Shown here: positions 1-64,000 of the stretch, in pieces
Numbering within the stretch: the first letter of the stretch is position 1
Layout: each line of letters starts with the position of its first letter
Assembly: GCA_007833815.1 (NCBI GenBank)
Contig: CP033464.1
Location: forward strand, 3,218,001-3,282,000
Direction of reading: 5' to 3'
Source of the DNA: Brevibacillus laterosporus
Lineage (GTDB): Bacteria; Bacillota; Bacilli; Brevibacillales; Brevibacillaceae
Length of the DNA stretch: 64,000 bases
Translations under genes and position numbers: made by a program
The notes under the pieces: generated by a model
What the model was told of the DNA's origin: nothing
Databases searched by the model: none
Seen by the model: only the letters and a program-made list of their open reading frames with translations

Positions 1-1
1 A

Positions 2-280
2 GGGCCTACTTTAATTGAAGCCAAAACGTATCGATACAAAGGCCATTCTAAGAGCGATGCGAAAAAATATCGGACGCGTGAAGAAGAGATGGATTGGAGA
101 AAAAATCGGGATTGTATAAAGAATTTGCAAGAAGTATTGATGGAAAAAGGTTTACTTACACAAGAACAAGCAAAAGAAATCGAACAGCAGGCCAAGAAAG
201 AAATAGAAAAGGCAGTGGTGTTCGCTGAAAAAAGCCCGATGCCTTCTCTAGATACGTTGGAAGAAGACGTCTACGCATAA
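2..280 (+). CDS. acoA: 2-oxo acid (acetoin-type) dehydrogenase E1 component, alpha subunit, C-terminal part
   Basis: This is the last 92 codons of a thiamine-diphosphate-dependent E1 alpha subunit; the 5' part lies outside the window. The frame is open from base 2 and reads [16 protein letters not shown], the typical E1-alpha segment (TLIE-x-TYR-x-GHS) near the cofactor-binding region, followed by a charged helical tail. It is the first visible gene of a four-gene E1alpha-E1beta-E2-E3 operon, 26 bp ahead of the beta subunit. The family decarboxylates a 2-oxo acid or acetoin and passes the acyl group to lipoyl-E2. The substrate is inferred as acetoin from the likeness of the beta subunit to AcoB; pyruvate or branched-chain 2-oxo acids are alternatives. 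Confidence 0.85.
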
Positions 281-306
281 CGGATAACCAGAAAGGAAGG
301 AACCTC

Positions 307-1290
307 ATGAGAGAGATTACGTATTTGGAAGCAGTCCGAGAAGCGATGAGTCAGGAGATGCGCGTCAATCCAGATGTATTTTTAATGGGAGAAGACATTG
401 GGGTATATGGTGGAGCATTTGGTGTTTCGCGCGGCATGATTGAAGAATTTGGTCCAGAGCGAATTCGCAATACCCCGATTTCCGAAGCGGCTATTGCAGG
501 AGCTGCGGTTGGGGCGGCAATGACGGGTATGCGCCCAATCATGGAATTGCAATTCTCCGATTTTGTAACAATTGCAATGGATCAGTTGGTGAATCAGGCT
601 GCTAAAAACCGCTATATGTTTGGCGGTAAAGGTAAGGTTCCAATGGTCGTACGTACACCATCTGGTTCTGGAACGGGTGCAGCGGCACAGCATACGCAAA
701 GTCTGGAAGCTTGGATGGCTCACATTCCGGGACTGAAAGTGGTGCAACCCTCAACCGCTTATGATGTAAAGGGCCTATTGAAAGCAGCGATGGATGATGA
801 TAATCCGGTTATTTTTTACGAGCATAAGCTTCTGTATAAATCATCGGGGAATGTGCCTGAAGAATCGTACACTATCCCGCTTGGCGTGGCTGATGTGAAA
901 CGCGAGGGGACGGACGTAACGATTGTTGCGACTGCAATTATGGTACACAAAGCGTTGGAAGCGGCGGCAGAATTAGAGAAGGAAGGCATCTCTGTTGAAG
1001 TCATCGACCCACGCACGTTGGTACCACTGGATACTGATACTATTATTCAATCAGTGAAGAAAACTGGGAAACTGATCGTGGTTCATGAAGCAGTTAAATT
1101 CGGCGGATTCGGTGGAGAGATTGCGAGTTTAATCGCAGAGAGTGAAGCCTTTGACTACTTAGATGCTCCTATCAGACGTTTAGGCGGTAAATGGATTCCT
1201 ATGCCTTATAATCCCGTCCTAGAAAAGGCAGCGATCCCGCAAGTGCCTGACATCATACAAGCAGTCAAAGATACAGTGGCGCATCGTTAG
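307..1290 (+). CDS. acoB: 2-oxo acid (acetoin-type) dehydrogenase E1 component, beta subunit
   Basis: A full-length (327 aa) E1 beta subunit with the transketolase pyrimidine-binding domain in the N-terminal half ([10 protein letters not shown] near residue 27, then the [14 protein letters not shown] segment) and the transketolase C-terminal domain in the second half. The ending [17 protein letters not shown] resembles the AcoB group more than PdhB, which is why acetoin is the preferred substrate. A GAAAGGAAGG ribosome site precedes the ATG. It pairs with the upstream alpha subunit to form the TPP-dependent E1 heterotetramer. Substrate assignment is inference; membership of the E1-beta family is clear. 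Confidence 0.9.
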
Positions 1291-1302
1291 GAGGAGAGAA
1301 AC

Positions 1303-2679
1303 ATGGCAACGGGAATCTTCATGCCTAAACTCAGCATGACAATGGAGACGGGCACCATCTTGCAATGGTTTAAAAAGGAAGGAGAACTGGTAGAAGAGGG
1401 TGATCTACTACTAGAGGTAATGACAGACAAAATTAACATCGAAGTAGAGGCTTATGCATCTGGTACGTTGTTAAAAATTTATGATGATGTGAATGCAGTT
1501 GTACCTGTGCAACAAATCATCGGCTATATCGGAGACCCAGATGAAAAGGTGCCAAATACTCCGCCAGTTGTAGATGCGGAAGAGGCTTCTGCGGACGTAA
1601 GTGAAGCTGATGAGGAAATCCAAGTCGAGTCAGGAGCTTCTCATTCCGGAGTAGATTCAGGTAAAGTGCGTGCCACACCAGCTGCTCGACGTCTTTCCAG
1701 AGAAAACCAGGTCGTATTACATGATGTAGAAGGTCGTGGAGCAAATGGCCGTATTCATGCCGCAGATGTGGAAGCATATGCTAAAGGCGAGCAAGGACCA
1801 AAAGCAACTCCTCTTGCGAAAAAAATAGCGGCAGGCACTGGTGTTCAGTTAAACACGATTCAGGGTTCGGGAGCAAATGGGAAAATTACAAAAGAGGATG
1901 TGCTCGGAGCCACTCCTAACGACTTGCAATCAGTTACAAATAGTGGTGTAGCAAACGGTGCACAAGCATCCCAAGTCACCCCATCAGTCGAAACAACACG
2001 TGTTAAATTGGAGGGTATGCGTAAAGTCATCTCCGATCGTATGGTGAAAAGTGTTACCACAGCGCCACATGTCACGTTGGTAACAGAAGTAGATATGAGC
2101 AATGCAATCCAACTACGTAAAAGCTTGCTCCCAATTATTGAGAGTCAGACGGGCTACCGGTTATCTTACACAGAAATCATCATGAAAGCAGTTGCGATGG
2201 CATTGCGTAAACATCCACATATGAATGCGTCACTGGAAGGTGACTACATTGTTTATAAACAGGAAGTGAACACTGGTCTTGCTGTCTCAGTACCAAACGG
2301 GCTGATGGTGCCAATCGTCAAACATGCTGATCAGAAAGGCTTGGCTGAATTGACAGCAGAATGTAAAGTGTTGGGGCGATTAGCTAGAGAAAGCAAGCTG
2401 ATGCCTGATCAGATGCAGGGTGGATCGTTTACGATTAGTAACCTTGGGATGTACGACATTGATGCCTTTACACCAATCATTAATCAGCCAGAGATTGCCA
2501 TTTTGGGGGTTGGACGTATTGCTGAGAAAGCTGTCGGAGTAAATGGAGAGTTGAAACTTCGTCCGATGATGACTTTGAGCCTCTCTTTTGACCATCGGAT
2601 CGTAGATGGAGCACCATCAGCGGAATTCCTGCAAACCATAAAGCGTTCTCTGGAAGAACCATATCAGCTACTAGTCTAG
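1303..2679 (+). CDS. acoC: dihydrolipoamide acyltransferase (E2) of the acetoin/2-oxo acid dehydrogenase complex
   Basis: 458 aa. Domains in order: one lipoyl domain (residues 1-80, attachment lysine in the motif VMTDKI at K43), an acidic linker, a peripheral-subunit-binding domain (about 120-160, ATPAARRLSRE ... GANGRI), a second such domain (about 165-200, ATPLAKKIAAG ... GANGKI), and the catalytic acyltransferase domain ending with DHRIVDGAPSAEF, which holds the DHRxxDG active-site motif. It transfers the acyl group from lipoyl to CoA and forms the core of the complex. Two E3/E1-binding domains in tandem is unusual, since most E2 proteins have one. Starts at ATG after GGAGGAGAG, 12 bp behind acoB. 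Confidence 0.92.
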   Translation: MATGIFMPKLSMTMETGTILQWFKKEGELVEEGDLLLEVMTDKINIEVEAYASGTLLKIYDDVNAVVPVQQIIGYIGDPDEKVPNTPPVVDAEEASADVSEADEEIQVESGASHSGVDSGKVRATPAARRLSRENQVVLHDVEGRGANGRIHAADVEAYAKGEQGPKATPLAKKIAAGTGVQLNTIQGSGANGKITKEDVLGATPNDLQSVTNSGVANGAQASQVTPSVETTRVKLEGMRKVISDRMVKSVTTAPHVTLVTEVDMSNAIQLRKSLLPIIESQTGYRLSYTEIIMKAVAMALRKHPHMNASLEGDYIVYKQEVNTGLAVSVPNGLMVPIVKHADQKGLAELTAECKVLGRLARESKLMPDQMQGGSFTISNLGMYDIDAFTPIINQPEIAILGVGRIAEKAVGVNGELKLRPMMTLSLSFDHRIVDGAPSAEFLQTIKRSLEEPYQLLV

Positions 2680-2690
2680 GAGGAACAACC

Positions 2691-4070
2691 ATGAAAACCT
2701 ACGATAGTATTGTCATCGGAGGAGGACCGGGCGGATACGTAGCAGCGATTCGCGCGTCAAAAGAAGGCAAGAAGGTGGCACTCGTAGAGCAGGGGCATCT
2801 AGGGGGAACCTGCTTGAATCGTGGATGCATCCCATCTAAAACATTACTTAAGCATGCAGAAGTTATTCATGCAATTAAAGAAGCTTCCAAATACGGGGTC
2901 GAAGTAGGGGAGATGACGCTCTCCTTGCCAAAAATGATGCAGAGAAAAAATCAGGTTATCAATCAACTACGCGGGGGAATCGCTCATCTTTTACGTACCG
3001 GAAAAATTGATTTGTATCAAGGTAAAGGTGAGATTCAATCAGATAAAACAGTAGTAATTACAGGAGATAAACCTGAAAGTATCAAGGCGAAATCAATCAT
3101 TATTGCGACGGGATCGTCTCCGTCTGTTCCTCCAATTGAAGGACTAGATCAGGTACAATTTCACACGAGCGATACCATTTTTGATATAGAGGAAATCCCT
3201 ACGTCAATTGCAATTGTTGGCGGAGGTGTCATTGGTGTAGAGTTTGCCTGCATTTTTGAAAGCTTGGGAACAAAGGTAACTATTATCGAGATGGCGGATC
3301 GCATTCTGGCTACTGAAGACGAAATGGCTTCTCAGCTACTAACAAAGCATTTGCGTAAAATAGGTGTTACGATTATTACTAAAGCAAAAGTAACAGCGGT
3401 CAAAGAACAGGATTTGCAAAAACAGCTTATTCTCTATAATGAAGCAGGAGCAAAGCAGGATGTAGTAGCAGATGAGATTTTAGTAGCTATTGGACGTCGC
3501 CCGAATCTGTCTGCCTCCGCTAACTTGCCTCTTGATAAAGAAGGTCCTTTTATTAAAGTAAACGCTCGCATGGAAACGAGTATTCCTGATATGTATGCTG
3601 TAGGAGACGTTATTGGAAATTGGCAGTTGGCCCATGTAGCAAGTGCAGAAGGTATTGTAGCAGCCATGAATGCAACGGGACAAGCTAAAGAGATGGATTA
3701 CCGAATCGTACCGAGATGCATGTACACCTATCCTGAGATAGCGAGTGTAGGGGTAACGGAACAAGAAGCAAAAGAAAAAGGATACCAAGTAAAAACTTCT
3801 GTTTATCAATTGACGGTAAACGGAAAGGCTCTAGCAAGTGACCATACAGAGGGCTTTGTAAAGCTAATTGCAGATGAGACTTATGGAGAAATCTTGGGTG
3901 CTGTTTTGGTTGGCCCACATGTTACCGAGATGATCTCTCAAATCTCTGCCTATATGCAATTGGAAGGCACCATAGAAGAAATGGCAAATTTAATTTTTCC
4001 ACACCCAACTGTCTCTGAAACATTACTAGAGGCTGCAAGAGACTGGCTAGGTAAAGGTATACACTCCTAA
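2691..4070 (+). CDS. acoL: dihydrolipoyl dehydrogenase (E3)
   Basis: 459 aa flavoprotein disulfide reductase that reoxidises dihydrolipoamide with NAD+. Visible motifs: FAD-binding GGGPGGY at residues 10-16, redox-active disulfide CLNRGC at C41/C46, the NAD-binding Rossmann motif IVGGGVIGVEF in the middle, the second FAD motif YAVGDV, and the C-terminal interface motif HPTVSE with the active-site histidine. It starts at an ATG behind AGGAGG, 11 bp after acoC, and closes the operon ahead of a strong terminator. lpdA would be an equally valid name; acoL reflects the operon context. Confidence 0.93.
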   Translation: MKTYDSIVIGGGPGGYVAAIRASKEGKKVALVEQGHLGGTCLNRGCIPSKTLLKHAEVIHAIKEASKYGVEVGEMTLSLPKMMQRKNQVINQLRGGIAHLLRTGKIDLYQGKGEIQSDKTVVITGDKPESIKAKSIIIATGSSPSVPPIEGLDQVQFHTSDTIFDIEEIPTSIAIVGGGVIGVEFACIFESLGTKVTIIEMADRILATEDEMASQLLTKHLRKIGVTIITKAKVTAVKEQDLQKQLILYNEAGAKQDVVADEILVAIGRRPNLSASANLPLDKEGPFIKVNARMETSIPDMYAVGDVIGNWQLAHVASAEGIVAAMNATGQAKEMDYRIVPRCMYTYPEIASVGVTEQEAKEKGYQVKTSVYQLTVNGKALASDHTEGFVKLIADETYGEILGAVLVGPHVTEMISQISAYMQLEGTIEEMANLIFPHPTVSETLLEAARDWLGKGIHS

Positions 4071-4130
4071 GAGAATGACATCTGAAAGACAATCTGTTGT
4101 GTCTTCTTGAATGGAACTCAAATATAAAGA

Positions 4131-4164
4131 AAGAACTGGGGACGCCCTTCCTCAGTTCTTTTTT
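4131..4164 (+). terminator. intrinsic terminator of the aco-type operon
   Basis: The inverted repeat AAGAACTG ... CAGTTCTT with a short inner GGGA/TCCT extension is followed by TTTTTT, 60 bp past the E3 stop codon. Confidence 0.85.
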
Positions 4165-4294
4165 GCACCCTCTCTGTTCGGCGTTTATCTTTTGATGGAT
4201 CGTTCATAGTACAGGAATTTGTTTTCTATTTAGCGATAATGTAAGTTTATGTTTATAATAGATGAAGGAAGATAGAAGTAAGAGAGGTGAGTCA

Positions 4295-5242
4295 ATGGAT
4301 TGGGCAGAAAAAAGGGAACTCGTACGTGTCGCTAAACTATATTATTTTCAAGGACTAACACAAGCAGAAATCTCTAAAAAGATCGGGGTTTCCCGCCCTG
4401 TTATTTCGAAACTCCTACAAAAAGCAAAAGATGCTGGCATTGTGGAGATCATCATTAAAGACGAAACTGTAAACGTAGTGGAAATTGAACAAAAGCTAGA
4501 GAAAATGTTCTCTTTAGATGAGGCAATCGTCGTTCCCGTGAATGGGATTGAGAATCAGGAATTGATTAAGCAACTAGTAGCTAAGGAAGCAGCTATGCAC
4601 TTATCTAAATTGGCTAAAAACGTCAAGAGTATCGGATTATCATGGGGCACAACCCTTTATCATATGGTAAATGAATACCCGTACGAACGAAATCCGGAAA
4701 TGATGGTATATCCGCTTGTGGGTGGAACGGGGCGCAAACACGTGGAAATCCATTCTAATCAGTTGGCCTATGAACTTTCAAAACGAATGGGAGCGGACTG
4801 TGAATTTTTGTATGCACCAGCTTTGGTGGAAACAGTTGATTTAAAGGAGCAGATGCTACAATCGGAATCTATTCGAGTTTTGTTAGATCAGATTCGCAAG
4901 GTAGAGATTGCTTTGTTAGGAATCGGTTTTCTCGAGGAATCAACATTGTTTAACATGGGATATTTAAAGAAAGAAGAAATGGAAGAGTTAAAACAAAATC
5001 AGGCCGTGGGAGATATAGGTTCCCGATTTATTGACAAAGAGGGCAAGCAGATTAATATACCATTGAACAATCGCGTTATCGGTATCGATTTGCCCGATTT
5101 GTTTCATATCCCAACAGTGATTGCGGTAGCGACAGGATTAGCGAAAGTAACAGCTATTACGGCTGCTTTACGTGGTGGTTATTTCCATAAATTGTTTATA
5201 GACGAGCGCACAGCAAGAGAATTACTTGCTACGAATGAATAA
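4295..5242 (+). CDS. SorC/DeoR-like sugar-responsive transcriptional regulator
   Basis: 315 aa from the ATG at 4295, which sits behind AGAGGTGA; an earlier in-frame ATG at 4262 has no ribosome site. The N-terminal 55 residues form a helix-turn-helix (GLTQAEISKKIGVSRPVIS) and the rest is the SorC C-terminal sugar-phosphate-binding domain, with the family pieces SIGLSWGTT and PLVGGTG and the ending VIAVATGLAKVTAITAAL. Such proteins bind DNA and respond to a phosphorylated sugar. No sugar genes adjoin it, so its target is unknown; it could act on the upstream dehydrogenase operon or on itself. A TATAAT box at 4254-4259 is a possible -10 element. Confidence 0.85.
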   Translation: MDWAEKRELVRVAKLYYFQGLTQAEISKKIGVSRPVISKLLQKAKDAGIVEIIIKDETVNVVEIEQKLEKMFSLDEAIVVPVNGIENQELIKQLVAKEAAMHLSKLAKNVKSIGLSWGTTLYHMVNEYPYERNPEMMVYPLVGGTGRKHVEIHSNQLAYELSKRMGADCEFLYAPALVETVDLKEQMLQSESIRVLLDQIRKVEIALLGIGFLEESTLFNMGYLKKEEMEELKQNQAVGDIGSRFIDKEGKQINIPLNNRVIGIDLPDLFHIPTVIAVATGLAKVTAITAALRGGYFHKLFIDERTARELLATNE

Positions 5243-5277
5243 AAAAGGTGACAGTGAGGAGTAGGGAGGGAAAGGAT

Positions 5278-5619
5278 TTGGAAGAGACAGTGATTGAAAC
5301 GGAACTTTACTGTATAACTTGTCTTGGTCAAGCACCTCACACTGTTACATATGTACATGACATTTTGTACATGGTCAAATGTGAGCAATGCGGAAAAGAG
5401 AGCGTCATGGAACCAGATTTGTTAAAAGAGATTTATACGCAGTATGTTGATCGGATTATTTCGAAGCCACAGCGGATTACTCAGGAATTCAGGGAAGATT
5501 TAAGTCATTTTATCTCTACCATGCCTTACCGTGTCATCAGCAAGCCCTATCGAACTTATCAGGAGCTAAAGGGAATTTTTCGCTATAGAAAAAAGGAGCA
5601 TAACGATTCGACGAAATAA
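5278..5619 (+). CDS. small zinc-ribbon-like conserved protein ('bh protein' type)
   Basis: 113 aa if translation starts at TTG 5278, which has AGGGAGGG seven bases upstream; a GTG at 5248 would add ten residues but is worse placed. Two cysteine pairs, CITC near the N-terminus and CEQC about 25 residues later, look like a zinc ribbon. The C-terminal half is a basic helical region (YRVISKPYRTYQEL). Proteins of this shape are annotated as 'bh protein' in Bacillales without a known function. It follows the SorC regulator by 35 bp and may share its transcript. Confidence 0.7.
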   Translation: MEETVIETELYCITCLGQAPHTVTYVHDILYMVKCEQCGKESVMEPDLLKEIYTQYVDRIISKPQRITQEFREDLSHFISTMPYRVISKPYRTYQELKGIFRYRKKEHNDSTK

Positions 5620-5681
5620 GATAAGTAGAAGAGTGTTTTTCTCTACTAGCTAGAAGGGTATTACCAGCATTTTTCTCCTTG

Positions 5682-5703
5682 GCAGGCATAGCCTGCTTTT
5701 TTC
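5682..5703 (+). terminator. intrinsic terminator after the zinc-ribbon gene
   Basis: Stem GCAGGC with loop ATA and GCCTGC, followed by TTTTTTC. Confidence 0.85.
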
Positions 5704-5737
5704 TTATGTAGAATGGAGAAGAAGGGGGAATGCAGAT

Positions 5738-6241
5738 ATGCCACGACGTTTTTTATATGCCATGATGATTTCGGTGGGATTATCTCTGATGCTGTCAGTT
5801 TTGCCAGTTCTCATGAGGAAGGAACCCATAGCTGATGTACCTACTTTTCAAGAAATACCTAGACTTACTGTAAGTTCACACAATCTTGTGGATTTATTTA
5901 CTTTACTGGAAACTCATTATAAGATAAGTCATGTAGAGTGGACCCAACCTACTATCACGCTGACGTTGACCTTACCCGAGGGACACAAGAATGTAAATGA
6001 CCGGATGTTTCAAGATGCCTATTCCATTGTGTATGTGTTAATGAACAAAACTACGAATGTTAAGCATGTCACCCTGCAATTCGCTAGATCAAATGAACAG
6101 AACGAACAAAGCTCCCCCATGCTTCATATCGAAGCAGATCGAACGCAAATAGGACAAGAAGATAAATGGAAAACACCTGCTGAATTGGGCGATGTCAAGC
6201 AGTATGTGAAACAGCATTTTTTTGTAAAAGAAGCAACCTGA
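5738..6241 (+). CDS. uncharacterised membrane-anchored protein
   Basis: 167 aa. Residues 7-25 form one hydrophobic segment (LYAMMISVGLSLMLSVLPVL) that would anchor the protein or act as an uncleaved signal; the remainder is soluble and probably outside the cell. A GAAGGGGGAATG ribosome site precedes the ATG. I do not recognise the family. It occupies the place directly upstream of hepS where B. subtilis carries mtrB (TRAP), but it is unrelated to MtrB in length and sequence. Confidence 0.7.
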   Translation: MPRRFLYAMMISVGLSLMLSVLPVLMRKEPIADVPTFQEIPRLTVSSHNLVDLFTLLETHYKISHVEWTQPTITLTLTLPEGHKNVNDRMFQDAYSIVYVLMNKTTNVKHVTLQFARSNEQNEQSSPMLHIEADRTQIGQEDKWKTPAELGDVKQYVKQHFFVKEAT

Positions 6242-6254
6242 TTACAGCAGAAAA

Positions 6255-6284
6255 TTATTCCTTCTTTTAAAAGTGTGATATACT
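6255..6284 (+). promoter_or_regulatory. putative promoter of the hepS-mqn-hepT cluster
   Basis: TATACT at 6279-6284 is preceded by TG one base earlier (extended -10, TGATATACT). TTATTC at 6255-6260 is a poor -35 at 18-bp spacing. The 5' leader would be about 105 nt. Confidence 0.45.
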
Positions 6285-6397
6285 GGATGGCGATAGATTA
6301 CTGCGTACCATTTTTTGCGTGGTCAAAAATGTTATAGGTTTTGTGAAAAGAATGGGAACAGTGACGGAGCTTCAACGCTTTAGATGGAGGAGGCATA

Positions 6398-7228
6398 ATG
6401 GGCACAGATCGTAATGCATATTCACAGGAAATAAAAGCTATCATCGAAGATATTCAAGACCGAATACAACAAACTTATGTTCAACAATATGTCGATGTCC
6501 CAGCCATGGCTGAAAATCGTCTCGCTCTCTTATTTTTCTTTTTACATGAGAACGGCTTCACCAAGGAACGAGCTCATCTGCTCTCGGTAGCAACTGGGTT
6601 AGTACAATTGGGCATTGATACACATGAAACAGTGCGGAATCACTATGAAAAAACGCTGGTTTCCGAACGTAATAGACAGTTGACTGTTCTAGCGGGGGAT
6701 TACTACAGTAGTCTTTACTATAATATGCTTTCAGACGCTAATGAGATTGAAGCAATCCGTATTTTGTCAGTCGGCAACCAACATGCTCACGAAATGAAGA
6801 TGAAGCTTTATATTGCACAAAAAGAAAATAAATTGACGCAAGAGACGTATCTTGGTTTACGCAAAAAGATTGATACGGCTCTTTATGTAGCTTTTGTTGA
6901 CAAATATGCAACAAGTGATTCTGTACGTGAATTCTGGACGAGCTTGTTTGAACAGACGTCAGCGTTTGAACAGCTAGTAGGGGAATGGGAACACTTGCAT
7001 TGGCAAGAGCAGGCTCCTAGCGGTCTGACACAATTTTTGCTACAGAAACCGGGTTCTACTGTCACAAATGTGGTGGATATGATTGAAGGAAAAGTAATGG
7101 AGTTATTGCATATCTGTGAGCAATTGATCGTTACGTTAAAATCGGGCGAAACACAAAGCGAGTTAGCGTGGGTGACTTCCCGCTATACGAATCGCGTACA
7201 ACGATTAAAGCGGGCAGAGGAGATGTAG
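6398..7228 (+). CDS. hepS: heptaprenyl diphosphate synthase component I (small subunit)
   Basis: 276 aa, the usual length of HepS. The family motif GDYYSSLYYNMLS lies near residue 108, within an all-helical protein without DDxxD motifs. HepS pairs with HepT (10326-11291) to make the C35 isoprenoid diphosphate used as the menaquinone tail. ATG follows GGAGGAGG. In B. subtilis hepS, menG and hepT are contiguous; here three menaquinone genes are inserted between menG and hepT. Confidence 0.88.
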   Translation: MGTDRNAYSQEIKAIIEDIQDRIQQTYVQQYVDVPAMAENRLALLFFFLHENGFTKERAHLLSVATGLVQLGIDTHETVRNHYEKTLVSERNRQLTVLAGDYYSSLYYNMLSDANEIEAIRILSVGNQHAHEMKMKLYIAQKENKLTQETYLGLRKKIDTALYVAFVDKYATSDSVREFWTSLFEQTSAFEQLVGEWEHLHWQEQAPSGLTQFLLQKPGSTVTNVVDMIEGKVMELLHICEQLIVTLKSGETQSELAWVTSRYTNRVQRLKRAEEM

Positions 7229-7231
7229 GCT

Positions 7232-7951
7232 TTGAATACACATGGACAACCCTCGAAAGCAGAATATGTACATTCCGTTTTTGAAAGCATCGCGGATGAA
7301 TACGACCGCATGAATAATGTCATCAGTTTTGGTAGCCATGCATCTTGGCGCAAATATACAATGGACCAAATGCAGGTGAAGTCAGGGGATGCTTGTCTCG
7401 ATGTTGCTTGCGGGACCTGCGATTGGACAATTAGCTTGGCAAAAACAGTGGGGCCTAACGGGAAAGTGGTTGGGCTTGATTTTAGCCAAAATATGCTGAA
7501 TGTAGGGGCGTACAAAGTCGAAAAGGAAGGGTTAAATCAAGTGCAATTGGTCAATGCCGATGCGATGAAAATGCCCTTTGAAGATAATACATTTGATTTT
7601 GTTACTATTGGGTTTGCTTTACGTAATGTTCCTGATGTGCAGACGGTTCTTAACGAGATGACGCGCGTGGTAAAACCAGGAGGCAAGGTTGTTTCTCTAG
7701 AAGTATCGAAACCACCGTTTATGCCTTATCGTAAGTTATTTTATCTTTATTTCTATAAAATGCTTCCAATTGTTGCGAAATTGGTAGTTAATAAGTATGA
7801 AGAGTACGCTTGGTTACCGCAGTCCCTTACGAATTTTCCTGACAGTAAAGAACTGGCGGACATGTTTAAGCTGGCGGGGCTTGATCCTGTGCAGGTAAAA
7901 TTGTTTATGGGTGGAGTATCGGCTCTGCATATCGGTACGAAAAAAGCATAG
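7232..7951 (+). CDS. menG: demethylmenaquinone methyltransferase
   Basis: 239 aa class I SAM-dependent methyltransferase of the UbiE/MenG family, performing the last step of menaquinone synthesis. Visible: FESIADEYDRMN near the N-terminus, SAM motif DVACGTCDW, then GFALRNVPD and VVKPGGKVVSLE. It starts with TTG at 7232, three bases after the hepS stop, with GAGGAG upstream, so it is almost certainly co-translated with hepS. Confidence 0.93.
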   Translation: MNTHGQPSKAEYVHSVFESIADEYDRMNNVISFGSHASWRKYTMDQMQVKSGDACLDVACGTCDWTISLAKTVGPNGKVVGLDFSQNMLNVGAYKVEKEGLNQVQLVNADAMKMPFEDNTFDFVTIGFALRNVPDVQTVLNEMTRVVKPGGKVVSLEVSKPPFMPYRKLFYLYFYKMLPIVAKLVVNKYEEYAWLPQSLTNFPDSKELADMFKLAGLDPVQVKLFMGGVSALHIGTKKA

Positions 7952-7985
7952 CGTATTCGCATAATAGAATGGAAGTGCAAGTCAG

Positions 7986-8855
7986 ATGATCTTTAGTAAA
8001 GTGAAAATCATTCTCGAAATGATTAAATTCGAACATAGTATTTTTGCTCTGCCGTTTGCCTTTATTGGGGCAGTACTAGGAAATATCATCATAGAAGGCA
8101 CATGGCCTACCTGGGGGGAAATCTTCTGGGTTACGGTAGCGATGGTAGCGGCAAGAAGTGCAGCCATGTCGCTAAATCGTTTAATTGACCGTGTCATTGA
8201 TGCAAAAAATCCACGTACAGCGAAGCGTGCCATTCCGGCGGGTCTTTTGTCCGTTATGGAAGTTCTTTTTTTTATCATTGTTTCTTTCTTGGTCTTATTT
8301 GTTGCTGCCGCACAACTAAATCCATTAGCGGTTAAATTATTACCACTTGCTGTCTTTGTTTTAGTTTTGTATTCATATTGCAAGCGATTTACATGGCTGT
8401 GCCATTTTATCTTAGGTGTAGCGCTTGGTTTTGGACCATTGGGTGGCTGGATTGCTACTACAGGGCAAGTAAATGGGACGGCCATGTTGCTCTTCTTTAC
8501 AGTAATGATCTGGACAGCTGGTTTTGATATCATTTATGCTTGTCAAGATACAGAGTTTGATGTTAAGGAAGGTTTGCATTCCATCCCTAGTCGGTTTGGA
8601 ATCAAGAATGCACTGATAATTGCACGCTTTTGCCATTTGCTGACCATTATTGGTCTGTTAATGATGTATATGACGACTAACCTGTCCGTATGGTTTCTCA
8701 TCGGGATCATTGTTGGGGCAGTAATTTTATTCTATGAACACAGTCAGGTTAAACATAACGACCTGTCCAAAATCGAAATTGCTTTCTTTGCTATGAATGG
8801 GATTTTTAGTGTAGTCATTTGTTGCTTCACTGTTCTGGACTTGGTGATTCTATGA
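7986..8855 (+). CDS. mqnP: UbiA-family prenyltransferase (menaquinone pathway, MqnP-like)
   Basis: 289 aa integral membrane protein with eight or so hydrophobic segments. The prenyl-diphosphate/Mg2+ motif appears as NRLIDRVIDAKNPRT around residues 61-75, and the second motif as YACQDTEFD. In the futalosine route a UbiA homologue (MqnP) attaches the polyprenyl tail to the dihydroxynaphthoate-type precursor. Next to mqnA and a UbiX homologue this role is much likelier than 4-hydroxybenzoate prenylation, since Gram-positives lack ubiquinone. The last codon overlaps the next start (ATGA). Confidence 0.85.
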   Translation: MIFSKVKIILEMIKFEHSIFALPFAFIGAVLGNIIIEGTWPTWGEIFWVTVAMVAARSAAMSLNRLIDRVIDAKNPRTAKRAIPAGLLSVMEVLFFIIVSFLVLFVAAAQLNPLAVKLLPLAVFVLVLYSYCKRFTWLCHFILGVALGFGPLGGWIATTGQVNGTAMLLFFTVMIWTAGFDIIYACQDTEFDVKEGLHSIPSRFGIKNALIIARFCHLLTIIGLLMMYMTTNLSVWFLIGIIVGAVILFYEHSQVKHNDLSKIEIAFFAMNGIFSVVICCFTVLDLVIL

Positions 8856-9463
8856 ACAAGAGGAAACTAGGTGTAGGAATAACAGGAGCAAGTGGTGCCA
8901 TGTATGGGGTTCGACTAGTGGAAGAATTACTGAGAGCAGGACATACGGTTCATCTGATGATAACAGAAGCCGGTTGGCAGGTCTTTCACGATGAATTAGA
9001 TTTTTCGCCAGCTATAGAGGATCGTGAAGCATTTTTACACGGTTATTTTGAGAAATGTTCCGAGGGTGAGCTTCATTATTGGACGTTGAGAGATTTTAAT
9101 TGCCCAATGGCTAGTGGTTCTTACAAGAGCGATGGGATGATCATTGTCCCATGCTCGATGGGTACACTCTCTGGTATTGCCCACGGGGCTTCTGGCAATT
9201 TATTGGAACGCTGTGCCGATGTAATGATTAAAGAGGGACGTAAGCTGGTGCTCGTTCCACGAGAAACGCCATTTAACGCGCTACATTTAGAAAATATGTT
9301 GAAACTAAGCCGTATCGGAGTAAAGATTCTCCCTGCGATGCCTGGTTTCTATCAACGCCCGCAAACACTTGATGATCTAGTAAATTTCGTGGTTGGCAAA
9401 GCGCTTGACCAACTTGATGTAGAGAATCATTTGTTTACGAGATGGGGAGAGAGCCATGAGTAA
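8852..9463 (+). CDS. mqnM: flavin prenyltransferase, UbiX/MqnM-like
   Basis: 203 aa from the ATG at 8852 that overlaps the mqnP stop as ATGA. The N-terminus holds the FMN-binding GITGASGAMYGVRL motif; GTLSGIAHGAS and LVPRETPFNALHLENML are typical UbiX segments. The family makes prenylated FMN, the cofactor of UbiD-type decarboxylases; the partner decarboxylase (MqnL/UbiD-like) is not in this window. Its position between a UbiA-type gene and mqnA argues for service in menaquinone synthesis. Confidence 0.88.
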   Translation: MNKRKLGVGITGASGAMYGVRLVEELLRAGHTVHLMITEAGWQVFHDELDFSPAIEDREAFLHGYFEKCSEGELHYWTLRDFNCPMASGSYKSDGMIIVPCSMGTLSGIAHGASGNLLERCADVMIKEGRKLVLVPRETPFNALHLENMLKLSRIGVKILPAMPGFYQRPQTLDDLVNFVVGKALDQLDVENHLFTRWGESHE

Positions 9464-10316
9464 AAGACGACTGCAGGTTGGACAAATCTTATATACAAAT
9501 ACGCTTCCTGTCTATTTTTATGTGAATGCAAACCATTTTTTAGGAAAAGCTGATTTTATCCAGCAATATCCTGCACAATTAAATATTGCTATGGCAGAGG
9601 GAACCATTGACGTAGGTCCTATATCTTCCTTCAGTTATGCAGAACATGAGGATCAATATGTGTTGATGCCAGATGTATGCGTTGGGGCAAAAGGTCCTGT
9701 AGGTTCCATCTTCTTATTCAGCAAACGCCCGATTGATCAACTTGATAAAGCTCATATTGCGTTAACCAACACTTCAGCTACATCTGTCAATTTGTTGCGG
9801 GTTATTTTGGAGAAATTCAAGGGAATGAGTATTGAATATACCACGATGCGCCCCGATATTACGGCGATGATGCAAGAACATGATGCTTCCATGTTAATTG
9901 GAGATGAAGCAATTCTAGCCCGTCAGCAGGATCTGGGTTACTATGTGTACGATTTAGGCCAACTTTGGTATGAGCATACAGGTTTCCCAATGACGTTTGC
10001 CGTATGGGCTATTCGTAAGGAAGCAGTTGAAACACATGGTAAATTGTTGCATCAGCTTCATGAAGAATTTGTATACAGTAAGAACAAGAGTCATGCCGAT
10101 TGTAGTGAGATAGTTCAGTACGCTCATCAGCATTTTGGTGGGGATGTTTCATTCTGGGAAGGATATTTTACTGGCTTAATTCATGATTTTACGCAGGAAC
10201 AAATTACAGGATTGGAACATTACTATGCTTGCACGGCTGATCTTGGTCTATTGTCCAAGCCGGTTAAGGTCACATTTTGGGCGACAGACAACATTACTAC
10301 TATGTCAACGAGTTAG
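9456..10316 (+). CDS. mqnA: chorismate dehydratase
   Basis: 286 aa MqnA-family periplasmic-binding-like fold enzyme. Characteristic pieces: VGQILYTNTLPVY at the N-terminus, DVGPISSFSYAEH around residues 50-63, and GDEAILARQ near residue 148. MqnA converts chorismate to 3-enolpyruvylbenzoate, the first step of the futalosine menaquinone pathway. Its ATG lies inside the mqnM 3' end (8-bp overlap). Chorismate would be supplied by aroA and aroC further along the window. Confidence 0.9.
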   Translation: MSKRRLQVGQILYTNTLPVYFYVNANHFLGKADFIQQYPAQLNIAMAEGTIDVGPISSFSYAEHEDQYVLMPDVCVGAKGPVGSIFLFSKRPIDQLDKAHIALTNTSATSVNLLRVILEKFKGMSIEYTTMRPDITAMMQEHDASMLIGDEAILARQQDLGYYVYDLGQLWYEHTGFPMTFAVWAIRKEAVETHGKLLHQLHEEFVYSKNKSHADCSEIVQYAHQHFGGDVSFWEGYFTGLIHDFTQEQITGLEHYYACTADLGLLSKPVKVTFWATDNITTMSTS

Positions 10317-10325
10317 GTGGATGAA

Positions 10326-11291
10326 ATGAATCTGGTCGATATCTATATGCAAGTAAAAAGTGATGTTACGTATATCGAGCGAGAACTGGAACGGTCCATT
10401 AATCCAGAGTCTCGTGAACTCTACCAATCTTCTACCCATCTTTTAAAGGCAGGCGGTAAGCGAATCCGCCCTGTCTTTGTGCTGTTAGCGGGTAAATTTG
10501 GGGATTATAATGTACAAAATTTGGCTCATGTAGCCGTACCTCTTGAGCTTATCCATATGGCAACGCTTGTCCACGATGATGTGGTGGATGATGCAAACAA
10601 ACGCCGAGGCAGAGACACCGTACGTACCAAATGGGACAACCGTGTGGCGATGTATTCCGGTAACTACATACTAGCAACAGCATTAGGTATCGTGACGAAA
10701 TTACCTAACCCAGAGATTCACCGTATTTTCTCTAAAGCGATTGTGGAGATGTGTAAAGGAGAGATTGAGCAAGTCCGTGATCTAGGAAATTGGGATCAGG
10801 GGTTGCGCAACTATCTACGTCGGATTAAACGAAAAACAGCTCTCCTGATTGCAATTAGCTGTCAATTGGGCGCACTTGCAACCAATGCTTCTGCAGATGT
10901 CGTGCGCCGCATGTATCACTTTGGCTACAATGTGGGAATGGCTTTTCAAATTACAGATGATATCTTAGATTTTACAGGCACAGAAAAACAGCTAGGCAAG
11001 CCTGCAGGAAGTGACTTACGTCAAGGAAATGTTACTCTGCCTGCTCTTTTTAGCGCGTATCAGGGTAGTACAAAGGACGTCTTTCAAGAGTGGATTCGTA
11101 CGGATGAAATCAACTCTCGCATTGAACAAGCAATACCCCTTATTCATCAAGGGGAAGGCATTGCTTACTCACAAGCATTGGCTGAACGCTACATAAATCG
11201 AGCCAAGCAAGCGTTAGCAGATTTGCCTGCATCACCAACAAAAAAATCACTGATGCAAATTGCTGATTACATTGGCGGGCGTAAATTTTAA
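10326..11291 (+). CDS. hepT: heptaprenyl diphosphate synthase component II
   Basis: 321 aa polyprenyl synthase, catalytic partner of HepS. First aspartate motif LVHDDVVDD (DDxxD), second motif ITDDILD, and the allylic site AGGKRIRPV. The ATG at 10326 follows AGGTGG; a GTG at 10317 directly after the mqnA stop is possible but has no ribosome site. This is the last gene of the cluster; its terminator has been split by an insertion sequence. Confidence 0.92.
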   Translation: MNLVDIYMQVKSDVTYIERELERSINPESRELYQSSTHLLKAGGKRIRPVFVLLAGKFGDYNVQNLAHVAVPLELIHMATLVHDDVVDDANKRRGRDTVRTKWDNRVAMYSGNYILATALGIVTKLPNPEIHRIFSKAIVEMCKGEIEQVRDLGNWDQGLRNYLRRIKRKTALLIAISCQLGALATNASADVVRRMYHFGYNVGMAFQITDDILDFTGTEKQLGKPAGSDLRQGNVTLPALFSAYQGSTKDVFQEWIRTDEINSRIEQAIPLIHQGEGIAYSQALAERYINRAKQALADLPASPTKKSLMQIADYIGGRKF

Positions 11292-11305
11292 TTGTGGAAA
11301 TATGA

Positions 11306-11319
11306 AAAAAGCTCCTTTC
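11306..11319 (+). terminator. 5' arm of the hepT terminator, separated from its 3' arm by an IS
   Basis: The arm ends in GCTCCTTTC and pairs over 14 positions with 13026-13039 (GAAAGGGGC followed by T5). The two arms were adjacent before the 1691-bp element inserted into the loop. Confidence 0.75.
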
Positions 11320-11327
11320 TTGTCGGA
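11319..11327 (+). repeat. target-site duplication, left copy
   Basis: CTTGTCGGA directly abuts the left inverted repeat; the same nine bases follow the right inverted repeat at 13019-13027. Confidence 0.8.
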
Positions 11328-11341
11328 GAGGGCACTGAAAA
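11328..11341 (+). repeat. IS left terminal inverted repeat
   Basis: GAGGGCACTGAAAA, a perfect inverted match to 13005-13018. It is followed by a second small palindrome, GAAAATC-TTAC-GATTTTC. Confidence 0.85.
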
Positions 11342-11377
11342 TCTTACGATTTTCCGAAGGAATTATATAGCTTCATC

Positions 11378-11426
11378 AAAAAAAGACGGCTCAAATTCAT
11401 TTCTTGAATGCAAGAGTCGTCTTTTT
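11378..11426. terminator. bidirectional terminator downstream of the transposase
   Basis: AAAAAGACGGCTC pairs with GAGTCGTCTTTTT around an inner ATTCA/TGAAT stem. T-runs flank the hairpin on both strands, so it can end transposase transcription and also stop hepT read-through. Confidence 0.75.
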
Positions 11427-11455
11427 ACCATTTTCATCGGTTTATTATTTTGTTT

Positions 11456-12907
11456 TTAATCCATTAATTTCAATATTCTTTTTAAGTTTACAGTGAATAT
11501 AGCCATTGCCCCTTGTAACTCCATGCCAATAAGACCCGAAGATGATGCCACATCATACCCGTGTCTGTGTTTTAGCTCACTGTTTTTCGCTTCAATTTTA
11601 TATCTTTCCTTTGATTTTTCTTTAAAGTACTCACTCTCTTGGAATTTTGCCTGTTCAGTATGTTCACTGGATTTAATACTCACTGAGTAACTTTTGCTTT
11701 TTGCTCCGTCTTTATAACAATCCTCTTTCAATGGACATTGCTTGCATTTCTCAATATCAAAGTAATACGTATCCGTTTGATTTTTCCCTACACCTTTTTT
11801 CCCTTGTCGAGCTTTACGGACTGCCATATGTCCTGCTTTACACACATACATCCCGGCATCCTTATTAAATTCAAATTCATCTTCCTTTTTACGATTCCCT
11901 TGCGTAACGAGAGGGTTTAATTTAGAAACTAGTTTGATTTCATTCTTTTTACTGTAAATAATATTATCTTTTTCCGAATAAGCTGTATCACCGATAACTG
12001 TTTCAATCTCCATGCCAGCTTCTATACTTTTCTCAATCAACGTTTGTAATTGCTTTCCATCACTTTTTTCTCCAGAAGTAATTGTTGCGGCTGTGATTAT
12101 CCTTTCTTCACTCATTGCCAAGTGTGTTTTGTAGCCAAAAAACGAGGAATCTGCACTTTTATGACCAAGTTTTGCATCAGGATCTTCTGAGATTTGCAAC
12201 TGTTCGAGGTCATCAGTGACAGTTTCTTTCAGTAGATTTAACTGTTCTTTTACTTTTGGATACTCGGAGATATTGCCTTCTTTTTCGATTACGTCAATGA
12301 GCTTTTGACAGTAGTCTATTTCATCCTCTAATACATTGGATGTTGTTTTAGCAGGGAACTTCTGCTTCATATTTTCATCTATTGTGTAGACGGCTTTTCT
12401 TAATTTCTTTGATCGATCCGTGAGGATCTCCTTCGGAGATTTTTGATTATAGCGAGCTTTCGTATGAGTAGCATCAACAATAATAGCTTTACTTTTGATA
12501 ATCCCCTTTTCAATAGCGATTTGAACTGTTTTATTAATAAGCATATCTAGAAGGTTAATGTCTTTTAAACGTAGCTTTCGAAATTTGGTTAAAGAACTCG
12601 CTTCTATCACTTTCTCCTCTGGTACCATATGGAGAAAATACTTAAATGACATGTCATATTTCGAACGTTCAACCAAATCTACATCAGACAAATCATAAAT
12701 AGACTTCAACAATAAATATTTAAACATACGAATAGGATCAATAGCTTTACGACCATTATCTAGGCAGTATTTATCCTTAAGCTCGTCATACACAAAAGAG
12801 AAGTCCATAAGTTCGTTGATTTTTCGTAACAAATTATCCTTCGGAACGACTACATCATATATAGCTATAAATGGACTGAAGATCATTGATTGTTGTTTTT
12901 GAATCAT
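11456..12907 (-). CDS. IS1182-like DDE transposase
   Basis: 483 aa from the ATG at 12907 (GGGTGGG upstream); an ATG 15 bases earlier at 12922 lacks a clear ribosome site. The N-terminus shows the DUF772-like region (DNLLRKINELMDFSFVYDEL ... RMFKYLLLKSIYDLSD), then the catalytic part with IIVDATHTKARY (first Asp), VIGDTAYSEKDN (second Asp) and, late in the protein, KNSELKHRHGYD holding the likely catalytic Glu. Four clustered cysteines (CKAGH, CKQCPLKEDC) probably bind zinc. The frame is uninterrupted, so the enzyme is likely functional. Confidence 0.92.
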   Translation of the reverse strand: MIQKQQSMIFSPFIAIYDVVVPKDNLLRKINELMDFSFVYDELKDKYCLDNGRKAIDPIRMFKYLLLKSIYDLSDVDLVERSKYDMSFKYFLHMVPEEKVIEASSLTKFRKLRLKDINLLDMLINKTVQIAIEKGIIKSKAIIVDATHTKARYNQKSPKEILTDRSKKLRKAVYTIDENMKQKFPAKTTSNVLEDEIDYCQKLIDVIEKEGNISEYPKVKEQLNLLKETVTDDLEQLQISEDPDAKLGHKSADSSFFGYKTHLAMSEERIITAATITSGEKSDGKQLQTLIEKSIEAGMEIETVIGDTAYSEKDNIIYSKKNEIKLVSKLNPLVTQGNRKKEDEFEFNKDAGMYVCKAGHMAVRKARQGKKGVGKNQTDTYYFDIEKCKQCPLKEDCYKDGAKSKSYSVSIKSSEHTEQAKFQESEYFKEKSKERYKIEAKNSELKHRHGYDVASSSGLIGMELQGAMAIFTVNLKRILKLMD

Positions 12908-12944
12908 CGTACCCACCCACATAAATTGATACTTTTATTATACA

Positions 12945-12992
12945 GAAAAAAGGTACAATCACCTCGAAAAATGAGGGATTATACCTTTTTTT
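12945..12992. terminator. terminator hairpin just inside the IS right end
   Basis: AAAAAAGGTA-c-AATC pairs with GATTATACCTTTTTT, with an inner CCTC/GAGG stem. It is T-rich on both strands and would shield the transposase gene from outside transcription. Confidence 0.7.
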
Positions 12993-13004
12993 GTTAAGTG
13001 GACT

Positions 13005-13018
13005 TTTTCAGTGCCCTC
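13005..13018 (-). repeat. IS right terminal inverted repeat
   Basis: TTTTCAGTGCCCTC, the exact reverse complement of the left end. Confidence 0.85.
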
Positions 13019-13027
13019 CTTGTCGGA
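13019..13027 (+). repeat. target-site duplication, right copy
   Basis: CTTGTCGGA, identical to 11319-11327. Confidence 0.8.
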
Positions 13028-13039
13028 AAGGGGCTTTTT
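13026..13039 (+). terminator. 3' arm and T-run of the split hepT terminator
   Basis: GAAAGGGGCTTTTT is complementary to 11306-11319. With one copy of the duplication removed, the two arms form a 14-bp stem with a 6-nt loop followed by the T-run. Confidence 0.75.
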
Positions 13040-13147
13040 GTACTATGTAAGGTATACAATGGGAGAGGAAATGTATACGCAAAACTATGTGAAAATAATA
13101 ACTCTTCAATATCAATCAAATTTAATGAAGTTTCTGCAACTGAGCGG

Positions 13148-13176
13148 TTGCTTGTACGGCTTTCTTCTGATAAAAT
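13148..13176 (+). promoter_or_regulatory. putative sigma-A promoter of ndk
   Basis: TTGCTT and TAAAAT with exactly 17 bp between, about 45 bp ahead of the ndk start. It lies outside the IS, so ndk expression need not depend on read-through. Confidence 0.55.
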
Positions 13177-13225
13177 TCTCGATGGTACAAATATTCTCTA
13201 CATATAGGTATGGAGGGCATTCGAC

Positions 13226-13669
13226 ATGGAAAAAACTTTTATCATGGTAAAGCCAGACGGCGTACAACGTAATCTTGTAGGAGAGATCGTTGCTCGTTTT
13301 GAGAAAAAGGGCTTTGCTTTGGTTGGCGCTAAACTAATGAATGTAAGCCGTGAAAAAGCGGAAGAACATTACGCTGAACATAAAGAGCGTCCTTTCTTTG
13401 GTGAATTGGTAGACTTCATCACATCTGGTCCTGTATTTGCAATGGTATGGGAAGGTGACAAGGTTATTAGCACAGCACGCAACATGATGGGAAAAACGAA
13501 CCCAGCTGATGCAGCACCTGGAACAATTCGTGGTGATTATGCAGTATCTGTAGGTATGAATATCATTCATGGTTCTGATTCTGCTGAAAGCGCAGAGCGT
13601 GAAATCGGTCTTTGGTTCTCTAAGGATGAAATCGTTTCCGTAGAAAAAACGATTGCTCGTTGGATCTAA
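13226..13669 (+). CDS. ndk: nucleoside diphosphate kinase
   Basis: 147 aa, normal length. It moves the gamma-phosphate of ATP to nucleoside diphosphates through a phosphohistidine; the active-site histidine is H115 in NIIHGSDS. The N-terminus [16 protein letters not shown] is canonical. ATG follows GGAGGG. In B. subtilis it lies between hepT and cheR; the order is kept here apart from the IS. Confidence 0.97.
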
Positions 13670-13688
13670 TTTGACAACTTTGGTAAAA

Positions 13689-13714
13689 GGGCCTTCTTTG
13701 GAAGGTCTTTTTTT
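13689..13714 (+). terminator. ndk terminator
   Basis: GGCCTTC-TTTG-GAAGGTC followed by seven T. Confidence 0.85.
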
Positions 13715-13785
13715 CGTTTCGTAGCAGGATTTAGCGAATTGTGTAACGAATGGCTTGAAGTAAGGCAAAAGGGGGATTATACATA

Positions 13786-14571
13786 GTGGAGGACAAAGAT
13801 TTCTTGCAATTTATTGACCTGATCAAAAAGAAAACGGGCATTGATCTAGCGCTATATAAAGAGGCACAAATGAAGCGCAGACTAACTTCTTTACGAATAA
13901 AGCGGGGGTTTAACAGCTTTGTTGCGTATTTTGAAGGCTTAAACAAAGATCAGGATTTATTCTATGAGTTTTTGGATCGGATGACCATAAATGTTTCAGA
14001 GTTTTTCCGAAATCCAGGTAGATGGGAGACGCTCGAAAACAAAATTCTGCCCAGATTATATGCAGAGTCTCGCCGTCTGAAGCTGTGGAGTGCAGCGTGT
14101 TCTACAGGGGAAGAACCCTATACACTGTCACTTGTGTTAAAAAGAAAGCAATTACTCGCGTCCTCTAATATTTTAGCTAGTGATATTGATGAAGGAGCGA
14201 TTGCGAAAGCGAAGCAGGGTGTATATTTGGAGCGTTCTTTACAAGATTGCCCCAAAGATTTATTACAAAAATATTTTCATAAAGACCAGCTTACATATCG
14301 TCTGGATCAAGAAATAAAGAATGCCGTGCACTTTAAAAAACATAATCTGCTAGCTGAGTCATTTGATACAGGCTATGATCTAATTATCTGCCGCAATGTC
14401 ATGATTTATTTTACAGAAGAAGCGAAACATGAATTATATCAAAAGTTTAGTCGTGCTCTTCGCCCTGGTGGCGTATTATTCGTAGGGAGTACAGAGCAAA
14501 TTTTCCAGCCACAGCAATATCAATTTGAGGCAGAAGATACGTTTTTTTATAAAAAGGTAATAAAATCATAA
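13786..14571 (+). CDS. cheR: chemotaxis protein methyltransferase
   Basis: 261 aa CheR, which methylates glutamates of methyl-accepting chemotaxis proteins using SAM. N-terminal helical CheR domain (about 1-70), then the methyltransferase domain with TINVSEFFRNPGRWE, the SAM motif LWSAACSTGEEPYTL, and DLIICRNVMIYF. It starts with GTG behind AAAAGGGGG. No other chemotaxis genes are near; this isolated location between ndk and aroC is the same as in B. subtilis. Confidence 0.93.
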   Translation: MEDKDFLQFIDLIKKKTGIDLALYKEAQMKRRLTSLRIKRGFNSFVAYFEGLNKDQDLFYEFLDRMTINVSEFFRNPGRWETLENKILPRLYAESRRLKLWSAACSTGEEPYTLSLVLKRKQLLASSNILASDIDEGAIAKAKQGVYLERSLQDCPKDLLQKYFHKDQLTYRLDQEIKNAVHFKKHNLLAESFDTGYDLIICRNVMIYFTEEAKHELYQKFSRALRPGGVLFVGSTEQIFQPQQYQFEAEDTFFYKKVIKS

Positions 14572-14652
14572 CGATTCATGTATACCAATGATTTATTTAT
14601 TGAACAATAGCTACTAGGAAGACAAACTTTTCCAGACGGAGGCAACGAGTCA

Positions 14653-14820
14653 ATGGATAAATCAAAGGTGATTGAAGCGTATCGACTTGGGCTCATCAAT
14701 TTGCAAGAGTGTGGACAGATTCTAGGCACAGAAACTCGCCAACTGGAAAACCTAGTGATGCAGAAGCGACTCTACTATCGTGAGCAGGCTGATCGACTTA
14801 TGACCATCGATCATCTATAG
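14653..14820 (+). CDS. small conserved-looking protein, 55 aa
   Basis: A short frame starting MDKSKVIEAYRLGLINLQEC and ending RLMTIDHL, preceded by CGGAGG ten bases before the ATG and followed directly by an intrinsic terminator. The composition is helical and charged, without membrane segment. The N-terminal part looks like a small helical DNA-binding or regulator-type fragment, but I do not recognise a family. The clear ribosome site plus its own terminator argue that it is a real gene between cheR and aroC. Confidence 0.6.
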   Translation: MDKSKVIEAYRLGLINLQECGQILGTETRQLENLVMQKRLYYREQADRLMTIDHL

Positions 14821-14829
14821 ACATGGCAG

Positions 14830-14860
14830 AATGCTTCTCCCTATCGTGAGAAGCATTTTG
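14830..14860 (+). terminator. terminator between the small ORF and aroC
   Basis: AATGCTTCTC-CCTATCGT-GAGAAGCATT with a following TT-rich tail. Confidence 0.8.
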
Positions 14861-14871
14861 TCTTATTTTTG

Positions 14872-14900
14872 TTTCCATCTTAGGCTATGTATGATATTAT
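14872..14900 (+). promoter_or_regulatory. putative promoter of the aromatic supraoperon
   Basis: TTTCCA and TATTAT separated by 17 bp, 43 bp upstream of the aroC GTG. The -35 matches consensus at four of six positions. Confidence 0.45.
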
Positions 14901-14942
14901 ATCGCTTAAAAGTGTTAAAGGATTGGACTGGAGGAGAGAAGA

Positions 14943-16106
14943 GTGAGATATATAACCGCAGGAGAGTCACATGGACCACAATTAACAGCTATTATTGAAG
15001 GAATTCCTAGCAATCTTCCCTTTTCATTTGACGAAATAAACAAACAATTACACCGTCGCCAAAAGGGGCATGGTCGAGGACGTCGGATGCAGATTGAGAA
15101 AGATACTGTGCAGGTCGTGTCGGGTGTACGTCACGGGTATACAACGGGTGCTCCTGTTACGTTGATTGTTGAGAATAATGACTGGACCCACTGGCAAAAA
15201 ATTATGAGCGCTGAACCTGTACCAGAAGAGGATGAAGCACGCCGTCGTGTGTCGCGTCCACGTCCTGGTCATGCTGACTTGAATGGGGCTATTAAATATC
15301 ACCAAAGGGATATGCGAAATATTCTAGAACGCTCTAGTGCGCGGGAAACGACAATGCGGGTAGCGGTAGGTGCTGTGGCACGCCAATTATTAGCCCAATT
15401 TGGTATTCGTGTAGCTGGTCGTGTTAAGCAGATCGGGCATGTCGTAGCAGAAGAACGCGAATTATCTTTTGACGATTTAATGCAAATTACAGAGGACTCA
15501 CCTGTGCGTTGCATTGACCCGGTTGCGGAGAAAAAAATGATGGAGCTTATAGATCGCGCTAAAGAAGAAGGCGATTCTCTAGGTGGAATCGTAGAAGTAA
15601 TCGTGGAAGGCGTACCTATTGGTTTAGGTAGCTATGTGCAGTGGGATCGCAAGCTGGATGCTAGATTAGCTCAAGCTATTATGAGTATTCAAGCGTTTAA
15701 AGGAGTAGAGATTGGAATTGGCTTTGAAGCGGCAGGGTTGCCGGGTTCGCAGGTACACGATGAAATTGAATGGACGGAAGGAAAAGGCTACAGCCGCACA
15801 ACAAATCGGGCAGGTGGTCTGGAGGGTAGCATGACCACTGGTATGCCAATTGTGGTGCGTGGTGTAATGAAGCCAATCCCTACTTTATATAAACCGTTAA
15901 TGAGTGTAGATATTGATACCAAAGAGCCATTTGCAGCAACGATTGAACGTTCTGATAGCTGTGCTGTACCAGCTGCTAGTGTAGTGGCTGAAGCGGTCGT
16001 CGCTTGGGAAATTGCTCGTGCAATGTGTGAGAAATTTCCATCAGATGCATTAGATGACATGTTGGCTAATGTAGAAGAATACCGCACTTACACGGAGAAA
16101 TTCTAA
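14943..16106 (+). CDS. aroC: chorismate synthase
   Basis: 387 aa. It converts 5-enolpyruvylshikimate-3-phosphate to chorismate with reduced FMN. Signature segments: [17 protein letters not shown] at residues 7-23, [15 protein letters not shown], and the second signature [12 protein letters not shown]. Starts at GTG 14943 with GGAGGAGAG upstream. Called aroF in B. subtilis. It is the first gene of aroC-aroB-aroH; its last base is shared with the aroB start. Confidence 0.97.
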
Positions 16107-17215
16107 TGGAAAAACGAACGTTATTTGTTGATTTGAATGAGAGAGCTTATCCGATTCATATTGGGGCAGGGCTGTTGAGCCAGACACCTGCCCTGCTACA
16201 GGAGGTAAACATCAAGGCTTCTCAAAAGCTATTTCTTATAACGGATGCCCATGTAGCGCAACACTATTTGAAGCCATTACAGCATCACTTAGCAGAGGCA
16301 GGTTATCAAGTTGCATTCCATATTGTTCCTGCTGGCGAAAAAGCGAAACAGTTCGCTGTCTACGAAGAGGTGATGACTGCTGCTATTGAGGCAGGGCTTG
16401 ATCGTAAATCTGTCGTGCTTGCATTAGGCGGTGGAGTTGTAGGTGATTTGGCTGGATTTGTAGCAGCCACGTATATGCGTGGAATTGATTTTGTGCAAAT
16501 TCCCACAAGCCTGCTGGCTCATGATAGCTCGGTAGGTGGTAAGGTGGCTATCAATCATCGATTGGGTAAGAATTTGATTGGAGCTTTTCACCAGCCTTTG
16601 ATGGTTATTTACGATGTGGCTACGCTACAAACATTGCCCCCTAGAGAAATCTCAGCTGGTTTTGCGGAAGTGGTTAAGCACGGTCTTATTTCAGATGAAG
16701 GATTTGTGCGATGGTTGGAGGAGCATGCGAAAAGTCTAATGGAGCTGGACGCTGAACTAGTTGGAGAAGCGATCTATCGTGGTTGTGCCGTAAAAGCGGC
16801 GGTTGTAGCCAAAGATGAGACAGAGCAAGATATTCGAATGACCTTAAATCTGGGTCATACCTTTGGTCATGCTTTTGAAGCATTGACTGGTTATAATCAG
16901 CTAAATCATGGGGAAGCGATCTCGATCGGTATGATAGTAGCTGCGCGTTATGCAGAGTCTATAAAAATGGCGCCACAAGGTGTAGCGGAGCGTACAAAAA
17001 GAGTGCTCTCAGCCTTTGGATTGCCAACCCAATGGCCAAAAGGATTGCATCCAGAAGATGTACTGAGGGCAATGCATCTGGATAAAAAAGGCGTTGCAGG
17101 AAAACTTACACTTGTTTTGCCAACTTCTATGGAGCATGTAGAGATCGTGCCTTGGGTAGAAGAAGAAAATGTACTACGGTTTATGAGAGTAGAGTGGGAG
17201 GAGTCACAACAATGA
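16106..17215 (+). CDS. aroB: 3-dehydroquinate synthase
   Basis: 369 aa NAD- and metal-dependent enzyme of the shikimate pathway (DAHP to 3-dehydroquinate). NAD-binding [13 protein letters not shown] near residue 110, [19 protein letters not shown] for the active site, and metal ligands in [12 protein letters not shown] and NHGEA. The ATG overlaps the aroC stop by one base, indicating translational coupling. Confidence 0.97.
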
Positions 17216-17583
17216 GTAAGCTAAGAGGGGTCCGTGGTGCGACAACGGTCACCCTGAATGAGAAGAGCGAAATTTTAACGGCAACCGCAGAGCTTTTGCG
17301 TGAAATGGTACGTAAAAATGGAATTGAGACAGACGATATAGCGAGCGCCATCATCACGATGACAGAGGATTTGGATGCTGTATTTCCAGCTCAGGCTGCA
17401 AGAGAGTTTTTGAAATGGGAGCATGTTCCACTTATGTGTGCAAAAGAAATTTCGGTGGAAGGTAGTCTAAAGTGCTGTATTCGTGTCATGCTACACATCA
17501 ATACTGATAAGTCTCCACATGAAATTCAACATATTTTTCAACGGGAGGCAGTTCGCTTGCGTCCAGATTTAGTAAAAGAATAG
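17212..17583 (+). CDS. aroH: chorismate mutase, AroH type
   Basis: 123 aa monofunctional trimeric chorismate mutase. The start [13 protein letters not shown] includes the active-site arginine of the RGATT motif; [10 protein letters not shown] is the second conserved stretch. ATG at 17212 overlaps the aroB stop as ATGA, with GGGAGGAG upstream; an earlier in-frame ATG inside aroB is unlikely. It makes prephenate for tyrosine and phenylalanine. Confidence 0.95.
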
Positions 17584-17613
17584 TTGACAGCAGGGGAGAA
17601 GGTTTTGTAAAGT
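17584..17613 (+). promoter_or_regulatory. putative trp promoter
   Basis: A perfect TTGACA at 17584-17589, right after the aroH stop, is followed by 18 bp and TAAAGT. The transcript would start near 17620 and carry a leader of about 250 nt before trpE. Confidence 0.6.
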
Positions 17614-17694
17614 AAGAGAAAGTTTTACTAGTTAAGAACAGGCAAGTAGATAAGAGCAAGATTAGTAGCAAGAGCAAGATAATAGGCAAGATCA

Positions 17695-17756
17695 GAGCTG
17701 AGTAGAGTTGAGAAGAGATAGGTTGTATGAGACGAGGAGAGCTGAGACTGGTTTAG
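17695..17756 (+). promoter_or_regulatory. (G/T)AG triplet array resembling a TRAP binding site in the trp leader
   Basis: GAG or TAG triplets begin at 17695, 17700, 17705, 17710, 17715, 17719, 17729, 17734, 17739, 17744 and 17754. The intervening register positions at 17724 and 17749 hold TGT and TGG. Spacing is 2 nt between triplets almost throughout. In B. subtilis the 11-subunit TRAP protein binds eleven (G/U)AG repeats spaced by 2-3 nt in the trp leader when tryptophan is abundant. Further loose GAG/TAG triplets and GCAAG repeats lie at 17647-17694. An intrinsic terminator follows 15 bp later. TRAP binding is inferred from the pattern. Confidence 0.65.
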
Positions 17757-17770
17757 CGATACTAAAAACC

Positions 17771-17801
17771 AACACCCAGGACTCTTTCCTGGGTGTTTTT
17801 T
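17771..17801 (+). terminator. trp leader attenuator
   Basis: An 11-bp stem (AACACCCAGGA pairing with TCCTGGGTGTT, loop CTCTT) followed by T4-5, 69 bp ahead of trpE. It could serve as the aroH terminator and the regulated trp attenuator. I did not find a convincing competing antiterminator; a hairpin of TGGTTT with AAACCA just upstream overlaps the terminator by only one base. Confidence 0.8.
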
Positions 17802-17869
17802 GTCTTACACATCATTCCATCTCCTATACGACCATCCTCTTTCTATCTAAGAAGAGAGGTGCGTTGTCC

Positions 17870-19456
17870 ATGTTAGAACCCACATTTCAAGAGGTGCAGC
17901 ATTATGCATCTACACACAATTTTATTCCGATTCGACTTACCCTTTTAGCTGATCAGGAAACACCGATCAGTCTGTATCAAAAATGTATGAAAGAAGCTTC
18001 TTTTTTGCTAGAAAGCGTTGAGGGAGGAGGGCATTGGTCTAGGTACTCCTTTATTGGTCTACGTCCCTTTTTACGGGTAGAAGCTAGCGATCAGCAGGTG
18101 ACGCTCCACAAAGAGTCCGGGGAGCGAGAACAGTTTAACCGAAATCCGATGGAAGTATTACGAGAATTGTGTCAGCAGTATAAAGCGCCTTCCATTGGTG
18201 AATTCCCGCCGTTGACAGGAGGAGCAATCGGATATCTAGGATACAATACGCTACGCTATGTAGAGACACAATTGCCAAAGCATAGAAATCAACCTCTAGA
18301 TATCCCTGATCTACATGTCGTCTTTGTTGATGAAATGCTTGTTTATGATCATGTGAAACAAGAAATTCAATGCATGGTTCACATCAGGGTTTCCGAGGAA
18401 GACACAGAAGAATCGCTACAGATTAAGTATGCAAAGGCAAGGTCACGTTTGGTTGCTTTACGTGATCATATCTTGCATACTGCTGTCTCAAAAGATACAA
18501 GACTACGGCAACAAGGAAACGAAATAAATCAGACAGGTAAACTCGACTCATACTGCCAACCTGATCAGCTAGGAGAAGAAGCTAAGAATTTAGCCACAAA
18601 CAGCTTGCAAAGCAACATGACTCTCTCAGAGTATGAGACGATGATCGCTAAAGCAAAAGAGTATATTGCGAGTGGAGATATCTTTCAGGTTGTCCTTTCT
18701 CAGCGTATGACGATGAAGACGGACGTGGACCCATTTGATGTTTATCGCATGTTGAGAACGACCAATCCGTCTCCTTATTTGTATTACTTACCATTTGAAT
18801 CAGCAACGCTGGTTGGGGCATCACCGGAAGTACTGGTAAAAGTGCAGAACAACAAGATTGAGGTTCGCCCTATAGCTGGTACACGCAAGCGAGGAGCAAC
18901 ACTTGAAGAAGATGTGGCTTTGGAGCAAGAATTGTTGGCCGATCCTAAAGAATTAGCTGAGCATCATATGTTGGTTGATTTAGCCCGTAATGATGCAGGA
19001 CGAGTCTCCAAATACGGTACGGTCAAGGTGGATAACGCTTTACATGTAGACCGTTACTCTCATGTGATGCATATTGTCTCTGATGTGTCAGGGGAGATGC
19101 GTGAAGATTTGGATTGTTTCGATGCTCTCCTTGCTGCTTTTCCCGCTGGTACGGTGTCTGGGGCTCCCAAATTGCGAGCGATGGAAATCATTGCAGAATT
19201 GGAGCAAGATGCTCGTCATACCTATGCAGGATCTATTTGCTACTTCAGTTTCACGGGCAATCTCGACAGTTGCATCACAATTCGTACCCTGTTGTTTACA
19301 GAGAATCATGTGCACATACAAGCCGGGGGCGGTATCGTAGCTGATTCGGTGGCAGAGCTTGAGTATCAAGAGGCAATGAACAAGGCAGCAGCGATGGTCA
19401 AAGCATTGGAAAAAGCAGAGAAACTCTTTCAGCCAAAGGGGGTAGCGTTATGCTAA
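17870..19456 (+). CDS. trpE: anthranilate synthase component I
   Basis: 528 aa, converting chorismate to anthranilate with the glutamine amidotransferase partner. The N-terminal feedback site is present as LLESVEGGGHWSRYSF; the C-terminal chorismate-binding domain has GDIFQVVLSQR, PSPYLYYL, RPIAGTRKRG and AGTVSGAPK. ATG at 17870 follows GAGAGGTG; the frame is open far upstream but that part lies in the leader. No trpG follows, so as in B. subtilis the amidotransferase is presumably shared with folate synthesis (pabA) elsewhere. Confidence 0.96.
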   Translation: MLEPTFQEVQHYASTHNFIPIRLTLLADQETPISLYQKCMKEASFLLESVEGGGHWSRYSFIGLRPFLRVEASDQQVTLHKESGEREQFNRNPMEVLRELCQQYKAPSIGEFPPLTGGAIGYLGYNTLRYVETQLPKHRNQPLDIPDLHVVFVDEMLVYDHVKQEIQCMVHIRVSEEDTEESLQIKYAKARSRLVALRDHILHTAVSKDTRLRQQGNEINQTGKLDSYCQPDQLGEEAKNLATNSLQSNMTLSEYETMIAKAKEYIASGDIFQVVLSQRMTMKTDVDPFDVYRMLRTTNPSPYLYYLPFESATLVGASPEVLVKVQNNKIEVRPIAGTRKRGATLEEDVALEQELLADPKELAEHHMLVDLARNDAGRVSKYGTVKVDNALHVDRYSHVMHIVSDVSGEMREDLDCFDALLAAFPAGTVSGAPKLRAMEIIAELEQDARHTYAGSICYFSFTGNLDSCITIRTLLFTENHVHIQAGGGIVADSVAELEYQEAMNKAAAMVKALEKAEKLFQPKGVALC

Positions 19457-20475
19457 CGACCTCCTTGGATATGATTAGTCGCAAGCAGCATCTAGATCGT
19501 ACGACAGCTCGACTAGCGATGGGTGAAATCATGGATGGCAAAGCGACTCATGCACAGATAGGTGCTTTTCTGGCAGCACTGCGTGTAAAAGGTGAACAGG
19601 TTGAGGAATTGATCGGCTTCGCAGAAGCGATGCGTGAGCGGGTCAAAATGTTTCCTTTAGCTAAACAAAATGTAATTGATACGTGTGGAACAGGAGGAGA
19701 TGGTGCTTCCACTTTTAACATTTCTACAGCCTCAGCCATTGTGGCAGCTAGTGGTGGTGTGATCGTCGCCAAACACGGAAATCGGGCTGTTTCTAGTAAG
19801 TGTGGGAGCGCTGACGTGTTAGAAGCACTAGGTATACCTATCCAACTGACGCCTGAACAAGCAGCGGAATGTCTGGAAGAAACCAATCTCTGCTTTTTGT
19901 TCGCACCACTTTATCATGAAGCGATGCGTCATGCCGCTGTACCTAGAAGAGAGCTGGCGATTCGAACGGTTTTCAACTTGTTAGGACCTTTAACGAATCC
20001 AGCTAGGGCTGATCGTCAGTTACTAGGCTTGTACGATCGTCAGTTGTTGGTACCGATCGCACAGACACTAGGGCAATTAGGCGTTTCAAAAGCTATGGTG
20101 GTAGCTGGACTGGATGGTTTAGATGAACTGACCATTACTGGGGAAAGTGAAGTAGCTGAATTGCGAGATGGTGAGGTAACAGCGTATCGCATTGACCCGG
20201 AACGCTTAGGTTTAAAGCTGGGAACGGCCGCAGAACTTATAGGGGGTGACGCTACAGAGAACGCACAGATTCTAGAGCAGATCTTTCAAGGAACACGGGG
20301 TGCAAAACGAGATATTGTGCTACTAAATGCAGGTGCTATTTTGTATCTAACAGATAAAGTGAGTAGCTTGCAAAAGGGTGTCATCCGTGCTGCAGAATTG
20401 ATTGACAATGGCAACGCAATGCGAAAGCTGGAGCAACTACGTCAGGTGATGGGGAGGGTTCATCATGCTTCGTAA
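19450..20475 (+). CDS. trpD: anthranilate phosphoribosyltransferase
   Basis: 341 aa. It joins anthranilate and PRPP. Motifs: DTCGTGGDGASTFNIST (PRPP/pyrophosphate site) near residue 77, KHGNRAVSSKCGSAD and the LLGPLTNPA region. The ATG lies 7 bp inside trpE's 3' end. Confidence 0.96.
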   Translation: MLTTSLDMISRKQHLDRTTARLAMGEIMDGKATHAQIGAFLAALRVKGEQVEELIGFAEAMRERVKMFPLAKQNVIDTCGTGGDGASTFNISTASAIVAASGGVIVAKHGNRAVSSKCGSADVLEALGIPIQLTPEQAAECLEETNLCFLFAPLYHEAMRHAAVPRRELAIRTVFNLLGPLTNPARADRQLLGLYDRQLLVPIAQTLGQLGVSKAMVVAGLDGLDELTITGESEVAELRDGEVTAYRIDPERLGLKLGTAAELIGGDATENAQILEQIFQGTRGAKRDIVLLNAGAILYLTDKVSSLQKGVIRAAELIDNGNAMRKLEQLRQVMGRVHHAS

Positions 20476-21286
20476 GATTGTTGAGCAAAAGAAAGTGGAA
20501 GTGGCAGCATTACGTCAATGTACAACTCTTCAACAGATGCTAATGAACATTCAGGCACTGCCTGTTACTCGTGGTTTTGTCAAAGCCCTTACTAATAGTG
20601 TTCGGCAGGTGAGCCTAATTGCTGAAGTAAAAAAGGCTTCCCCATCTAAAGGTATCATTCGTGCTGATTTTGATCCGGTAGCCATTGCTAAGTCTTATCA
20701 GGAAGCTGGTGTAGATGCGATCTCTGTGTTAACGGACGAAACGTTCTTTCAAGGTGATCTAACATATCTAAACATAATAAGAGAACAAGTCTCACAGCCG
20801 CTGTTACGAAAAGATTTTATCGTTGATGAATATCAGATTGTTGAAGCGAGAGGGAACGGTGCGGATGCTATTCTATTGATCGCAGCTATTCTGAATCGTG
20901 AACAGATCAAGCACTTTTATCAAATGGCAGTGGATATAGGGTTAGATGTCTTGATAGAAGTTCATAATCAAACAGAATTAGAGCAGGTTATGTCCGCAGT
21001 AGAGCCAATGTTGCTTGGTATTAACAATCGGGATTTGCGCACATTTACCACTGATCTAAATACATCTGCGGAGCTCCTAAAACTGATTCCTACAGAAATA
21101 CCTGTAGTGAGTGAGAGTGGTTTAGCAACAGCTGCTGAAGTGAACATGGTGGGTATGGCAGGAGCACGCTCCATTTTGGTTGGTGAGCAATTTATGCGCC
21201 AGCAGGACGTGGTCAGTGCCGTGCGTGATCTCATGCAAGAGAAACAGGTGAAAGTAAAGATGATCTCAGAAGGTGAAACGACATGA
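20465..21286 (+). CDS. trpC: indole-3-glycerol phosphate synthase
   Basis: 273 aa TIM barrel. Catalytic segments: AEVKKASPSKGII around residue 53, LRKDFIVDEYQI (general acid Lys), INNRDLRTF and SESGLAT. Overlaps trpD by 11 bp and trpF by 4 bp (ATGA). Confidence 0.96.
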   Translation: MLRKIVEQKKVEVAALRQCTTLQQMLMNIQALPVTRGFVKALTNSVRQVSLIAEVKKASPSKGIIRADFDPVAIAKSYQEAGVDAISVLTDETFFQGDLTYLNIIREQVSQPLLRKDFIVDEYQIVEARGNGADAILLIAAILNREQIKHFYQMAVDIGLDVLIEVHNQTELEQVMSAVEPMLLGINNRDLRTFTTDLNTSAELLKLIPTEIPVVSESGLATAAEVNMVGMAGARSILVGEQFMRQQDVVSAVRDLMQEKQVKVKMISEGETT

Positions 21287-21984
21287 CCTCCTTAAAAATC
21301 TGTGGGATTAAGGACTCAGATACGTTGGTCTTACTTCAACAGCTAAGCGTGGAATATGTAGGCTTTGTTTTTACCGAAAGTAAGCGTCAGGTGACAGCAG
21401 AGCAGGCAAGAACTTTGATTGAAGAAGCTAGGGGTATAGTGAAATTAAATCAACTGGAAAGTAAATTGGAAACTTTTCCGCGCCTGGTAGGGGTCTTCGT
21501 CAATCCAGATTTACCTGATCTGGACGACGTCTTTAACCAAGTACCTTTGGATGTGTTTCAATTGCATGGTCAAGAAACGCCAGAATTTTGCCAAATGGTA
21601 CAAACACGTTACGGTAAGCCAGTATGGAAAGCGATTGGGATAGGAGCAGGGAGTGACTCTATATCAGAAAGACTTACCTCCTATAAAAATAGCGTGCAAG
21701 CTTATTTGTTTGACACGCATGATCAAAATCAAGCAGGAGGTACGGGTAAAAAATTTATTTGGACGCACATACCCGATTTGCAACGAATGACAGCTCCACT
21801 GCCTGCTATTATCGCTGGTGGTATCTCAATAGAGAATGTAGAAACATTACTTCGCGAATACGCTCCTAATCTGATTGACCTCTCAAGTGGCGTGGAGACA
21901 GATGGCGTGAAGGATGCTAGCAAAATAATAGAGTTGGTAGAAAGGGTGAAGCAGCATGTCGCAAGCTACAAACGTACGAAATGA
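21283..21984 (+). CDS. trpF: phosphoribosylanthranilate isomerase
   Basis: 233 aa TIM barrel enzyme. KICGIKD at the N-terminus carries the catalytic cysteine; [19 protein letters not shown] and the ending [15 protein letters not shown] are family signatures. It overlaps trpC by 4 bp and runs 29 bp into trpB, a longer overlap than elsewhere in the operon. Confidence 0.95.
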
Positions 21985-23170
21985 GTCTGTCTTACAATCA
22001 GGCAGGTTTGGAGAATATGGGGGCAGATTTGTTCCAGAGACTTTAATGAAAGCCTTAATTGAATTGGAAAAAAACTTGCTGGAAGCTTTGGAGGATGAGT
22101 CCTTCCATGCAGAATTAAACCAGTTTCTTCGCTACTATGCAGGAAGACCGACCCCATTTTATCATGCCGAACGGCTGAGTGCGCATCTGGGAGGGGCTCA
22201 GATCTATTTAAAACGAGAAGATTTAAATCACACCGGCGCTCATAAATTAAATAATGCTTTGGCACAAGCGTTACTGGCTAAACGTATGGGTAAACAGGCC
22301 ATTATCGCGGAAACAGGAGCTGGTCAGCATGGAGTAGCGAGTGCGACAGTGGCGGCGCGTCTTGGACTCTCCTGCAAAGTTTTTATGGGCGAAGAAGATA
22401 TTAGACGCCAGGAGTTAAATGTGTTTCGTATGAAGCTACTGGGAGCTGAAGTAATTCCTGTATCATCAGGTACCGCTACCTTAAAGGATGCTACTAACGA
22501 AGCGATTCGCTATTGGGTGAGTAATGTGGAGGAAACCTATTATGTAATTGGCTCCGCAATGGGACCACATCCGTATCCGTATATGGTGCGTGAATTCCAA
22601 AAAATTATTGGAACGGAGACACGTGCACAGTCCTTGGAACAACTTGGGCGCTTGCCTGATGAACTTATCGCATGCATCGGAGGAGGCAGCAATGCCATTG
22701 GCTTCTTCTATCCCTTTGTGAAGGATCAAGTGAGCCTGACAGCGGTGGAAGCAGCAGGAGAAGGTGTGGATACTGATAAGCATGCAGCAACATTAACAAA
22801 AGGGCGTCCTGGTGTCATTCACGGCTCTCTTACGTACCTTTTGCAAGATGACGATGGACAGGTGCAGGAGGCTCACTCGATTTCAGCCGGTCTTGATTAC
22901 CCTGGTGTGGGTCCAGAGCACTCCTATTTAAAAGATTGCGGCAGAGTGGAATATGTGGCAATTACTGATCAGGAAGCTTTGGAAGCTTGCCAACTACTTA
23001 CTAGATTAGAAGGGATATTGCCTGCTTTGGAAAGCTCACATGCCATAGCGGAGGTCGTGAAGCGCGCTCCACACATGACGTCTGATCAAATTATTGCTGT
23101 GTGTCTTTCCGGACGAGGAGATAAAGACGTTCATACATTACAAAGCCATCTGAGCAAGGAGGGGAACTAA
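21956..23170 (+). CDS. trpB: tryptophan synthase beta chain
   Basis: 404 aa PLP enzyme that condenses indole and serine. The Schiff-base lysine is in [11 protein letters not shown]; other motifs are [37 protein letters not shown] for the PLP phosphate, and [11 protein letters not shown]. It begins inside trpF and is followed one base later by trpA, its complex partner. Confidence 0.97.
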
Positions 23171-23171
23171 G

Positions 23172-23990
23172 ATGCCACGTACAATGACAAGAATGGAAGA
23201 GATGTTTGCTGACCGATCCATCAAACGATTCATTCCCTTCATTACTGTAGGAGATCCTTCTTTGGATGTAACTTTTAATTTGGTACACAAGCTAATTGAA
23301 GCAGGAGCTGACATCATTGAGCTTGGTGTGCCATACTCTGATCCTTTGGCCGATGGACCGATTATTCAACGGGCATCTCAGCGTGCCTTGGCTCAGGGTG
23401 TGAAGCTTAAAGACGCCATTGTACTTGGAGAAAGATTACGTGCATCTGGTGTAGATATCCCACTGGTGATCTTTACATATTGTAATCCGGTCATGCAATA
23501 TGGTGTGGAACGTTTCTTTGCTGATCTACAGGCATATGGACTGGATGGAGCCATTATCCCAGATTTACCGTTTGAAGAGAGTGTAGCGGCTCGTGCATCC
23601 GCCAAGCAACATGGTATACATTTGATCCAATTGATTGCGCCTACATCAAAAGAACGAATTACCATGATTGGCAAAGAAGCGGATGGATTTTTATATTGTG
23701 TATCCTCATTGGGGGTTACAGGGGTTCGAGACAACCTACCGCCCGAACTGGATGATTTATTAAAAAATGCTCGTGAAAATAGCAGCATACCTCTTGCGGT
23801 AGGCTTTGGAATTTCTTCCCCTGAGCAAGTGCGGGCAGTCGCAAGCTATGCTGATGCTGTGATTGTGGGAAGCGCTATTGTAAGAGAAGTAGAGAAGAAT
23901 CTAGAAGCCCTCTCTAGTAAAGAAACGCGGAACAGTGGATTAGAGCGAGTGAAAAAGTTTGTAAATTCCTTAACTCATGAGTTAAAATAA
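23172..23990 (+). CDS. trpA: tryptophan synthase alpha chain
   Basis: 272 aa TIM barrel that splits indole-3-glycerol phosphate and channels indole to TrpB. Catalytic Glu in IELGVPYSDPLADGP and Asp in AIIPDLPFEE; the loop GVTGVRD and phosphate site VGFGIS are visible. Last gene of the trp set, 29 bp ahead of hisC. Confidence 0.96.
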   Translation: MPRTMTRMEEMFADRSIKRFIPFITVGDPSLDVTFNLVHKLIEAGADIIELGVPYSDPLADGPIIQRASQRALAQGVKLKDAIVLGERLRASGVDIPLVIFTYCNPVMQYGVERFFADLQAYGLDGAIIPDLPFEESVAARASAKQHGIHLIQLIAPTSKERITMIGKEADGFLYCVSSLGVTGVRDNLPPELDDLLKNARENSSIPLAVGFGISSPEQVRAVASYADAVIVGSAIVREVEKNLEALSSKETRNSGLERVKKFVNSLTHELK

Positions 23991-24019
23991 CAGAAACAAA
24001 GAGCATGGGGTGAGGAAAA

Positions 24020-25117
24020 GTGCTACCTAAAGAGCGAATTTTAAGTGTTCCGGTGTACAAACCTGGAAAACCTATCGAAGATGTAAAGCGTGAATTGGGA
24101 CTTACGGAAGTAATTAAATTAGCTTCCAACGAAAATCCATACGGTTATTCTCCCGTAGTAAAAGAAGCAATGTTAGCTGCTATGAATGACTTGGCTATCT
24201 ATCCAGATGGTGCTAGTATGCGACTGCGATGGGAACTGGCAGAATTTTTAAACGTACAACCTGAGCAATTGGTCTTCGGTAACGGTTCTGACGAGATTGT
24301 ACTAATGATCGCCCGTGCTTATCTGGAGAAGGGTACCAATAGCGTTATGGCGTACCCAACATTTTCTCAATACAGATCAAATGTAATAGTAGAGGGTGCG
24401 GACTTACTTGAAATACCGTTAAAAGATGGAGTACATGATCTAGAAGCGATGTTAGCTGCCATCAATGAACAGACTCGTGTGGTCTGGATATGCAATCCTA
24501 ACAATCCATCTGGAACAATGAATACATCAGATGAGCTGCTTGCCTTTTTAGAAAAAGTGCCAGCAAACGTATTAGTTGTACTGGATGAGGCTTACTATGA
24601 ATATGTGGTGGACGAAAATTATCCGCAAACCATACCGCTCCTTAATAAATATAAAAATATCATTATTTTGCGTACATTCTCTAAAATCTATGGATTAGCA
24701 GCCCTCCGGATCGGTTACGGTGTAGCTATTCCAGAAATCGTGCAGCATCTCAATCATGTGCGTGAGCCATTTAACACAGGTTCTCTCTCACAAATAGCAG
24801 CGCGTGCAGCGATTTCTGATCAGGAATTTGCCAAGGAATGTAGTCAAAAAAATCGTCAACAGATGAAGCGTATCACTGACAAGTGCGAAGAATTGGGTCT
24901 GCACTATTTCCCATCTCAAACAAACTTTGTTCTACTAGAAGTAAAGAGGGATTCAGACGAGGCGTTCCAATACTTGTTGCAAAAAGGAATTATCACTCGC
25001 TCAGGTAATGCGCTCGGCCATCCTGGTTATCTGCGTATCACTATTGGAAACAGTGAACAGAACGACAAGCTGTTAGTGGCCTTGGAAAGTCTAGTGACTG
25101 AAGCTGTTCAAAAGTAA
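24020..25117 (+). CDS. hisC: histidinol-phosphate aminotransferase (also aromatic aminotransferase)
   Basis: 365 aa class II aminotransferase. PLP lysine in RTFSKIYGLAALRIGYG; also NPNNPSGT and LDEAYYEY. Starts at GTG 24020. In this chromosomal position (trpA-hisC-tyrA-aroA) the B. subtilis enzyme serves histidine as well as tyrosine and phenylalanine synthesis, and the same dual role is likely here. Confidence 0.94.
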   Translation: MLPKERILSVPVYKPGKPIEDVKRELGLTEVIKLASNENPYGYSPVVKEAMLAAMNDLAIYPDGASMRLRWELAEFLNVQPEQLVFGNGSDEIVLMIARAYLEKGTNSVMAYPTFSQYRSNVIVEGADLLEIPLKDGVHDLEAMLAAINEQTRVVWICNPNNPSGTMNTSDELLAFLEKVPANVLVVLDEAYYEYVVDENYPQTIPLLNKYKNIIILRTFSKIYGLAALRIGYGVAIPEIVQHLNHVREPFNTGSLSQIAARAAISDQEFAKECSQKNRQQMKRITDKCEELGLHYFPSQTNFVLLEVKRDSDEAFQYLLQKGIITRSGNALGHPGYLRITIGNSEQNDKLLVALESLVTEAVQK

Positions 25118-25165
25118 CAAGTTGAAAAATAGTAAGGTAAAATAGAAGTAAAAGTAGTGGAGCAG

Positions 25166-25186
25166 GCCGGTCAACACCGGCTTTTT
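25166..25186 (+). terminator. terminator between hisC and tyrA
   Basis: GCCGGT-CAAC-ACCGGC followed by TTTTT. It suggests tyrA-aroA has partly separate expression. Confidence 0.7.
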
Positions 25187-25282
25187 CTACTATCTAGCTG
25201 TTCTATTTCGTTCTTTTGCAAGAGAACGATACAGGTAAAAGGAGAAAATAATAGAGAGATTCTGTGGAGTGGAGCGGAGAAT

Positions 25283-26383
25283 ATGAATAGAACGATTGCC
25301 ATTCTGGGAGTAGGATTAATTGGTGCTTCCATTGGACTTGCGTTGCGCCATGATCCTGCCAACAGGATTGTCGGTTTTGATTTACATCAGGATCAACTTG
25401 ACAAGGCGGTGGAAAGAGGAGTTATTCACACAGGTAGCACCGATTTGCAGCTTGCTGTGAAAGAGGCGGATATTATTTTTATTGCAGCTCCTGTGGAACA
25501 AATTCATCTTCTTATGCGATCGCTGGCTCATTTACGTTTGAAAGAAGGAACAATTATCACAGATGTAGGTAGCACAAAATATCAAGTGGTACAAAGTGCC
25601 CGCATATTACGTGAGAAAGGCGTTACTTTTATCGGGGGTCATCCCATGGCAGGGTCACATAAATCAGGGGTAGAAGCCGGAAATGAACGATTATTTGAAA
25701 ATGCTTTTTACGTGCTTACACCAGATGAAGCGACACCCTCTGATCAAGTAGAGTTTTTACAGGATGTGTTGAAGCCGCTTCGTGCTAAAGTCATCGTGTT
25801 AAAACCCGACGAGCATGACGAAATCGTTGGTGCGATCAGTCACTTTCCTCATTTAATCGCTGCTCTGTTAGTGAATCAGGTATCTAAATATAACGATCAA
25901 AAACCTTGGTATCATCGACTAGCAGCAGGTGGCTTTCGTGATATTACTCGTATTGCCTCTAGCAATCCCAAGTTGTGGAGAGATGTTTTAATAAGCAATA
26001 AAACATATTTGTTACAGATCGCTCGTGATTGGCAAGAGGATTTTACAGAAATTATCCATGCTTTGGAACAGGAAGATGCGAACGAGATTGAATCATTCTT
26101 CCAAGGAGCACGTGATTTCAGGGACTCTATTCCCGAACGACGACCAGGTGCCATTCCAGCACTACATGATCTCTACATCGACATTCCTGACCATCCAGGT
26201 GAGATTGGTAGGATTACTACTTTGCTAGGAAGTAAAGAGATTAGTATTACTAACCTACAGATTAGGGAAACACGTGAGGATGAATATGGCGCGTTGCGGA
26301 TCAGCTTCCGCAATGAAACAGAGCTGGCAAAAGGTATAGAACTCCTGCGTTATTTTAATTACAATGTGTATCGTAGAGATTAA
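25283..26383 (+). CDS. tyrA: prephenate dehydrogenase
   Basis: 366 aa from the ATG at 25283 behind GGAGCGGAG; the frame is open upstream but crosses the terminator. NAD site VGLIGASIGLALR, GGHPMAGSHKSG and the ISHFPHLIAALLV segment define the catalytic part. The last 75 residues form an ACT domain (DIPDHPGEIGRITTLLG), which in this family binds tyrosine for feedback control. It oxidatively decarboxylates prephenate to 4-hydroxyphenylpyruvate. Confidence 0.95.
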   Translation: MNRTIAILGVGLIGASIGLALRHDPANRIVGFDLHQDQLDKAVERGVIHTGSTDLQLAVKEADIIFIAAPVEQIHLLMRSLAHLRLKEGTIITDVGSTKYQVVQSARILREKGVTFIGGHPMAGSHKSGVEAGNERLFENAFYVLTPDEATPSDQVEFLQDVLKPLRAKVIVLKPDEHDEIVGAISHFPHLIAALLVNQVSKYNDQKPWYHRLAAGGFRDITRIASSNPKLWRDVLISNKTYLLQIARDWQEDFTEIIHALEQEDANEIESFFQGARDFRDSIPERRPGAIPALHDLYIDIPDHPGEIGRITTLLGSKEISITNLQIRETREDEYGALRISFRNETELAKGIELLRYFNYNVYRRD

Positions 26384-26412
26384 TACAGATAGATTGAGAT
26401 AGGAGTGTAGGC

Positions 26413-27696
26413 ATGTTAACCATTCAACCAGCTAGTAGAATACAAGGGGAAACACAAGTACCCGGAGATAAGTCTATTTCGCATCGGGCTGTCATGTTTG
26501 GAGCATTGGCAGAGGGTACCACACGAATAAGTGGTTTTTTACAAGGAGCCGATTGCCTGAGTACGATTGATTGCTTTTCGAGAATGGGTGTTTCGATAGA
26601 ACGAGAAGGTGATCAGGTAACCGTACAAGGGAAAGGTTGGTTTGGATTACAAGAACCGAATCAAAAGCTTGATGTAGGTAACTCTGGTACCACCATTCGA
26701 TTGATGAGTGGCATTCTAGCTACGCAACCGTTTTATTGTGTGGTGGAAGGGGATGAATCCATTGCTAAACGTCCAATGCGACGTGTGATTGGACCTTTAC
26801 GTGAGATGGGTGCTAAGATAGATGGCCGAAAAAATGGTGAGTTTACTCCACTGTCCATTCGTGGGGGAGATTTAAAAGGGATTCAATATGTTTCTCCTGT
26901 GGCTAGCGCACAAATAAAGTCAGCTATTCTACTCGCTGGTTTGCAGGCGGAAGGAACGACAAGTGTAGAAGAACCAAGCGTGTCTCGCGATCATACCGAA
27001 CGTATGTTGCGTGCTTTTGGTGTAGAAGTAGAGCAATCTGGTAATCTAGTGAGCGTGCAAGGTGGCCAAAAGCTGATTGGTAGAGAGATTAGCGTACCAG
27101 GCGACATTTCATCCGCAGCATTCTTAATTGCGGCTGTCATGATGTTACCTGAAAGCGAGCTTTTGATTAAAAATGTTGGAATTAACCCGACACGTACAGG
27201 AATCATTGATGTAGTTCGTGCTATGGGGGGGACTATTGAATTACGAAATGAACGAGTAGTGAATGAGGAACCAGTAGCAGACATCTACGTAGCCTATGCA
27301 AAATTACATGGCATCGTCATCGAAGGTGATCTTATTCCGCGTTTAATTGACGAGATTCCTGTCATTGCTGTTATGGCTACACAGGCAGTGGGAGACACCA
27401 TCATTCGCGATGCCGCAGAATTAAAGGTTAAAGAAACAGATCGGATTGCAACTGTGGTAAGCCAGCTCGGTAAGTTTGGTGCGAAGGTTCAACCAACTGA
27501 CGATGGCATGATCATTACAGGAGAATGCATCTTACATGGTACCGATATCAATAGCATGGGGGACCATCGCATAGGCATGGCCATGGCTATTGCGGGATTG
27601 GCATCACAAGGTGAGACAGTTGTTCGTCAAGCAGAGGCAATCGACGTATCGTTTCCTGGTTTTGCTAAATTACTAGCATCCATTTGTCAGCGATAA
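26413..27696 (+). CDS. aroA: 3-phosphoshikimate 1-carboxyvinyltransferase (EPSP synthase)
   Basis: 427 aa (called aroE in B. subtilis). [11 protein letters not shown] at residues 17-27, [25 protein letters not shown] and NPTRTG are present. The set GDKS, SAQIK, RDHTE and NPTR fits the class II group of these enzymes rather than the E. coli-type class I. It makes EPSP, the substrate of AroC at the other end of the supraoperon. Followed by a strong terminator. Confidence 0.96.
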
Positions 27697-27748
27697 GCCG
27701 AGAAGGGATGAGACAAAACTAGGCTCTTTCTGCTCAAACATATATAAG

Positions 27749-27787
27749 GAGTAGCTTCTATCGTAATAGATAGAAGCTACTTTTTTG
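27749..27787 (+). terminator. aroA terminator, end of the supraoperon
   Basis: A 12-bp perfect stem GTAGCTTCTATC/GATAGAAGCTAC with a 6-nt loop and T6. Confidence 0.92.
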
Positions 27788-27920
27788 TTTACATAATAAA
27801 ATTATAAGAAACAAACAAGGGTCTTAGACAAAGATACGTCCGAGGTCTGAGCCAGCATCAAATGTTATGTGCTACAATAAACTCAACGTACAAACGGATG
27901 TAGATCGAGAGGGGAAGTTC

Positions 27921-29069
27921 ATGCGTCAGCCGGAAGAAAAACAACCATCATTGATTCCCGTACGCCCGCGTTATAAGCGGATAGGTCCTTGGCAATTAGC
28001 CATAACTGTCTTAGCGGTTGGGAGCGGTATATTAGTAGATCAACTTTATTTTACCAATTATCTAGCAACGGTCTTAAAATTTTGGCCGCTGTTACTTATT
28101 ATCATTGGAGTTGAATTGATTCTACGTCAATTGTTTCAGACAGATGAAAACAGCCCAGACTGGAAATTAGATGTTGGTAGCTTGATTTTTATGGTCGTGA
28201 TACTTATAGGAGCCAATGTCTATCAAGTTTTTTCGAATGGAAACATTATGGATATAGTAACCAATCGTTTTTATAAGGGGCCTGTGCAATTTGTTACCGT
28301 GATGGAAAAAGATTTGGAAGTAGCGGGTATGCAAAAGCTTCGTATCACAAATGATTATGGCAAGGTTATGGTAGAAGGTTCTGTGGATGGTCGTTTTCAT
28401 ATTCGTGTTGATGGAAATGTGAAAGCCGATTTCAAGGAAGAGGCAGAACATAGAGCAAAAGATGTCGAAGTAAATGTAGAACAAGGACAAGAAACCAGTA
28501 TAGAGGTCAGGGATAACAGCAATATGGCTCGAGATATCACGTTGCATGTGATGGTGCCAGAGAATGTGGAGATTATGTCTGAAGTAAAAGCTGGTTTAAC
28601 AGACATTAAGAAGGTAAGAAAAGCGGATGTGAAGTCAGATGCAGGCAAGGTTACGGTTTCTGATGTTGCAGAACAGTTACAGGTTATCTCTAATGCCGGT
28701 GCTATTGACGCGACCAACATTGCGAACGCAACTCTTTGCTCAGATGTAGGAAAGATTACGGTAAAGGGTTCAGTGCGAGGAACGCTGGATATAGGAAATG
28801 ATGCAGGAATGATTAGTGTTTCAAGCGAAGTAGTTCCAAGTGGGCCTTGGCAACTTCGATCTGAACTAGGGGCTGTTAGCGTAAATATTCCTGAAAAGAG
28901 CCAAGTGACGTTAACAGCGAGTACTCAACTAGGAAGTATCTCTGGGCATGAGTTACAAGTTGAACGTAGCGGAGTAAGCGTCAAAACGGTTAAAACCTTG
29001 GGAGATGGCACATTTCCTATTCATATGGCAACTGATCTAGGAAGTATCACTTTTGGTGTTACTCAATAA
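27921..29069 (+). CDS. membrane protein with LiaF/DUF4097-like beta-solenoid domain
   Basis: 382 aa from the ATG at 27921 (GAGAGGGGA upstream). Three hydrophobic segments lie in the first 100 residues, including FWPLLLIIIGVELILRQL, which resembles the LiaI/LiaF transmembrane motif. From about residue 130 the protein is a repetitive beta-rich domain with recurring glycine-containing turns (SDAGKVTVSDV, SNAGAIDATNI, SDVGKITVKGS, NDAGMISVSSE), as in DUF4097 putative adhesins. Such proteins often sit in envelope-stress regulons. Function here is inference; an ECF sigma pair lies 1.8 kb away. Confidence 0.75.
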   Translation: MRQPEEKQPSLIPVRPRYKRIGPWQLAITVLAVGSGILVDQLYFTNYLATVLKFWPLLLIIIGVELILRQLFQTDENSPDWKLDVGSLIFMVVILIGANVYQVFSNGNIMDIVTNRFYKGPVQFVTVMEKDLEVAGMQKLRITNDYGKVMVEGSVDGRFHIRVDGNVKADFKEEAEHRAKDVEVNVEQGQETSIEVRDNSNMARDITLHVMVPENVEIMSEVKAGLTDIKKVRKADVKSDAGKVTVSDVAEQLQVISNAGAIDATNIANATLCSDVGKITVKGSVRGTLDIGNDAGMISVSSEVVPSGPWQLRSELGAVSVNIPEKSQVTLTASTQLGSISGHELQVERSGVSVKTVKTLGDGTFPIHMATDLGSITFGVTQ

Positions 29070-29070
29070 T

Positions 29071-29114
29071 AAAAATCTCCCAGTAAATGAAGATTTTTTA
29101 CTGGGAGATTTTTT
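29071..29114 (+). terminator. terminator of the DUF4097-like gene
   Basis: AAAATCTCCCAGTAAA pairs with TTTACTGGGAGATTTT, followed by more T; it begins two bases after the stop codon. Confidence 0.9.
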
Positions 29115-29164
29115 GATTCGGAGGGAATAAGACTTTTCAAAATTATACTTACGATAAAAATAGT

Positions 29165-29192
29165 TTGACAAGTTACTATAAATGGGTATAAT
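29165..29192 (+). promoter_or_regulatory. consensus sigma-A promoter of a candidate small RNA
   Basis: TTGACA at 29165-29170 and TATAAT at 29187-29192 are both perfect, with a 16-bp spacer. It lies between two strong terminators and precedes no ordinary gene. Confidence 0.7.
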
Positions 29193-29197
29193 TAGAA

Positions 29198-29292
29198 GTA
29201 CAGTATGGTTTCTCTCCACTCCTATCCAAATATGAAGCACATGTGTGCTACCGCTGATTGAATGCGCTTTCATTCAATCAGCGGTTTTTTTT
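29198..29292 (+). ncRNA. candidate small RNA of about 95 nt
   Basis: The unit runs from the consensus promoter to an intrinsic terminator. Its 5' part holds a C/U-rich tract (TCTCTCCACTCCTATCC, 29211-29227) that can pair with Shine-Dalgarno sequences. A small hairpin AGCAC-ATGT-GTGCT (29237-29250) and the terminator stem (29250-29292) follow. An 18-codon frame from ATG 29204 exists but has no ribosome site. I do not recognise the RNA family. Confidence 0.55.
29250..29292 (+). terminator. terminator of the candidate small RNA
   Basis: A 15-bp perfect stem ACCGCTGATTGAATG/CATTCAATCAGCGGT, loop CGCTTT, followed by eight T on the plus strand and no T-run on the minus strand. Confidence 0.92.
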
Positions 29293-29407
29293 ATTTTCTG
29301 GAAGCTGATAGTTTGAATTCACAAATCTGAGGAATAAATACACATTTTTCTCATATGCTCGTAGTAAAGGAAATCTTGATGACGAAAAGATCAAGAGGGG
29401 GACGAGC

Positions 29408-30544
29408 ATGGGTGAGCCACTTACTATAATTCGTAATGGGACGGTTGTCACACAGCATGCTGTTAAACAAGCAGATATTTGGATCCAACAAGGTAAAATT
29501 GTACGTACTCATCCAGATACATTACTTAAAAAGTGGAGTGGTGGACAAGCTTTATTGGAAATTGATGCTTCTAATTTTTATATTTTGCCTGGCTTTCTAC
29601 AGGTATTGAAAGCTAATTCATTGTGTTATCGCCCTACTCAATCGTATGTTCAACAAATCCGCTTATTAATTGAACAAGGAATCACAACATTTATTGATAC
29701 CATTCAGATAGGAAACTGGATGGATGAGTCACAATGTATGTACCAGCTATCTCCCCATTACAATAGTCCTATTGATTATGCTGTCAGAATTGAAATAACA
29801 GCAGGAGAATGTCATCAAGATAGGCTTCGCCAATTAATTAAACAAGGGTTTCGACTCATTCAAATTATGGTATATACACCGGAAGAAGTGCACCGAATCA
29901 ATTGGAATAGACTATATCCGCTTCTTTTACAGGAGCGTGTGTCCCTACATTTGCACATTTTAGGTGAAACCATTTCCCGAGAAGATCGTCAGAATATCAT
30001 AGAAGCATGGTTGCAATATTGCCATTATGGAAAAATTCGCACCTGTGTAAATGAAAACCAAACAAAAGAAGTAATAAAAGAAGCGATTTCTTTTTATCAT
30101 CTCCAGCCGGTTGGGAAACTTGAAGAGAAACAGAAAGAGCAAGGATGGCTAGTGAGTCAGCTGAAAAATTGGTATTTGCATCATTCGCTGTTTGCTTCCA
30201 TACAGGAGTTAACGATACCGTCACAATTATGGGTCCGTGGAGAAGCAGAGCGTATCCTATCCTTAATGGTACGACTAGCTTCCACAAACGTTGCAAAGCT
30301 GGCAGGTTGCTATCCTGTTAAAGGTAGTTTATTACCAGGTGCAGATGCTGATTTATTGTTCCTAAAAAAAGACAAATGGTTGACAAATCATCCTATTTCC
30401 ACTATGCTCATTCTTAGCGAAATATGTAATCCTGTGAGTGTTATGTCGAAAGGGACCTTTATTTATCAGAATGGTACCCATCATTCGACAATTGGCGCAG
30501 GAAAACATCTGCGGTCGTTACGGCCTTATAACTACGCGATGTAA
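29408..30544 (+). CDS. degenerate amidohydrolase-fold protein
   Basis: 378 aa, ATG behind AGAGGGGGACG. The N-terminus (IIRNGTVVTQHAV ... IWIQQGKIV) and the C-terminus (GSLLPGADADLLFLKKDKW, then a beta-strand tail) have the composite-barrel layout of dihydroorotase-like amidohydrolases. Yet the first metal motif, normally PGxIDxHxH, reads ILPGFLQVLKAN without any histidine. The usual later metal histidines are also not evident: a lone HLHILGE occurs near residue 181. It is probably a non-catalytic homologue, or one with altered chemistry. Own terminator follows. Confidence 0.65.
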   Translation: MGEPLTIIRNGTVVTQHAVKQADIWIQQGKIVRTHPDTLLKKWSGGQALLEIDASNFYILPGFLQVLKANSLCYRPTQSYVQQIRLLIEQGITTFIDTIQIGNWMDESQCMYQLSPHYNSPIDYAVRIEITAGECHQDRLRQLIKQGFRLIQIMVYTPEEVHRINWNRLYPLLLQERVSLHLHILGETISREDRQNIIEAWLQYCHYGKIRTCVNENQTKEVIKEAISFYHLQPVGKLEEKQKEQGWLVSQLKNWYLHHSLFASIQELTIPSQLWVRGEAERILSLMVRLASTNVAKLAGCYPVKGSLLPGADADLLFLKKDKWLTNHPISTMLILSEICNPVSVMSKGTFIYQNGTHHSTIGAGKHLRSLRPYNYAM

Positions 30545-30563
30545 CCCCGTCATGGGGTTTTTT
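30543..30563 (+). terminator. terminator of the amidohydrolase-like gene
   Basis: AACCCC-GTCAT-GGGGTT followed by TTTT, overlapping the stop codon. Confidence 0.8.
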
Positions 30564-30664
30564 CATACTGTTCCGAACGACGGTACAACAGAAAAGCGTA
30601 GTCCCCTGTTTTTCTTCTTAGTTACTCTACGTAGGCTACTTTAGCATATGAAATGTTGAGTTGT

Positions 30665-30711
30665 AGAACCTACTCCTTCAAGAGCTATTCATTGGTCTGA
30701 AGGTGGGTTCT
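30665..30711 (+). other. imperfect hairpin upstream of the ECF sigma operon
   Basis: AGAACC and CCTTCA pair with TGAAGG and GGTTCT around a 17-nt loop. There is only a weak T-tail (TTCTTC). It sits before the ECF-type promoter and may be a leftover terminator; no riboswitch class was recognised. Confidence 0.4.
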
Positions 30712-30740
30712 TCATCGCTGAAAAAGTTTATGCCTTTTCC

Positions 30741-30768
30741 GCAACTTTTGGTGATCTGCGTGGTCTAA
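30741..30768 (+). promoter_or_regulatory. ECF-type promoter, likely autoregulatory
   Basis: GCAACTT at 30741-30747 and TCTAA at 30764-30768 with 16 bp between match the GGAACTT-N16-TCnAA pattern of ECF/sigma-E-like factors. It is 55 bp ahead of the sigma gene. Confidence 0.5.
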
Positions 30769-30823
30769 TTTAGTGCATGGGTCACTGGGGAGTTTGGAAT
30801 CGCTTAGGAGGTAAACCTAGTCA

Positions 30824-31417
30824 ATGACCGATTCCCAGTTAATTCGCGAAATAAAAGAGGGCAATATTGAAAGTTATGCCGAACTGATACGCCGGTATGA
30901 AAGGAAGATTTTGACCTTTGTTGCTCATATGTTACGTCAGGCGCATTTGGAACATATAGCAGAAGACATTTGTCAGGAAACCTTTTATAAAGCGTATAAG
31001 AGCCTTCATTCTTTTCGAGATGTGGAAGCTACATTTTCAACATGGTTGTATACCATTGCTCGCAACACAGTATTGAGTGAACTTCGTAAAAGTCGTAACG
31101 CTGACGTTTATCTGGAAGATAGTGTCCAAGTTCCTAGCATTTCCTTTGAACGCCTCCCTGAACAGCAATTGTTGCAAACAGAGCGTGAGGATTTGGTGAG
31201 ACAAGCGATTAATAACCTTCCCGAAAAACAACGATCTGCGCTTATCTTACGAGAGTATGAGCAACTGGATTACAATGAAATTGCCAAAATCCTCGATCTC
31301 ACGGTGAGTTCGGTTAAATCTCTTTTATTTCGGGCGAGACAAAGCATTAAATTACAATTGGAATCTTATTTTATAGATTCTCAACTGGAAGAAGCCGAAG
31401 GGATGAGTAAGCGATGA
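30824..31417 (+). CDS. ECF-type RNA polymerase sigma factor
   Basis: 197 aa. Region 2 includes DICQETFYKAYKSLHSF and STWLYTIARN; region 4 is NLPEKQRSALILREYEQL plus the helix-turn-helix YNEIAKILDLTVSSVKSLL. ATG follows GGAGGT. It overlaps the next gene by 4 bp (ATGA), as expected for a sigma/anti-sigma pair. The regulon is unknown; its own promoter and perhaps the nearby DUF4097-like gene are candidates. Confidence 0.93.
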   Translation: MTDSQLIREIKEGNIESYAELIRRYERKILTFVAHMLRQAHLEHIAEDICQETFYKAYKSLHSFRDVEATFSTWLYTIARNTVLSELRKSRNADVYLEDSVQVPSISFERLPEQQLLQTEREDLVRQAINNLPEKQRSALILREYEQLDYNEIAKILDLTVSSVKSLLFRARQSIKLQLESYFIDSQLEEAEGMSKR

Positions 31418-32064
31418 GGTGCGACGAGGCACAAGAAATGTTACATGACTATGCACAGGGCAATTTGCCGGAGTTATCGGAGCGTAGGCTTCAGAATCAC
31501 CTGGCCTGTTGTGATTCCTGTCATTCACAATATGATGTATTACTGGATAGTGACAAGTTCATACAAATGCATAAAGAAGACTACATAGCTAATCCTCCTG
31601 CCACTTCGATTGTGGATGCCGTCATGGCACGCATTCTGTCGGAAGAGAAGTGGGCCATTCCTATCGGGAAAAAGGTATTTACTTTAACCGTTCGTATGCG
31701 CCGCATTGGGCTTAGTGTGGCAATGGTACTTTTGATGATCTGTTCTTTCACGCTTTATCATAATTCGGACGATAACCTGAACTCATTTATGCCTTATACT
31801 GCAAAAGCGGAAGCACTTTCCTCTGACAATGTTAAACCCGAAGTAAGTACAGCGTCTGAAACAGACCAAGATGTGGCCGTTCAAACGATTGATTCTGGTG
31901 GTGAAACAGCAGCTCCTTTATTAAAACACCAAAAAGAGATGCGTGTTAATGTGATCACCTCAGATATGGAGCCCTCGTCAAACAAGCCGAATTATAGTGT
32001 CATTTTAAGCTTTTTTGGTATTTTAATTACGGTTTTGACTATGAGCTGGTTTACAAGAGCCTAA
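31414..32064 (+). CDS. membrane anti-sigma factor with zinc-finger (ZAS) domain
   Basis: 216 aa. The N-terminal ZAS motif H29-x3-C33-x2-C36 is present (NHLACCDSC). A hydrophobic segment at about 102-120 (GLSVAMVLLMICSFTLY) anchors it, and a second at the C-terminus (VILSFFGILITVLTMSWF) is unusual, implying two membrane crossings around a 75-residue external loop. It would hold the ECF factor at the membrane until a signal releases it. A terminator follows. Confidence 0.88.
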   Translation: MRCDEAQEMLHDYAQGNLPELSERRLQNHLACCDSCHSQYDVLLDSDKFIQMHKEDYIANPPATSIVDAVMARILSEEKWAIPIGKKVFTLTVRMRRIGLSVAMVLLMICSFTLYHNSDDNLNSFMPYTAKAEALSSDNVKPEVSTASETDQDVAVQTIDSGGETAAPLLKHQKEMRVNVITSDMEPSSNKPNYSVILSFFGILITVLTMSWFTRA

Positions 32065-32087
32065 AATTATATAAAATATAAGATGAG

Positions 32088-32110
32088 GACCGTCAATTTG
32101 ACGGTCTTTT
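32088..32110 (+). terminator. terminator of the sigma/anti-sigma operon
   Basis: GACCGT-CAATTTG-ACGGTC with TTTT. Confidence 0.8.
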
Positions 32111-32140
32111 ATCGCTTAGTATAGAAATGGGGTGTTTCGC

Positions 32141-33088
32141 ATGCCAAAAAAATGGCTGCGTATCATTGAGGAAGCTGTTAACAAAATTGAAAATGATGAA
32201 ATGGAACTTGGACTGCAAGTTTTACATAAAGTGGGCGAACACGGTAAAGAAATCCCTGAAGTAATGTTCTGTTTGGCCGATGTGTGGTATGGACTTGGAC
32301 ACAATGAGGAAGCATTCAAGATCATTCAAGATTTGTTAGCGAACCCCACTACACAAAAAGAAATGAGTCAGGAAGTAAAGATTATGGCGGCAGAAATTGC
32401 TTTGGATGAAGCGGATTACGATGCTGCCCACGAATACTTGTATGGTCTTAAAGAGGATGGCTACGATGAGATTCAACTGTATCTACTGCTAGCTGACTTG
32501 TATGCTATGCAAGATTTAGAAGAAGTAGCTATCAAATACTTGAAGATTGCTTATGACCGTGATCCAAATAATGAAGAGTTACGAGCTGCGTTAAGCGAAA
32601 TGCACATGAAAACGGGTGAAGTGCAGGAAGCAATTAACCTATTAGATGACATTTCTGAAACCACGTTCCATGCGCTTATATTAAAAGCGCGCACGTTTGC
32701 ACAGCAGGGTCAATTTGAAGAAGCTTATCAGCTATATATAAAGGCTGTGCAGTACGAGCAATTGCCAGAAGTAGTATATGGCTGTGCATTGATGTCTTTC
32801 TATACGGACAAATGGGAAGAAGCGGAGCATTATATTCAGTTGTTGATTGCAATTGACGAAGAATATGTCATTGCTTATCCATTACATAGTGATATTTTAC
32901 TGTCTCAAGGAAAGACAGAAGCAGCCATTGATGCATTGAAAAAGTATGTAGACCTATCTGGATTTGACGTTGAACACATCCGCCGATTGACTGCTCTTTT
33001 AATGCAGGCTGGTCGCTATGAGGAATCGAAAGAATATCAAAAATTGTTGGAGCAATGGGATTTACAAGAAGAGACAAGCGAAGAGTAA
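32141..33088 (+). CDS. ypiA: tetratricopeptide repeat protein (YpiA-like)
   Basis: 315 aa, soluble, almost wholly helical, with repeated TPR-like pairs (for example VMFCLADVWYGLGHNEEAF, EELRAALSEMHMKTGEVQEA, ALILKARTFAQQGQFEEAY). The ATG at 32141 follows GGGGTG; three residues upstream in frame are less likely. In B. subtilis the TPR gene ypiA lies between aroA and ypiB, so the position supports the name. Such proteins act as interaction scaffolds; no specific partner can be inferred. Confidence 0.8.
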   Translation: MPKKWLRIIEEAVNKIENDEMELGLQVLHKVGEHGKEIPEVMFCLADVWYGLGHNEEAFKIIQDLLANPTTQKEMSQEVKIMAAEIALDEADYDAAHEYLYGLKEDGYDEIQLYLLLADLYAMQDLEEVAIKYLKIAYDRDPNNEELRAALSEMHMKTGEVQEAINLLDDISETTFHALILKARTFAQQGQFEEAYQLYIKAVQYEQLPEVVYGCALMSFYTDKWEEAEHYIQLLIAIDEEYVIAYPLHSDILLSQGKTEAAIDALKKYVDLSGFDVEHIRRLTALLMQAGRYEESKEYQKLLEQWDLQEETSEE

Positions 33089-33111
33089 AAGTGTTTTTTA
33101 TAGTAGAGACT

Positions 33112-33150
33112 AGTGAAGTGCCGTGTTTGATAACACAAGTGGTACTTCAT
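33112..33150 (+). other. bulged hairpin after the TPR gene
   Basis: TGAAGTGCC-GTGTT pairs with AACAC and GGTACTTCA, with an AAGT bulge. It lies just ahead of a normal terminator; no known RNA family recognised. Confidence 0.35.
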
Positions 33151-33171
33151 ATATAACACAGTTTAAACCTT

Positions 33172-33200
33172 AAAGCACAGGAAAAGCCTGTGCTTTTTTT
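33172..33200 (+). terminator. terminator upstream of the 371-aa gene
   Basis: AAAGCACAGG-AAAAG-CCTGTGCTTT followed by T4. Confidence 0.9.
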
Positions 33201-33353
33201 GTTTGTATAACAAACCCCCAAATGCATGTTCCTCTTATACTACTATCTTTTGCAAAGCCAATTTTTCTCACCCAAAATTGTTTCAGCAGGTTTAAGCCTA
33301 GAATGAACTGGGCAACAATGGAAATAAATCTGCAGAGTAAGAAGGGATGCGCA

Positions 33354-34469
33354 ATGAAATTAGCTGAAGTACTCGTTTACGCTGATATTAACCAATTACA
33401 TCAGATTGCGAGACATTATGGTTATCAGTGCGATCCGCATTCGAAAAACGAGTTGGTCACTACCTTGATGACCGGGCTGCGACATCAAAAGACGATACGA
33501 ACGGAACTAGAGCAGCTTTCTTCGGCTGATCTGCACTTCCTGTTGCTGTTATTTCTGGATAAACGCGAGCGTTTGACGCTTGAAGATTTACTGGCAAAAG
33601 CAGCAATTGCACAAGTGGAGGAGTGTGAGGAAAAGAAGGAAGAGGCGCGTAAAAAAGTAGCTCTTGCCTTAAAACGCGGGTGGATTTTCCCGGCAAAAGG
33701 CAGGCTGCAAGGACAGTTCGAAATCCCTGTTGATATTCGAGAGTTGTATGTACAAACATGGATACAACAAGTACCTGGTATACAAGTCCAGAGAGAGGTG
33801 CCTAGTGCTTATCGTGACGAAGGAACAGCTTTATTAGATGATATGCTAATTCTGCTTCGTTTCTTACAAAATGAGCCTATCCCTCTTACTCAGGATGGAG
33901 GTATGTATCGACGCTATCAAGTGCAGCTTTTCGATTTTTTAAGCGTAAAAGAGGAACCACTTGCCCCACAGAAATGGCGTTTTGGATATGGTTTGCATTT
34001 TGACCTGTATCCAGATCGATTCTCGCTTCTTTACGATTTTTGTTACCACAAAAGGTGGATTGCTGAAGATGGCAAGCAAGTTTATCTTACACAAACTGGG
34101 TTGGAAATTCTCCAACAAGGACATAGTCCGTGCATTCACAATGAGTGCATTCGTTTTTGGTTTCGTTTATATAAACGAGCGATTCCTAACCTACCCTTGT
34201 TGGTCCAGTTGATAGCAATGCTGACTTCTAATCAATGGTACTCTCAGCAACAACTATCCGAATTGGTACTTCCCTGGATGAAGCCTTTCTATTATGACAA
34301 ACAAGAGGGGATCTTATCCAATCGTATTCTCAAAATGATGGTTCATGTCGGGTTACTTAAGGTTGGGCAATCGAAGGCAGGCGAGTGGGTATATGAAAGA
34401 ACGGACGTTTGCGAGGTTTGGCTGCGAGATTATAACGGTTTTGTCGATACCACCATATTAATGAAATGA
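33354..34469 (+). CDS. uncharacterised protein with SAP-like N-terminus and winged-helix-like segments
   Basis: 371 aa from the ATG at 33354 (GAAGGGATG upstream). The N-terminal 40 residues (LHQIARHYGYQC ... SKNELVTTLM) look like a SAP/Rho-N-type helical element. Later segments such as KKVALALKRGWIFPAKG and FCYHKRWIAEDGKQVYLTQTG resemble winged helices. That combination is seen in helicase-associated and XPB-N-terminal-like proteins, but no helicase motor motifs are present. I do not recognise a named family. It sits between the TPR gene and the IDEAL-domain gene, and is 10 bp from the latter, so probably co-expressed. Confidence 0.6.
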   Translation: MKLAEVLVYADINQLHQIARHYGYQCDPHSKNELVTTLMTGLRHQKTIRTELEQLSSADLHFLLLLFLDKRERLTLEDLLAKAAIAQVEECEEKKEEARKKVALALKRGWIFPAKGRLQGQFEIPVDIRELYVQTWIQQVPGIQVQREVPSAYRDEGTALLDDMLILLRFLQNEPIPLTQDGGMYRRYQVQLFDFLSVKEEPLAPQKWRFGYGLHFDLYPDRFSLLYDFCYHKRWIAEDGKQVYLTQTGLEILQQGHSPCIHNECIRFWFRLYKRAIPNLPLLVQLIAMLTSNQWYSQQQLSELVLPWMKPFYYDKQEGILSNRILKMMVHVGLLKVGQSKAGEWVYERTDVCEVWLRDYNGFVDTTILMK

Positions 34470-34479
34470 GGGACTAATC

Positions 34480-34686
34480 ATGGAACAGTCCAAGTACTTG
34501 GGCAATGGTTTTATGTCGGGATTGTTATCGGAGATCATGATTGATCAGCAGGTGCGACAATTTCGCAAGCGCACACTATATAAAGAGATTGATGAAGCGT
34601 TGGCTGTAAAAAATAAGGAAAAGTTTTTGGCTCTGACAAATGAATTGAAAGAATTACTAACATATGAGATAACTGAAACAGGTTGA
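34480..34686 (+). CDS. short IDEAL-domain protein (YpiB C-terminal part only)
   Basis: 68 aa. The C-terminal half EIDEALAVKNKEKFLALTNEL fits the IDEAL domain, named after its I-D-x-A-L core. In B. subtilis YpiB (about 180 aa) the domain is fused to an UPF0302 N-terminus; here only a 30-residue N-terminal extension is present. GGACTAATC upstream is a poor ribosome site, so coupling to the preceding gene is likely. Confidence 0.7.
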   Translation: MEQSKYLGNGFMSGLLSEIMIDQQVRQFRKRTLYKEIDEALAVKNKEKFLALTNELKELLTYEITETG

Positions 34687-34691
34687 AAAGT

Positions 34692-34730
34692 GAGGAGCTC
34701 GCTTATTAGCGGGCGCTTTTCCTCGTTTTT
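34692..34730 (+). terminator. terminator-like hairpin before ypiF
   Basis: GAGGA and GCTCGC pair with GCGGGC and TCCTC, with a bulge, followed by GTTTTTG. Confidence 0.6.
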
Positions 34731-34762
34731 GCCTATTATGACGGGGAGAGGCGATACGCACT

Positions 34763-35200
34763 ATGCAATGGAATGTAGAAGAACTGCAAGGATTTGAAGC
34801 AGTTAGACCTTATTATGATTCAGCAATTTTGCCGCATTATATATTTGATAAAAAGTTATCAATCGCTACAAATGCTACACGTATGGGATACCTCTCTAGC
34901 TTAGCTATGGCTGTGGAACAACGCCTAAAGGGAAGAATATTGTTGTTTCCCCTGATGTATCAGATTAAAGAGGACGCAACAGGACAAAATGAGATTCAAT
35001 TGCCAAATGAATTCGGCTACACTTTTATTTTACGTTTTTCTGGAGTTGATGTACATATACCAGCATATCCAGAGAAAAACACACATGTAGAGTTATTAAC
35101 GATTAGCGATGAAGATTTGGAGTCCGAGATTCGTTTTGAAATTACAAGTAATGTTTTATATCAAGAGATTTTGCAAATTTGGCAAACATATAAAAAATAG
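34763..35200 (+). CDS. ypiF: YpiF-like protein (DUF2487)
   Basis: 145 aa soluble protein without membrane segments, starting MQWNVEELQGFEAVRPYYDS, matching the size and start of the YpiF/DUF2487 family found directly upstream of qcrA in Bacillales. Function unknown. GGGGAGAGG precedes the ATG. Confidence 0.8.
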   Translation: MQWNVEELQGFEAVRPYYDSAILPHYIFDKKLSIATNATRMGYLSSLAMAVEQRLKGRILLFPLMYQIKEDATGQNEIQLPNEFGYTFILRFSGVDVHIPAYPEKNTHVELLTISDEDLESEIRFEITSNVLYQEILQIWQTYKK

Positions 35201-35435
35201 ATTAGTTTCTAAGAATGTTAGAAAGAAAAAGCACTATTATTCATACAAGACAAATTTTGGATGAGTAATCCCTTTCTTTCCAAGAACAGGGTGTAAAAGG
35301 AACTGAAATGTCAACCATTTTTGGTTTAGGTTCCCTTTTTACCCCTGATTTGTGTGAATTGTGTTGAATTTTTGACAAAATCTTAACATTATCATTATTT
35401 TCGCAAAGCAATCCTTACTCCAAAGAGTCATATTA

Positions 35436-35464
35436 TTGACATTACTTGAGGGGTTAGCTATTAT
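35436..35464 (+). promoter_or_regulatory. sigma-A promoter of qcrABC
   Basis: A perfect TTGACA at 35436-35441, 17 bp, then TATTAT at 35459-35464; leader of about 70 nt. A second TTGACA at 35372-35377 with TATTTT 18 bp later may be an additional weaker promoter. The 340-bp gap also holds an imperfect terminator-like hairpin at about 35298-35341 with a T5 tail. Confidence 0.7.
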
Positions 35465-35540
35465 TGGTCTTGACCTAGTGTTTCCTATATGCATGTAGTC
35501 GAAATCTGAAAGAAATCTAACAGGATAAGGAGGGAAATAG

Positions 35541-36056
35541 ATGAGCAAAAAAGAAATTTCCAGACGTACGTTTCTAAACTATGCACTCATGGGAACTGGT
35601 GGTTTCTTGGCTGCAGGTATGATCACACCGATGATCCGCTTTGCCATTGATCCTGTGCTGAAAACTTCGGCTGCTGGAGATAAAGTTGCGGTTGGAAATG
35701 AAAGCGATTTTGGGCCGGAACCAAAGAAAGTAGACTTTAAGCTTCATACCAAAGACGGTTGGTATGAGTCTGAAGCGCCAATGTCTGCTTGGATTCGTAA
35801 GCTGGATGATGGGAAGCTATTGGCATTGTCTCCTATCTGTAAGCACTTGGGCTGTACCGTGAGCTGGAATTCTAGCGAAGATTTTAAGAATGAGTACTTT
35901 TGCCCATGTCACTTTGGTAGGTATGCAATTAATGGAGAGCACATTCTGAATACTCCGCCAACTAAATCACTTGATGAGTACGAAGTAGAAATCAAAGATG
36001 GTAAAGTTTACTTAGGTAAAATTGTACCAAATCCACGCCCGGGGGTGAGCGGATAA
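35541..36056 (+). CDS. qcrA: menaquinol-cytochrome c reductase, Rieske iron-sulfur subunit
   Basis: 171 aa. Twin-arginine-like start SRRTFLNYALMGTGG with an uncleaved membrane anchor, then the Rieske 2Fe-2S ligands CKHLGC and CPCHFG. It accepts electrons from menaquinol at the outer face of the membrane. ATG follows GGAGGG. First gene of qcrABC. Confidence 0.96.
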   Translation: MSKKEISRRTFLNYALMGTGGFLAAGMITPMIRFAIDPVLKTSAAGDKVAVGNESDFGPEPKKVDFKLHTKDGWYESEAPMSAWIRKLDDGKLLALSPICKHLGCTVSWNSSEDFKNEYFCPCHFGRYAINGEHILNTPPTKSLDEYEVEIKDGKVYLGKIVPNPRPGVSG

Positions 36057-36057
36057 A

Positions 36058-36729
36058 ATGATACAAAAAATGTATGATTGGGTGGATGAACGCCTAAATA
36101 TCACTCCCATGTGGCGTGATCTTGCTGACCATGAAGTACCTGAACACGTAAATCCCGCGCATCACTTTTCAGCGTTCGTTTACTGTTTTGGGGGCCTTAC
36201 TTTTTTTATTACTGTAATTCAGATTCTATCTGGAATGTTCTTGACTATGTACTATGTTCCAGACATCATCAATGCTTACGAGTCCGTTAAATACTTACAA
36301 ACTGAGGTTGCTTTTGGTGTAATCGTTCGTGGTATGCACCATTGGGGGGCAAGCTTGGTAATTGTCATGATGTTCCTACATACCTTACGTGTCTTTTTCA
36401 CAGGATCTTATAAAAAACCCCGCGAATTAAACTGGGTTGTAGGTATGTTAATCTTCTTCGTCATGCTTGGTCTTGGCTTCACTGGTTATCTGTTACCTTG
36501 GGATAACACAGCGTACTTTGCTACAAAAGTAGGGCTTCAAATCGCTGACTCTATTCCGATAATTGGACCTTATGCAAAAAGTTTGTTAACAGGTGGGGAA
36601 ATTGTAGGAGCGCAAACGCTTACTCGTTTCTTTGCTATCCATGTATTCTTCTTGCCTGCTGGCTTGTTGGGATTATTGGGTGCTCACTTCGTTATGATTC
36701 GTGTACAAGGTATCTCTGGACCTCTATAA
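36058..36729 (+). CDS. qcrB: menaquinol-cytochrome c reductase, cytochrome b subunit
   Basis: 223 aa b6-type cytochrome b with four transmembrane helices; haem-ligand histidines in RGMHHWGASLV and AIHVFFLPAGLLGLLGAHF. It lies one base after qcrA. The short b6 form, with subunit IV encoded in the next gene, is typical of Bacillales. Confidence 0.96.
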   Translation: MIQKMYDWVDERLNITPMWRDLADHEVPEHVNPAHHFSAFVYCFGGLTFFITVIQILSGMFLTMYYVPDIINAYESVKYLQTEVAFGVIVRGMHHWGASLVIVMMFLHTLRVFFTGSYKKPRELNWVVGMLIFFVMLGLGFTGYLLPWDNTAYFATKVGLQIADSIPIIGPYAKSLLTGGEIVGAQTLTRFFAIHVFFLPAGLLGLLGAHFVMIRVQGISGPL

Positions 36730-36760
36730 AACTAGTCTTCAACATATAGGAGGAATTAGC

Positions 36761-37543
36761 ATGGCAAAACAGGATAAAAATGCTACCTTCGTTGGAGACT
36801 CTCGAATCTCAGCGAAGCGCATGCCAAATGTTTCACCTTCGTATTCTGACTATCCAGGAACCACAGAACCGTTTTGGCCAAACTTTCTGTTAAAAGAGTG
36901 GATGGTTGCTGCGGTTTGTTTGATTGGTTTCTTGGTGTTAACGGTTTCACATGAATCGCCACTGACAGCAAAAGCTGATCCAAATGATACTTCTTTTATT
37001 CCGGTGCCGGACTGGTATTTCTTGTTCCTATACCAATTACTGAAGTATCCATGGGCAGCAGGTGATCACGTATTGCTTGGTGTAATCGGTATCCCTGGTG
37101 TCGCTTTTGGTGCCATGATTCTAGCGCCATTCTTAGATACGGGAAAAGAGCGCCGTCCACTCCGTCGTCCTATTGCAACTGGACTTATGCTTCTGTCCTT
37201 GTTCTCCATCTTTTTCTTAACTTGGGCAGCTCATGACGAACATGAAAAGCAGATGGCTAAACTAGGCGGCGGTGGAGGAGGATCACCTGTAGCAGCAGCA
37301 AAGGCTGATCCAGACTTTAAAGCAGACGCGCTGTGGGCAGCTAATCAGTCTTGTATAGGATGTCATGGTGGAAATCTGGAAGGCGGAATGGGGCCTAACC
37401 TACAAAAGATAGGCTCTACCCTAAGCACGGAAGATATCCACAAGACGATTGTAGAAGGTAAAGGTAGCATGCCAGCTGGTATGTTTAAAGGATCAGATGA
37501 AGATCTGAAAAAGCTGGTAGATTATCTGGCAAGCTTGAAATAA
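36761..37543 (+). CDS. qcrC: menaquinol-cytochrome c reductase, subunit IV fused to cytochrome c
   Basis: 260 aa. The N-terminal two thirds equals cytochrome b subunit IV with three hydrophobic segments (PVPDWYFLFLYQLLKYPW). A glycine-rich linker leads to a cytochrome c domain with one haem site CIGCH and the axial Met in GSMPAGMF. The ATG at 36761 is preceded by AGGAGG. It passes electrons to the cytochrome c pool. Confidence 0.95.
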   Translation: MAKQDKNATFVGDSRISAKRMPNVSPSYSDYPGTTEPFWPNFLLKEWMVAAVCLIGFLVLTVSHESPLTAKADPNDTSFIPVPDWYFLFLYQLLKYPWAAGDHVLLGVIGIPGVAFGAMILAPFLDTGKERRPLRRPIATGLMLLSLFSIFFLTWAAHDEHEKQMAKLGGGGGGSPVAAAKADPDFKADALWAANQSCIGCHGGNLEGGMGPNLQKIGSTLSTEDIHKTIVEGKGSMPAGMFKGSDEDLKKLVDYLASLK

Positions 37544-37553
37544 TAGAAGGAAC

Positions 37554-37593
37554 AAAGCTGGCTGATGACCTCGGTCAGCTTTTCCTTTTTTCA
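37554..37593 (+). terminator. terminator after qcrC
   Basis: AAGCTG and GACC pair with GGTC and CAGCTT, followed by TTCCTTTTTT. Confidence 0.75.
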
Positions 37594-37670
37594 AGAGTTA
37601 TACGTGCTAAACAGTTCGACACTCAACTGTAACACAATTCTTACAATCATGTGGACATTGGTTGCAGATG

Positions 37671-37684
37671 CATGTAGCTACATG
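37671..37684. promoter_or_regulatory. 14-bp perfect palindrome ahead of ypjA
   Basis: CATGTAG-CTACATG lies 50 bp before the ypjA start, between a weak -35-like TTGCAG and a -10-like TAAACT that are 17 bp apart. It could be an operator; no regulator is identified. Confidence 0.35.
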
Positions 37685-37732
37685 TAAACTAGAGAGGTAT
37701 CTTTTTACAGCTAATAGGGGTGACGTAAGGAA

Positions 37733-38344
37733 ATGAAATGGATGTGGCTCTGGTTTCTGGGAACATTGAAAAAATCGTGGTTTCTCTGGATGTTGTTCTT
37801 CATTAACCTTTTGGGGACAATCTACGGTTTTTACTGGTATAAGGACCAACTTGCAGATGTAGCTGCCTATAAATCGCCCTATTTGCTGTTTTTTGTGCCA
37901 GATAGCCCTACTGGGAGCGGACTATTTACTCTAGTTATCCTTATGTACATTTTGGGTCGGAACGTTCCTATTTTGGAAGCGGTCGCATCAGTCACGAACT
38001 TTAAATACGGAATGTGGGCAGTTGGAGTTATTATTGCAGGCTGGTCTCTTGGTAGTGAAGTTCATTGGCAAGATATGATGCTTATAGCGTCCCATTTGGG
38101 GATGGCAGTGGAGTCTATGCTGTATGCTCGCTACTATCAAATAACATGGTTGGGGCTTGGAATAGCGGCACTTTGGGTGTTAAATAACGATTTTCTCGAC
38201 TATGTGATGGAAATTCATCCGTATTTACCAACACCATTGGTTCCATACACAGGAATTGTGGGATTGTGTACGGTTGTGTTAAGTTTGCTCTCCATTGCTA
38301 TTATTTATTATTTACATGCACGTGCTAATAAAAATCAGGTCTAA
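37733..38344 (+). CDS. ypjA: YpjA-like integral membrane protein (DUF1405)
   Basis: 203 aa with about six hydrophobic helices; starts MKWMWLWFLGTLKKSWFLW and contains FVPDSPTGSGLFTLV, typical of the DUF1405 family. The function is unknown. The same position after qcrC is kept in B. subtilis. GTAAGG upstream is the ribosome site. Confidence 0.85.
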   Translation: MKWMWLWFLGTLKKSWFLWMLFFINLLGTIYGFYWYKDQLADVAAYKSPYLLFFVPDSPTGSGLFTLVILMYILGRNVPILEAVASVTNFKYGMWAVGVIIAGWSLGSEVHWQDMMLIASHLGMAVESMLYARYYQITWLGLGIAALWVLNNDFLDYVMEIHPYLPTPLVPYTGIVGLCTVVLSLLSIAIIYYLHARANKNQV

Positions 38345-38349
38345 TCTTG

Positions 38350-38392
38350 TCCTCCGTTCCATAGTCTTTACTATGGGAAAGGAGGTTTTTTT
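38350..38392 (+). terminator. intrinsic terminator that contains the ypjB Shine-Dalgarno sequence
   Basis: TCCTCC-gtt-CCATAG-tcttta-CTATGG-gaa-AGGAGG is followed by seven T and then the GTG start of ypjB. The last arm, AGGAGG, is a perfect ribosome-binding site seven bases from the start codon, so the site is fully paired when the terminator folds. Confidence 0.85.
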
Positions 38393-39211
38393 GTGCCAAA
38401 AAACATCAAAATGTTGCTACTCTTATTGGTAACGGGATTCCTATTAGCCATGCCGATTAGTTACTTTGTGACAAAAATGAACCAACCGCCAGAAGAAAAA
38501 CATTTGGCCGAACTAGATAAGGTGGCAGGTGAAGTGCTACGGGCAACTGAAAAAGGAGATTACGACACGGCCAAACTGAAAATAGAGAGGTTAGCTTCCC
38601 AATTCCCCAACGAAACCCTTCCAATATCTTTGCGAATTGAGAGTCTCAATGCTGTAACACAGTCCATTTTATCGGCAAAAAAAGCGTATACAAGTCCGAA
38701 AACGACAGAAGATCGATTGTTGTGGCATGCGACGCAGGTGAGAGTAGCTGTTGACGCACTAAGCCATCAAAGGAGCCCGATGTGGCGTACCTATTATGAT
38801 TCGTATTCAAAGCAGATGCAGAACTTGTTGCAAGCAGCTGTCGAGCGAGATACCGCAACGCTACGAGCGCAATATGAAGAAAATTATCAATTGTATTTGG
38901 CTCTTCGACCTGCAATGACGATCCAGTTGAAAGAACAGGCTATGGATAAGATTACACGAAAATATGAAGAAATAGCAAAACAGTTGCTTACTCAAAAACT
39001 GGATTGGCAAATGCTGCGTTCTTCTATCAGGGAACTGAGTAGCACCATGCAAGAAGCGTTTGTGGGGGAAGATCAGACGGCAGTGGGTTCATTCATGGAC
39101 AATCCAGAATCCACGTATCGGTTGATCGTTTGGATATCTACATTGGTGACTGTTTCACTAGCGTATGTAGCTTGGATTAAATACTCGGCAATGCAGCAAC
39201 GTAGAACTTGA
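38393..39211 (+). CDS. ypjB: sporulation protein YpjB-like
   Basis: 272 aa. An N-terminal hydrophobic signal/anchor (MLLLLLVTGFLLAMPI), a long helical extracytoplasmic middle, and a C-terminal transmembrane helix (LIVWISTLVTVSLAYVAWI) followed by a short basic tail. This is the layout of YpjB, a sporulation-associated membrane protein in B. subtilis. Starts at GTG 38393 with AGGAGG buried in a terminator stem. Confidence 0.82.
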   Translation: MPKNIKMLLLLLVTGFLLAMPISYFVTKMNQPPEEKHLAELDKVAGEVLRATEKGDYDTAKLKIERLASQFPNETLPISLRIESLNAVTQSILSAKKAYTSPKTTEDRLLWHATQVRVAVDALSHQRSPMWRTYYDSYSKQMQNLLQAAVERDTATLRAQYEENYQLYLALRPAMTIQLKEQAMDKITRKYEEIAKQLLTQKLDWQMLRSSIRELSSTMQEAFVGEDQTAVGSFMDNPESTYRLIVWISTLVTVSLAYVAWIKYSAMQQRRT

Positions 39212-39252
39212 GTGGGGAATGAGGAATGGAAGCATTACTTATAGAAGAAGTC

Positions 39253-39284
39253 AAAAAACCTACCCGATTAGGAGTAGGTTTTTT
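39253..39284. terminator. bidirectional terminator between convergent ypjB and ypjC
   Basis: AAAAAACCTAC pairs with GTAGGTTTTTT across a 10-nt interior; A/T runs flank both sides. Confidence 0.85.
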
Positions 39285-39425
39285 GAAGTACTTATCTTAT
39301 GTATTTGTACGTAATAGGTAGGCAAGATAGGCCGGCCACTAGGTTGCATGGAGAAGCATAAGTAACACAGAAAATGAAACGTAGCTATCTAGCATGAATA
39401 AATTACCGATCGATCAATAACGTTT

Positions 39426-40289
39426 TTATGTTTCGCGCAGTGGTTTCTTATTTTCATCAAACGTAAAACCTTCACCTAAAACTTCATGAACCTCACTAAC
39501 AATGACAAAAGCATGAGGGTCAATCTCATTCATAAGATTTTTAAGACGAGGCACCTCATTCCGGCTGACGACACAGTAGACAATTTCCTTTTCCATACCA
39601 GAGAAGGCACCTTTCCCATTTAGAATGGTAACACCTCGCCCTGTGGTCATAATCTCCTGGGCTATTTTTTGTGGGTACTCAGACACGATCATCAGAGCCT
39701 TGCCAGCATATGCACCGTCTTGGAAAAAGTCTATTACCCGTGCAGCAATATAAACACAGACCAGCGTATACATTGCGTTTTGGATAGATAAGTAGATCAG
39801 AGACGCACCTATTACTACAATGTCACCCATGAGTAGTGTACGGCCCATGCTGATACCAAACATCTTGTTTAACAAACGGGCGATAATATCGACGCCACCA
39901 GTTGTGCCACCATAACGGAAAATGATACCAAGACCGCTACCTATTGCTACCCCGGCAAACAAAGTGGCAAGTAAAGTGTCGCCCAATTTATCATAATCTA
40001 AAATCATGCCAAACACAGAAAGAGAAACTGATAAAGAAACCGTTCCAACAACGGTGTAAAAAAAACTAGTTCTCCCTAGCAAACGATACCCGATAAAGAA
40101 CAGAGGAAGATTGAGTAACAGATAAACAATCCCCTGATCAATAGTAGGGAAGGCTAATTTAATCAGGATGCTGATCCCTGTGATACCACCTTCTGCCAGT
40201 CCGTTTGGAATGTTAAATGCGTTGATGCCAAAGCCCATAATGATAGAACCGATGATAATTGCTAGGATGTTTTTCATATGCAATTTCAT
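39426..40289 (-). CDS. ypjC: YpjC/YitT-family membrane protein with C-terminal DUF2179
   Basis: 287 aa from the ATG at 40289 (AGGAGA upstream); a TTG 14 codons earlier is less likely. Five or six hydrophobic helices, with the family motifs GINAFNIPNGLAEGGITG and GTTGGVDIIARLLNK, then a cytosolic C-terminal DUF2179 domain (GRGVTILNGKGAFSG, IDPHAFVIVSEVHEVLGEGF). Function unknown. Reverse strand in an otherwise forward series, as in B. subtilis. Confidence 0.88.
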   Translation of the reverse strand: MKLHMKNILAIIIGSIIMGFGINAFNIPNGLAEGGITGISILIKLAFPTIDQGIVYLLLNLPLFFIGYRLLGRTSFFYTVVGTVSLSVSLSVFGMILDYDKLGDTLLATLFAGVAIGSGLGIIFRYGGTTGGVDIIARLLNKMFGISMGRTLLMGDIVVIGASLIYLSIQNAMYTLVCVYIAARVIDFFQDGAYAGKALMIVSEYPQKIAQEIMTTGRGVTILNGKGAFSGMEKEIVYCVVSRNEVPRLKNLMNEIDPHAFVIVSEVHEVLGEGFTFDENKKPLRET

Positions 40290-40385
40290 GAAGGGAATTC
40301 TCTCCTTTTCCGGTAGATCAAAAGGTAGCAAACATGCTGACTGTGCACAGGTTGGTAAAACTTGCTTGTAACCCTAATCAGAGTC

Positions 40386-40414
40386 ATTATAAAGGAGGTT
40401 TTTTGCCTTGTCTA
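40386..40414 (-). promoter_or_regulatory. sigma-A promoter of ypjC
   Basis: On the reverse strand TAGACA and a perfect TATAAT are 17 bp apart, about 95 bp ahead of the ypjC start. The AAAGGAGG visible on the plus strand here lies in the spacer and is probably not a ribosome site. Confidence 0.65.
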
Positions 40415-40504
40415 TTTATGATACACTTTACCCAATAGGTTTTTTGGAAATTTGCTTACTTACATAGTTTGCTCGGTTTTTGTTCTAGTATGAGGGAGGA
40501 AAAA

Positions 40505-40837
40505 ATGGATAATAAAAAAACATTACAGGAAATTCAAGAAGAAGTGGATCAGTATATCTCCCAGTTTAAAGAAGGATATTTTTCCCCATTAGCCATGTTG
40601 GCTCGTATGACTGAGGAAGTGGGAGAACTCGCTCGTGAAATCAATCATTATCATGGAGAGAAGCCTAAGAAATCAGATGAAGCGGAAAAAACAGTAGAAG
40701 ATGAGCTTGGAGATGTTTTCTTTATTGTCCTATGCTTTGCTAATTCTCTCGGCATTGATTTGCAGGAAGCGTTTGATCGTATTATGTACAAATTTAATAC
40801 CCGTGATAAGGATAGATGGACCAGAATAGAGGAGTAG
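40505..40837 (+). CDS. ypjD: MazG-like nucleotide pyrophosphohydrolase (YpjD-like)
   Basis: 110 aa. The all-alpha NTP pyrophosphohydrolase metal motif is visible as RMTEEVGELARE (ExxE) and EDELGDVFF (ExxD). ATG at 40505 follows GAGGGAGG. Small MazG-type enzymes hydrolyse non-canonical dNTPs; the substrate is not known here. Co-directional with dapB, 11 bp apart. Confidence 0.88.
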   Translation: MDNKKTLQEIQEEVDQYISQFKEGYFSPLAMLARMTEEVGELAREINHYHGEKPKKSDEAEKTVEDELGDVFFIVLCFANSLGIDLQEAFDRIMYKFNTRDKDRWTRIEE

Positions 40838-40848
40838 GAGAGGGTAGG

Positions 40849-41652
40849 ATGGAAGCAAACATTCGCGTTGCCGTAGCCGGTGCTAAAGGAAGAATGGGGA
40901 GTGAGGTTGTTAAGATGCTTCAGCAAGATCCCTCTCTTGAGTTTGTCGTAGGGATCGATTCACATCTGACAGGTATAGATGTGGGTGAAGTACTGGGAGG
41001 TAAGCCAATAGGCGTGCCAATGGTCAATTCGTTGGAGGAAGCCCTGATAGCCTTTAAACCAGATGTTGTGGTTGATTTCACCACGCCTTCACAAGTTTAT
41101 CAAAACATGCGTTTGTGTTTGCAACATGGTGTGCGACCAGTTGTAGGTACGACTGGTCTTACTTCTGAAGAAATTGCGGAAATAAATCAAATATGCGTGG
41201 ACCATGAACTCGGGGCCATAGTAGCGCCTAACTTTGCTATCGGAGCTATCCTATTAATGAAATTCTCTAGCATGGCGGCTAAATATATGCCACATGTAGA
41301 GATTATCGAGCTACATCATGATCAAAAGCTCGATGCACCAAGTGGGACAGCGATCAAAACAGCAGAGATGATTGAAGCAGCTCGTGGCAACATACGACAA
41401 GGTCATCCAGATGAGCAGGAAATCCTTCCAGGAGCACGTGGAGCTGATTATGTGGGCTTCCGTATCCATAGTGTGCGTCTGCCAGGTATGGTGGCGCATC
41501 AGGAAGTGCTATTTGGAGCAATTGGACAAACCTTGTCTATCCGCCATGACTCCATAAATCGTGAATCGTTTATGCCAGGTGTTCAAATGGCAATTAAGGC
41601 AGTTGTCTCTTTACAGCATTTAGTATATGGATTAGAGCATCTCATAGATTAA
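40849..41652 (+). CDS. dapB: 4-hydroxy-tetrahydrodipicolinate reductase
   Basis: 267 aa. NAD(P) motif VAVAGAKGRMGSEV at the N-terminus; catalytic ELHHDQKLDAPSGTAI around residue 152. It carries out the second committed step of lysine, dipicolinate and peptidoglycan precursor synthesis. ATG at 40849 is preceded by GGAGAGGG. Confidence 0.96.
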   Translation: MEANIRVAVAGAKGRMGSEVVKMLQQDPSLEFVVGIDSHLTGIDVGEVLGGKPIGVPMVNSLEEALIAFKPDVVVDFTTPSQVYQNMRLCLQHGVRPVVGTTGLTSEEIAEINQICVDHELGAIVAPNFAIGAILLMKFSSMAAKYMPHVEIIELHHDQKLDAPSGTAIKTAEMIEAARGNIRQGHPDEQEILPGARGADYVGFRIHSVRLPGMVAHQEVLFGAIGQTLSIRHDSINRESFMPGVQMAIKAVVSLQHLVYGLEHLID

Positions 41653-41711
41653 TACACAAAAGAGAGTAATGGTAATCAAGGATAGAATGATTGACTGAGA
41701 GGGGATTTTAC

Positions 41712-42101
41712 ATGAACATCGCATTGATTGCACATGATCAGAAAAAAGAAGAGATGGTTCAACTGGCTGTGGCCTATGAGGGGATTTTAGAAAAACATCA
41801 ATTGTTTACTACAGGGACCACAGGATTACGCATCATGGAAAATACGAGGTTACAGGTGACGCGGTTCTTATCGGGACCATTAGGTGGCGATCAGCAAATA
41901 GGTGCCATGATTGCGCAGAACGAAATGGATGCTATCGTGTTCCTACGCGACCCACTCACTTCACAACCTCATGAACCTGATATTCTGGCTTTATTACGAT
42001 TGTGCGATGTTCACCGTATACCAGTTGCGACTAATCTAGCTACAGCGGAAATCTTGCTAAAAGCTGTGGAGCAAGGTAACATGGCTTGGCGGGAAGTCTA
42101 A
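41712..42101 (+). CDS. mgsA: methylglyoxal synthase
   Basis: 129 aa. It makes methylglyoxal from dihydroxyacetone phosphate. Motifs: [16 protein letters not shown] (phosphate site) and [12 protein letters not shown] with the catalytic Asp. ATG at 41712 follows GAGAGGGGA. It adjoins the bacillithiol genes, which fits since bacillithiol detoxifies methylglyoxal. Confidence 0.96.
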
Positions 42102-42115
42102 CGGGAGGAATTATA

Positions 42116-42817
42116 ATGGAAGAGAAACACTTAGACATATTAGCCATTGGCGCTCATCCTGACGATGTGGAAATTGGTGCAGCAGGGGTCTTGATACGAG
42201 CAAACCAGCAAGGAAAACGAACTGGAATTCTTGATTTGACTTATGCAGAACTTTCGTCTAATGGTACGGTAGTACGCCGCCAAGAGGAAGCAGCAGTTGC
42301 TTCTGAGCGCATGAATTTGACTGCTCGTTACAATTTTGGCTTACCTGATCGTGGCTTGGAAGCCAATCGCGAACTGGCTATTAAGAAAGTTGTCGATCTT
42401 ATTCGCAAGACTCGTCCGAAAGTAGTCTTGGCCCCCTATTTTCAGGATCGCCATCCTGATCATGAGAGTGTGAGTCGGATTGTAAAAGAAGCAATTTTTT
42501 CAGCAGGGATAAAGAAGTTTGAAGGTGAACGCGAATTTCCTGCGTATCGCCCTGAGCAATTTTTTTATTACTTCATTAATAGTACTGCTTCCCCTAGTTT
42601 TTTTGTAGATATCACAGATTTGTACCCGCAAAAGGTGCAGGTGTTGGAGGCATATCGTAGTCAGTTTGAACAAGAAGAAGGGAGTGTTAGCACTCCTTTA
42701 AATAATGGATACATCGAATTGGTAGCGTATCGGGAGCGTTTATTTGGGCAGCAAGCAGGAGTGAAATATGCAGAAGGGTTTGTTAGTGCCACACCGTTGG
42801 TACTTACATCCTTGTAA
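42116..42817 (+). CDS. bshB1: bacillithiol biosynthesis deacetylase BshB1
   Basis: 233 aa PIG-L family zinc deacetylase with the AHPDDVE metal motif near residue 14 and the late HPDHESVSR motif. It removes acetyl from GlcNAc-malate, the second step of bacillithiol synthesis, and lies directly before bshA. ATG follows GGGAGGA. Confidence 0.94.
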   Translation: MEEKHLDILAIGAHPDDVEIGAAGVLIRANQQGKRTGILDLTYAELSSNGTVVRRQEEAAVASERMNLTARYNFGLPDRGLEANRELAIKKVVDLIRKTRPKVVLAPYFQDRHPDHESVSRIVKEAIFSAGIKKFEGEREFPAYRPEQFFYYFINSTASPSFFVDITDLYPQKVQVLEAYRSQFEQEEGSVSTPLNNGYIELVAYRERLFGQQAGVKYAEGFVSATPLVLTSL

Positions 42818-42835
42818 CATAGGGAGCGCCCGAGT

Positions 42836-42856
42836 GCCTGTCAGCCGATGACAGGC
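42836..42856 (+). other. hairpin between bshB1 and bshA
   Basis: GCCTGTCA-GCCGA-TGACAGGC, an 8-bp perfect stem without a following T-run; perhaps an mRNA processing or stability element. Confidence 0.4.
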
Positions 42857-42889
42857 CATTTCCTGTGTAAAAAAAGGGGAGGAATAAAA

Positions 42890-44008
42890 ATGAATATAGG
42901 TATTACGTGTTATCCTTCCTTGGGCGGTTCCGGTGTGGTGGCCACAGAGTTAGGAAAATTGTTGGCTGAGCGTGGACATAACGTGCATTTTATTACAGCT
43001 GGCATGCCGTTTCGTTTAGGGAAGTTTAACCCCAATATATTTTTCCATGAAGTAGAAGTGAATCAGTACGATGTATTTAAGTATCCGCCGTATGACTTAA
43101 CATTAGCGAATCGTATGGCGCAGGTTGCTCAGAATGAGAATCTAGATATTTTACATGTTCATTATGCGGTTCCACATGCACTGTGCGCGTATCTAGCCAA
43201 ACAAATGGTAGGTGATCATTTGAAAATCATCACCACTTTGCATGGAACAGATATTACAGTTCTTGGTTATGATCCTAGCTTACGAGATATGATTCGCTTT
43301 GGAATTGAAAAAAGCGACATGGTAACTGCTGTTTCTGCTGATCTAATCCGCGAAACGCATGATTCACTTCAAGTGGATAAGAAGATAGAGCTTGTTTATA
43401 ATTTTGTAGATAAACGTAGATATTCACGTAAAGATGTAACAGAATGGCGGGCTAAATTTGCACCTAACGGAGAAAAAATCATTATGCACATTTCCAATTT
43501 CCGTCCGGTCAAACGTGTGCAAGATGTAGTAACAGCTTTCCGCTATGTGCGCAATGAAATGCCAGCTAAATTAATTTTAATTGGTGAAGGTCCCGAGCAA
43601 TGTAATATACGCAAACAAATCCAGGATGAAGAGTTATGTGAAGATGTTTTCTTTTTAGGTAAACAGGATGATGTAGCTGAAGTCATTTCATTAGCTGACT
43701 TGATGCTACTCCCTTCCGAAAAGGAGAGCTTTGGATTGGTGGCCTTGGAAGCTATGGCATGCGGTGTACCCGTTGTTGCTTCTTGCGCTGGTGGCTTACC
43801 AGAAGTGGTTATACATGGTGAATCGGGATATTTATGCGAGATTGGCGACACCAAGCAGATGGCTATTTATGCTTGCAAATTGTTACAAGACGATATGTTA
43901 TACGAACGTTTTCGTGTGGAAGGATTACGTCGTTCTCACGAAAAATTTAGCTATGACAATATTACTTCTCAATATGAATCGTTATATCAGCAACTACTCT
44001 CTACATAA
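42890..44008 (+). CDS. bshA: N-acetyl-alpha-D-glucosaminyl L-malate synthase
   Basis: 372 aa GT-B glycosyltransferase that joins UDP-GlcNAc and L-malate, the first bacillithiol step. GITCYPSLGGSGVVATELG at the N-terminus is diagnostic; the C-terminal donor-binding segment is EKESFGLVALEAMACGVP. ATG at 42890 follows GGGGAGG. Confidence 0.95.
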   Translation: MNIGITCYPSLGGSGVVATELGKLLAERGHNVHFITAGMPFRLGKFNPNIFFHEVEVNQYDVFKYPPYDLTLANRMAQVAQNENLDILHVHYAVPHALCAYLAKQMVGDHLKIITTLHGTDITVLGYDPSLRDMIRFGIEKSDMVTAVSADLIRETHDSLQVDKKIELVYNFVDKRRYSRKDVTEWRAKFAPNGEKIIMHISNFRPVKRVQDVVTAFRYVRNEMPAKLILIGEGPEQCNIRKQIQDEELCEDVFFLGKQDDVAEVISLADLMLLPSEKESFGLVALEAMACGVPVVASCAGGLPEVVIHGESGYLCEIGDTKQMAIYACKLLQDDMLYERFRVEGLRRSHEKFSYDNITSQYESLYQQLLST

Positions 44009-44052
44009 TGAAGCTACTTCTCTGTAGATAGCTAAAAAATCCACGCATGTAC

Positions 44053-44081
44053 GCAAAGCCTAACGTATGGTTAGGCTTTGC
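44053..44081 (+). other. long perfect hairpin after bshA
   Basis: A 12-bp stem GCAAAGCCTAAC/GTTAGGCTTTGC with loop GTATG. No T-run follows, so it is not a standard intrinsic terminator although it may still end or protect the bsh transcript. Confidence 0.5.
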
Positions 44082-44209
44082 TACGGAATGAAGTGAAAAG
44101 ACGGGATATAAGCACAGCAACTCCTATTAAAAGACGCATATCTTAGCACCCCCTTAAGGTAGGGTAATCAAAAACTATTTTTCAGTAAGGAAGGACAGGA
44201 GGCGAGTAG

Positions 44210-45448
44210 ATGAAAGAAGAAGCAAAAAAGGTACTAAAAAAATTGGAAGCGCACGGCTACGAAGCTTATTTTGTCGGCGGTTGCGTCAGGGATTGGCTTC
44301 TTCACCGTCCTGTTCATGATATAGATATATGTACAAATGCCCATCCGTGCGACATTATGAATTTGTTCCCCGATCATATTCCCACGGGATTACAGCATGG
44401 AACCATAACAGTTAAGCAGGATGGCTATCTGTTTGAAGTGACGACATTTCGGACGGAGGGAATATATGAAGATTTTCGTCGACCAAGCGAAGTTAAGTAT
44501 GTAAATGAAGTGGTAGAGGACTTAGCGCGCCGGGATTTTACGATTAATGCGATGGCGATGAAACACAACAAAGAATTAATTGATCCTTTTTTTGGTTTGG
44601 AGGATGTAAACGATCATGTAATTCGTGCTGTGGGTGATGCTAATCGTAGATTTCAGGAAGATGCATTACGCCTCGTTCGGGCTGTTCGTTTTGCTTCTCA
44701 GCTAGGTTTTCAGATTGAAGATGATACAAGAAAGGCTATGAGGGAAAAGGCACCGTTGCTGATCCATATTGCCGTAGAGAGGGTTCGTGAAGAGTGTAAT
44801 AAGGCCATTGATAGCAAGCATCCAGATAAAGGATTTCAATACGCTCAACAAACTAAGCTATTTCAAGCTATCCCGGCTCTGCAACAATTATTTGACCAGT
44901 CAACGCTTCAGTTGTGGAGATTACATACTGTAGAGAGCATAATCCATAAGTGGGTGTTATTATTCTTTGCTGCTGATTTCACTTGGGAGCAGTCCCGCGA
45001 GTTATGCCGATACCTCAAGATGTCACGAAAAGAAGAAGAAACAATCATGTATCTCATGCAACAAATTACGCTTCTTCAGCCAACATGGGATCAATGCCAA
45101 TTTATAGACTGGACCAGATTAATTATGAAGTCTGGCTGGGAACGTTGTTATGATTTGGAAAAAGTGCTGGATGCCTTGTGGTGGAATGATCTTTCACGAA
45201 AGAAGGTCACACTTCAAACTGCCTTTGATAATATGACAGTGAAAACATTGAAAGAGTTGGCTGTGGACGGGTCCGATATAAGAAAGATAAGTGATCAAAA
45301 ACAAGGTGTTTGGATTCAACAAACCTTGGAGTATCTGTGGGAGTGTACTGTAGCTGGTGAACTTACTAACGAACCAGAAGTATTGCTGATGGCAGCAAAA
45401 GATTTTATACAGAATGAGAAGGCACTATACGTGGACGATAATAAATAA
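44210..45448 (+). CDS. cca: CCA tRNA nucleotidyltransferase
   Basis: 412 aa class II nucleotidyltransferase that adds or repairs the tRNA 3' CCA end. YFVGGCVRDWLL and the metal motif DIDICT are near residues 19-42; RRDFTINAMAM and the template motif EDALRLVRAVRFASQLGF follow. Called papS in older B. subtilis maps. ATG after GGACAGGAGG. Confidence 0.94.
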   Translation: MKEEAKKVLKKLEAHGYEAYFVGGCVRDWLLHRPVHDIDICTNAHPCDIMNLFPDHIPTGLQHGTITVKQDGYLFEVTTFRTEGIYEDFRRPSEVKYVNEVVEDLARRDFTINAMAMKHNKELIDPFFGLEDVNDHVIRAVGDANRRFQEDALRLVRAVRFASQLGFQIEDDTRKAMREKAPLLIHIAVERVREECNKAIDSKHPDKGFQYAQQTKLFQAIPALQQLFDQSTLQLWRLHTVESIIHKWVLLFFAADFTWEQSRELCRYLKMSRKEEETIMYLMQQITLLQPTWDQCQFIDWTRLIMKSGWERCYDLEKVLDALWWNDLSRKKVTLQTAFDNMTVKTLKELAVDGSDIRKISDQKQGVWIQQTLEYLWECTVAGELTNEPEVLLMAAKDFIQNEKALYVDDNK

Positions 45449-45596
45449 TGAATTGTGCGCCTAGATCATGGGTATGAAATAGACATAAAAGATAGTTTTG
45501 AATGGTAGAAAATAAAAATTTTGTAAATAGATCACTGGTGGGTGTACGAAAATAGGAATGGATCGTTATTTTTTGCGGCTATGATGGAGGAGACCT

Positions 45597-46574
45597 ATGA
45601 ATATTAAGCAAGAAATATTGCGTGCGTTTCGTAATCATCCACATGAATTTATTTCGGGTGAATATTTAAGTCAAAATTGTAACTGCACACGAGCAGCTGT
45701 ATGGAAACACATAGAAGAGCTACGTCAAGAGGGATATGAGTTTGAAGCGGTGCGCAAATCGGGGTATCGACTCGTTTCCTCCCCAGATTCGTTATCTGCT
45801 GAAGAGATTTTATCTGCAATGCAAACAGAGCGTATTGGAAAAAATATAGTAGCCTATGAAACGGTTCCAACAACACAGGTATTGGCACATGAACTGGCTT
45901 CCAAGGGTGCGCCTGAGGGAACTTTAGTAGTAGCTGATCAACAAATAGGTGGTAAAGGTCGTTTAGGTCGGGTCTGGCACTCACCAAAAGGGACAGGCAT
46001 TTGGATGAGTTTGGTGTTGCGTCCGGTCATACCAATCGGACGTGCTCCCCAAATGACGTTGTTAACAGCGGTTGCTATGGCTAAAACAATTCAAGAGTTT
46101 CAGATCTCTGTTAAAATTAAATGGCCTAATGATATCTTTGTACAGGGCAAAAAAGTATGCGGGATTTTGACAGAGCTACATGCGGAGGCCGACCGTGTAA
46201 ATTATTTAATTATTGGGATCGGCATCAATGTAAATAATCAACAATCAGATTTTGATCCAGCACTCCAAGAAATTGCAACCTCGTTACGTCTAGCGTTAGG
46301 TGAGCCATTGAAGAGATCCCAATTTATTCAAGCATTTTGTCGTCAATTTGAACAATTATATCTGTCGTATTTGAGCGACGGATTCAGTCAAATCAAGATT
46401 GAATGGGAAGCTCTTTCGATGTCCTTGCATCGTCGTGTCACAGTCCGTACTCTACAAACAGTACTGGAAGGTGAGGCAACAGGTTTAAATGATGAGGGAG
46501 TACTTTTGCTACGTGATGATCAGGGAGTCATGCACAAGGTGTATTCCGCTGATATTGAGTATAGCGAGACCTAG
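45597..46574 (+). CDS. birA: biotin operon repressor / biotin-protein ligase
   Basis: 325 aa bifunctional BirA. N-terminal winged helix (GEYLSQNCNCTRAAVWKHIEE, residues 21-41), then the ligase domain with the biotinyl-AMP loop GGKGRLGRVW (118-127), KIKWPNDIF and IIGIGINVNN, then a C-terminal SH3-like domain. It activates biotin, modifies carboxylases and represses biotin genes. ATG after GGAGGAG. Confidence 0.95.
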   Translation: MNIKQEILRAFRNHPHEFISGEYLSQNCNCTRAAVWKHIEELRQEGYEFEAVRKSGYRLVSSPDSLSAEEILSAMQTERIGKNIVAYETVPTTQVLAHELASKGAPEGTLVVADQQIGGKGRLGRVWHSPKGTGIWMSLVLRPVIPIGRAPQMTLLTAVAMAKTIQEFQISVKIKWPNDIFVQGKKVCGILTELHAEADRVNYLIIGIGINVNNQQSDFDPALQEIATSLRLALGEPLKRSQFIQAFCRQFEQLYLSYLSDGFSQIKIEWEALSMSLHRRVTVRTLQTVLEGEATGLNDEGVLLLRDDQGVMHKVYSADIEYSET

Positions 46575-46600
46575 AAAATTTTGTTATACTGCTTCTGAAG

Positions 46601-46769
46601 GCTATATCCCATGGGAATAGCACTTCCTTTTACGAAGTATGCTAGGAAAACATGTTTACAAAAAAATCTGCTCTAAGCCTAAAAGGACCGAGACAGAAGG
46701 AAGAGATTCGAATGGACTACGTGCTTTATTGCGTATACACGACCTTCGCCTGCGGTGCGGAGGTTTTTT
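46601..46769 (+). promoter_or_regulatory. structured leader of panBCD, pan-RNA-motif-like, ending in a terminator
   Basis: Three hairpins precede panB. The first is GCTA-ta-TCCC/GGGA-a-TAGC at 46601-46621. The second, at 46667-46697, is TCTG-CTC ... GCC with loop TAAAA and GG(A)C ... GAG(A)CAGA, with two single bulged adenines on the 3' side. The third, at 46742-46769, is a G-C rich terminator (ACCTTCGC/GCGGAGGT with T6). Two bulged adenines are the hallmark of the pan RNA motif known upstream of panB in Bacillota; I recall that feature but cannot run a covariance search. The terminator 75 bp before panB suggests attenuation. Confidence 0.5.
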
Positions 46770-46844
46770 GGTATGTACAAAGTGCGCTAAGGGATGCCAT
46801 TGGAATGATTTCAAAAACGGTATTGGGTGTAGGAGACAACGGGA

Positions 46845-47711
46845 GTGTCTAATGTGCAAGAAAAGAAACCTGTAACGACGTCCAAATTACGTCAGATGAA
46901 ACAAAAAAATGAGCCAATTACCATGCTTACCGCCTATGATTATCCCTCTGCGAAATTGGCAGATGAAGCTGGAATAGACATCCTGTTAGTGGGAGATTCC
47001 CTTGGCATGGTTGTGCTAGGCTATGAGTCTACGGTGTCAGTCACCATGGATGACATGGTTCATCACACAAAAGCCGTTACACGTGCGGCAAAAACAGCAT
47101 TTGTTGTAGCGGACATGCCATTTCTGACGTGCCACGGTACCGTAGAGGAAGCAATTCACCATGCTGGCCGATTAATTCAAGAAGGCAACGCAAAGGCTGT
47201 GAAGATTGAAGGGGGAGAAGAGATTCTTCCTATTGTCAAAAGGTGTACAAAAGCTGGAATTCCTGTAATGGGTCATTTGGGGTTAACACCGCAATCCGTC
47301 CATCAATTAGGCGGTTATAAGGTACAAGGAAAAGATCTAGAATCCGCAAAGCAATTAATAACTGATGCAAAAGCTTTAGAAGAAGCCGGAGCCTTTGGTA
47401 TTGTTTTGGAATGCGTACCAGCAGAGGTAACAGCGAAGGTAACTGAAGCTGTAGAAATTCCCGTGATTGGCATTGGGGCAGGAGCAGTGTGCGATGGGCA
47501 GGTTCTCGTGTTCCACGATGTGCTATCCTATGCCTCCAGTATTACACCTAAATTTGTAAAATCATACGCCCAGATCGGTGACATGATTCAGTCAGCGATT
47601 TCTCAATATGTATTAGAAGTAAGAAACAAACAATTTCCCGAACAACGACACGCTTTTGCAGCCTCGGAGGAGACCATTCAGCAATTATATGGAGAAGAGG
47701 TACGACGATGA
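46845..47711 (+). CDS. panB: 3-methyl-2-oxobutanoate hydroxymethyltransferase
   Basis: 288 aa from GTG 46845 (AGGAG nine bases before); GTG 46854 is an alternative with GGGAG. It forms ketopantoate. Motifs: [48 protein letters not shown] and IGIGAG. Overlaps panC by 4 bp (ATGA). Confidence 0.95.
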
Positions 47712-48565
47712 TTACGATTAGCACCATTAGAGAATTGCGTGAAGCGCTTTCCGTATACAAACGGGAAGGGAAAACGATCGGATTTGTGCCAACAATGGGG
47801 TATTTACATGAGGGACATCTCAGTCTTGTACAGCGAGCAAAAGGCGAAACAGATGTGGTGGTCATGAGCATTTTTGTTAACCCACTCCAATTTGGTCCAA
47901 ACGAGGATTTTTCCGTCTATCCGCGTGATCTAGCTCGTGATCAGGAATTAGCGCAGAATGAAGGAGTAGACTACCTATTTGCTCCGTCTGTAGAGGAAAT
48001 GTATCCACGCCCCATGCTGACGAATGTTTCTGTGCAAAACGTTACGGAAGCCTTGTGTGGGTTATCGCGACCGGGTCATTTTGATGGAGTAGCAACAGTG
48101 GTCACCAAGCTATTTAACATTGTGGGTGCTGATAAAGCTTTCTTTGGTCAAAAAGACGCTCAACAGGTAGCCGTCATTGAACAAATGGTGTATGATTTAC
48201 AAATGCCTGTACAGATCGTTCCATGCCCTATTTATCGAGAAGTGGATGGATTGGCAATGAGCTCTCGCAATGTATTTATGTCGGAAGAGGAACGATCACA
48301 AGCATTAATCCTCTCCAAAAGTTTGCGTCATGCAGAAGAGGTGATTGCTAATCAGCAAAGAGACGTAGCAGTGCTTATTAACGAAGTGCGCTATCTCATC
48401 CAAAGTCAACCTTTGGCAGATATAGAATATGTAGAAGTGAAACGTTATCCTGACATGAGCGATATAGAACTTCTAAAAACTGGGGATAGAATTTTATTTG
48501 CTCTCGCAGTAAAATTTGGTCGTACGCGTTTAATTGATAACGTAATACTTACTGTTGTCGATTAA
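47708..48565 (+). CDS. panC: pantothenate synthetase
   Basis: 285 aa. It joins pantoate and beta-alanine using ATP. Adenylation motifs [13 protein letters not shown] (HxGH) and MSSRNVFMS, plus FFGQKDAQQ. It overlaps panB at ATGA. Confidence 0.96.
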
Positions 48566-48629
48566 AAACTGTGAACGAAAGCTGTTAGATATAGATAAGA
48601 TTCATATACAATCAAGGGAGCGAATTGAA

Positions 48630-49013
48630 ATGTTTCGTACAATGATGACCGCCAAAATTCACCGTGCTACCGTAACGGAAGCGAATTTAAATTATGTAGG
48701 TAGCATAACGATAGATAAAGATATCCTGGACGCACTTGATTTGTTACCAAATGAGAAAGTTCAGATTGTAAATAATAATAACGGAGCGCGTCTTGAAACA
48801 TACATTATTGAAGGTGAACCGGGCAGTGGTGTTATTTGTTTAAATGGAGCTGCTGCAAGGCTCGTTCAGCCAGGGGATGTGGTTATCATCATTGCTTATG
48901 CGATGATGAAAGATGAGCAGGCTCGCAATCATAAGCCTAAGGTAGCCATTATGGACGAGCATAATAAAATCGCTCAATTACTTGCAGAAGAGGTACATGC
49001 TACCATTTTATAG
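48630..49013 (+). CDS. panD: aspartate 1-decarboxylase precursor
   Basis: 127 aa pyruvoyl enzyme making beta-alanine. The self-cleavage site is the Gly-Ser bond in YVGSITID (Ser becomes the pyruvoyl group); the ATG at 48630 lies behind GGGAGCG. The [19 protein letters not shown] stretch is canonical. It completes panBCD, so the operon supplies both pantothenate precursors. Confidence 0.96.
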
Positions 49014-49050
49014 ATAAGAGCTGGAATTACTACCAATGCTATTTTTGCAT

Positions 49051-49116
49051 AGAGCCATCCCACTTGTGAGACAATGAGACTACTCACTCTGACAAGGGGG
49101 TGGCTCTTATTTTTAT
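49051..49116 (+). terminator. panD terminator overlapping the start region of the next gene
   Basis: AGAGCCATCCC-a-CTTGT pairs with ACAAG-GGGGTGGCTCT over about 16 positions, followed by TATTTTTA. The 3' arm contains AAGGGGGTGG, the only Shine-Dalgarno-like sequence for the following TPR gene. Confidence 0.8.
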
Positions 49117-50617
49117 AGAGGATTGGTTTGAGGAATTATATCAAAAAGTGGCGCGCATTGAGGAAGATTGGGCCACTTCTTCAACAGAAAAGCAAGAACA
49201 CCTGATTCGACAGTTAAAGCAACTCCGAACATGTAGTGATCAGGTTATTGATCTTTGGCTAAAATATGAAGAGAAGCTAAATGAAGTAATTCGTATGATT
49301 AAGCAAACGAGTGATATATCCGTTTCTCCAAAAGTAAACTTGTATGAGGAGCATCAAAAGCAGTCAGAGTATTTTGATGTAGGAGAGGGACCAGAAGGAA
49401 TTGAAAAGGAATTACAGCAACCACTCTTATTGTCTACTTTGCTTGAAGGAGATCAACCGCAAAAAGAGAAACAGCGGGAGTTATATGAAAGGGCAGAGGG
49501 ATTTTATCACCTACGTTTATATGAACAGGCCAAACAGCACTTCGCCTCTTTTCTTGAACAGGCACCTGATTGGGAAAGTGGGCGTCTGTATTATGCATAC
49601 AGTCTTTATTACTGCCTGGACCATGAACTTGCTTTAAAAGAGTTTCGGGTGTTAACGCGAACTGCTGTTTCGCCTAAAGTGGTTTCTATTAGTTATAATG
49701 CATTAGGGTGTATGTATGTTCAGGAACAAAATTGGTTGGAAGCCATGCAAGCGTTTGAAATGGCTTTATCCGTCCGCCCTCAGTATGCAGAGAGTATGTA
49801 TAATTTAGCGATCTGTTTTTTGGAGCAGGGAGAAACAGAAGAAACAATGAAAATATGTGAACAGTTACTAGAAGAACAAGATCAGGATTGGGAACTACAG
49901 GTTCTTTATCTACGTGCTGTTCGCCAATTATTTGCTCAATATCCACAAAAAGATATAGAGCTAATGCTAAAAATGTATGAACCGAATCGAAATCTGGATA
50001 CGCCTACTTTATGGGAATTGGCTATGCTAGCGGAACAGGCAGGATTTTATCAGCATGCTCTCAGTTGCTATCAATTTCTATTGGAACGGCAACCCTTAGA
50101 TGCAGGCATTTGGCATGCGGTTGCTTGGAACAAGTGGCTTTTAGATGGTCCAACCCAAGCGATGCCTGCTTTAAAGAAGGCACTTACACTAGCGCCTGAG
50201 CATCCTGACTACTTATTCTCGTATGGCTGGATGCAACTCGCAACAGGTGAAATAACCTCGGCACGGATAGCCTTTTCAAAAATCTTGAACGCAACTGAGA
50301 ATCATCATCTTGGCTTGCTTGGGTTAATTTACGCACATGAAGGAGAAGGGGCGTTTGATCAAGCGAAAGATCTAGCTACTACTCTGATTGAAAAGCAGGA
50401 TCAGTACTCACAGATGTTAGGACATTATCAACTGGGGAAGCTTTCTCTTCAACAAGGAAATCAAAGGGAAGCAAGCCAATATTTAGAGAAAGCGCGCGCG
50501 TATAGCGATGTTATTCCAGAGGTAAATCAATGGTGGGAGCGATGTAAGAACGCTGAGGACCAAGTGCAAGGAAATAAGAAAACGGCAGGAATTTCAACAT
50601 CAACTGCCGAATGGTAA
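49100..50617 (+). CDS. large tetratricopeptide repeat protein
   Basis: Up to 505 aa, soluble. After a helical N-terminus of about 120 residues come many TPR pairs (for example FYHLRLYEQAKQHFASFL, ALGCMYVQEQNWLEAMQAF, SMYNLAICFLEQGETEETM, LGKLSLQQGNQREASQYL). The start is uncertain: GTG 49100 directly abuts the ribosome-site-like AAGGGGG, which is too close, whereas ATT 49109 has ideal spacing (AUU is a rare start codon, known from infC). GTG 49148 is a further option. Function unknown. Confidence 0.75.
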   Translation: MALIFIEDWFEELYQKVARIEEDWATSSTEKQEHLIRQLKQLRTCSDQVIDLWLKYEEKLNEVIRMIKQTSDISVSPKVNLYEEHQKQSEYFDVGEGPEGIEKELQQPLLLSTLLEGDQPQKEKQRELYERAEGFYHLRLYEQAKQHFASFLEQAPDWESGRLYYAYSLYYCLDHELALKEFRVLTRTAVSPKVVSISYNALGCMYVQEQNWLEAMQAFEMALSVRPQYAESMYNLAICFLEQGETEETMKICEQLLEEQDQDWELQVLYLRAVRQLFAQYPQKDIELMLKMYEPNRNLDTPTLWELAMLAEQAGFYQHALSCYQFLLERQPLDAGIWHAVAWNKWLLDGPTQAMPALKKALTLAPEHPDYLFSYGWMQLATGEITSARIAFSKILNATENHHLGLLGLIYAHEGEGAFDQAKDLATTLIEKQDQYSQMLGHYQLGKLSLQQGNQREASQYLEKARAYSDVIPEVNQWWERCKNAEDQVQGNKKTAGISTSTAEW

Positions 50618-50667
50618 AAGAAAAACAGTAGCAGCATGAGTTGTGAGTGTCAATAGAGGTGACGATA

Positions 50668-53568
50668 GTGAAGCAGTTCATCGTCGTAGATTTTGAAACT
50701 ACGGGTAATCAGCCACGGCAGGGAGACTCGATCATTCAGATCGGTGCTGTCGTGGTAGAGAATGGACAAATAATAGAAAGTTACTCCACATTTGTAAAAC
50801 CAAAGAAAAAAATCCCGCCATTCATCACGCAATTAACGGGAATAACTAATAAGATGGTCAGCAATGCTCCTTCTATGGAAGATGTGCTACCTGATTTGTT
50901 ACGCCTATTAGCTGGGCGTGTTTTTGTAGCGCATAACGCAGCGTTCGACTTGAACTTTTTGCAAGAAGCCCTGCTGAGCCAGGGCTATTACCCATTTGAT
51001 GGGCCTATTTTGGATACAGTGGAATTAGCACGTGTATTGTTGCCTACGCAAAGTGGCTACCGGCTAGTGGAGCTAACATCTGATTTTGAAATTAAGCATG
51101 AAAATCCACATCAAGCAGACAGTGACGCTATTGCTACTGCGCATTTATTGTTACGATTGTTAGATACTATAAATAAGCTTCCTCTTATCACCATTCAAGG
51201 GTTGCAGATGATGATTTCTTCTTTCCGTTTTGATGTAGGTACTTTGTTAAGAGAGATTGAGATGGAGAAGTTAATACATAGTTTTCCTGTAGAAGAGGCA
51301 GGTTCCTTTGCAAGTGCACCTCCTACACCAGAGGAAGCAGGGAAGTATGATCTGTTTCGAAATCTTGGTCTAAAACAACGCAAGAAATGGACAGAAAAAA
51401 AATCGGAACAAGTACCGATTCATTTTCATTTTGAACCATTTTTGGAGCGGATGGTTGCAGTAGATGGGGACGGATTTGCGCTTCATCATGAAAATTATGA
51501 AAGACGTGAGCCACAGGAAGCGATGATGCATGCTGTGAACCAAGCTTTTACTGATCAGAAGCATTTATTGGTGGAAGCGGGAACAGGGACGGGTAAATCG
51601 TTGGGCTATTTGTTGCCAAGTATTTTATGGGCACGTACGCATAAACAGCAAGTAATTGTGAGTACGCACACGATTCATTTGCAGGACCAACTTTTTCAAA
51701 AAGATATTCCTCTGTTGCAGAAAGCATTGCCGTTTACCTTTCGAGTTGCCCAATTAAAGGGAAGAGGAAATTATCTGTGCTTGCGAAAATTTGAACAAAG
51801 CATAGAGACACAAGAAGGGTCAACACAAGACATACAGTTAGCTAAAGCACAAATATTAACATGGCTCACAGAAACAACTACGGGTGATGTGGAAGAGCTT
51901 AGTCTAAGTCCGAGTGGGCAATCGTTCTGGCAATCAGTCAAGAGCGATACAGCTTCCTGTCTGAATCGTGAGTGTCCATGGTTTAGCCGTTGTTTTTACT
52001 TTCAAGCGAAACAACAAGCAAAAGAAGCTGATGTGATTATTGTTAATCATGCTTTATTAATTAGTGATATTGAAAAAGAGAATGGCGTCTTGCCTTCATT
52101 TGAGATTGCAATTATTGATGAGGCTCACCAACTTGATGAAGTAGCAAGCCAACACTTTGGTACCCAGTTGTCTAGTATAGAAATGTTTCAATTAATAGAG
52201 CAACTAGGGGTTGAGGGTGACAAGCAGATGCTCCTCATGTTTGCCAATGAATTGAAGGTGTGGCAATCAGCTGAGAAACCGAGGATAGAACAGCATCTGC
52301 AACAAGTTAAGGTAGAGCAACAGATATTAAAAGAGGCTGTCACAAACTGGCTACAGCTATTTTATCACTGGGGTACCGAACGAAGTGTGGAAACAGGAGA
52401 ATCTCAGAGAGCCACACTGCGATATAAAAAAGAAGACTTTGAGGAAAAATATAAAAAACTTGGGAAATCAACCAATCTAGTTTTACAAAAATTAGGCGAT
52501 GTAGCCAAGGAAGTTGAACAGTTACTGGCCATTTTGTTACAACAACAAGCAGAAGTTCCGTATTCATTACAACGATTGCAAACTGATGTTACTGGTTTAG
52601 TAGAAGAGATCAATCATGTGGCTATAAAACTTCACTTTTTGTTAATAGAAGAGCAGGATGGGCATGTAAGCTGGATGGAAACAGAGACAAGAACGTCTCG
52701 TAAACAGCTCTTTTTCTTTAAAACACCACTTGATATAGCAGATACCTTGCGTACGACATTATTAGAGCCAAAACGAAGTGTTATTATGACATCTGCTACA
52801 TTAACCGTGAAGAACAAGTTTACCTACTTTATGGAGCGCATGGGATTTGCTGATCTTCCAGAAGAACGAGTAGAAACGCTCTCTCTTCCATCCCCCTTTG
52901 ACTATGGACAACAAGGACTCATTGTGATTCCTTCCGATTTTCCCTCTGTAAAAAAAGAGGGAGAACAACTATTCGTGGAAGCTGTTATTGCTGGCTGTGT
53001 TGATGCTGTTCGAGCAAGTGAGGGTCGGACCATGATTCTCTTTACCTCATACAGTATGTTGAAAAGTGTCTATGAAGGAATGAAAAGCTTATTGGAAGGT
53101 GAAGAGTTCGAATTACTTGGTCATGGCATTGATTCAAGTAACAGAAGTAAGCTGGTACGTCGCTTTCAGACAGGGTCAAAAACGGTGCTTTTAGGAACGA
53201 ATAGCTTCTGGGAAGGTGTAGATATACCAGGAGATGTGTTGAGCTGCCTGATTATTGTACGTTTACCCTTTCAGCCTCCCAATCATCCGCTTTTGGAAGG
53301 ACGTTCGGAGAGACTAAAGGCAGAGAAAAAGAATCCTTTCATGACGCTTTCCTTGCCGCATGCTGTTATTCGTTTTAAGCAGGGAGTAGGTCGATTAATA
53401 CGTCAACAAACAGATCGTGGTGTCGTAATTGTGTTTGATACACGTATTATAGAAGCCAGATATGGCCGGATGTTCTTGCAATCCTTGCCACCTTATCAGG
53501 TAGAAACCGGTCCATGGACTACGTTGCGTGAGAGTATTGCTCCATTTTTGCAAGGAAACAGTAGATAA
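50668..53568 (+). CDS. dinG: DinG-family helicase with N-terminal 3'-5' exonuclease domain
   Basis: 966 aa from GTG 50668, which follows AGAGGTGA; GTG 50647 is less likely. Residues 1-170 are a DnaQ-like exonuclease: VDFETTG (ExoI), VAHNAAFDLNF (ExoII), HQADSDAIAT (ExoIII). The helicase part has Walker A GTGTGKS near residue 305, DEAH box IIDEAHQ, and C-terminal motifs TSATLT, GTNSFWEGVDIPGD and QGVGRLIRQ. Four cysteines (NYLC, SCLNREC, RCFY) lie where XPD-like helicases hold a 4Fe-4S cluster. Confidence 0.94.
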   Translation: MKQFIVVDFETTGNQPRQGDSIIQIGAVVVENGQIIESYSTFVKPKKKIPPFITQLTGITNKMVSNAPSMEDVLPDLLRLLAGRVFVAHNAAFDLNFLQEALLSQGYYPFDGPILDTVELARVLLPTQSGYRLVELTSDFEIKHENPHQADSDAIATAHLLLRLLDTINKLPLITIQGLQMMISSFRFDVGTLLREIEMEKLIHSFPVEEAGSFASAPPTPEEAGKYDLFRNLGLKQRKKWTEKKSEQVPIHFHFEPFLERMVAVDGDGFALHHENYERREPQEAMMHAVNQAFTDQKHLLVEAGTGTGKSLGYLLPSILWARTHKQQVIVSTHTIHLQDQLFQKDIPLLQKALPFTFRVAQLKGRGNYLCLRKFEQSIETQEGSTQDIQLAKAQILTWLTETTTGDVEELSLSPSGQSFWQSVKSDTASCLNRECPWFSRCFYFQAKQQAKEADVIIVNHALLISDIEKENGVLPSFEIAIIDEAHQLDEVASQHFGTQLSSIEMFQLIEQLGVEGDKQMLLMFANELKVWQSAEKPRIEQHLQQVKVEQQILKEAVTNWLQLFYHWGTERSVETGESQRATLRYKKEDFEEKYKKLGKSTNLVLQKLGDVAKEVEQLLAILLQQQAEVPYSLQRLQTDVTGLVEEINHVAIKLHFLLIEEQDGHVSWMETETRTSRKQLFFFKTPLDIADTLRTTLLEPKRSVIMTSATLTVKNKFTYFMERMGFADLPEERVETLSLPSPFDYGQQGLIVIPSDFPSVKKEGEQLFVEAVIAGCVDAVRASEGRTMILFTSYSMLKSVYEGMKSLLEGEEFELLGHGIDSSNRSKLVRRFQTGSKTVLLGTNSFWEGVDIPGDVLSCLIIVRLPFQPPNHPLLEGRSERLKAEKKNPFMTLSLPHAVIRFKQGVGRLIRQQTDRGVVIVFDTRIIEARYGRMFLQSLPPYQVETGPWTTLRESIAPFLQGNSR

Positions 53569-53624
53569 GGACTCTGTATCGTAATGATTTGACCCAAGCC
53601 GATTATTAGGAGGAAGGCAAATCC

Positions 53625-54557
53625 ATGACCGCAAAGCGATTCAACCTATGGATAGCTATTTGTATAGGCATGATGATTCTTGCATTTTCCCAAACAGTAG
53701 AAGCAAGTCGACCTATTGCGATTTTGCACACACTACAGAATATCGAAGATCCTGATGCTGTAGAACAGGAGGAAGATTTCGTTGGATTGACCACGACTTT
53801 TTTCTCCTTACCAGAAGGCGAGAGTACTCTTATTCGATTTCCTACCGGTAAAACAATGTTGGTTGACACCGGGAGCGAGCGAGATACAGAAAAATTGGTT
53901 TCCTTGCTACTTGAACGACATATTACAAAAGTAGATTACCTATTATTGACAAACGATTTACCAACCCATATTGGTGGCTATGAGAAGTTAGCAGAGAAGA
54001 TTCAATTTGATAAGATTTACATGTCAAAATTGACAGCGTTGGCAATTCACAGTAATATCCATATATCTAGGGAAAAGCAAGTTGTGTATGTAAACGAAAA
54101 AGATCAGTTATTAGAGGGGAAAGATGTGGTGATCACGTTTTTACATCCCAGCGAAAATCTGTTTTTGTCACCACAGGATAACTCGCTCGTTTTTTGTCTG
54201 ACACAGGGAGAGCTTCAATTTTTATTTACCAGTGCCATCAATGAAAAAGCAGAAGAGCGTTTATTATCAAAGTATCCCTCTCTATTACCCGCAGAGATTG
54301 TAAAAGTGGCAGCACAAGGGAGCAATCAAGCCACTACACAACCTTTCTTGACAAGGGTAGATCCACAGGTTGCCGTGGTGCAAACAGGCATCTCCAGAGG
54401 GCAATGGAAAGACTCCATGCGCGAAGTATTAGAGCGCTTGGAAGAATCATGGGCGGATACCTATGTGACCAGTCGGGATGGCTCGATCACCATTCTCTCT
54501 AACGGACAAGATTATAAGGTTCTAAAGGCAGTCAAGACCTCTACACGTGATAGATAA
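53625..54557 (+). CDS. secreted ComEC-like metallo-beta-lactamase-fold protein lacking metal ligands
   Basis: 310 aa. Signal peptide in residues 1-27 (IAICIGMMILAFSQTVEA). The soluble part resembles the extracellular beta-lactamase-fold domain of ComEC (TLIRFPTGKTMLVDTGSE, KVDYLLLTND). But the HxHxDH zinc motif that should follow reads NDLPTH before IGG, leaving only the last histidine. It is therefore probably non-catalytic. The ribosome site AGGAGGAAGG is strong. It stands between dinG and rex; no partner is apparent. Confidence 0.7.
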   Translation: MTAKRFNLWIAICIGMMILAFSQTVEASRPIAILHTLQNIEDPDAVEQEEDFVGLTTTFFSLPEGESTLIRFPTGKTMLVDTGSERDTEKLVSLLLERHITKVDYLLLTNDLPTHIGGYEKLAEKIQFDKIYMSKLTALAIHSNIHISREKQVVYVNEKDQLLEGKDVVITFLHPSENLFLSPQDNSLVFCLTQGELQFLFTSAINEKAEERLLSKYPSLLPAEIVKVAAQGSNQATTQPFLTRVDPQVAVVQTGISRGQWKDSMREVLERLEESWADTYVTSRDGSITILSNGQDYKVLKAVKTSTRDR

Positions 54558-54577
54558 CGAAGTTAGGAGTGCAATTT

Positions 54578-55201
54578 ATGGGGAAAGTACCAAAAATTTC
54601 TGAAGCGGTCGTTCGCCGTCTGCCGATCTATTTGCGATATTTAACAAACTTACAGGAATTACAAGTTAAAACCGTGTCCTCCCAACAAATGGGCAAAACA
54701 ATGGACATTAACCCGGCCCAGATTCGAAAAGATTTATCTGCATTCGGTGATTTTGGGAAAAAAGGAATTGGGTATGACGTAGATTATTTGATTGAAAAGA
54801 TTCGTCATATATTAAAATTGGATCAAGTCATTCATGTAGCGTTGGTGGGAGCCGGTAACTTGGGACAAGCCATTTCTAATTACAATGTGTATTTAAAAGA
54901 TAATATGAAAATTGTTTCCATTTTTGATGCAGACCCGCATAAAATAGGCAAAGATTTAGGCGGATTGGTCATAGAACCGATTGAACAGATGGAGGCTATT
55001 ATTCAGGAAAAACAAATTCGAATGGCGATCATTACGACTCCTGCTTCCGCCGCACAAGAGGTTGCAAATAAGCTGATTGAAGCAGGAATAGAAGCGATCC
55101 TGAATTTTGCTCCAACAACTATTCGAACGGAAAAAGAAGTGAAAATTGATCATAATGATTTGACATCCAGTTTGCAAAGTTTAGCTTACTATTTAAATTA
55201 A
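54578..55201 (+). CDS. rex: redox-sensing transcriptional repressor
   Basis: 207 aa. N-terminal winged helix (KISEAVVRRLPIYLRYL, ... INPAQIRKDLSAFGDFGKKG), then a Rossmann domain with VALVGAGNLGQAI that reads the NADH/NAD+ ratio, and a swapped C-terminal helix. Rex represses anaerobic and respiratory genes until NADH rises. ATG at 54578 follows TTAGGAG. No clear Rex operator was found within the window. Confidence 0.95.
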   Translation: MGKVPKISEAVVRRLPIYLRYLTNLQELQVKTVSSQQMGKTMDINPAQIRKDLSAFGDFGKKGIGYDVDYLIEKIRHILKLDQVIHVALVGAGNLGQAISNYNVYLKDNMKIVSIFDADPHKIGKDLGGLVIEPIEQMEAIIQEKQIRMAIITTPASAAQEVANKLIEAGIEAILNFAPTTIRTEKEVKIDHNDLTSSLQSLAYYLN

Positions 55202-55237
55202 TCAATAATAAACAGAAAAAGAGGAGTGTCGACGTTG

Positions 55238-56530
55238 ATGAAAATCATTACCAATGCAACCGTAATTACTGTAAATGAACAAAACGAGGTTATTTATAAT
55301 GGAGCGGTTGGCTTTGACGGGGGAAAAATTACATATGTAGGTAAGACACCAGATGATTTATCAGCGTACAGCGAAGTCATTGACGGAACGAACAAATATC
55401 TAATGCCTGGATTAATTAATACACATGGTCATGTGGGCATGTCCTTACTACGTGGATTTGCAGATGATCTACCTTTGAAGCAATGGCTTGAAGAAAAAAT
55501 GTGGCCGATGGAAGGTCAATTCACGGCAGAGCATGTGAAATGGGGTACAGCTATTTCTATTATCGAGATGATCCGTACAGGTACAACTACCTTTGTAGAT
55601 ATGTACGATCACATGGATACAGTAGCCCAAGAAGTAGAAGCATCTGGTATGCGTGGTGTATTATGCCGAGGAGTGATTGGTTTTTGCTCGGAAGAAGAGC
55701 GTCAGCAAAAATTACAAGAAGCGGCATCATTCGCAGTGCGTTGGAACGGTGCAGCTAACGGTCGTATCCACACGATGATGTCACCGCATGCTCCATATAC
55801 GTGCTCTCCTGAGTACATCCAACAAATCTTAGAAAAAGCTATTGAACTAAATGTTCCCTTACATATTCACATGTCTGAATCTAAAGCAGAAGTAGCACAG
55901 AATGAGCAGGATTACGGTGTACGTCCAGTTGCTCACTTAGAAAATCTAGGTGTGTTTAATCACCCTACATTAGTTGCACATGCTGTACATTTAACAGATG
56001 AAGAGATTGATACGTTGGCAAAATATGACGTAAAAGTGGCACATAACCCAATTAGTAATTTAAAACTGGCTAGTGGTGTAGCACGGGTGCCTGAGATGCT
56101 TGCGAAAGGTGTTTGTGTAAGTTTAGCAACCGATAGTTCTGCTAGTAACAATAACCTGAACCTATTCGAAGAGTTAAAATTAGCAGCTATCCTTCATAAA
56201 GGTGTTTCCTTCGATCCAGAAGTAGTCCCAGCAGAAGAGGCACTTCGTATGGCAACTCGCTATGCGGCAGATGCTGTGTTCCAAAAAGATAGCTTAGGGT
56301 CTCTAGAAGAAGGTAAAAAAGCAGATATGATCATGTTGAATGCTGCACAAGCTCACTACCATCCTGCAAATGACCCTATTTCTCATGTTGTATATGCAGC
56401 GAATGGCTATGATGTAACAGATACAATTGTTGATGGTCAATTCTTAATGAAAGATAAAGAGCTGATTACAATGGATGAACAAAAAGCAATTGATGAAGTG
56501 AACCGTGTGTTTGCATCATTAAATCAATAA
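55238..56530 (+). CDS. mtaD: 5-methylthioadenosine/S-adenosylhomocysteine deaminase family protein
   Basis: 430 aa from ATG 55238; TTG 55235 has a better distance to GAGGAG. Metal ligands: PGLINTHGHVGMSLLRG (HxH), LHIHMSESKAE (His), VAHAVHL (His) and ATDSSASNN (Asp). The family deaminates MTA or SAH. Members of this amidohydrolase group also act as aminofutalosine deaminase, and with mqnA in this window that is an alternative role. Confidence 0.88.
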   Translation: MKIITNATVITVNEQNEVIYNGAVGFDGGKITYVGKTPDDLSAYSEVIDGTNKYLMPGLINTHGHVGMSLLRGFADDLPLKQWLEEKMWPMEGQFTAEHVKWGTAISIIEMIRTGTTTFVDMYDHMDTVAQEVEASGMRGVLCRGVIGFCSEEERQQKLQEAASFAVRWNGAANGRIHTMMSPHAPYTCSPEYIQQILEKAIELNVPLHIHMSESKAEVAQNEQDYGVRPVAHLENLGVFNHPTLVAHAVHLTDEEIDTLAKYDVKVAHNPISNLKLASGVARVPEMLAKGVCVSLATDSSASNNNLNLFEELKLAAILHKGVSFDPEVVPAEEALRMATRYAADAVFQKDSLGSLEEGKKADMIMLNAAQAHYHPANDPISHVVYAANGYDVTDTIVDGQFLMKDKELITMDEQKAIDEVNRVFASLNQ

Positions 56531-56561
56531 ATATAAAAGATCCCCATTAATATGAAAAGGA

Positions 56562-56590
56562 CTCCTGCCAGAATGTTCATACGGCAGGAG
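56562..56590 (-). terminator. hairpin between mtaD and the reverse-strand small ORF
   Basis: CTCCTGCC/GGCAGGAG with a 13-nt loop; on the reverse strand it is followed by TCCTTTTC, a weak terminator tail. The 400-bp gap up to 56934 holds otherwise only the small ORF below. Confidence 0.45.
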
Positions 56591-56623
56591 GAAGTAGTGT
56601 AGGTGTGTAGGTAGAGAAAAAAT

Positions 56624-56803
56624 TTAGTCCGTCCGTTGTATCTCTGTTTGCCAAAGATCCGTAAGTGATGTGTGGCGAACAGAGAGAGAAGCGGTAGGTG
56701 GCAAGGTACGCAGCGGTGAGGCCAGACCTACCCAGGATGCATATAAATCGTGCTGTGCCCCGTCCTGTTCAGGAAGAGAAGGGCTCCTGTCGGTTTGTTT
56801 CAC
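56624..56803 (-). CDS. small uncharacterised protein, 59 aa
   Basis: Begins at GTG 56803, five bases after an excellent AAGGAGGTGAGC ribosome site on the reverse strand, and reads MKQTDRSPSLPEQDGAQHDL. It is hydrophilic with no membrane segment and no recognised family. It is followed by a hairpin with a weak T-tail. The ribosome site is the main support. Confidence 0.5.
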   Translation of the reverse strand: MKQTDRSPSLPEQDGAQHDLYASWVGLASPLRTLPPTASLSVRHTSLTDLWQTEIQRTD

Positions 56804-56933
56804 ACGCTCACCTCCTTGTGGTGTACTGATAGTATGGCTCCTTATCAAGACTCTATAATTAGTAAGTTTTCCACATGGTTCTAAATCCTTCTTGTACTTC
56901 ATATGTTAGGAGATACAAAAGGGAGGGATACCC

Positions 56934-57638
56934 ATGTACATAAAGCAACGGTATCTTTGGTTGCTGTTTCCAGTATTAGTATGCCTATTTGGCGTGGGAG
57001 CTTTACTGGGACAAGTAACAGATAAGCAATCCTTGGCGGAAGAAAACAGTACGGAGTCTTTTGCTAGGAGTAGCTGGAATACTGATCAAAATAACACCAA
57101 TCTGAAACAACTGATTGATCAATTATTTGTAGAGAAAACAACTCCATTTGGAGTAAAAATACAGAACCAAACTTTTTCAGGAAGCTATCGAGGAAATCAT
57201 TTTGAATTGTCAGGAGCATTGCATGGGAAAAAAGTAAAGATTGAACGTAACAATCGAGGTACTTCGCTCGTCATAGATAATGACCAGCAAGAGCTATATG
57301 TATTACCCTATGCATTGTATACACCATCTGAGCATGCTTCGCTATTAAAAGGTCAACTTCAACAGCTACAGCCTGTCCCCCTCATTTCAAGGGATGAAGC
57401 AGGTTTGCAAGGTTATAGCGTTATGCTTCAGCCTGAAAAGGTGAAAGAGCTTCTGAAAGTATGGTTGGGACCTAGTTTCCCTGCTGAAAAAGAGCTCATT
57501 CAATTGCAACAATCAACAACCATCAAGTATCAATTGTGGTATGATGATGCTAGAAAACAGTTGAAGCGTATGGTCGTCTTGCTTCAGGTGAAAAACCAGA
57601 AGGGCGATAAATCAGATCAACTGGTTTTTAATTTTTAG
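56934..57638 (+). CDS. uncharacterised membrane-anchored or secreted protein
   Basis: 234 aa. Hydrophobic residues 7-27 (YLWLLFPVLVCLFGVGALLG) form a signal or anchor; the rest is a beta-rich soluble domain (NQTFSGSYRGNHFELSG, LYVLPYALYTPSEHA) with a periplasmic-lipoprotein-like feel, but there is no lipobox. Strong ribosome site GGGAGGG. It is 18 bp ahead of the YpmB-like gene and likely co-transcribed. Not recognised. Confidence 0.65.
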   Translation: MYIKQRYLWLLFPVLVCLFGVGALLGQVTDKQSLAEENSTESFARSSWNTDQNNTNLKQLIDQLFVEKTTPFGVKIQNQTFSGSYRGNHFELSGALHGKKVKIERNNRGTSLVIDNDQQELYVLPYALYTPSEHASLLKGQLQQLQPVPLISRDEAGLQGYSVMLQPEKVKELLKVWLGPSFPAEKELIQLQQSTTIKYQLWYDDARKQLKRMVVLLQVKNQKGDKSDQLVFNF

Positions 57639-57656
57639 GGAAGTAGGAGAATCATT

Positions 57657-58139
57657 GTGTGGAAACGCATCTTGATCATTTCAGCATGCGTGCTTGTTGT
57701 GTTAGGCGCATCTCTGTACCAGCTACTTTCCAGCTTATTGTCCGAGCGTCACACGTTAGAAGCAGAGGCAAGAGCATTAGTAGCAGAAAAAACAAACATT
57801 GCTGAGATTGATACGATTGAAGAATATCGAGGACGGGAAGCATATACCGTCGTTACTGGAAAAAATAAGGTAGGAACCCCTGTAGTGGCTTGGTTTAGCA
57901 AAGATCACGTTACGTTTGATTTACTGGAAAAAGCCCTACCGCGTACTAAAGTAAAACAATTAGCTGAAACGGCCTATCCTGGAGCGAAGATTGAACGCAT
58001 CGTACCTGGTTTAGAGGGGGAGCAAAGACTCTGGGAAGTTACCTTAGTGGACAAGCAAAATCGTTACAACTACGTGTATTATGATTTTGTGACTGGTCAA
58101 AAAATTAGAGCGTATACGTTAAATATTCCGAAATCATAA
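57657..58139 (+). CDS. ypmB: YpmB-like PepSY/DUF5590 membrane-anchored protein
   Basis: 160 aa starting at GTG 57657 (GTAGGAGA upstream). One N-terminal transmembrane helix (ILIISACVLVVLGASLYQL), then a domain with two PepSY-like halves (EYRGREAYTVVTGKNKVG, LWEVTLVDKQNRYNYVYYDF). In B. subtilis ypmB follows dinG and ypmA. PepSY-like domains are usually extracytoplasmic and may restrain proteases; the role here is unknown. Confidence 0.75.
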   Translation: MWKRILIISACVLVVLGASLYQLLSSLLSERHTLEAEARALVAEKTNIAEIDTIEEYRGREAYTVVTGKNKVGTPVVAWFSKDHVTFDLLEKALPRTKVKQLAETAYPGAKIERIVPGLEGEQRLWEVTLVDKQNRYNYVYYDFVTGQKIRAYTLNIPKS

Positions 58140-58144
58140 GACGA

Positions 58145-58171
58145 CCCGTTCCTTTGGAAAGGGTTTTCTTT
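58145..58171 (+). terminator. weak terminator after the YpmB-like gene
   Basis: ACCC-g-TTCC/GGAA-a-GGGT followed by TTTTC. Confidence 0.5.
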
Positions 58172-58366
58172 CTATCTTACGATGGTCTTTATTCTGGAAT
58201 TGAAATTGGTTGTAGTTCCAGCAAATACATAGCAAAAAGATACCATAAAAATGCTATACTTGGTTTCGTAAAAGGAGCGTCGCTCGGATTAGAAGACGCT
58301 ACCAAGCAGACAACGTGAGAACAGATAGCATAAAAGTGCTACATGAACTAGGAAGGGGAGATATTG

Positions 58367-58897
58367 TTGAAATTACGTAAAGTACCTATGTTACTCTCAT
58401 TGGTTGCTGCACTGTCACTCCTCTTTGGCGGTTGGTTTTTATACCAAAAGATGCAGATAGAAAGTCCATTGCGTGAGCAGGCAGAAAAACTAACATCAGC
58501 TACATTGGTTGATTTCCAGATGAAAAAAGATCGCATTGACATAAAGCTACAAGTGACAAAACCAGAAACGTTTGTGGAAGAGTATCCCGAGCTTTTAAAA
58601 ACACTCCAAACCTATGCACGGGGAAAGGCTTTTGATATAATGCTTACCAATCAGGCTGATTCACTCAAGCTGGTTTGGAAAGAGGGCTTGTTTGGATTAA
58701 CCGAAGCAATTGAAGGTAAAGAGTACAGCAAAATTCCCACCATACTTACCCAAATGAAAAATCTTTACAAGCTTGACGAGGCATATGGTCGCATTGATGA
58801 AACAAATGTGTATATTTTTTTGAAGCGAGGAACTGATGAGTATTACCAAGTAATTCCTCGTAAACAGTCAACAAGCGAGGTGGTAAACCGTGAGTAG
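58367..58897 (+). CDS. membrane-anchored protein preceding the FtsH-like gene
   Basis: 176 aa from TTG 58367 (GGGGAG six bases before; TTG 58364 is one codon earlier). One N-terminal transmembrane segment (MLLSLVAALSLLFGGWFLY) and an extracytoplasmic mixed alpha/beta domain. It overlaps the FtsH-like gene by 8 bp, so the two are translationally coupled and may act together, for instance as protease and adaptor or substrate recogniser. Family not recognised. Confidence 0.65.
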   Translation: MKLRKVPMLLSLVAALSLLFGGWFLYQKMQIESPLREQAEKLTSATLVDFQMKKDRIDIKLQVTKPETFVEEYPELLKTLQTYARGKAFDIMLTNQADSLKLVWKEGLFGLTEAIEGKEYSKIPTILTQMKNLYKLDEAYGRIDETNVYIFLKRGTDEYYQVIPRKQSTSEVVNRE

Positions 58898-60386
58898 AGA
58901 GATATTGTATGGTGTAGTGCCAGCGGTTATCGTTTTCTTGCTGTTTCTGGGCATTAATATTGGACCATTTTTGCTATTTGGGGCCATTTTAGTAGGTACG
59001 TACTTCTTGTTTTCCAAACAAGGTGGCATGCAGTTTGGTTCAGGAAAAAGTAAAAGTGGCAGTCAAGTTGTGAAAAAATCCAATATTACCTTTGCCGATA
59101 TCGGAGGACAGCAACGGGCAAAAAAAGAAATAAAAGAAGCCCTAGATTTTTTATTGCATAAGGATGCGATTGCTCAATACGGGATTCGTCCATTAAAAGG
59201 TGTTCTGTTGACAGGACCTCCTGGAACAGGTAAAACGTTAATGGCAAAAGCTGCAGCCAATTACACAAACTCTGCGTTTGTTGCCGCTTCAGGCTCACAA
59301 TTTGTAGAGATGTATGTAGGGGTTGGGGCGCAGCGTGTACGCGATTTATTTAAAGAAGTGCGTGCGTTAGCTGAGAAAAACAATCAAGATAGCGGGATTA
59401 TTTTTATTGACGAAATTGATGTTATCGGTGGAAAGCGGGATGGTCAGCAACAACGAGAATATGATCAAACCTTAAACCAACTGTTGACTGAAATGGACGG
59501 TATGGCAACAAGTGAAAAACCGCGCATACTCATCATGGCGGCAACGAACCGTAAAGACATGCTGGATGCTGCATTATTGCGTCCTGGTCGTTTTGATCGA
59601 CACATTCAGGTTGATTTGCCAGATAAGCCAGCCCGTGAACAAATTTTAACCATTCACACGGAAAATAAACCACTCGCACTTGATGTAAAATTAGAGAAAG
59701 TGGCGCAAGAGACATTCGGTTTTTCTGGTGCCCAACTAGAAAGTGTTTGCAATGAAGCTGCCATTTACGCGATGCGTGACAAAACAGATAAAGTAATGCA
59801 AAGTCATTTCTCGCTTGCCATAGATAAGGTTATGATGGGGGAAATGACGGATCGCGAGGCACCACAGGAAGAAAAAGAACGGGTAGCGATTCATGAATTG
59901 GGACATGCTATTGTAAGTGAGCGAGTACGTCCAGGCTCTGTGTCCCAGGTAACATTAACCCCTCGGGGACAAGCATTAGGTTATGTTCGTCAAAACCCGA
60001 TGGATGATCACTACCTATATACCCGTGATTATATGGAAGGGCAGATTATGGTCTGTCTGGCGGGCGCAATCTCCGAAGAAATTTATTATGGTGGACGCAG
60101 TACAGGATCTAAGAATGATTTTGAACAAGCACTACAAATGGCGCAAGAGATTGTCCAAAGCGGAATGTCCAAATTAGGGATTATTAATATGCAATATGTG
60201 GATAAAAACGCAGTTCATCAAGAAGTGCATTCCATTATTGAAGGATTACTTGAAAAAACAAGTTCTTTGTTGAGTGAACACGATACAGTTTATCGCTATA
60301 GCCTACAGGTGTTGTTGGAGGCTGAAGTATTAAGCGGTGATCAATTTCGTGAGAAGCTGGCAGAATTAGATACAGTTGTTGCCTGA
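58890..60386 (+). CDS. FtsH-like membrane AAA+ zinc metalloprotease (short paralogue)
   Basis: 498 aa. Two close transmembrane segments in residues 5-42 without the large external domain of housekeeping FtsH. The AAA module has Walker A GPPGTGKT, pore loop FVEMYVGVGAQRVRD, Walker B IIFIDEID and arginine fingers in RPGRFDRH. The peptidase has HELGH and a third-ligand Asp in KNDFEQA. All catalytic residues are present, so it should be an active ATP-dependent protease. At about 500 aa it is shorter than FtsH (about 640). Confidence 0.88.
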   Translation: MSREILYGVVPAVIVFLLFLGINIGPFLLFGAILVGTYFLFSKQGGMQFGSGKSKSGSQVVKKSNITFADIGGQQRAKKEIKEALDFLLHKDAIAQYGIRPLKGVLLTGPPGTGKTLMAKAAANYTNSAFVAASGSQFVEMYVGVGAQRVRDLFKEVRALAEKNNQDSGIIFIDEIDVIGGKRDGQQQREYDQTLNQLLTEMDGMATSEKPRILIMAATNRKDMLDAALLRPGRFDRHIQVDLPDKPAREQILTIHTENKPLALDVKLEKVAQETFGFSGAQLESVCNEAAIYAMRDKTDKVMQSHFSLAIDKVMMGEMTDREAPQEEKERVAIHELGHAIVSERVRPGSVSQVTLTPRGQALGYVRQNPMDDHYLYTRDYMEGQIMVCLAGAISEEIYYGGRSTGSKNDFEQALQMAQEIVQSGMSKLGIINMQYVDKNAVHQEVHSIIEGLLEKTSSLLSEHDTVYRYSLQVLLEAEVLSGDQFREKLAELDTVVA

Positions 60387-60388
60387 TC

Positions 60389-60417
60389 ACCGATGGATTT
60401 TTTCCATCGGTTTTTTC
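60389..60417 (+). terminator. terminator of the FtsH-like gene
   Basis: ACCGATGGA/TCCATCGGT with a TTTTT loop and a T6 tail. Confidence 0.92.
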
Positions 60418-60461
60418 CTTTTTGTCGAACAAAAAAAGAATGCCCATGTTTCTCTTTCCTA

Positions 60462-60470
60462 CATAGAATA
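60462..60470 (+). promoter_or_regulatory. possible sigma-K -10 element
   Basis: CATAGAATA fits the CATAnnnTA consensus of mother-cell sigma-K, 33 bp ahead of the lysine-rich gene. The -35 side is not convincing. Confidence 0.3.
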
Positions 60471-60502
60471 TTGTATCAAAGACATAAAGAAAGGAAACGA
60501 GC

Positions 60503-61558
60503 ATGACTAAACAAACCCCAAAAAAGCTAAAGAATCTAAAGAATGTAAAGAATCTAAAGAGAAAAAACAGAGCTCTTCTAGAGCTAGATGCTCTGGATAC
60601 AGCATTGCGCAAAAAATGGATTGATGACAGTTCAGATATCTACTACCAAGAGGAAACCTCCACAGCACTGTCGGAAGATGAAATGGAAACGATGCTACAG
60701 GAGTCTTTGCAAATGTCATCCAGTGCAAGCTCCCGTCCCAAAAGAAAGCAACGTAGGGGGCGGAAAGAAAAGAGAAAGAAAAAAGAAAAGAAAAAAGAAG
60801 AGAGAAAAGCCTCTCCCTTTTCTAAGCATAATTCGTCTTACTCGCCACTTAGATTGGTAACATCGACAAATACCTCACAAAATCAGTACCAATTTATAAA
60901 AAAATATACCGAGGAGAAAAAAAACGAAAGTGATGGCTCGATATATTATAGAGTGCCATCCTTCTATGAAGAGAGCACTAGCAAGCTGGCTTTATTAAAA
61001 GAAAATAATCAGTTTTTTTCTCATCATGATCAAGGGACGCAGTATGTATGTGCAATGCCAGAAACTCTGGTCTGGTCTGATCATGATTTGCAGCCATTCT
61101 CCGTACACACGAGACATTTGCAAGATTATTTGATTACCCAAAAAAAAATCGGTGATAAGCAAATTACTTCAAATAAATTAGCAGATGGCTCGGTCACGGA
61201 AGACAAACTGGCAACTCGTAGTGTACAGAGTAATCACTTTCAGGTGTCATTGGTTCATGCTCCTCATCAGTTGGAACGAATTAAGCTGCAACAATCTGGT
61301 AAAGAAAATTTTACATTACAACAAGGTCGTGTGAGAACAACCATGACGATCGAGCTGTCAGAACCATTTCTGCAGGCGGATTACGTATTTGTAGCAACCA
61401 CGAGCGTGCCATTTTGTTTTGCCGTTGTACAGAATAAAGAGACAAATAGAATAACTGTTGAAATTGCACGCCAAATTGCTAATCAGGACGTCTCTGGACA
61501 GGTGGACTGGATTGCGGTGGGTGAAAAGGTGCAAAATCAGGGAGTTCTAGAGATTTGA
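60503..61558 (+). CDS. lysine-rich protein with fibre-like repeats, possibly spore surface
   Basis: 351 aa. The first 105 residues are highly basic (runs of K/R, for example RRGRKEKRKKKEKKK). A central part has the IGDKQITSNKLADGSVTEDK type repeat seen in tail-fibre and exosporium-like proteins, and the C-terminal 100 residues form a beta-rich domain ending VDWIAVGEKV. There is no signal peptide. The fibre-like repeat and possible sigma-K promoter hint at a spore-coat component, but this is inference. GAAAGGAAACG is the ribosome site. Confidence 0.6.
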   Translation: MTKQTPKKLKNLKNVKNLKRKNRALLELDALDTALRKKWIDDSSDIYYQEETSTALSEDEMETMLQESLQMSSSASSRPKRKQRRGRKEKRKKKEKKKEERKASPFSKHNSSYSPLRLVTSTNTSQNQYQFIKKYTEEKKNESDGSIYYRVPSFYEESTSKLALLKENNQFFSHHDQGTQYVCAMPETLVWSDHDLQPFSVHTRHLQDYLITQKKIGDKQITSNKLADGSVTEDKLATRSVQSNHFQVSLVHAPHQLERIKLQQSGKENFTLQQGRVRTTMTIELSEPFLQADYVFVATTSVPFCFAVVQNKETNRITVEIARQIANQDVSGQVDWIAVGEKVQNQGVLEI

Positions 61559-61592
61559 TAGAGCATGATAAACCAACATAAATATAATAACA

Positions 61593-61632
61593 GAGAGAAA
61601 CACCATGACCCATGGTATTTCTCTCCTCTTTT
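61593..61632. terminator. terminator between convergent genes
   Basis: GAGAGAAA-ca-CCATG pairs with CATGG-ta-TTTCTCTC (loop ACC), followed by CTCTTTTT on the plus strand; it may also serve the reverse-strand kinase. Confidence 0.8.
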
Positions 61633-62403
61633 TCACAATTGATCTCTATTAGGAAGATAAATCTCATGGTAAAACAAACGCATTAATGTTTGAAGGTGTT
61701 GTTGCTTTCTTTTGATCAAAGTGGTTACAATTTCTTTTTTTTCTGCTTCTGTTACAGGCCATGAGGCTGGAATCATGTGAACCACTTCTTCTATTAGCAA
61801 AGATGGAATGGAATAAACCACTTCCAAAGCATCCCAAAATGCTTGTTCTCTACTGACATGTTTTGCTAGCATCATATGGGTTGAACTTTTTAATAATCGG
61901 ATAGGCAGTTGTTGTAAGGTATTTGTATTCCAGTTAGGAGACCCTAAGATTTCTGCTTGGTCGATAAACCACAGTGTAGCAGAACCATCTGCTTCTTTTG
62001 TAAGAAGCACGTTTTTTTTTGTCCTATCAACATTACATAACCAGTAATCAAATACAATGAGAGGAGCGATGACTTCTGGATTATTTAGATGCTCGGGCAA
62101 AGGTTGATTCATTACATTATCGGTGTTAGGAATGTAGCGAGAGGCAAATTGTTCAGGAGTGTAGAGCAGTGGTTCTAGTAGAGCTTGTTGTTCATAAAAA
62201 GCTTGGGGAAGATGAATAATTGAGGATTGAGGAACAGGGAGATGTAAAAAACGTGCAAAACAATAACCGATCCATTCATTAAGTAATGTTTTTTCAAAGC
62301 CGGGTGTGACTGCTTTGACAACATAGCGTTGCCCATCTTCGCCCGTGATAAGATGGGCAAGCGATTTTCCTTCCAATTGTCGATGGAAACGCAATTGGCT
62401 CAT
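61633..62403 (-). CDS. HipA-like kinase-fold protein
   Basis: 256 aa. The N-terminus (DGQRYVVKAV, ATP-binding Lys) and the catalytic block FDYWLCNVDRTKKNVLL with the later WFIDQAEIL fit the HipA-like kinase domain: the N-x-D-R-x3-N catalytic loop and the metal-binding D. It starts at ATG 62403 overlapping the glycosyltransferase stop (ATGA). No HipB-type antitoxin is adjacent, so a toxin role is unlikely; CotS-type kinases of spore coats are a better analogy. Substrate unknown. Confidence 0.75.
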   Translation of the reverse strand: MSQLRFHRQLEGKSLAHLITGEDGQRYVVKAVTPGFEKTLLNEWIGYCFARFLHLPVPQSSIIHLPQAFYEQQALLEPLLYTPEQFASRYIPNTDNVMNQPLPEHLNNPEVIAPLIVFDYWLCNVDRTKKNVLLTKEADGSATLWFIDQAEILGSPNWNTNTLQQLPIRLLKSSTHMMLAKHVSREQAFWDALEVVYSIPSLLIEEVVHMIPASWPVTEAEKKEIVTTLIKRKQQHLQTLMRLFYHEIYLPNRDQL

Positions 62404-63497
62404 GAATCGCTACCCCCTTTCTTTACCACTTGATGTAAGAAATCAACATATTGTTTTGCACAGATAGAGATGTCAAAATGTGCGGCCACATGTTCTGTAC
62501 ATGCTTGAGACATGGCTTGGTGCATTTCCTGTGAATCAAGCAAGCGATACAGTTGATTGACTGCTCCACGAACATGATTCTCTTGATAGAGCCGTCCAGT
62601 CTCTCCATGTTTGATAATTTCGGGTATGGAAGAAACGCTAGCGGCTACGACGGGTACACCGCAGGCCATGGATTCAATGAAGGTATTGCCAAAGGATTCT
62701 GCCCGTGTTGTAGCTAGTGTACACCCCCCAGATTCTCGAATTTGTGAATACACATGGGGCATTTGTTGATAAGGGACAATGGGAAACCAGCTAACGATGT
62801 CAGTTAGTCCCTTTTCGTGCCATTTAGTCGAAAAATTTTGTTTCTGAACACTTTTATTACCACCGATAATCCAAAATTCGATATCGTCTCGTTCTGCTTT
62901 CACCAATTTGGCGATTTTAAGTAGCATTTTCCAATTTTTTCGTTTGTCTAACCGTCCGATCCAACCAATGATTTTTTTGGATTTAGGTCGAGAACAAAAG
63001 AGGGGCTTCGTGCTATCTTGAGAAGAAATTGGTTGAAACAAGTCCGTATCGACGCCATTATGGATAACTGTTATAGGAACTGGGTCACATAGCATGGAAA
63101 CCACTCTTTTTTGATAAGAGGAGGGCACGATAATTTGAACAGGCTGAATGCCATAGAAATCAGACAGATGAGGAGCTAGCTTAATAATCTCGGGAGTGCG
63201 AGCTTCTATAATAACTGGTCCGGCATACTGTGCTCCCCTTAGCCAGCCATAAGCTTCCTTTGTATCAACAACAATAATGGCATCATAATGGCTATCTCGG
63301 ATAATTGGTATGATTTCTTTACTGTCAGTAGTGAGGAAAACCTTAGCAACATCCTGCATCATGTGTATGCCACCTAGATCAGTTGTGTATAAAAAATCGG
63401 TTTCTATTCCATGCTTTTTGAAAAAAATGGCTCGGTTGCGCCAACCAGCATTTACTCCACCAACGGTTAGAAGGCGCCAAATGACTAGTATTTTCAT
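62400..63497 (-). CDS. glycosyltransferase family 4-like protein
   Basis: 365 aa from the ATG at 63497 (GGTGGG upstream). GT-B fold: acceptor half with LLTVGGVNAGWRNRAIFF, hinge VIHNGVDTDLF, donor half IGWIGRLDKRKNW and ESFGNTFIESMACGVPVVAAS with the conserved E-x7-E. It overlaps the HipA-like kinase, so the two form an operon. Paired kinase and glycosyltransferase genes of this kind are common near spore-coat and envelope polysaccharide loci; the acceptor is unknown. Confidence 0.88.
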   Translation of the reverse strand: MKILVIWRLLTVGGVNAGWRNRAIFFKKHGIETDFLYTTDLGGIHMMQDVAKVFLTTDSKEIIPIIRDSHYDAIIVVDTKEAYGWLRGAQYAGPVIIEARTPEIIKLAPHLSDFYGIQPVQIIVPSSYQKRVVSMLCDPVPITVIHNGVDTDLFQPISSQDSTKPLFCSRPKSKKIIGWIGRLDKRKNWKMLLKIAKLVKAERDDIEFWIIGGNKSVQKQNFSTKWHEKGLTDIVSWFPIVPYQQMPHVYSQIRESGGCTLATTRAESFGNTFIESMACGVPVVAASVSSIPEIIKHGETGRLYQENHVRGAVNQLYRLLDSQEMHQAMSQACTEHVAAHFDISICAKQYVDFLHQVVKKGGSDS

Positions 63498-63752
63498 AAT
63501 CTGACCCACCTTGGTGTGCAAGTATTCCGTCAGGGAAAGAGTTATACAAAAAAGACAACAGCATTTTGGGGATTTTTAATGAATGGTTTAGAAAGGAGCA
63601 TTGATGTAAGATTTTTGCTAGCTGGAATATATGGGGTTTGTTACATTTGCTTTTGTTTTGAAGTAGTATTCCGGTTTTGATGGGATGTCGTAAGTTGTTT
63701 AGGTGAGCAATGGGACTTATGGTTGTGTTTTATGTCTCCTTTTATGAATGAA
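63498..63752. other. intergenic region without recognised gene
   Basis: About 255 bp that I could not assign. Reverse-strand frames here have no supported start. An AAAAGGAG on the reverse strand near 63740 has no start codon at useful distance. Confidence 0.4.
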
Positions 63753-64000
63753 TTAGTGTCGTTCTCTTTTTGTTTCTTCTTTTGTGTCTTCTCTTTGAAG
63801 TAAGGCAGATCGTTCAAGTAAGTAAGCATTTTCTTGTTTCGATTGCAATTGTTCTTCCAACAACGCTTTTTCTGTTTCTTCCTTGTGAATCTTACGGATC
63901 ATACTGTCTAATTTCACTCCATAAAGAGCTTGTTCATGAGTAGAGAGTAGAGGATAGGTTGCTTTACTAGCAATATGTTTAGAATTCATTAATTGCTCGC
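63753..64000 (-). CDS. coiled-coil protein, probably partial at the window edge
   Basis: The frame is open to the edge of the window. An internal ATG at 63989 gives 78 aa, but in-frame codons upstream are also open and no ribosome site is visible, so the true start may lie outside. The sequence is charged and helical (MIRKIHKEETEKALLEEQL), ending in a K/E/R-rich tail. Not recognised. Confidence 0.5.
   Translation of the reverse strand, partial: EQLMNSKHIASKATYPLLSTHEQALYGVKLDSMIRKIHKEETEKALLEEQLQSKQENAYLLERSALLQREDTKEETKRERH

Follow-up and report, generated by a model that had tools for sequence, protein, structure and literature searches.

The window, by which we mean the whole 64-kb stretch of DNA that was analysed, carries the trpEDCFBA operon preceded by the chorismate mutase gene aroH, and a leader with several putative regulatory elements lies between aroH and trpE (Table 1). 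The initial annotation had placed a TTGACA promoter at the head of this leader and a terminator followed by trpE at its end, and both were recovered in that order, with trpE starting 3' of the terminator hairpin. The TTGACA...GTAAAGT promoter is common to the relatives L003-L006. In other relatives, an inverted repeat, GGCGCTCTC...GAGAGCGCC, overlaps the -10 region of the trp promoter; it was read by eye in the first 50 nt of L023 and L030, variants of it occur in further genus g2 leaders, and it has no counterpart in the window. An operator and a terminator of the aro operon are candidate readings of this repeat. Elsewhere in the window, at 46598-46700, the Rfam pan motif (RF01749, cis-regulatory) was matched (42.4 bits; gathering score 36.2).

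Table 1. Features of the trp leader and its flanking genes, in window coordinates.
Feature	Position	Strand	Basis	Remark
aroH	17212..17583	+		chorismate mutase gene, 5' of the trp leader
trp operon promoter, sigma-A-type	17584..17613	+	consensus scan, 10/12	TTGACA / 18-nt spacer / TAAAGT
Main TRAP-binding array (predicted)	17695..17746	+	best single-ring fit	10 (G/T)AG triplets in 11 register slots
GGTTGTAT	17721..17728	+	predicted fold of the free leader	covers the empty array slot, pairs with 17826-17833
Proposed antiterminator, two forms	17734..17787	+	minimum-energy folds of the nascent leader	
Extra TAG	17754..17756	+		within the antiterminator 5' arm; part of the count in the initial annotation
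Attenuator	17771..17801	+		11-bp intrinsic terminator hairpin 17771-17797, T tract to 17801
Anti-Shine-Dalgarno element TATACGACCATCCTCTTTC (predicted)	17825..17843	+		pairs with the free array, or with the trpE start region if the array is masked
trpE ribosome-binding site (GAGAGGTG) and start codon	17854..17872	+		ATG at 17870
trpE	17870..19456	+	open frame; tblastn of N-terminal part vs relatives	first gene of trpEDCFBA

Eleven non-overlapping GAG/TAG triplets were counted in the leader (17695, 17700, 17705, 17710, 17715, 17719, 17729, 17734, 17739, 17744, and 17754), and this agrees with the number first proposed for 17695 to 17756. The accompanying description of an almost unbroken 5-nt register was overstated, as the steps between the triplets are 5, 5, 5, 5, 4, 10, 5, 5, 5, and 10, that is, seven of the ten spacers are 2 nt long, one is 1 nt, and two are 7 nt. 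Triplets at 17703 and 17737 overlap members of the chosen eleven, and seven more lie further 5' in 17629-17685. An additional one at 17616 probably precedes the transcript start, as placed from the promoter. In the main array, the empty slot is near 17724, between the triplets 17719 and 17729. With ten triplets in eleven slots, one ring would fit this stretch, leaving TAG17754 outside; this TAG is absent in L003-L005. An array of about eleven triplets is thus present before trpE, as ten in eleven slots plus one, with the 1-nt and 7-nt spacers deviating.

The TRAP gene and the conservation of the leader

The initial annotation had named an mtrB homologue as a check on TRAP control. Such a gene was found about 24 kb upstream of the trp leader in the same genome (G000:C4:3211344-3211547, E 5.6e-39), and its 77-aa product matches crystallised TRAP 1c9s at E 2e-34. 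In alignments to 9bds and 9be8, the product keeps the EK in HHTEKLDKG and the K and R in IKVRG, the stretches that would hold Glu36, Lys37, Lys56, and Arg58. Contacts of TRAP with (G/U)AG are described for Glu36, Lys37, Lys56, and Arg58 (PMC4027176). The TRAP gene was present in all 40 genomes of the family and in 273 of the 399 genomes sampled from the class. Because TRAP is so common in the class, mtrB alone proves little, and it is the array beside trpE that matters. The distance between mtrB and aroH is about 24 kb in this genome (G000:C4:3211344 to 3235212), 20-22 kb in G001, G003, G004, and G005, and about 10 kb in G002 and, among members of another genus, in G008 for example, so that some members of the genus have extra DNA within the cluster.

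Conservation of the triplets in relatives was the other check named at the outset. aroH and trpE lie on one extracted stretch in 38 of the 40 family genomes, with 259-461 nt between them, and triplets followed by a terminator were present in all 38 of these leaders; the terminators were found by a script, except that the terminator of L009 was placed by hand. The arrays span six genera, plus a seventh. A 67-nt scan gave a span of exactly 11 register slots for 25 of the 38 arrays, many of which come from closely related members of one genus, and a span of 12 for 8 arrays; the spans are 14 in L006, 10 in L009, 6 in L011, 9 in L012, and 13 in L064. The main array of L011 has only 6 triplets.

A second GAG/TAG cluster lies near the transcript start in L007 (p 0.004), L068 (p 0.004), and L064 (p 0.018), by shuffling p values uncorrected for the 38 leaders tested, and may be a second TRAP site. 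In the window, a second upstream TRAP site was not significant (shuffling p 0.11). Two genomes have a rearranged locus. In G036 (L117, L122), an insertion separates aroH from the trp leader and contains a 439-aa frame with Pfam matches to helix-turn-helix and IS481-type leucine-zipper domains; triplets and a terminator are present beyond it. In G032 (L116, L120; Brevibacillus massiliensis), triplets and a terminator precede a short frame and then trpD; no trpE match was found in its trp operon, and two trpE-family matches on other contigs fall below the curated cut-off. In L121, no triplet array was found within 420 nt after its match.

Outside the family, arrays scoring at least 6, a cut-off of our own choice, precede the best trpE match in 15 of 24 TRAP-bearing Bacilli, and no array was found before that match, which may not be the trpE of the trp operon, in the other 9 of 24. 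A 7-8-nt gap like that of the window occurs in 10 of these 15 arrays. The earlier suggestion that nearly all spacers are 2 nt, and that the switch may for that reason differ from the one in B. subtilis, is not supported, since the spacers of the window are 1, 2, and 7 nt long and such gaps are common in other Bacilli.

Terminator, proposed antiterminator, and the trpE start site

The 11-bp intrinsic terminator that had been proposed is present, with 6 of 11 G-C pairs, an uninterrupted run of 6 T, and an energy of -17.9 kcal/mol. The terminators of the 38 family leaders have a median of -9.8 kcal/mol; 11 of the 38 are at or below -12.6 kcal/mol, and 30 of the 38 have a T run of at least 6. By these energies, a strong stem characterises the clade of the window and a few others, not the whole family.

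Two forms of an antiterminator were predicted by folding the nascent leader. In RNA ending at 17784, GAG17744-46 pairs with CTC17782-84, CTGG17748-51 with CCAG17776-79, and TTTAG17752-56 with CTAAA17762-66; when the array is masked, only the GAG/CTC pairing is lost, and the other two still fold. With a free array and RNA ending at 17790, two pairings are predicted, GAGGAG17734-39 to CTCTTT17782-87 and CTG17742-44 to CAG17777-79; masking the array replaces them with the top of the terminator hairpin. Once the complete terminator has been transcribed, it is predicted to form whether the array is free or masked. Folding with and without the array masked, a comparison suggested in the initial annotation, therefore gave a shift at RNA end 17790 but none at full length. 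Equilibrium folding of the whole leader was rejected as a test of the switch, because the terminator is favoured whatever the array does. Since the terminator forms at full length even with a free array, antitermination would have to be kinetic, and in this model the point of action of TRAP would thus be a short kinetic window.

The antiterminator hairpin of the window has an energy of -4.4 kcal/mol and is no stronger than its dinucleotide shuffles (p 0.27), and its own pairing ranks 9 of 17 among swapped arms, which gives it no advantage over them. Across the family, 37 of 38 leaders have a predicted hairpin, in the stretch from the last GAG to the end of the terminator 5' arm, that takes up one or more bases of the arm; in L004, L065, and L067, it takes up a single one. 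Hairpin energies are below the mean of dinucleotide shuffles in 23 of 29 distinct segments (mean z -1.3). The stem sequences vary between lineages and the pairing is kept, and exchanging arms between lineages weakens the stems, with p values of 6.6e-4, 3.0e-4, and 1.4e-4 for the 8, 12, and 17 representatives at three redundancy cut-offs, in a test that was redesigned once, after the first result, to add CCAG; the first version, without CCAG, had given 0.09, 0.18, and 0.01 for 11, 13, and 22 representatives. The 38 leaders comprise 32 distinct segments; when 20 of these were aligned, the hairpin arms failed to match up, and pairs were not counted on that alignment. An antiterminator sharing the terminator 5' arm appears supported by covariation in the family and is weak in the window itself. 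The doubt raised in the initial annotation, which had found no clear antiterminator, is resolved in part: the relatives have a covarying hairpin at the right place, and a weaker version is predicted in the window.

A second predicted rearrangement concerns the start of trpE. In the fold of the free leader, the pair probabilities between GGTTGTAT and its partner strand are 0.80-0.89. The anti-Shine-Dalgarno element pairs with the array with a probability of 0.89 when the array is free, and with the trpE start region with a probability of 0.83 when it is masked, as measured on TACGACC 17827-17833 with the array held unpaired as a stand-in for TRAP. The predicted hairpin that covers the ribosome-binding site and start of trpE has a z of -0.46 and is not unusual for its composition. 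Predicted folds of the window and L006 show the start-site switch and those of L003, L004, and L005 do not; masking the array across the 38 family leaders lowered the accessibility of the start site in 11 and raised it in 10. A uniform translational switch across the family was rejected on this count of 11 down vs 10 up. From these predictions, a translational layer is likely for the window, and for the family it is unproven.

A bolder idea, to which we give a small chance, is that the clade uses the empty ring slot on purpose, with GGUUGUAU (17721-17728) acting as an anti-anti-Shine-Dalgarno strand, and that the second 5' cluster of several relatives could seat a second ring. If the slot were used in this way, one ring would carry the tryptophan signal to two machineries, with the last triplets serving the polymerase and the vacant slot the ribosome.

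The predicted start-site switch also invites the reading that TRAP binds the leader and acts mainly on trpE translation, with the terminator constitutive or of minor importance. The hairpin over the ribosome-binding site, which switches with array masking in the window, and the weak antiterminator of the window would be in keeping with it, as would the TRAP control of trpE and trpG translation known in B. subtilis from work cited in PMC3913778. We nevertheless consider it improbable, because the terminator is strong and has a counterpart in every one of the 38 leaders, and a permanent strong terminator ahead of a biosynthetic operon would make little sense; moreover, the start-site hairpin is unexceptional in its z value and its switching is not uniform among relatives. 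Attenuation by a ribosome translating a leader peptide, or by a T-box, would leave the GAG repeats incidental and has hardly any likelihood: the terminator does stand before trpE and an open frame does run from TTG17708 through the leader into trpE, but this frame is free of Trp codons up to trpE, the leader has no match to a T-box or any other Rfam family at gathering score, and both mtrB and the triplets are conserved.

Array statistics, the putative trpG target, and anti-TRAP

The longest strict run of triplets in the leader (steps 5-6) is 5; when this GA-rich stretch was shuffled 2000 times with its dinucleotide composition kept, 68 shuffles equalled that run. Under looser step rules, 268 and 531 of 2000 shuffles reach the observed run. 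This weak statistic was set aside and a gapped-chain score was used instead, which is 9.2 in the leader and at most 4.3 elsewhere in the window. Mononucleotide shuffling of the 151-nt leader stretch, repeated 2000 times, gave no score as high as 9.2, the maximum being 6.4. Because the penalties of the chain were chosen with the window already in view, the score is not independent, and a genome-wide count of six-triplet patterns is the cleaner test. With 2-nt spacing and at most one mismatch, this pattern has three matches in the 5.76-Mb genome, two of which sit in the trp leader with one mismatch each, and its reversed control has one match genome-wide.

The trpG gene is unlinked to the trp operon (G000:C4:1137002), and a triplet array covers its ribosome-binding site and gene start (p 0.012, mononucleotide shuffles). 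The array is loose, with 6 triplets in the best chain and spacers of 3, 8, 2, 2, and 4 nt. Among the 40 family genomes searched, trpG starts were parsed in 37, with L100, L108, and L115 left out; an upstream array reached p<0.05 in 36 of these 37 and p<0.01 in 28 (mononucleotide shuffles), and the last triplet lies at most 12 nt from the ATG in 36 of 37. The exceptions are L113, with p 0.10, and L111, in which the last chained triplet is 29 nt from the start. We propose that trpG may be co-regulated with the trp operon through the array over its ribosome-binding site. A chance origin of the GAG repeats in a GA-rich stretch, which the 68 shuffles matching the strict run might suggest, can practically be dismissed in view of the gapped-chain result, the lack of a rival chain in 64 kb, the genome-wide rarity of the pattern, the conservation across six genera and a seventh, and the second array at trpG.

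A homologue of anti-TRAP was also found in the genome (L168:9927-10106; G000:C4:5342926-5343105). It has 60 aa and is 58% identical to B. subtilis anti-TRAP across 50 residues, and it sits in a prophage-like region, with a terminase small subunit, an HNH endonuclease, an integrase, a tail sheath, and a neck protein as neighbours. A Trp T-box ahead of this anti-TRAP (rtpA) gene was not found, as no Rfam family reached its gathering score in the surrounding 3162 bases. Anti-TRAP homologues occur in 15 of the 40 family genomes at E<=0.001, some of them weak or with stops, and this distribution is patchy, as if they were carried by mobile elements. There was one weak match to the homologue among 50,697 phage records. 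If a prophage did lift TRAP repression, this would be of interest.

Proposed mechanism and comparison with known systems

The leader of trpEDCFBA is very probably controlled by a tryptophan-activated TRAP ring encoded by mtrB of the same genome, a reading to which we assign a probability of about 0.9. The TRAP-controlled attenuation put forward in the initial annotation is supported, at the level of sequence, by mtrB with its RNA-contact stretches, the array, the terminator, their conservation, and the array at trpG. In the presence of tryptophan, one 11-subunit TRAP ring would wrap 17695-17746 and remove the last triplets (17734-17746) from the antiterminator, so that the terminator 17771-17797 would form and transcription would stop before trpE. 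Without tryptophan, the array would be free, the antiterminator would hold the 5' arm and loop of the terminator, and RNA polymerase would read through. In the read-through RNA, the free array may pair with the anti-Shine-Dalgarno element (17825-17843) and leave the trpE start more open, and TRAP on the array may free this element to sequester the start of trpE.

No report on TRAP in Brevibacillus was found in the literature searched, which lay mostly outside subscription papers, so that such a report may be in print. Our results place a textbook RNA switch in the Brevibacillus family as well, and the array, the terminator, and the unlinked trpG site have comparative support. The support for the antiterminator is likewise comparative and less firm.

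The trp leader of B. subtilis, as described in PMC3913778 and PMC4027176, combines an 11-subunit TRAP (mtrB), a (G/U)AG array, and overlapping antiterminator and terminator hairpins followed by trpE, together with a structure that sequesters the trpE ribosome-binding site. The leader of the window resembles it in mtrB, in the array, and in the terminator before trpE, and it may also share the overlap of a proposed antiterminator with the terminator and the predicted structure at the trpE ribosome-binding site. Translational control of trpG by TRAP is also known from B. subtilis (work cited in PMC3913778), and the triplet array over the ribosome-binding site of the unlinked trpG is similar to that arrangement. 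The trp leaders of other TRAP-bearing Bacilli are alike in having arrays before the best trpE match, with 7-8-nt gaps common among them. By its anatomy, protein, and conservation, the leader is, as read from sequence, a member of the known TRAP-controlled trp leaders.

There are also differences from B. subtilis. Eleven repeats are described there at distances of 2-3 nt, whereas the single-ring fit in the window has ten triplets in eleven slots, and its spacers include one of 1 nt and one of 7 nt. PMC4027176 places the B. subtilis antiterminator at +60 to +111 and the terminator at +108 to +133, which gives an overlap of 4 nt; in the window, the overlap between the proposed antiterminator and the terminator would be 14-17 nt (17771 to 17784 or 17787). 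The B. subtilis attenuator is described as weak (PMC3913778): 4 of its 10 pairs are G-C, and its U tract is interrupted. Similarly poor attenuators are described there for several other TRAP species. In contrast, the attenuator of the window has 6 of 11 G-C pairs and an unbroken run of 6 T. As it appears to be a proper intrinsic terminator, it could help to separate the direct role of TRAP in termination from the role of TRAP in RNA refolding.
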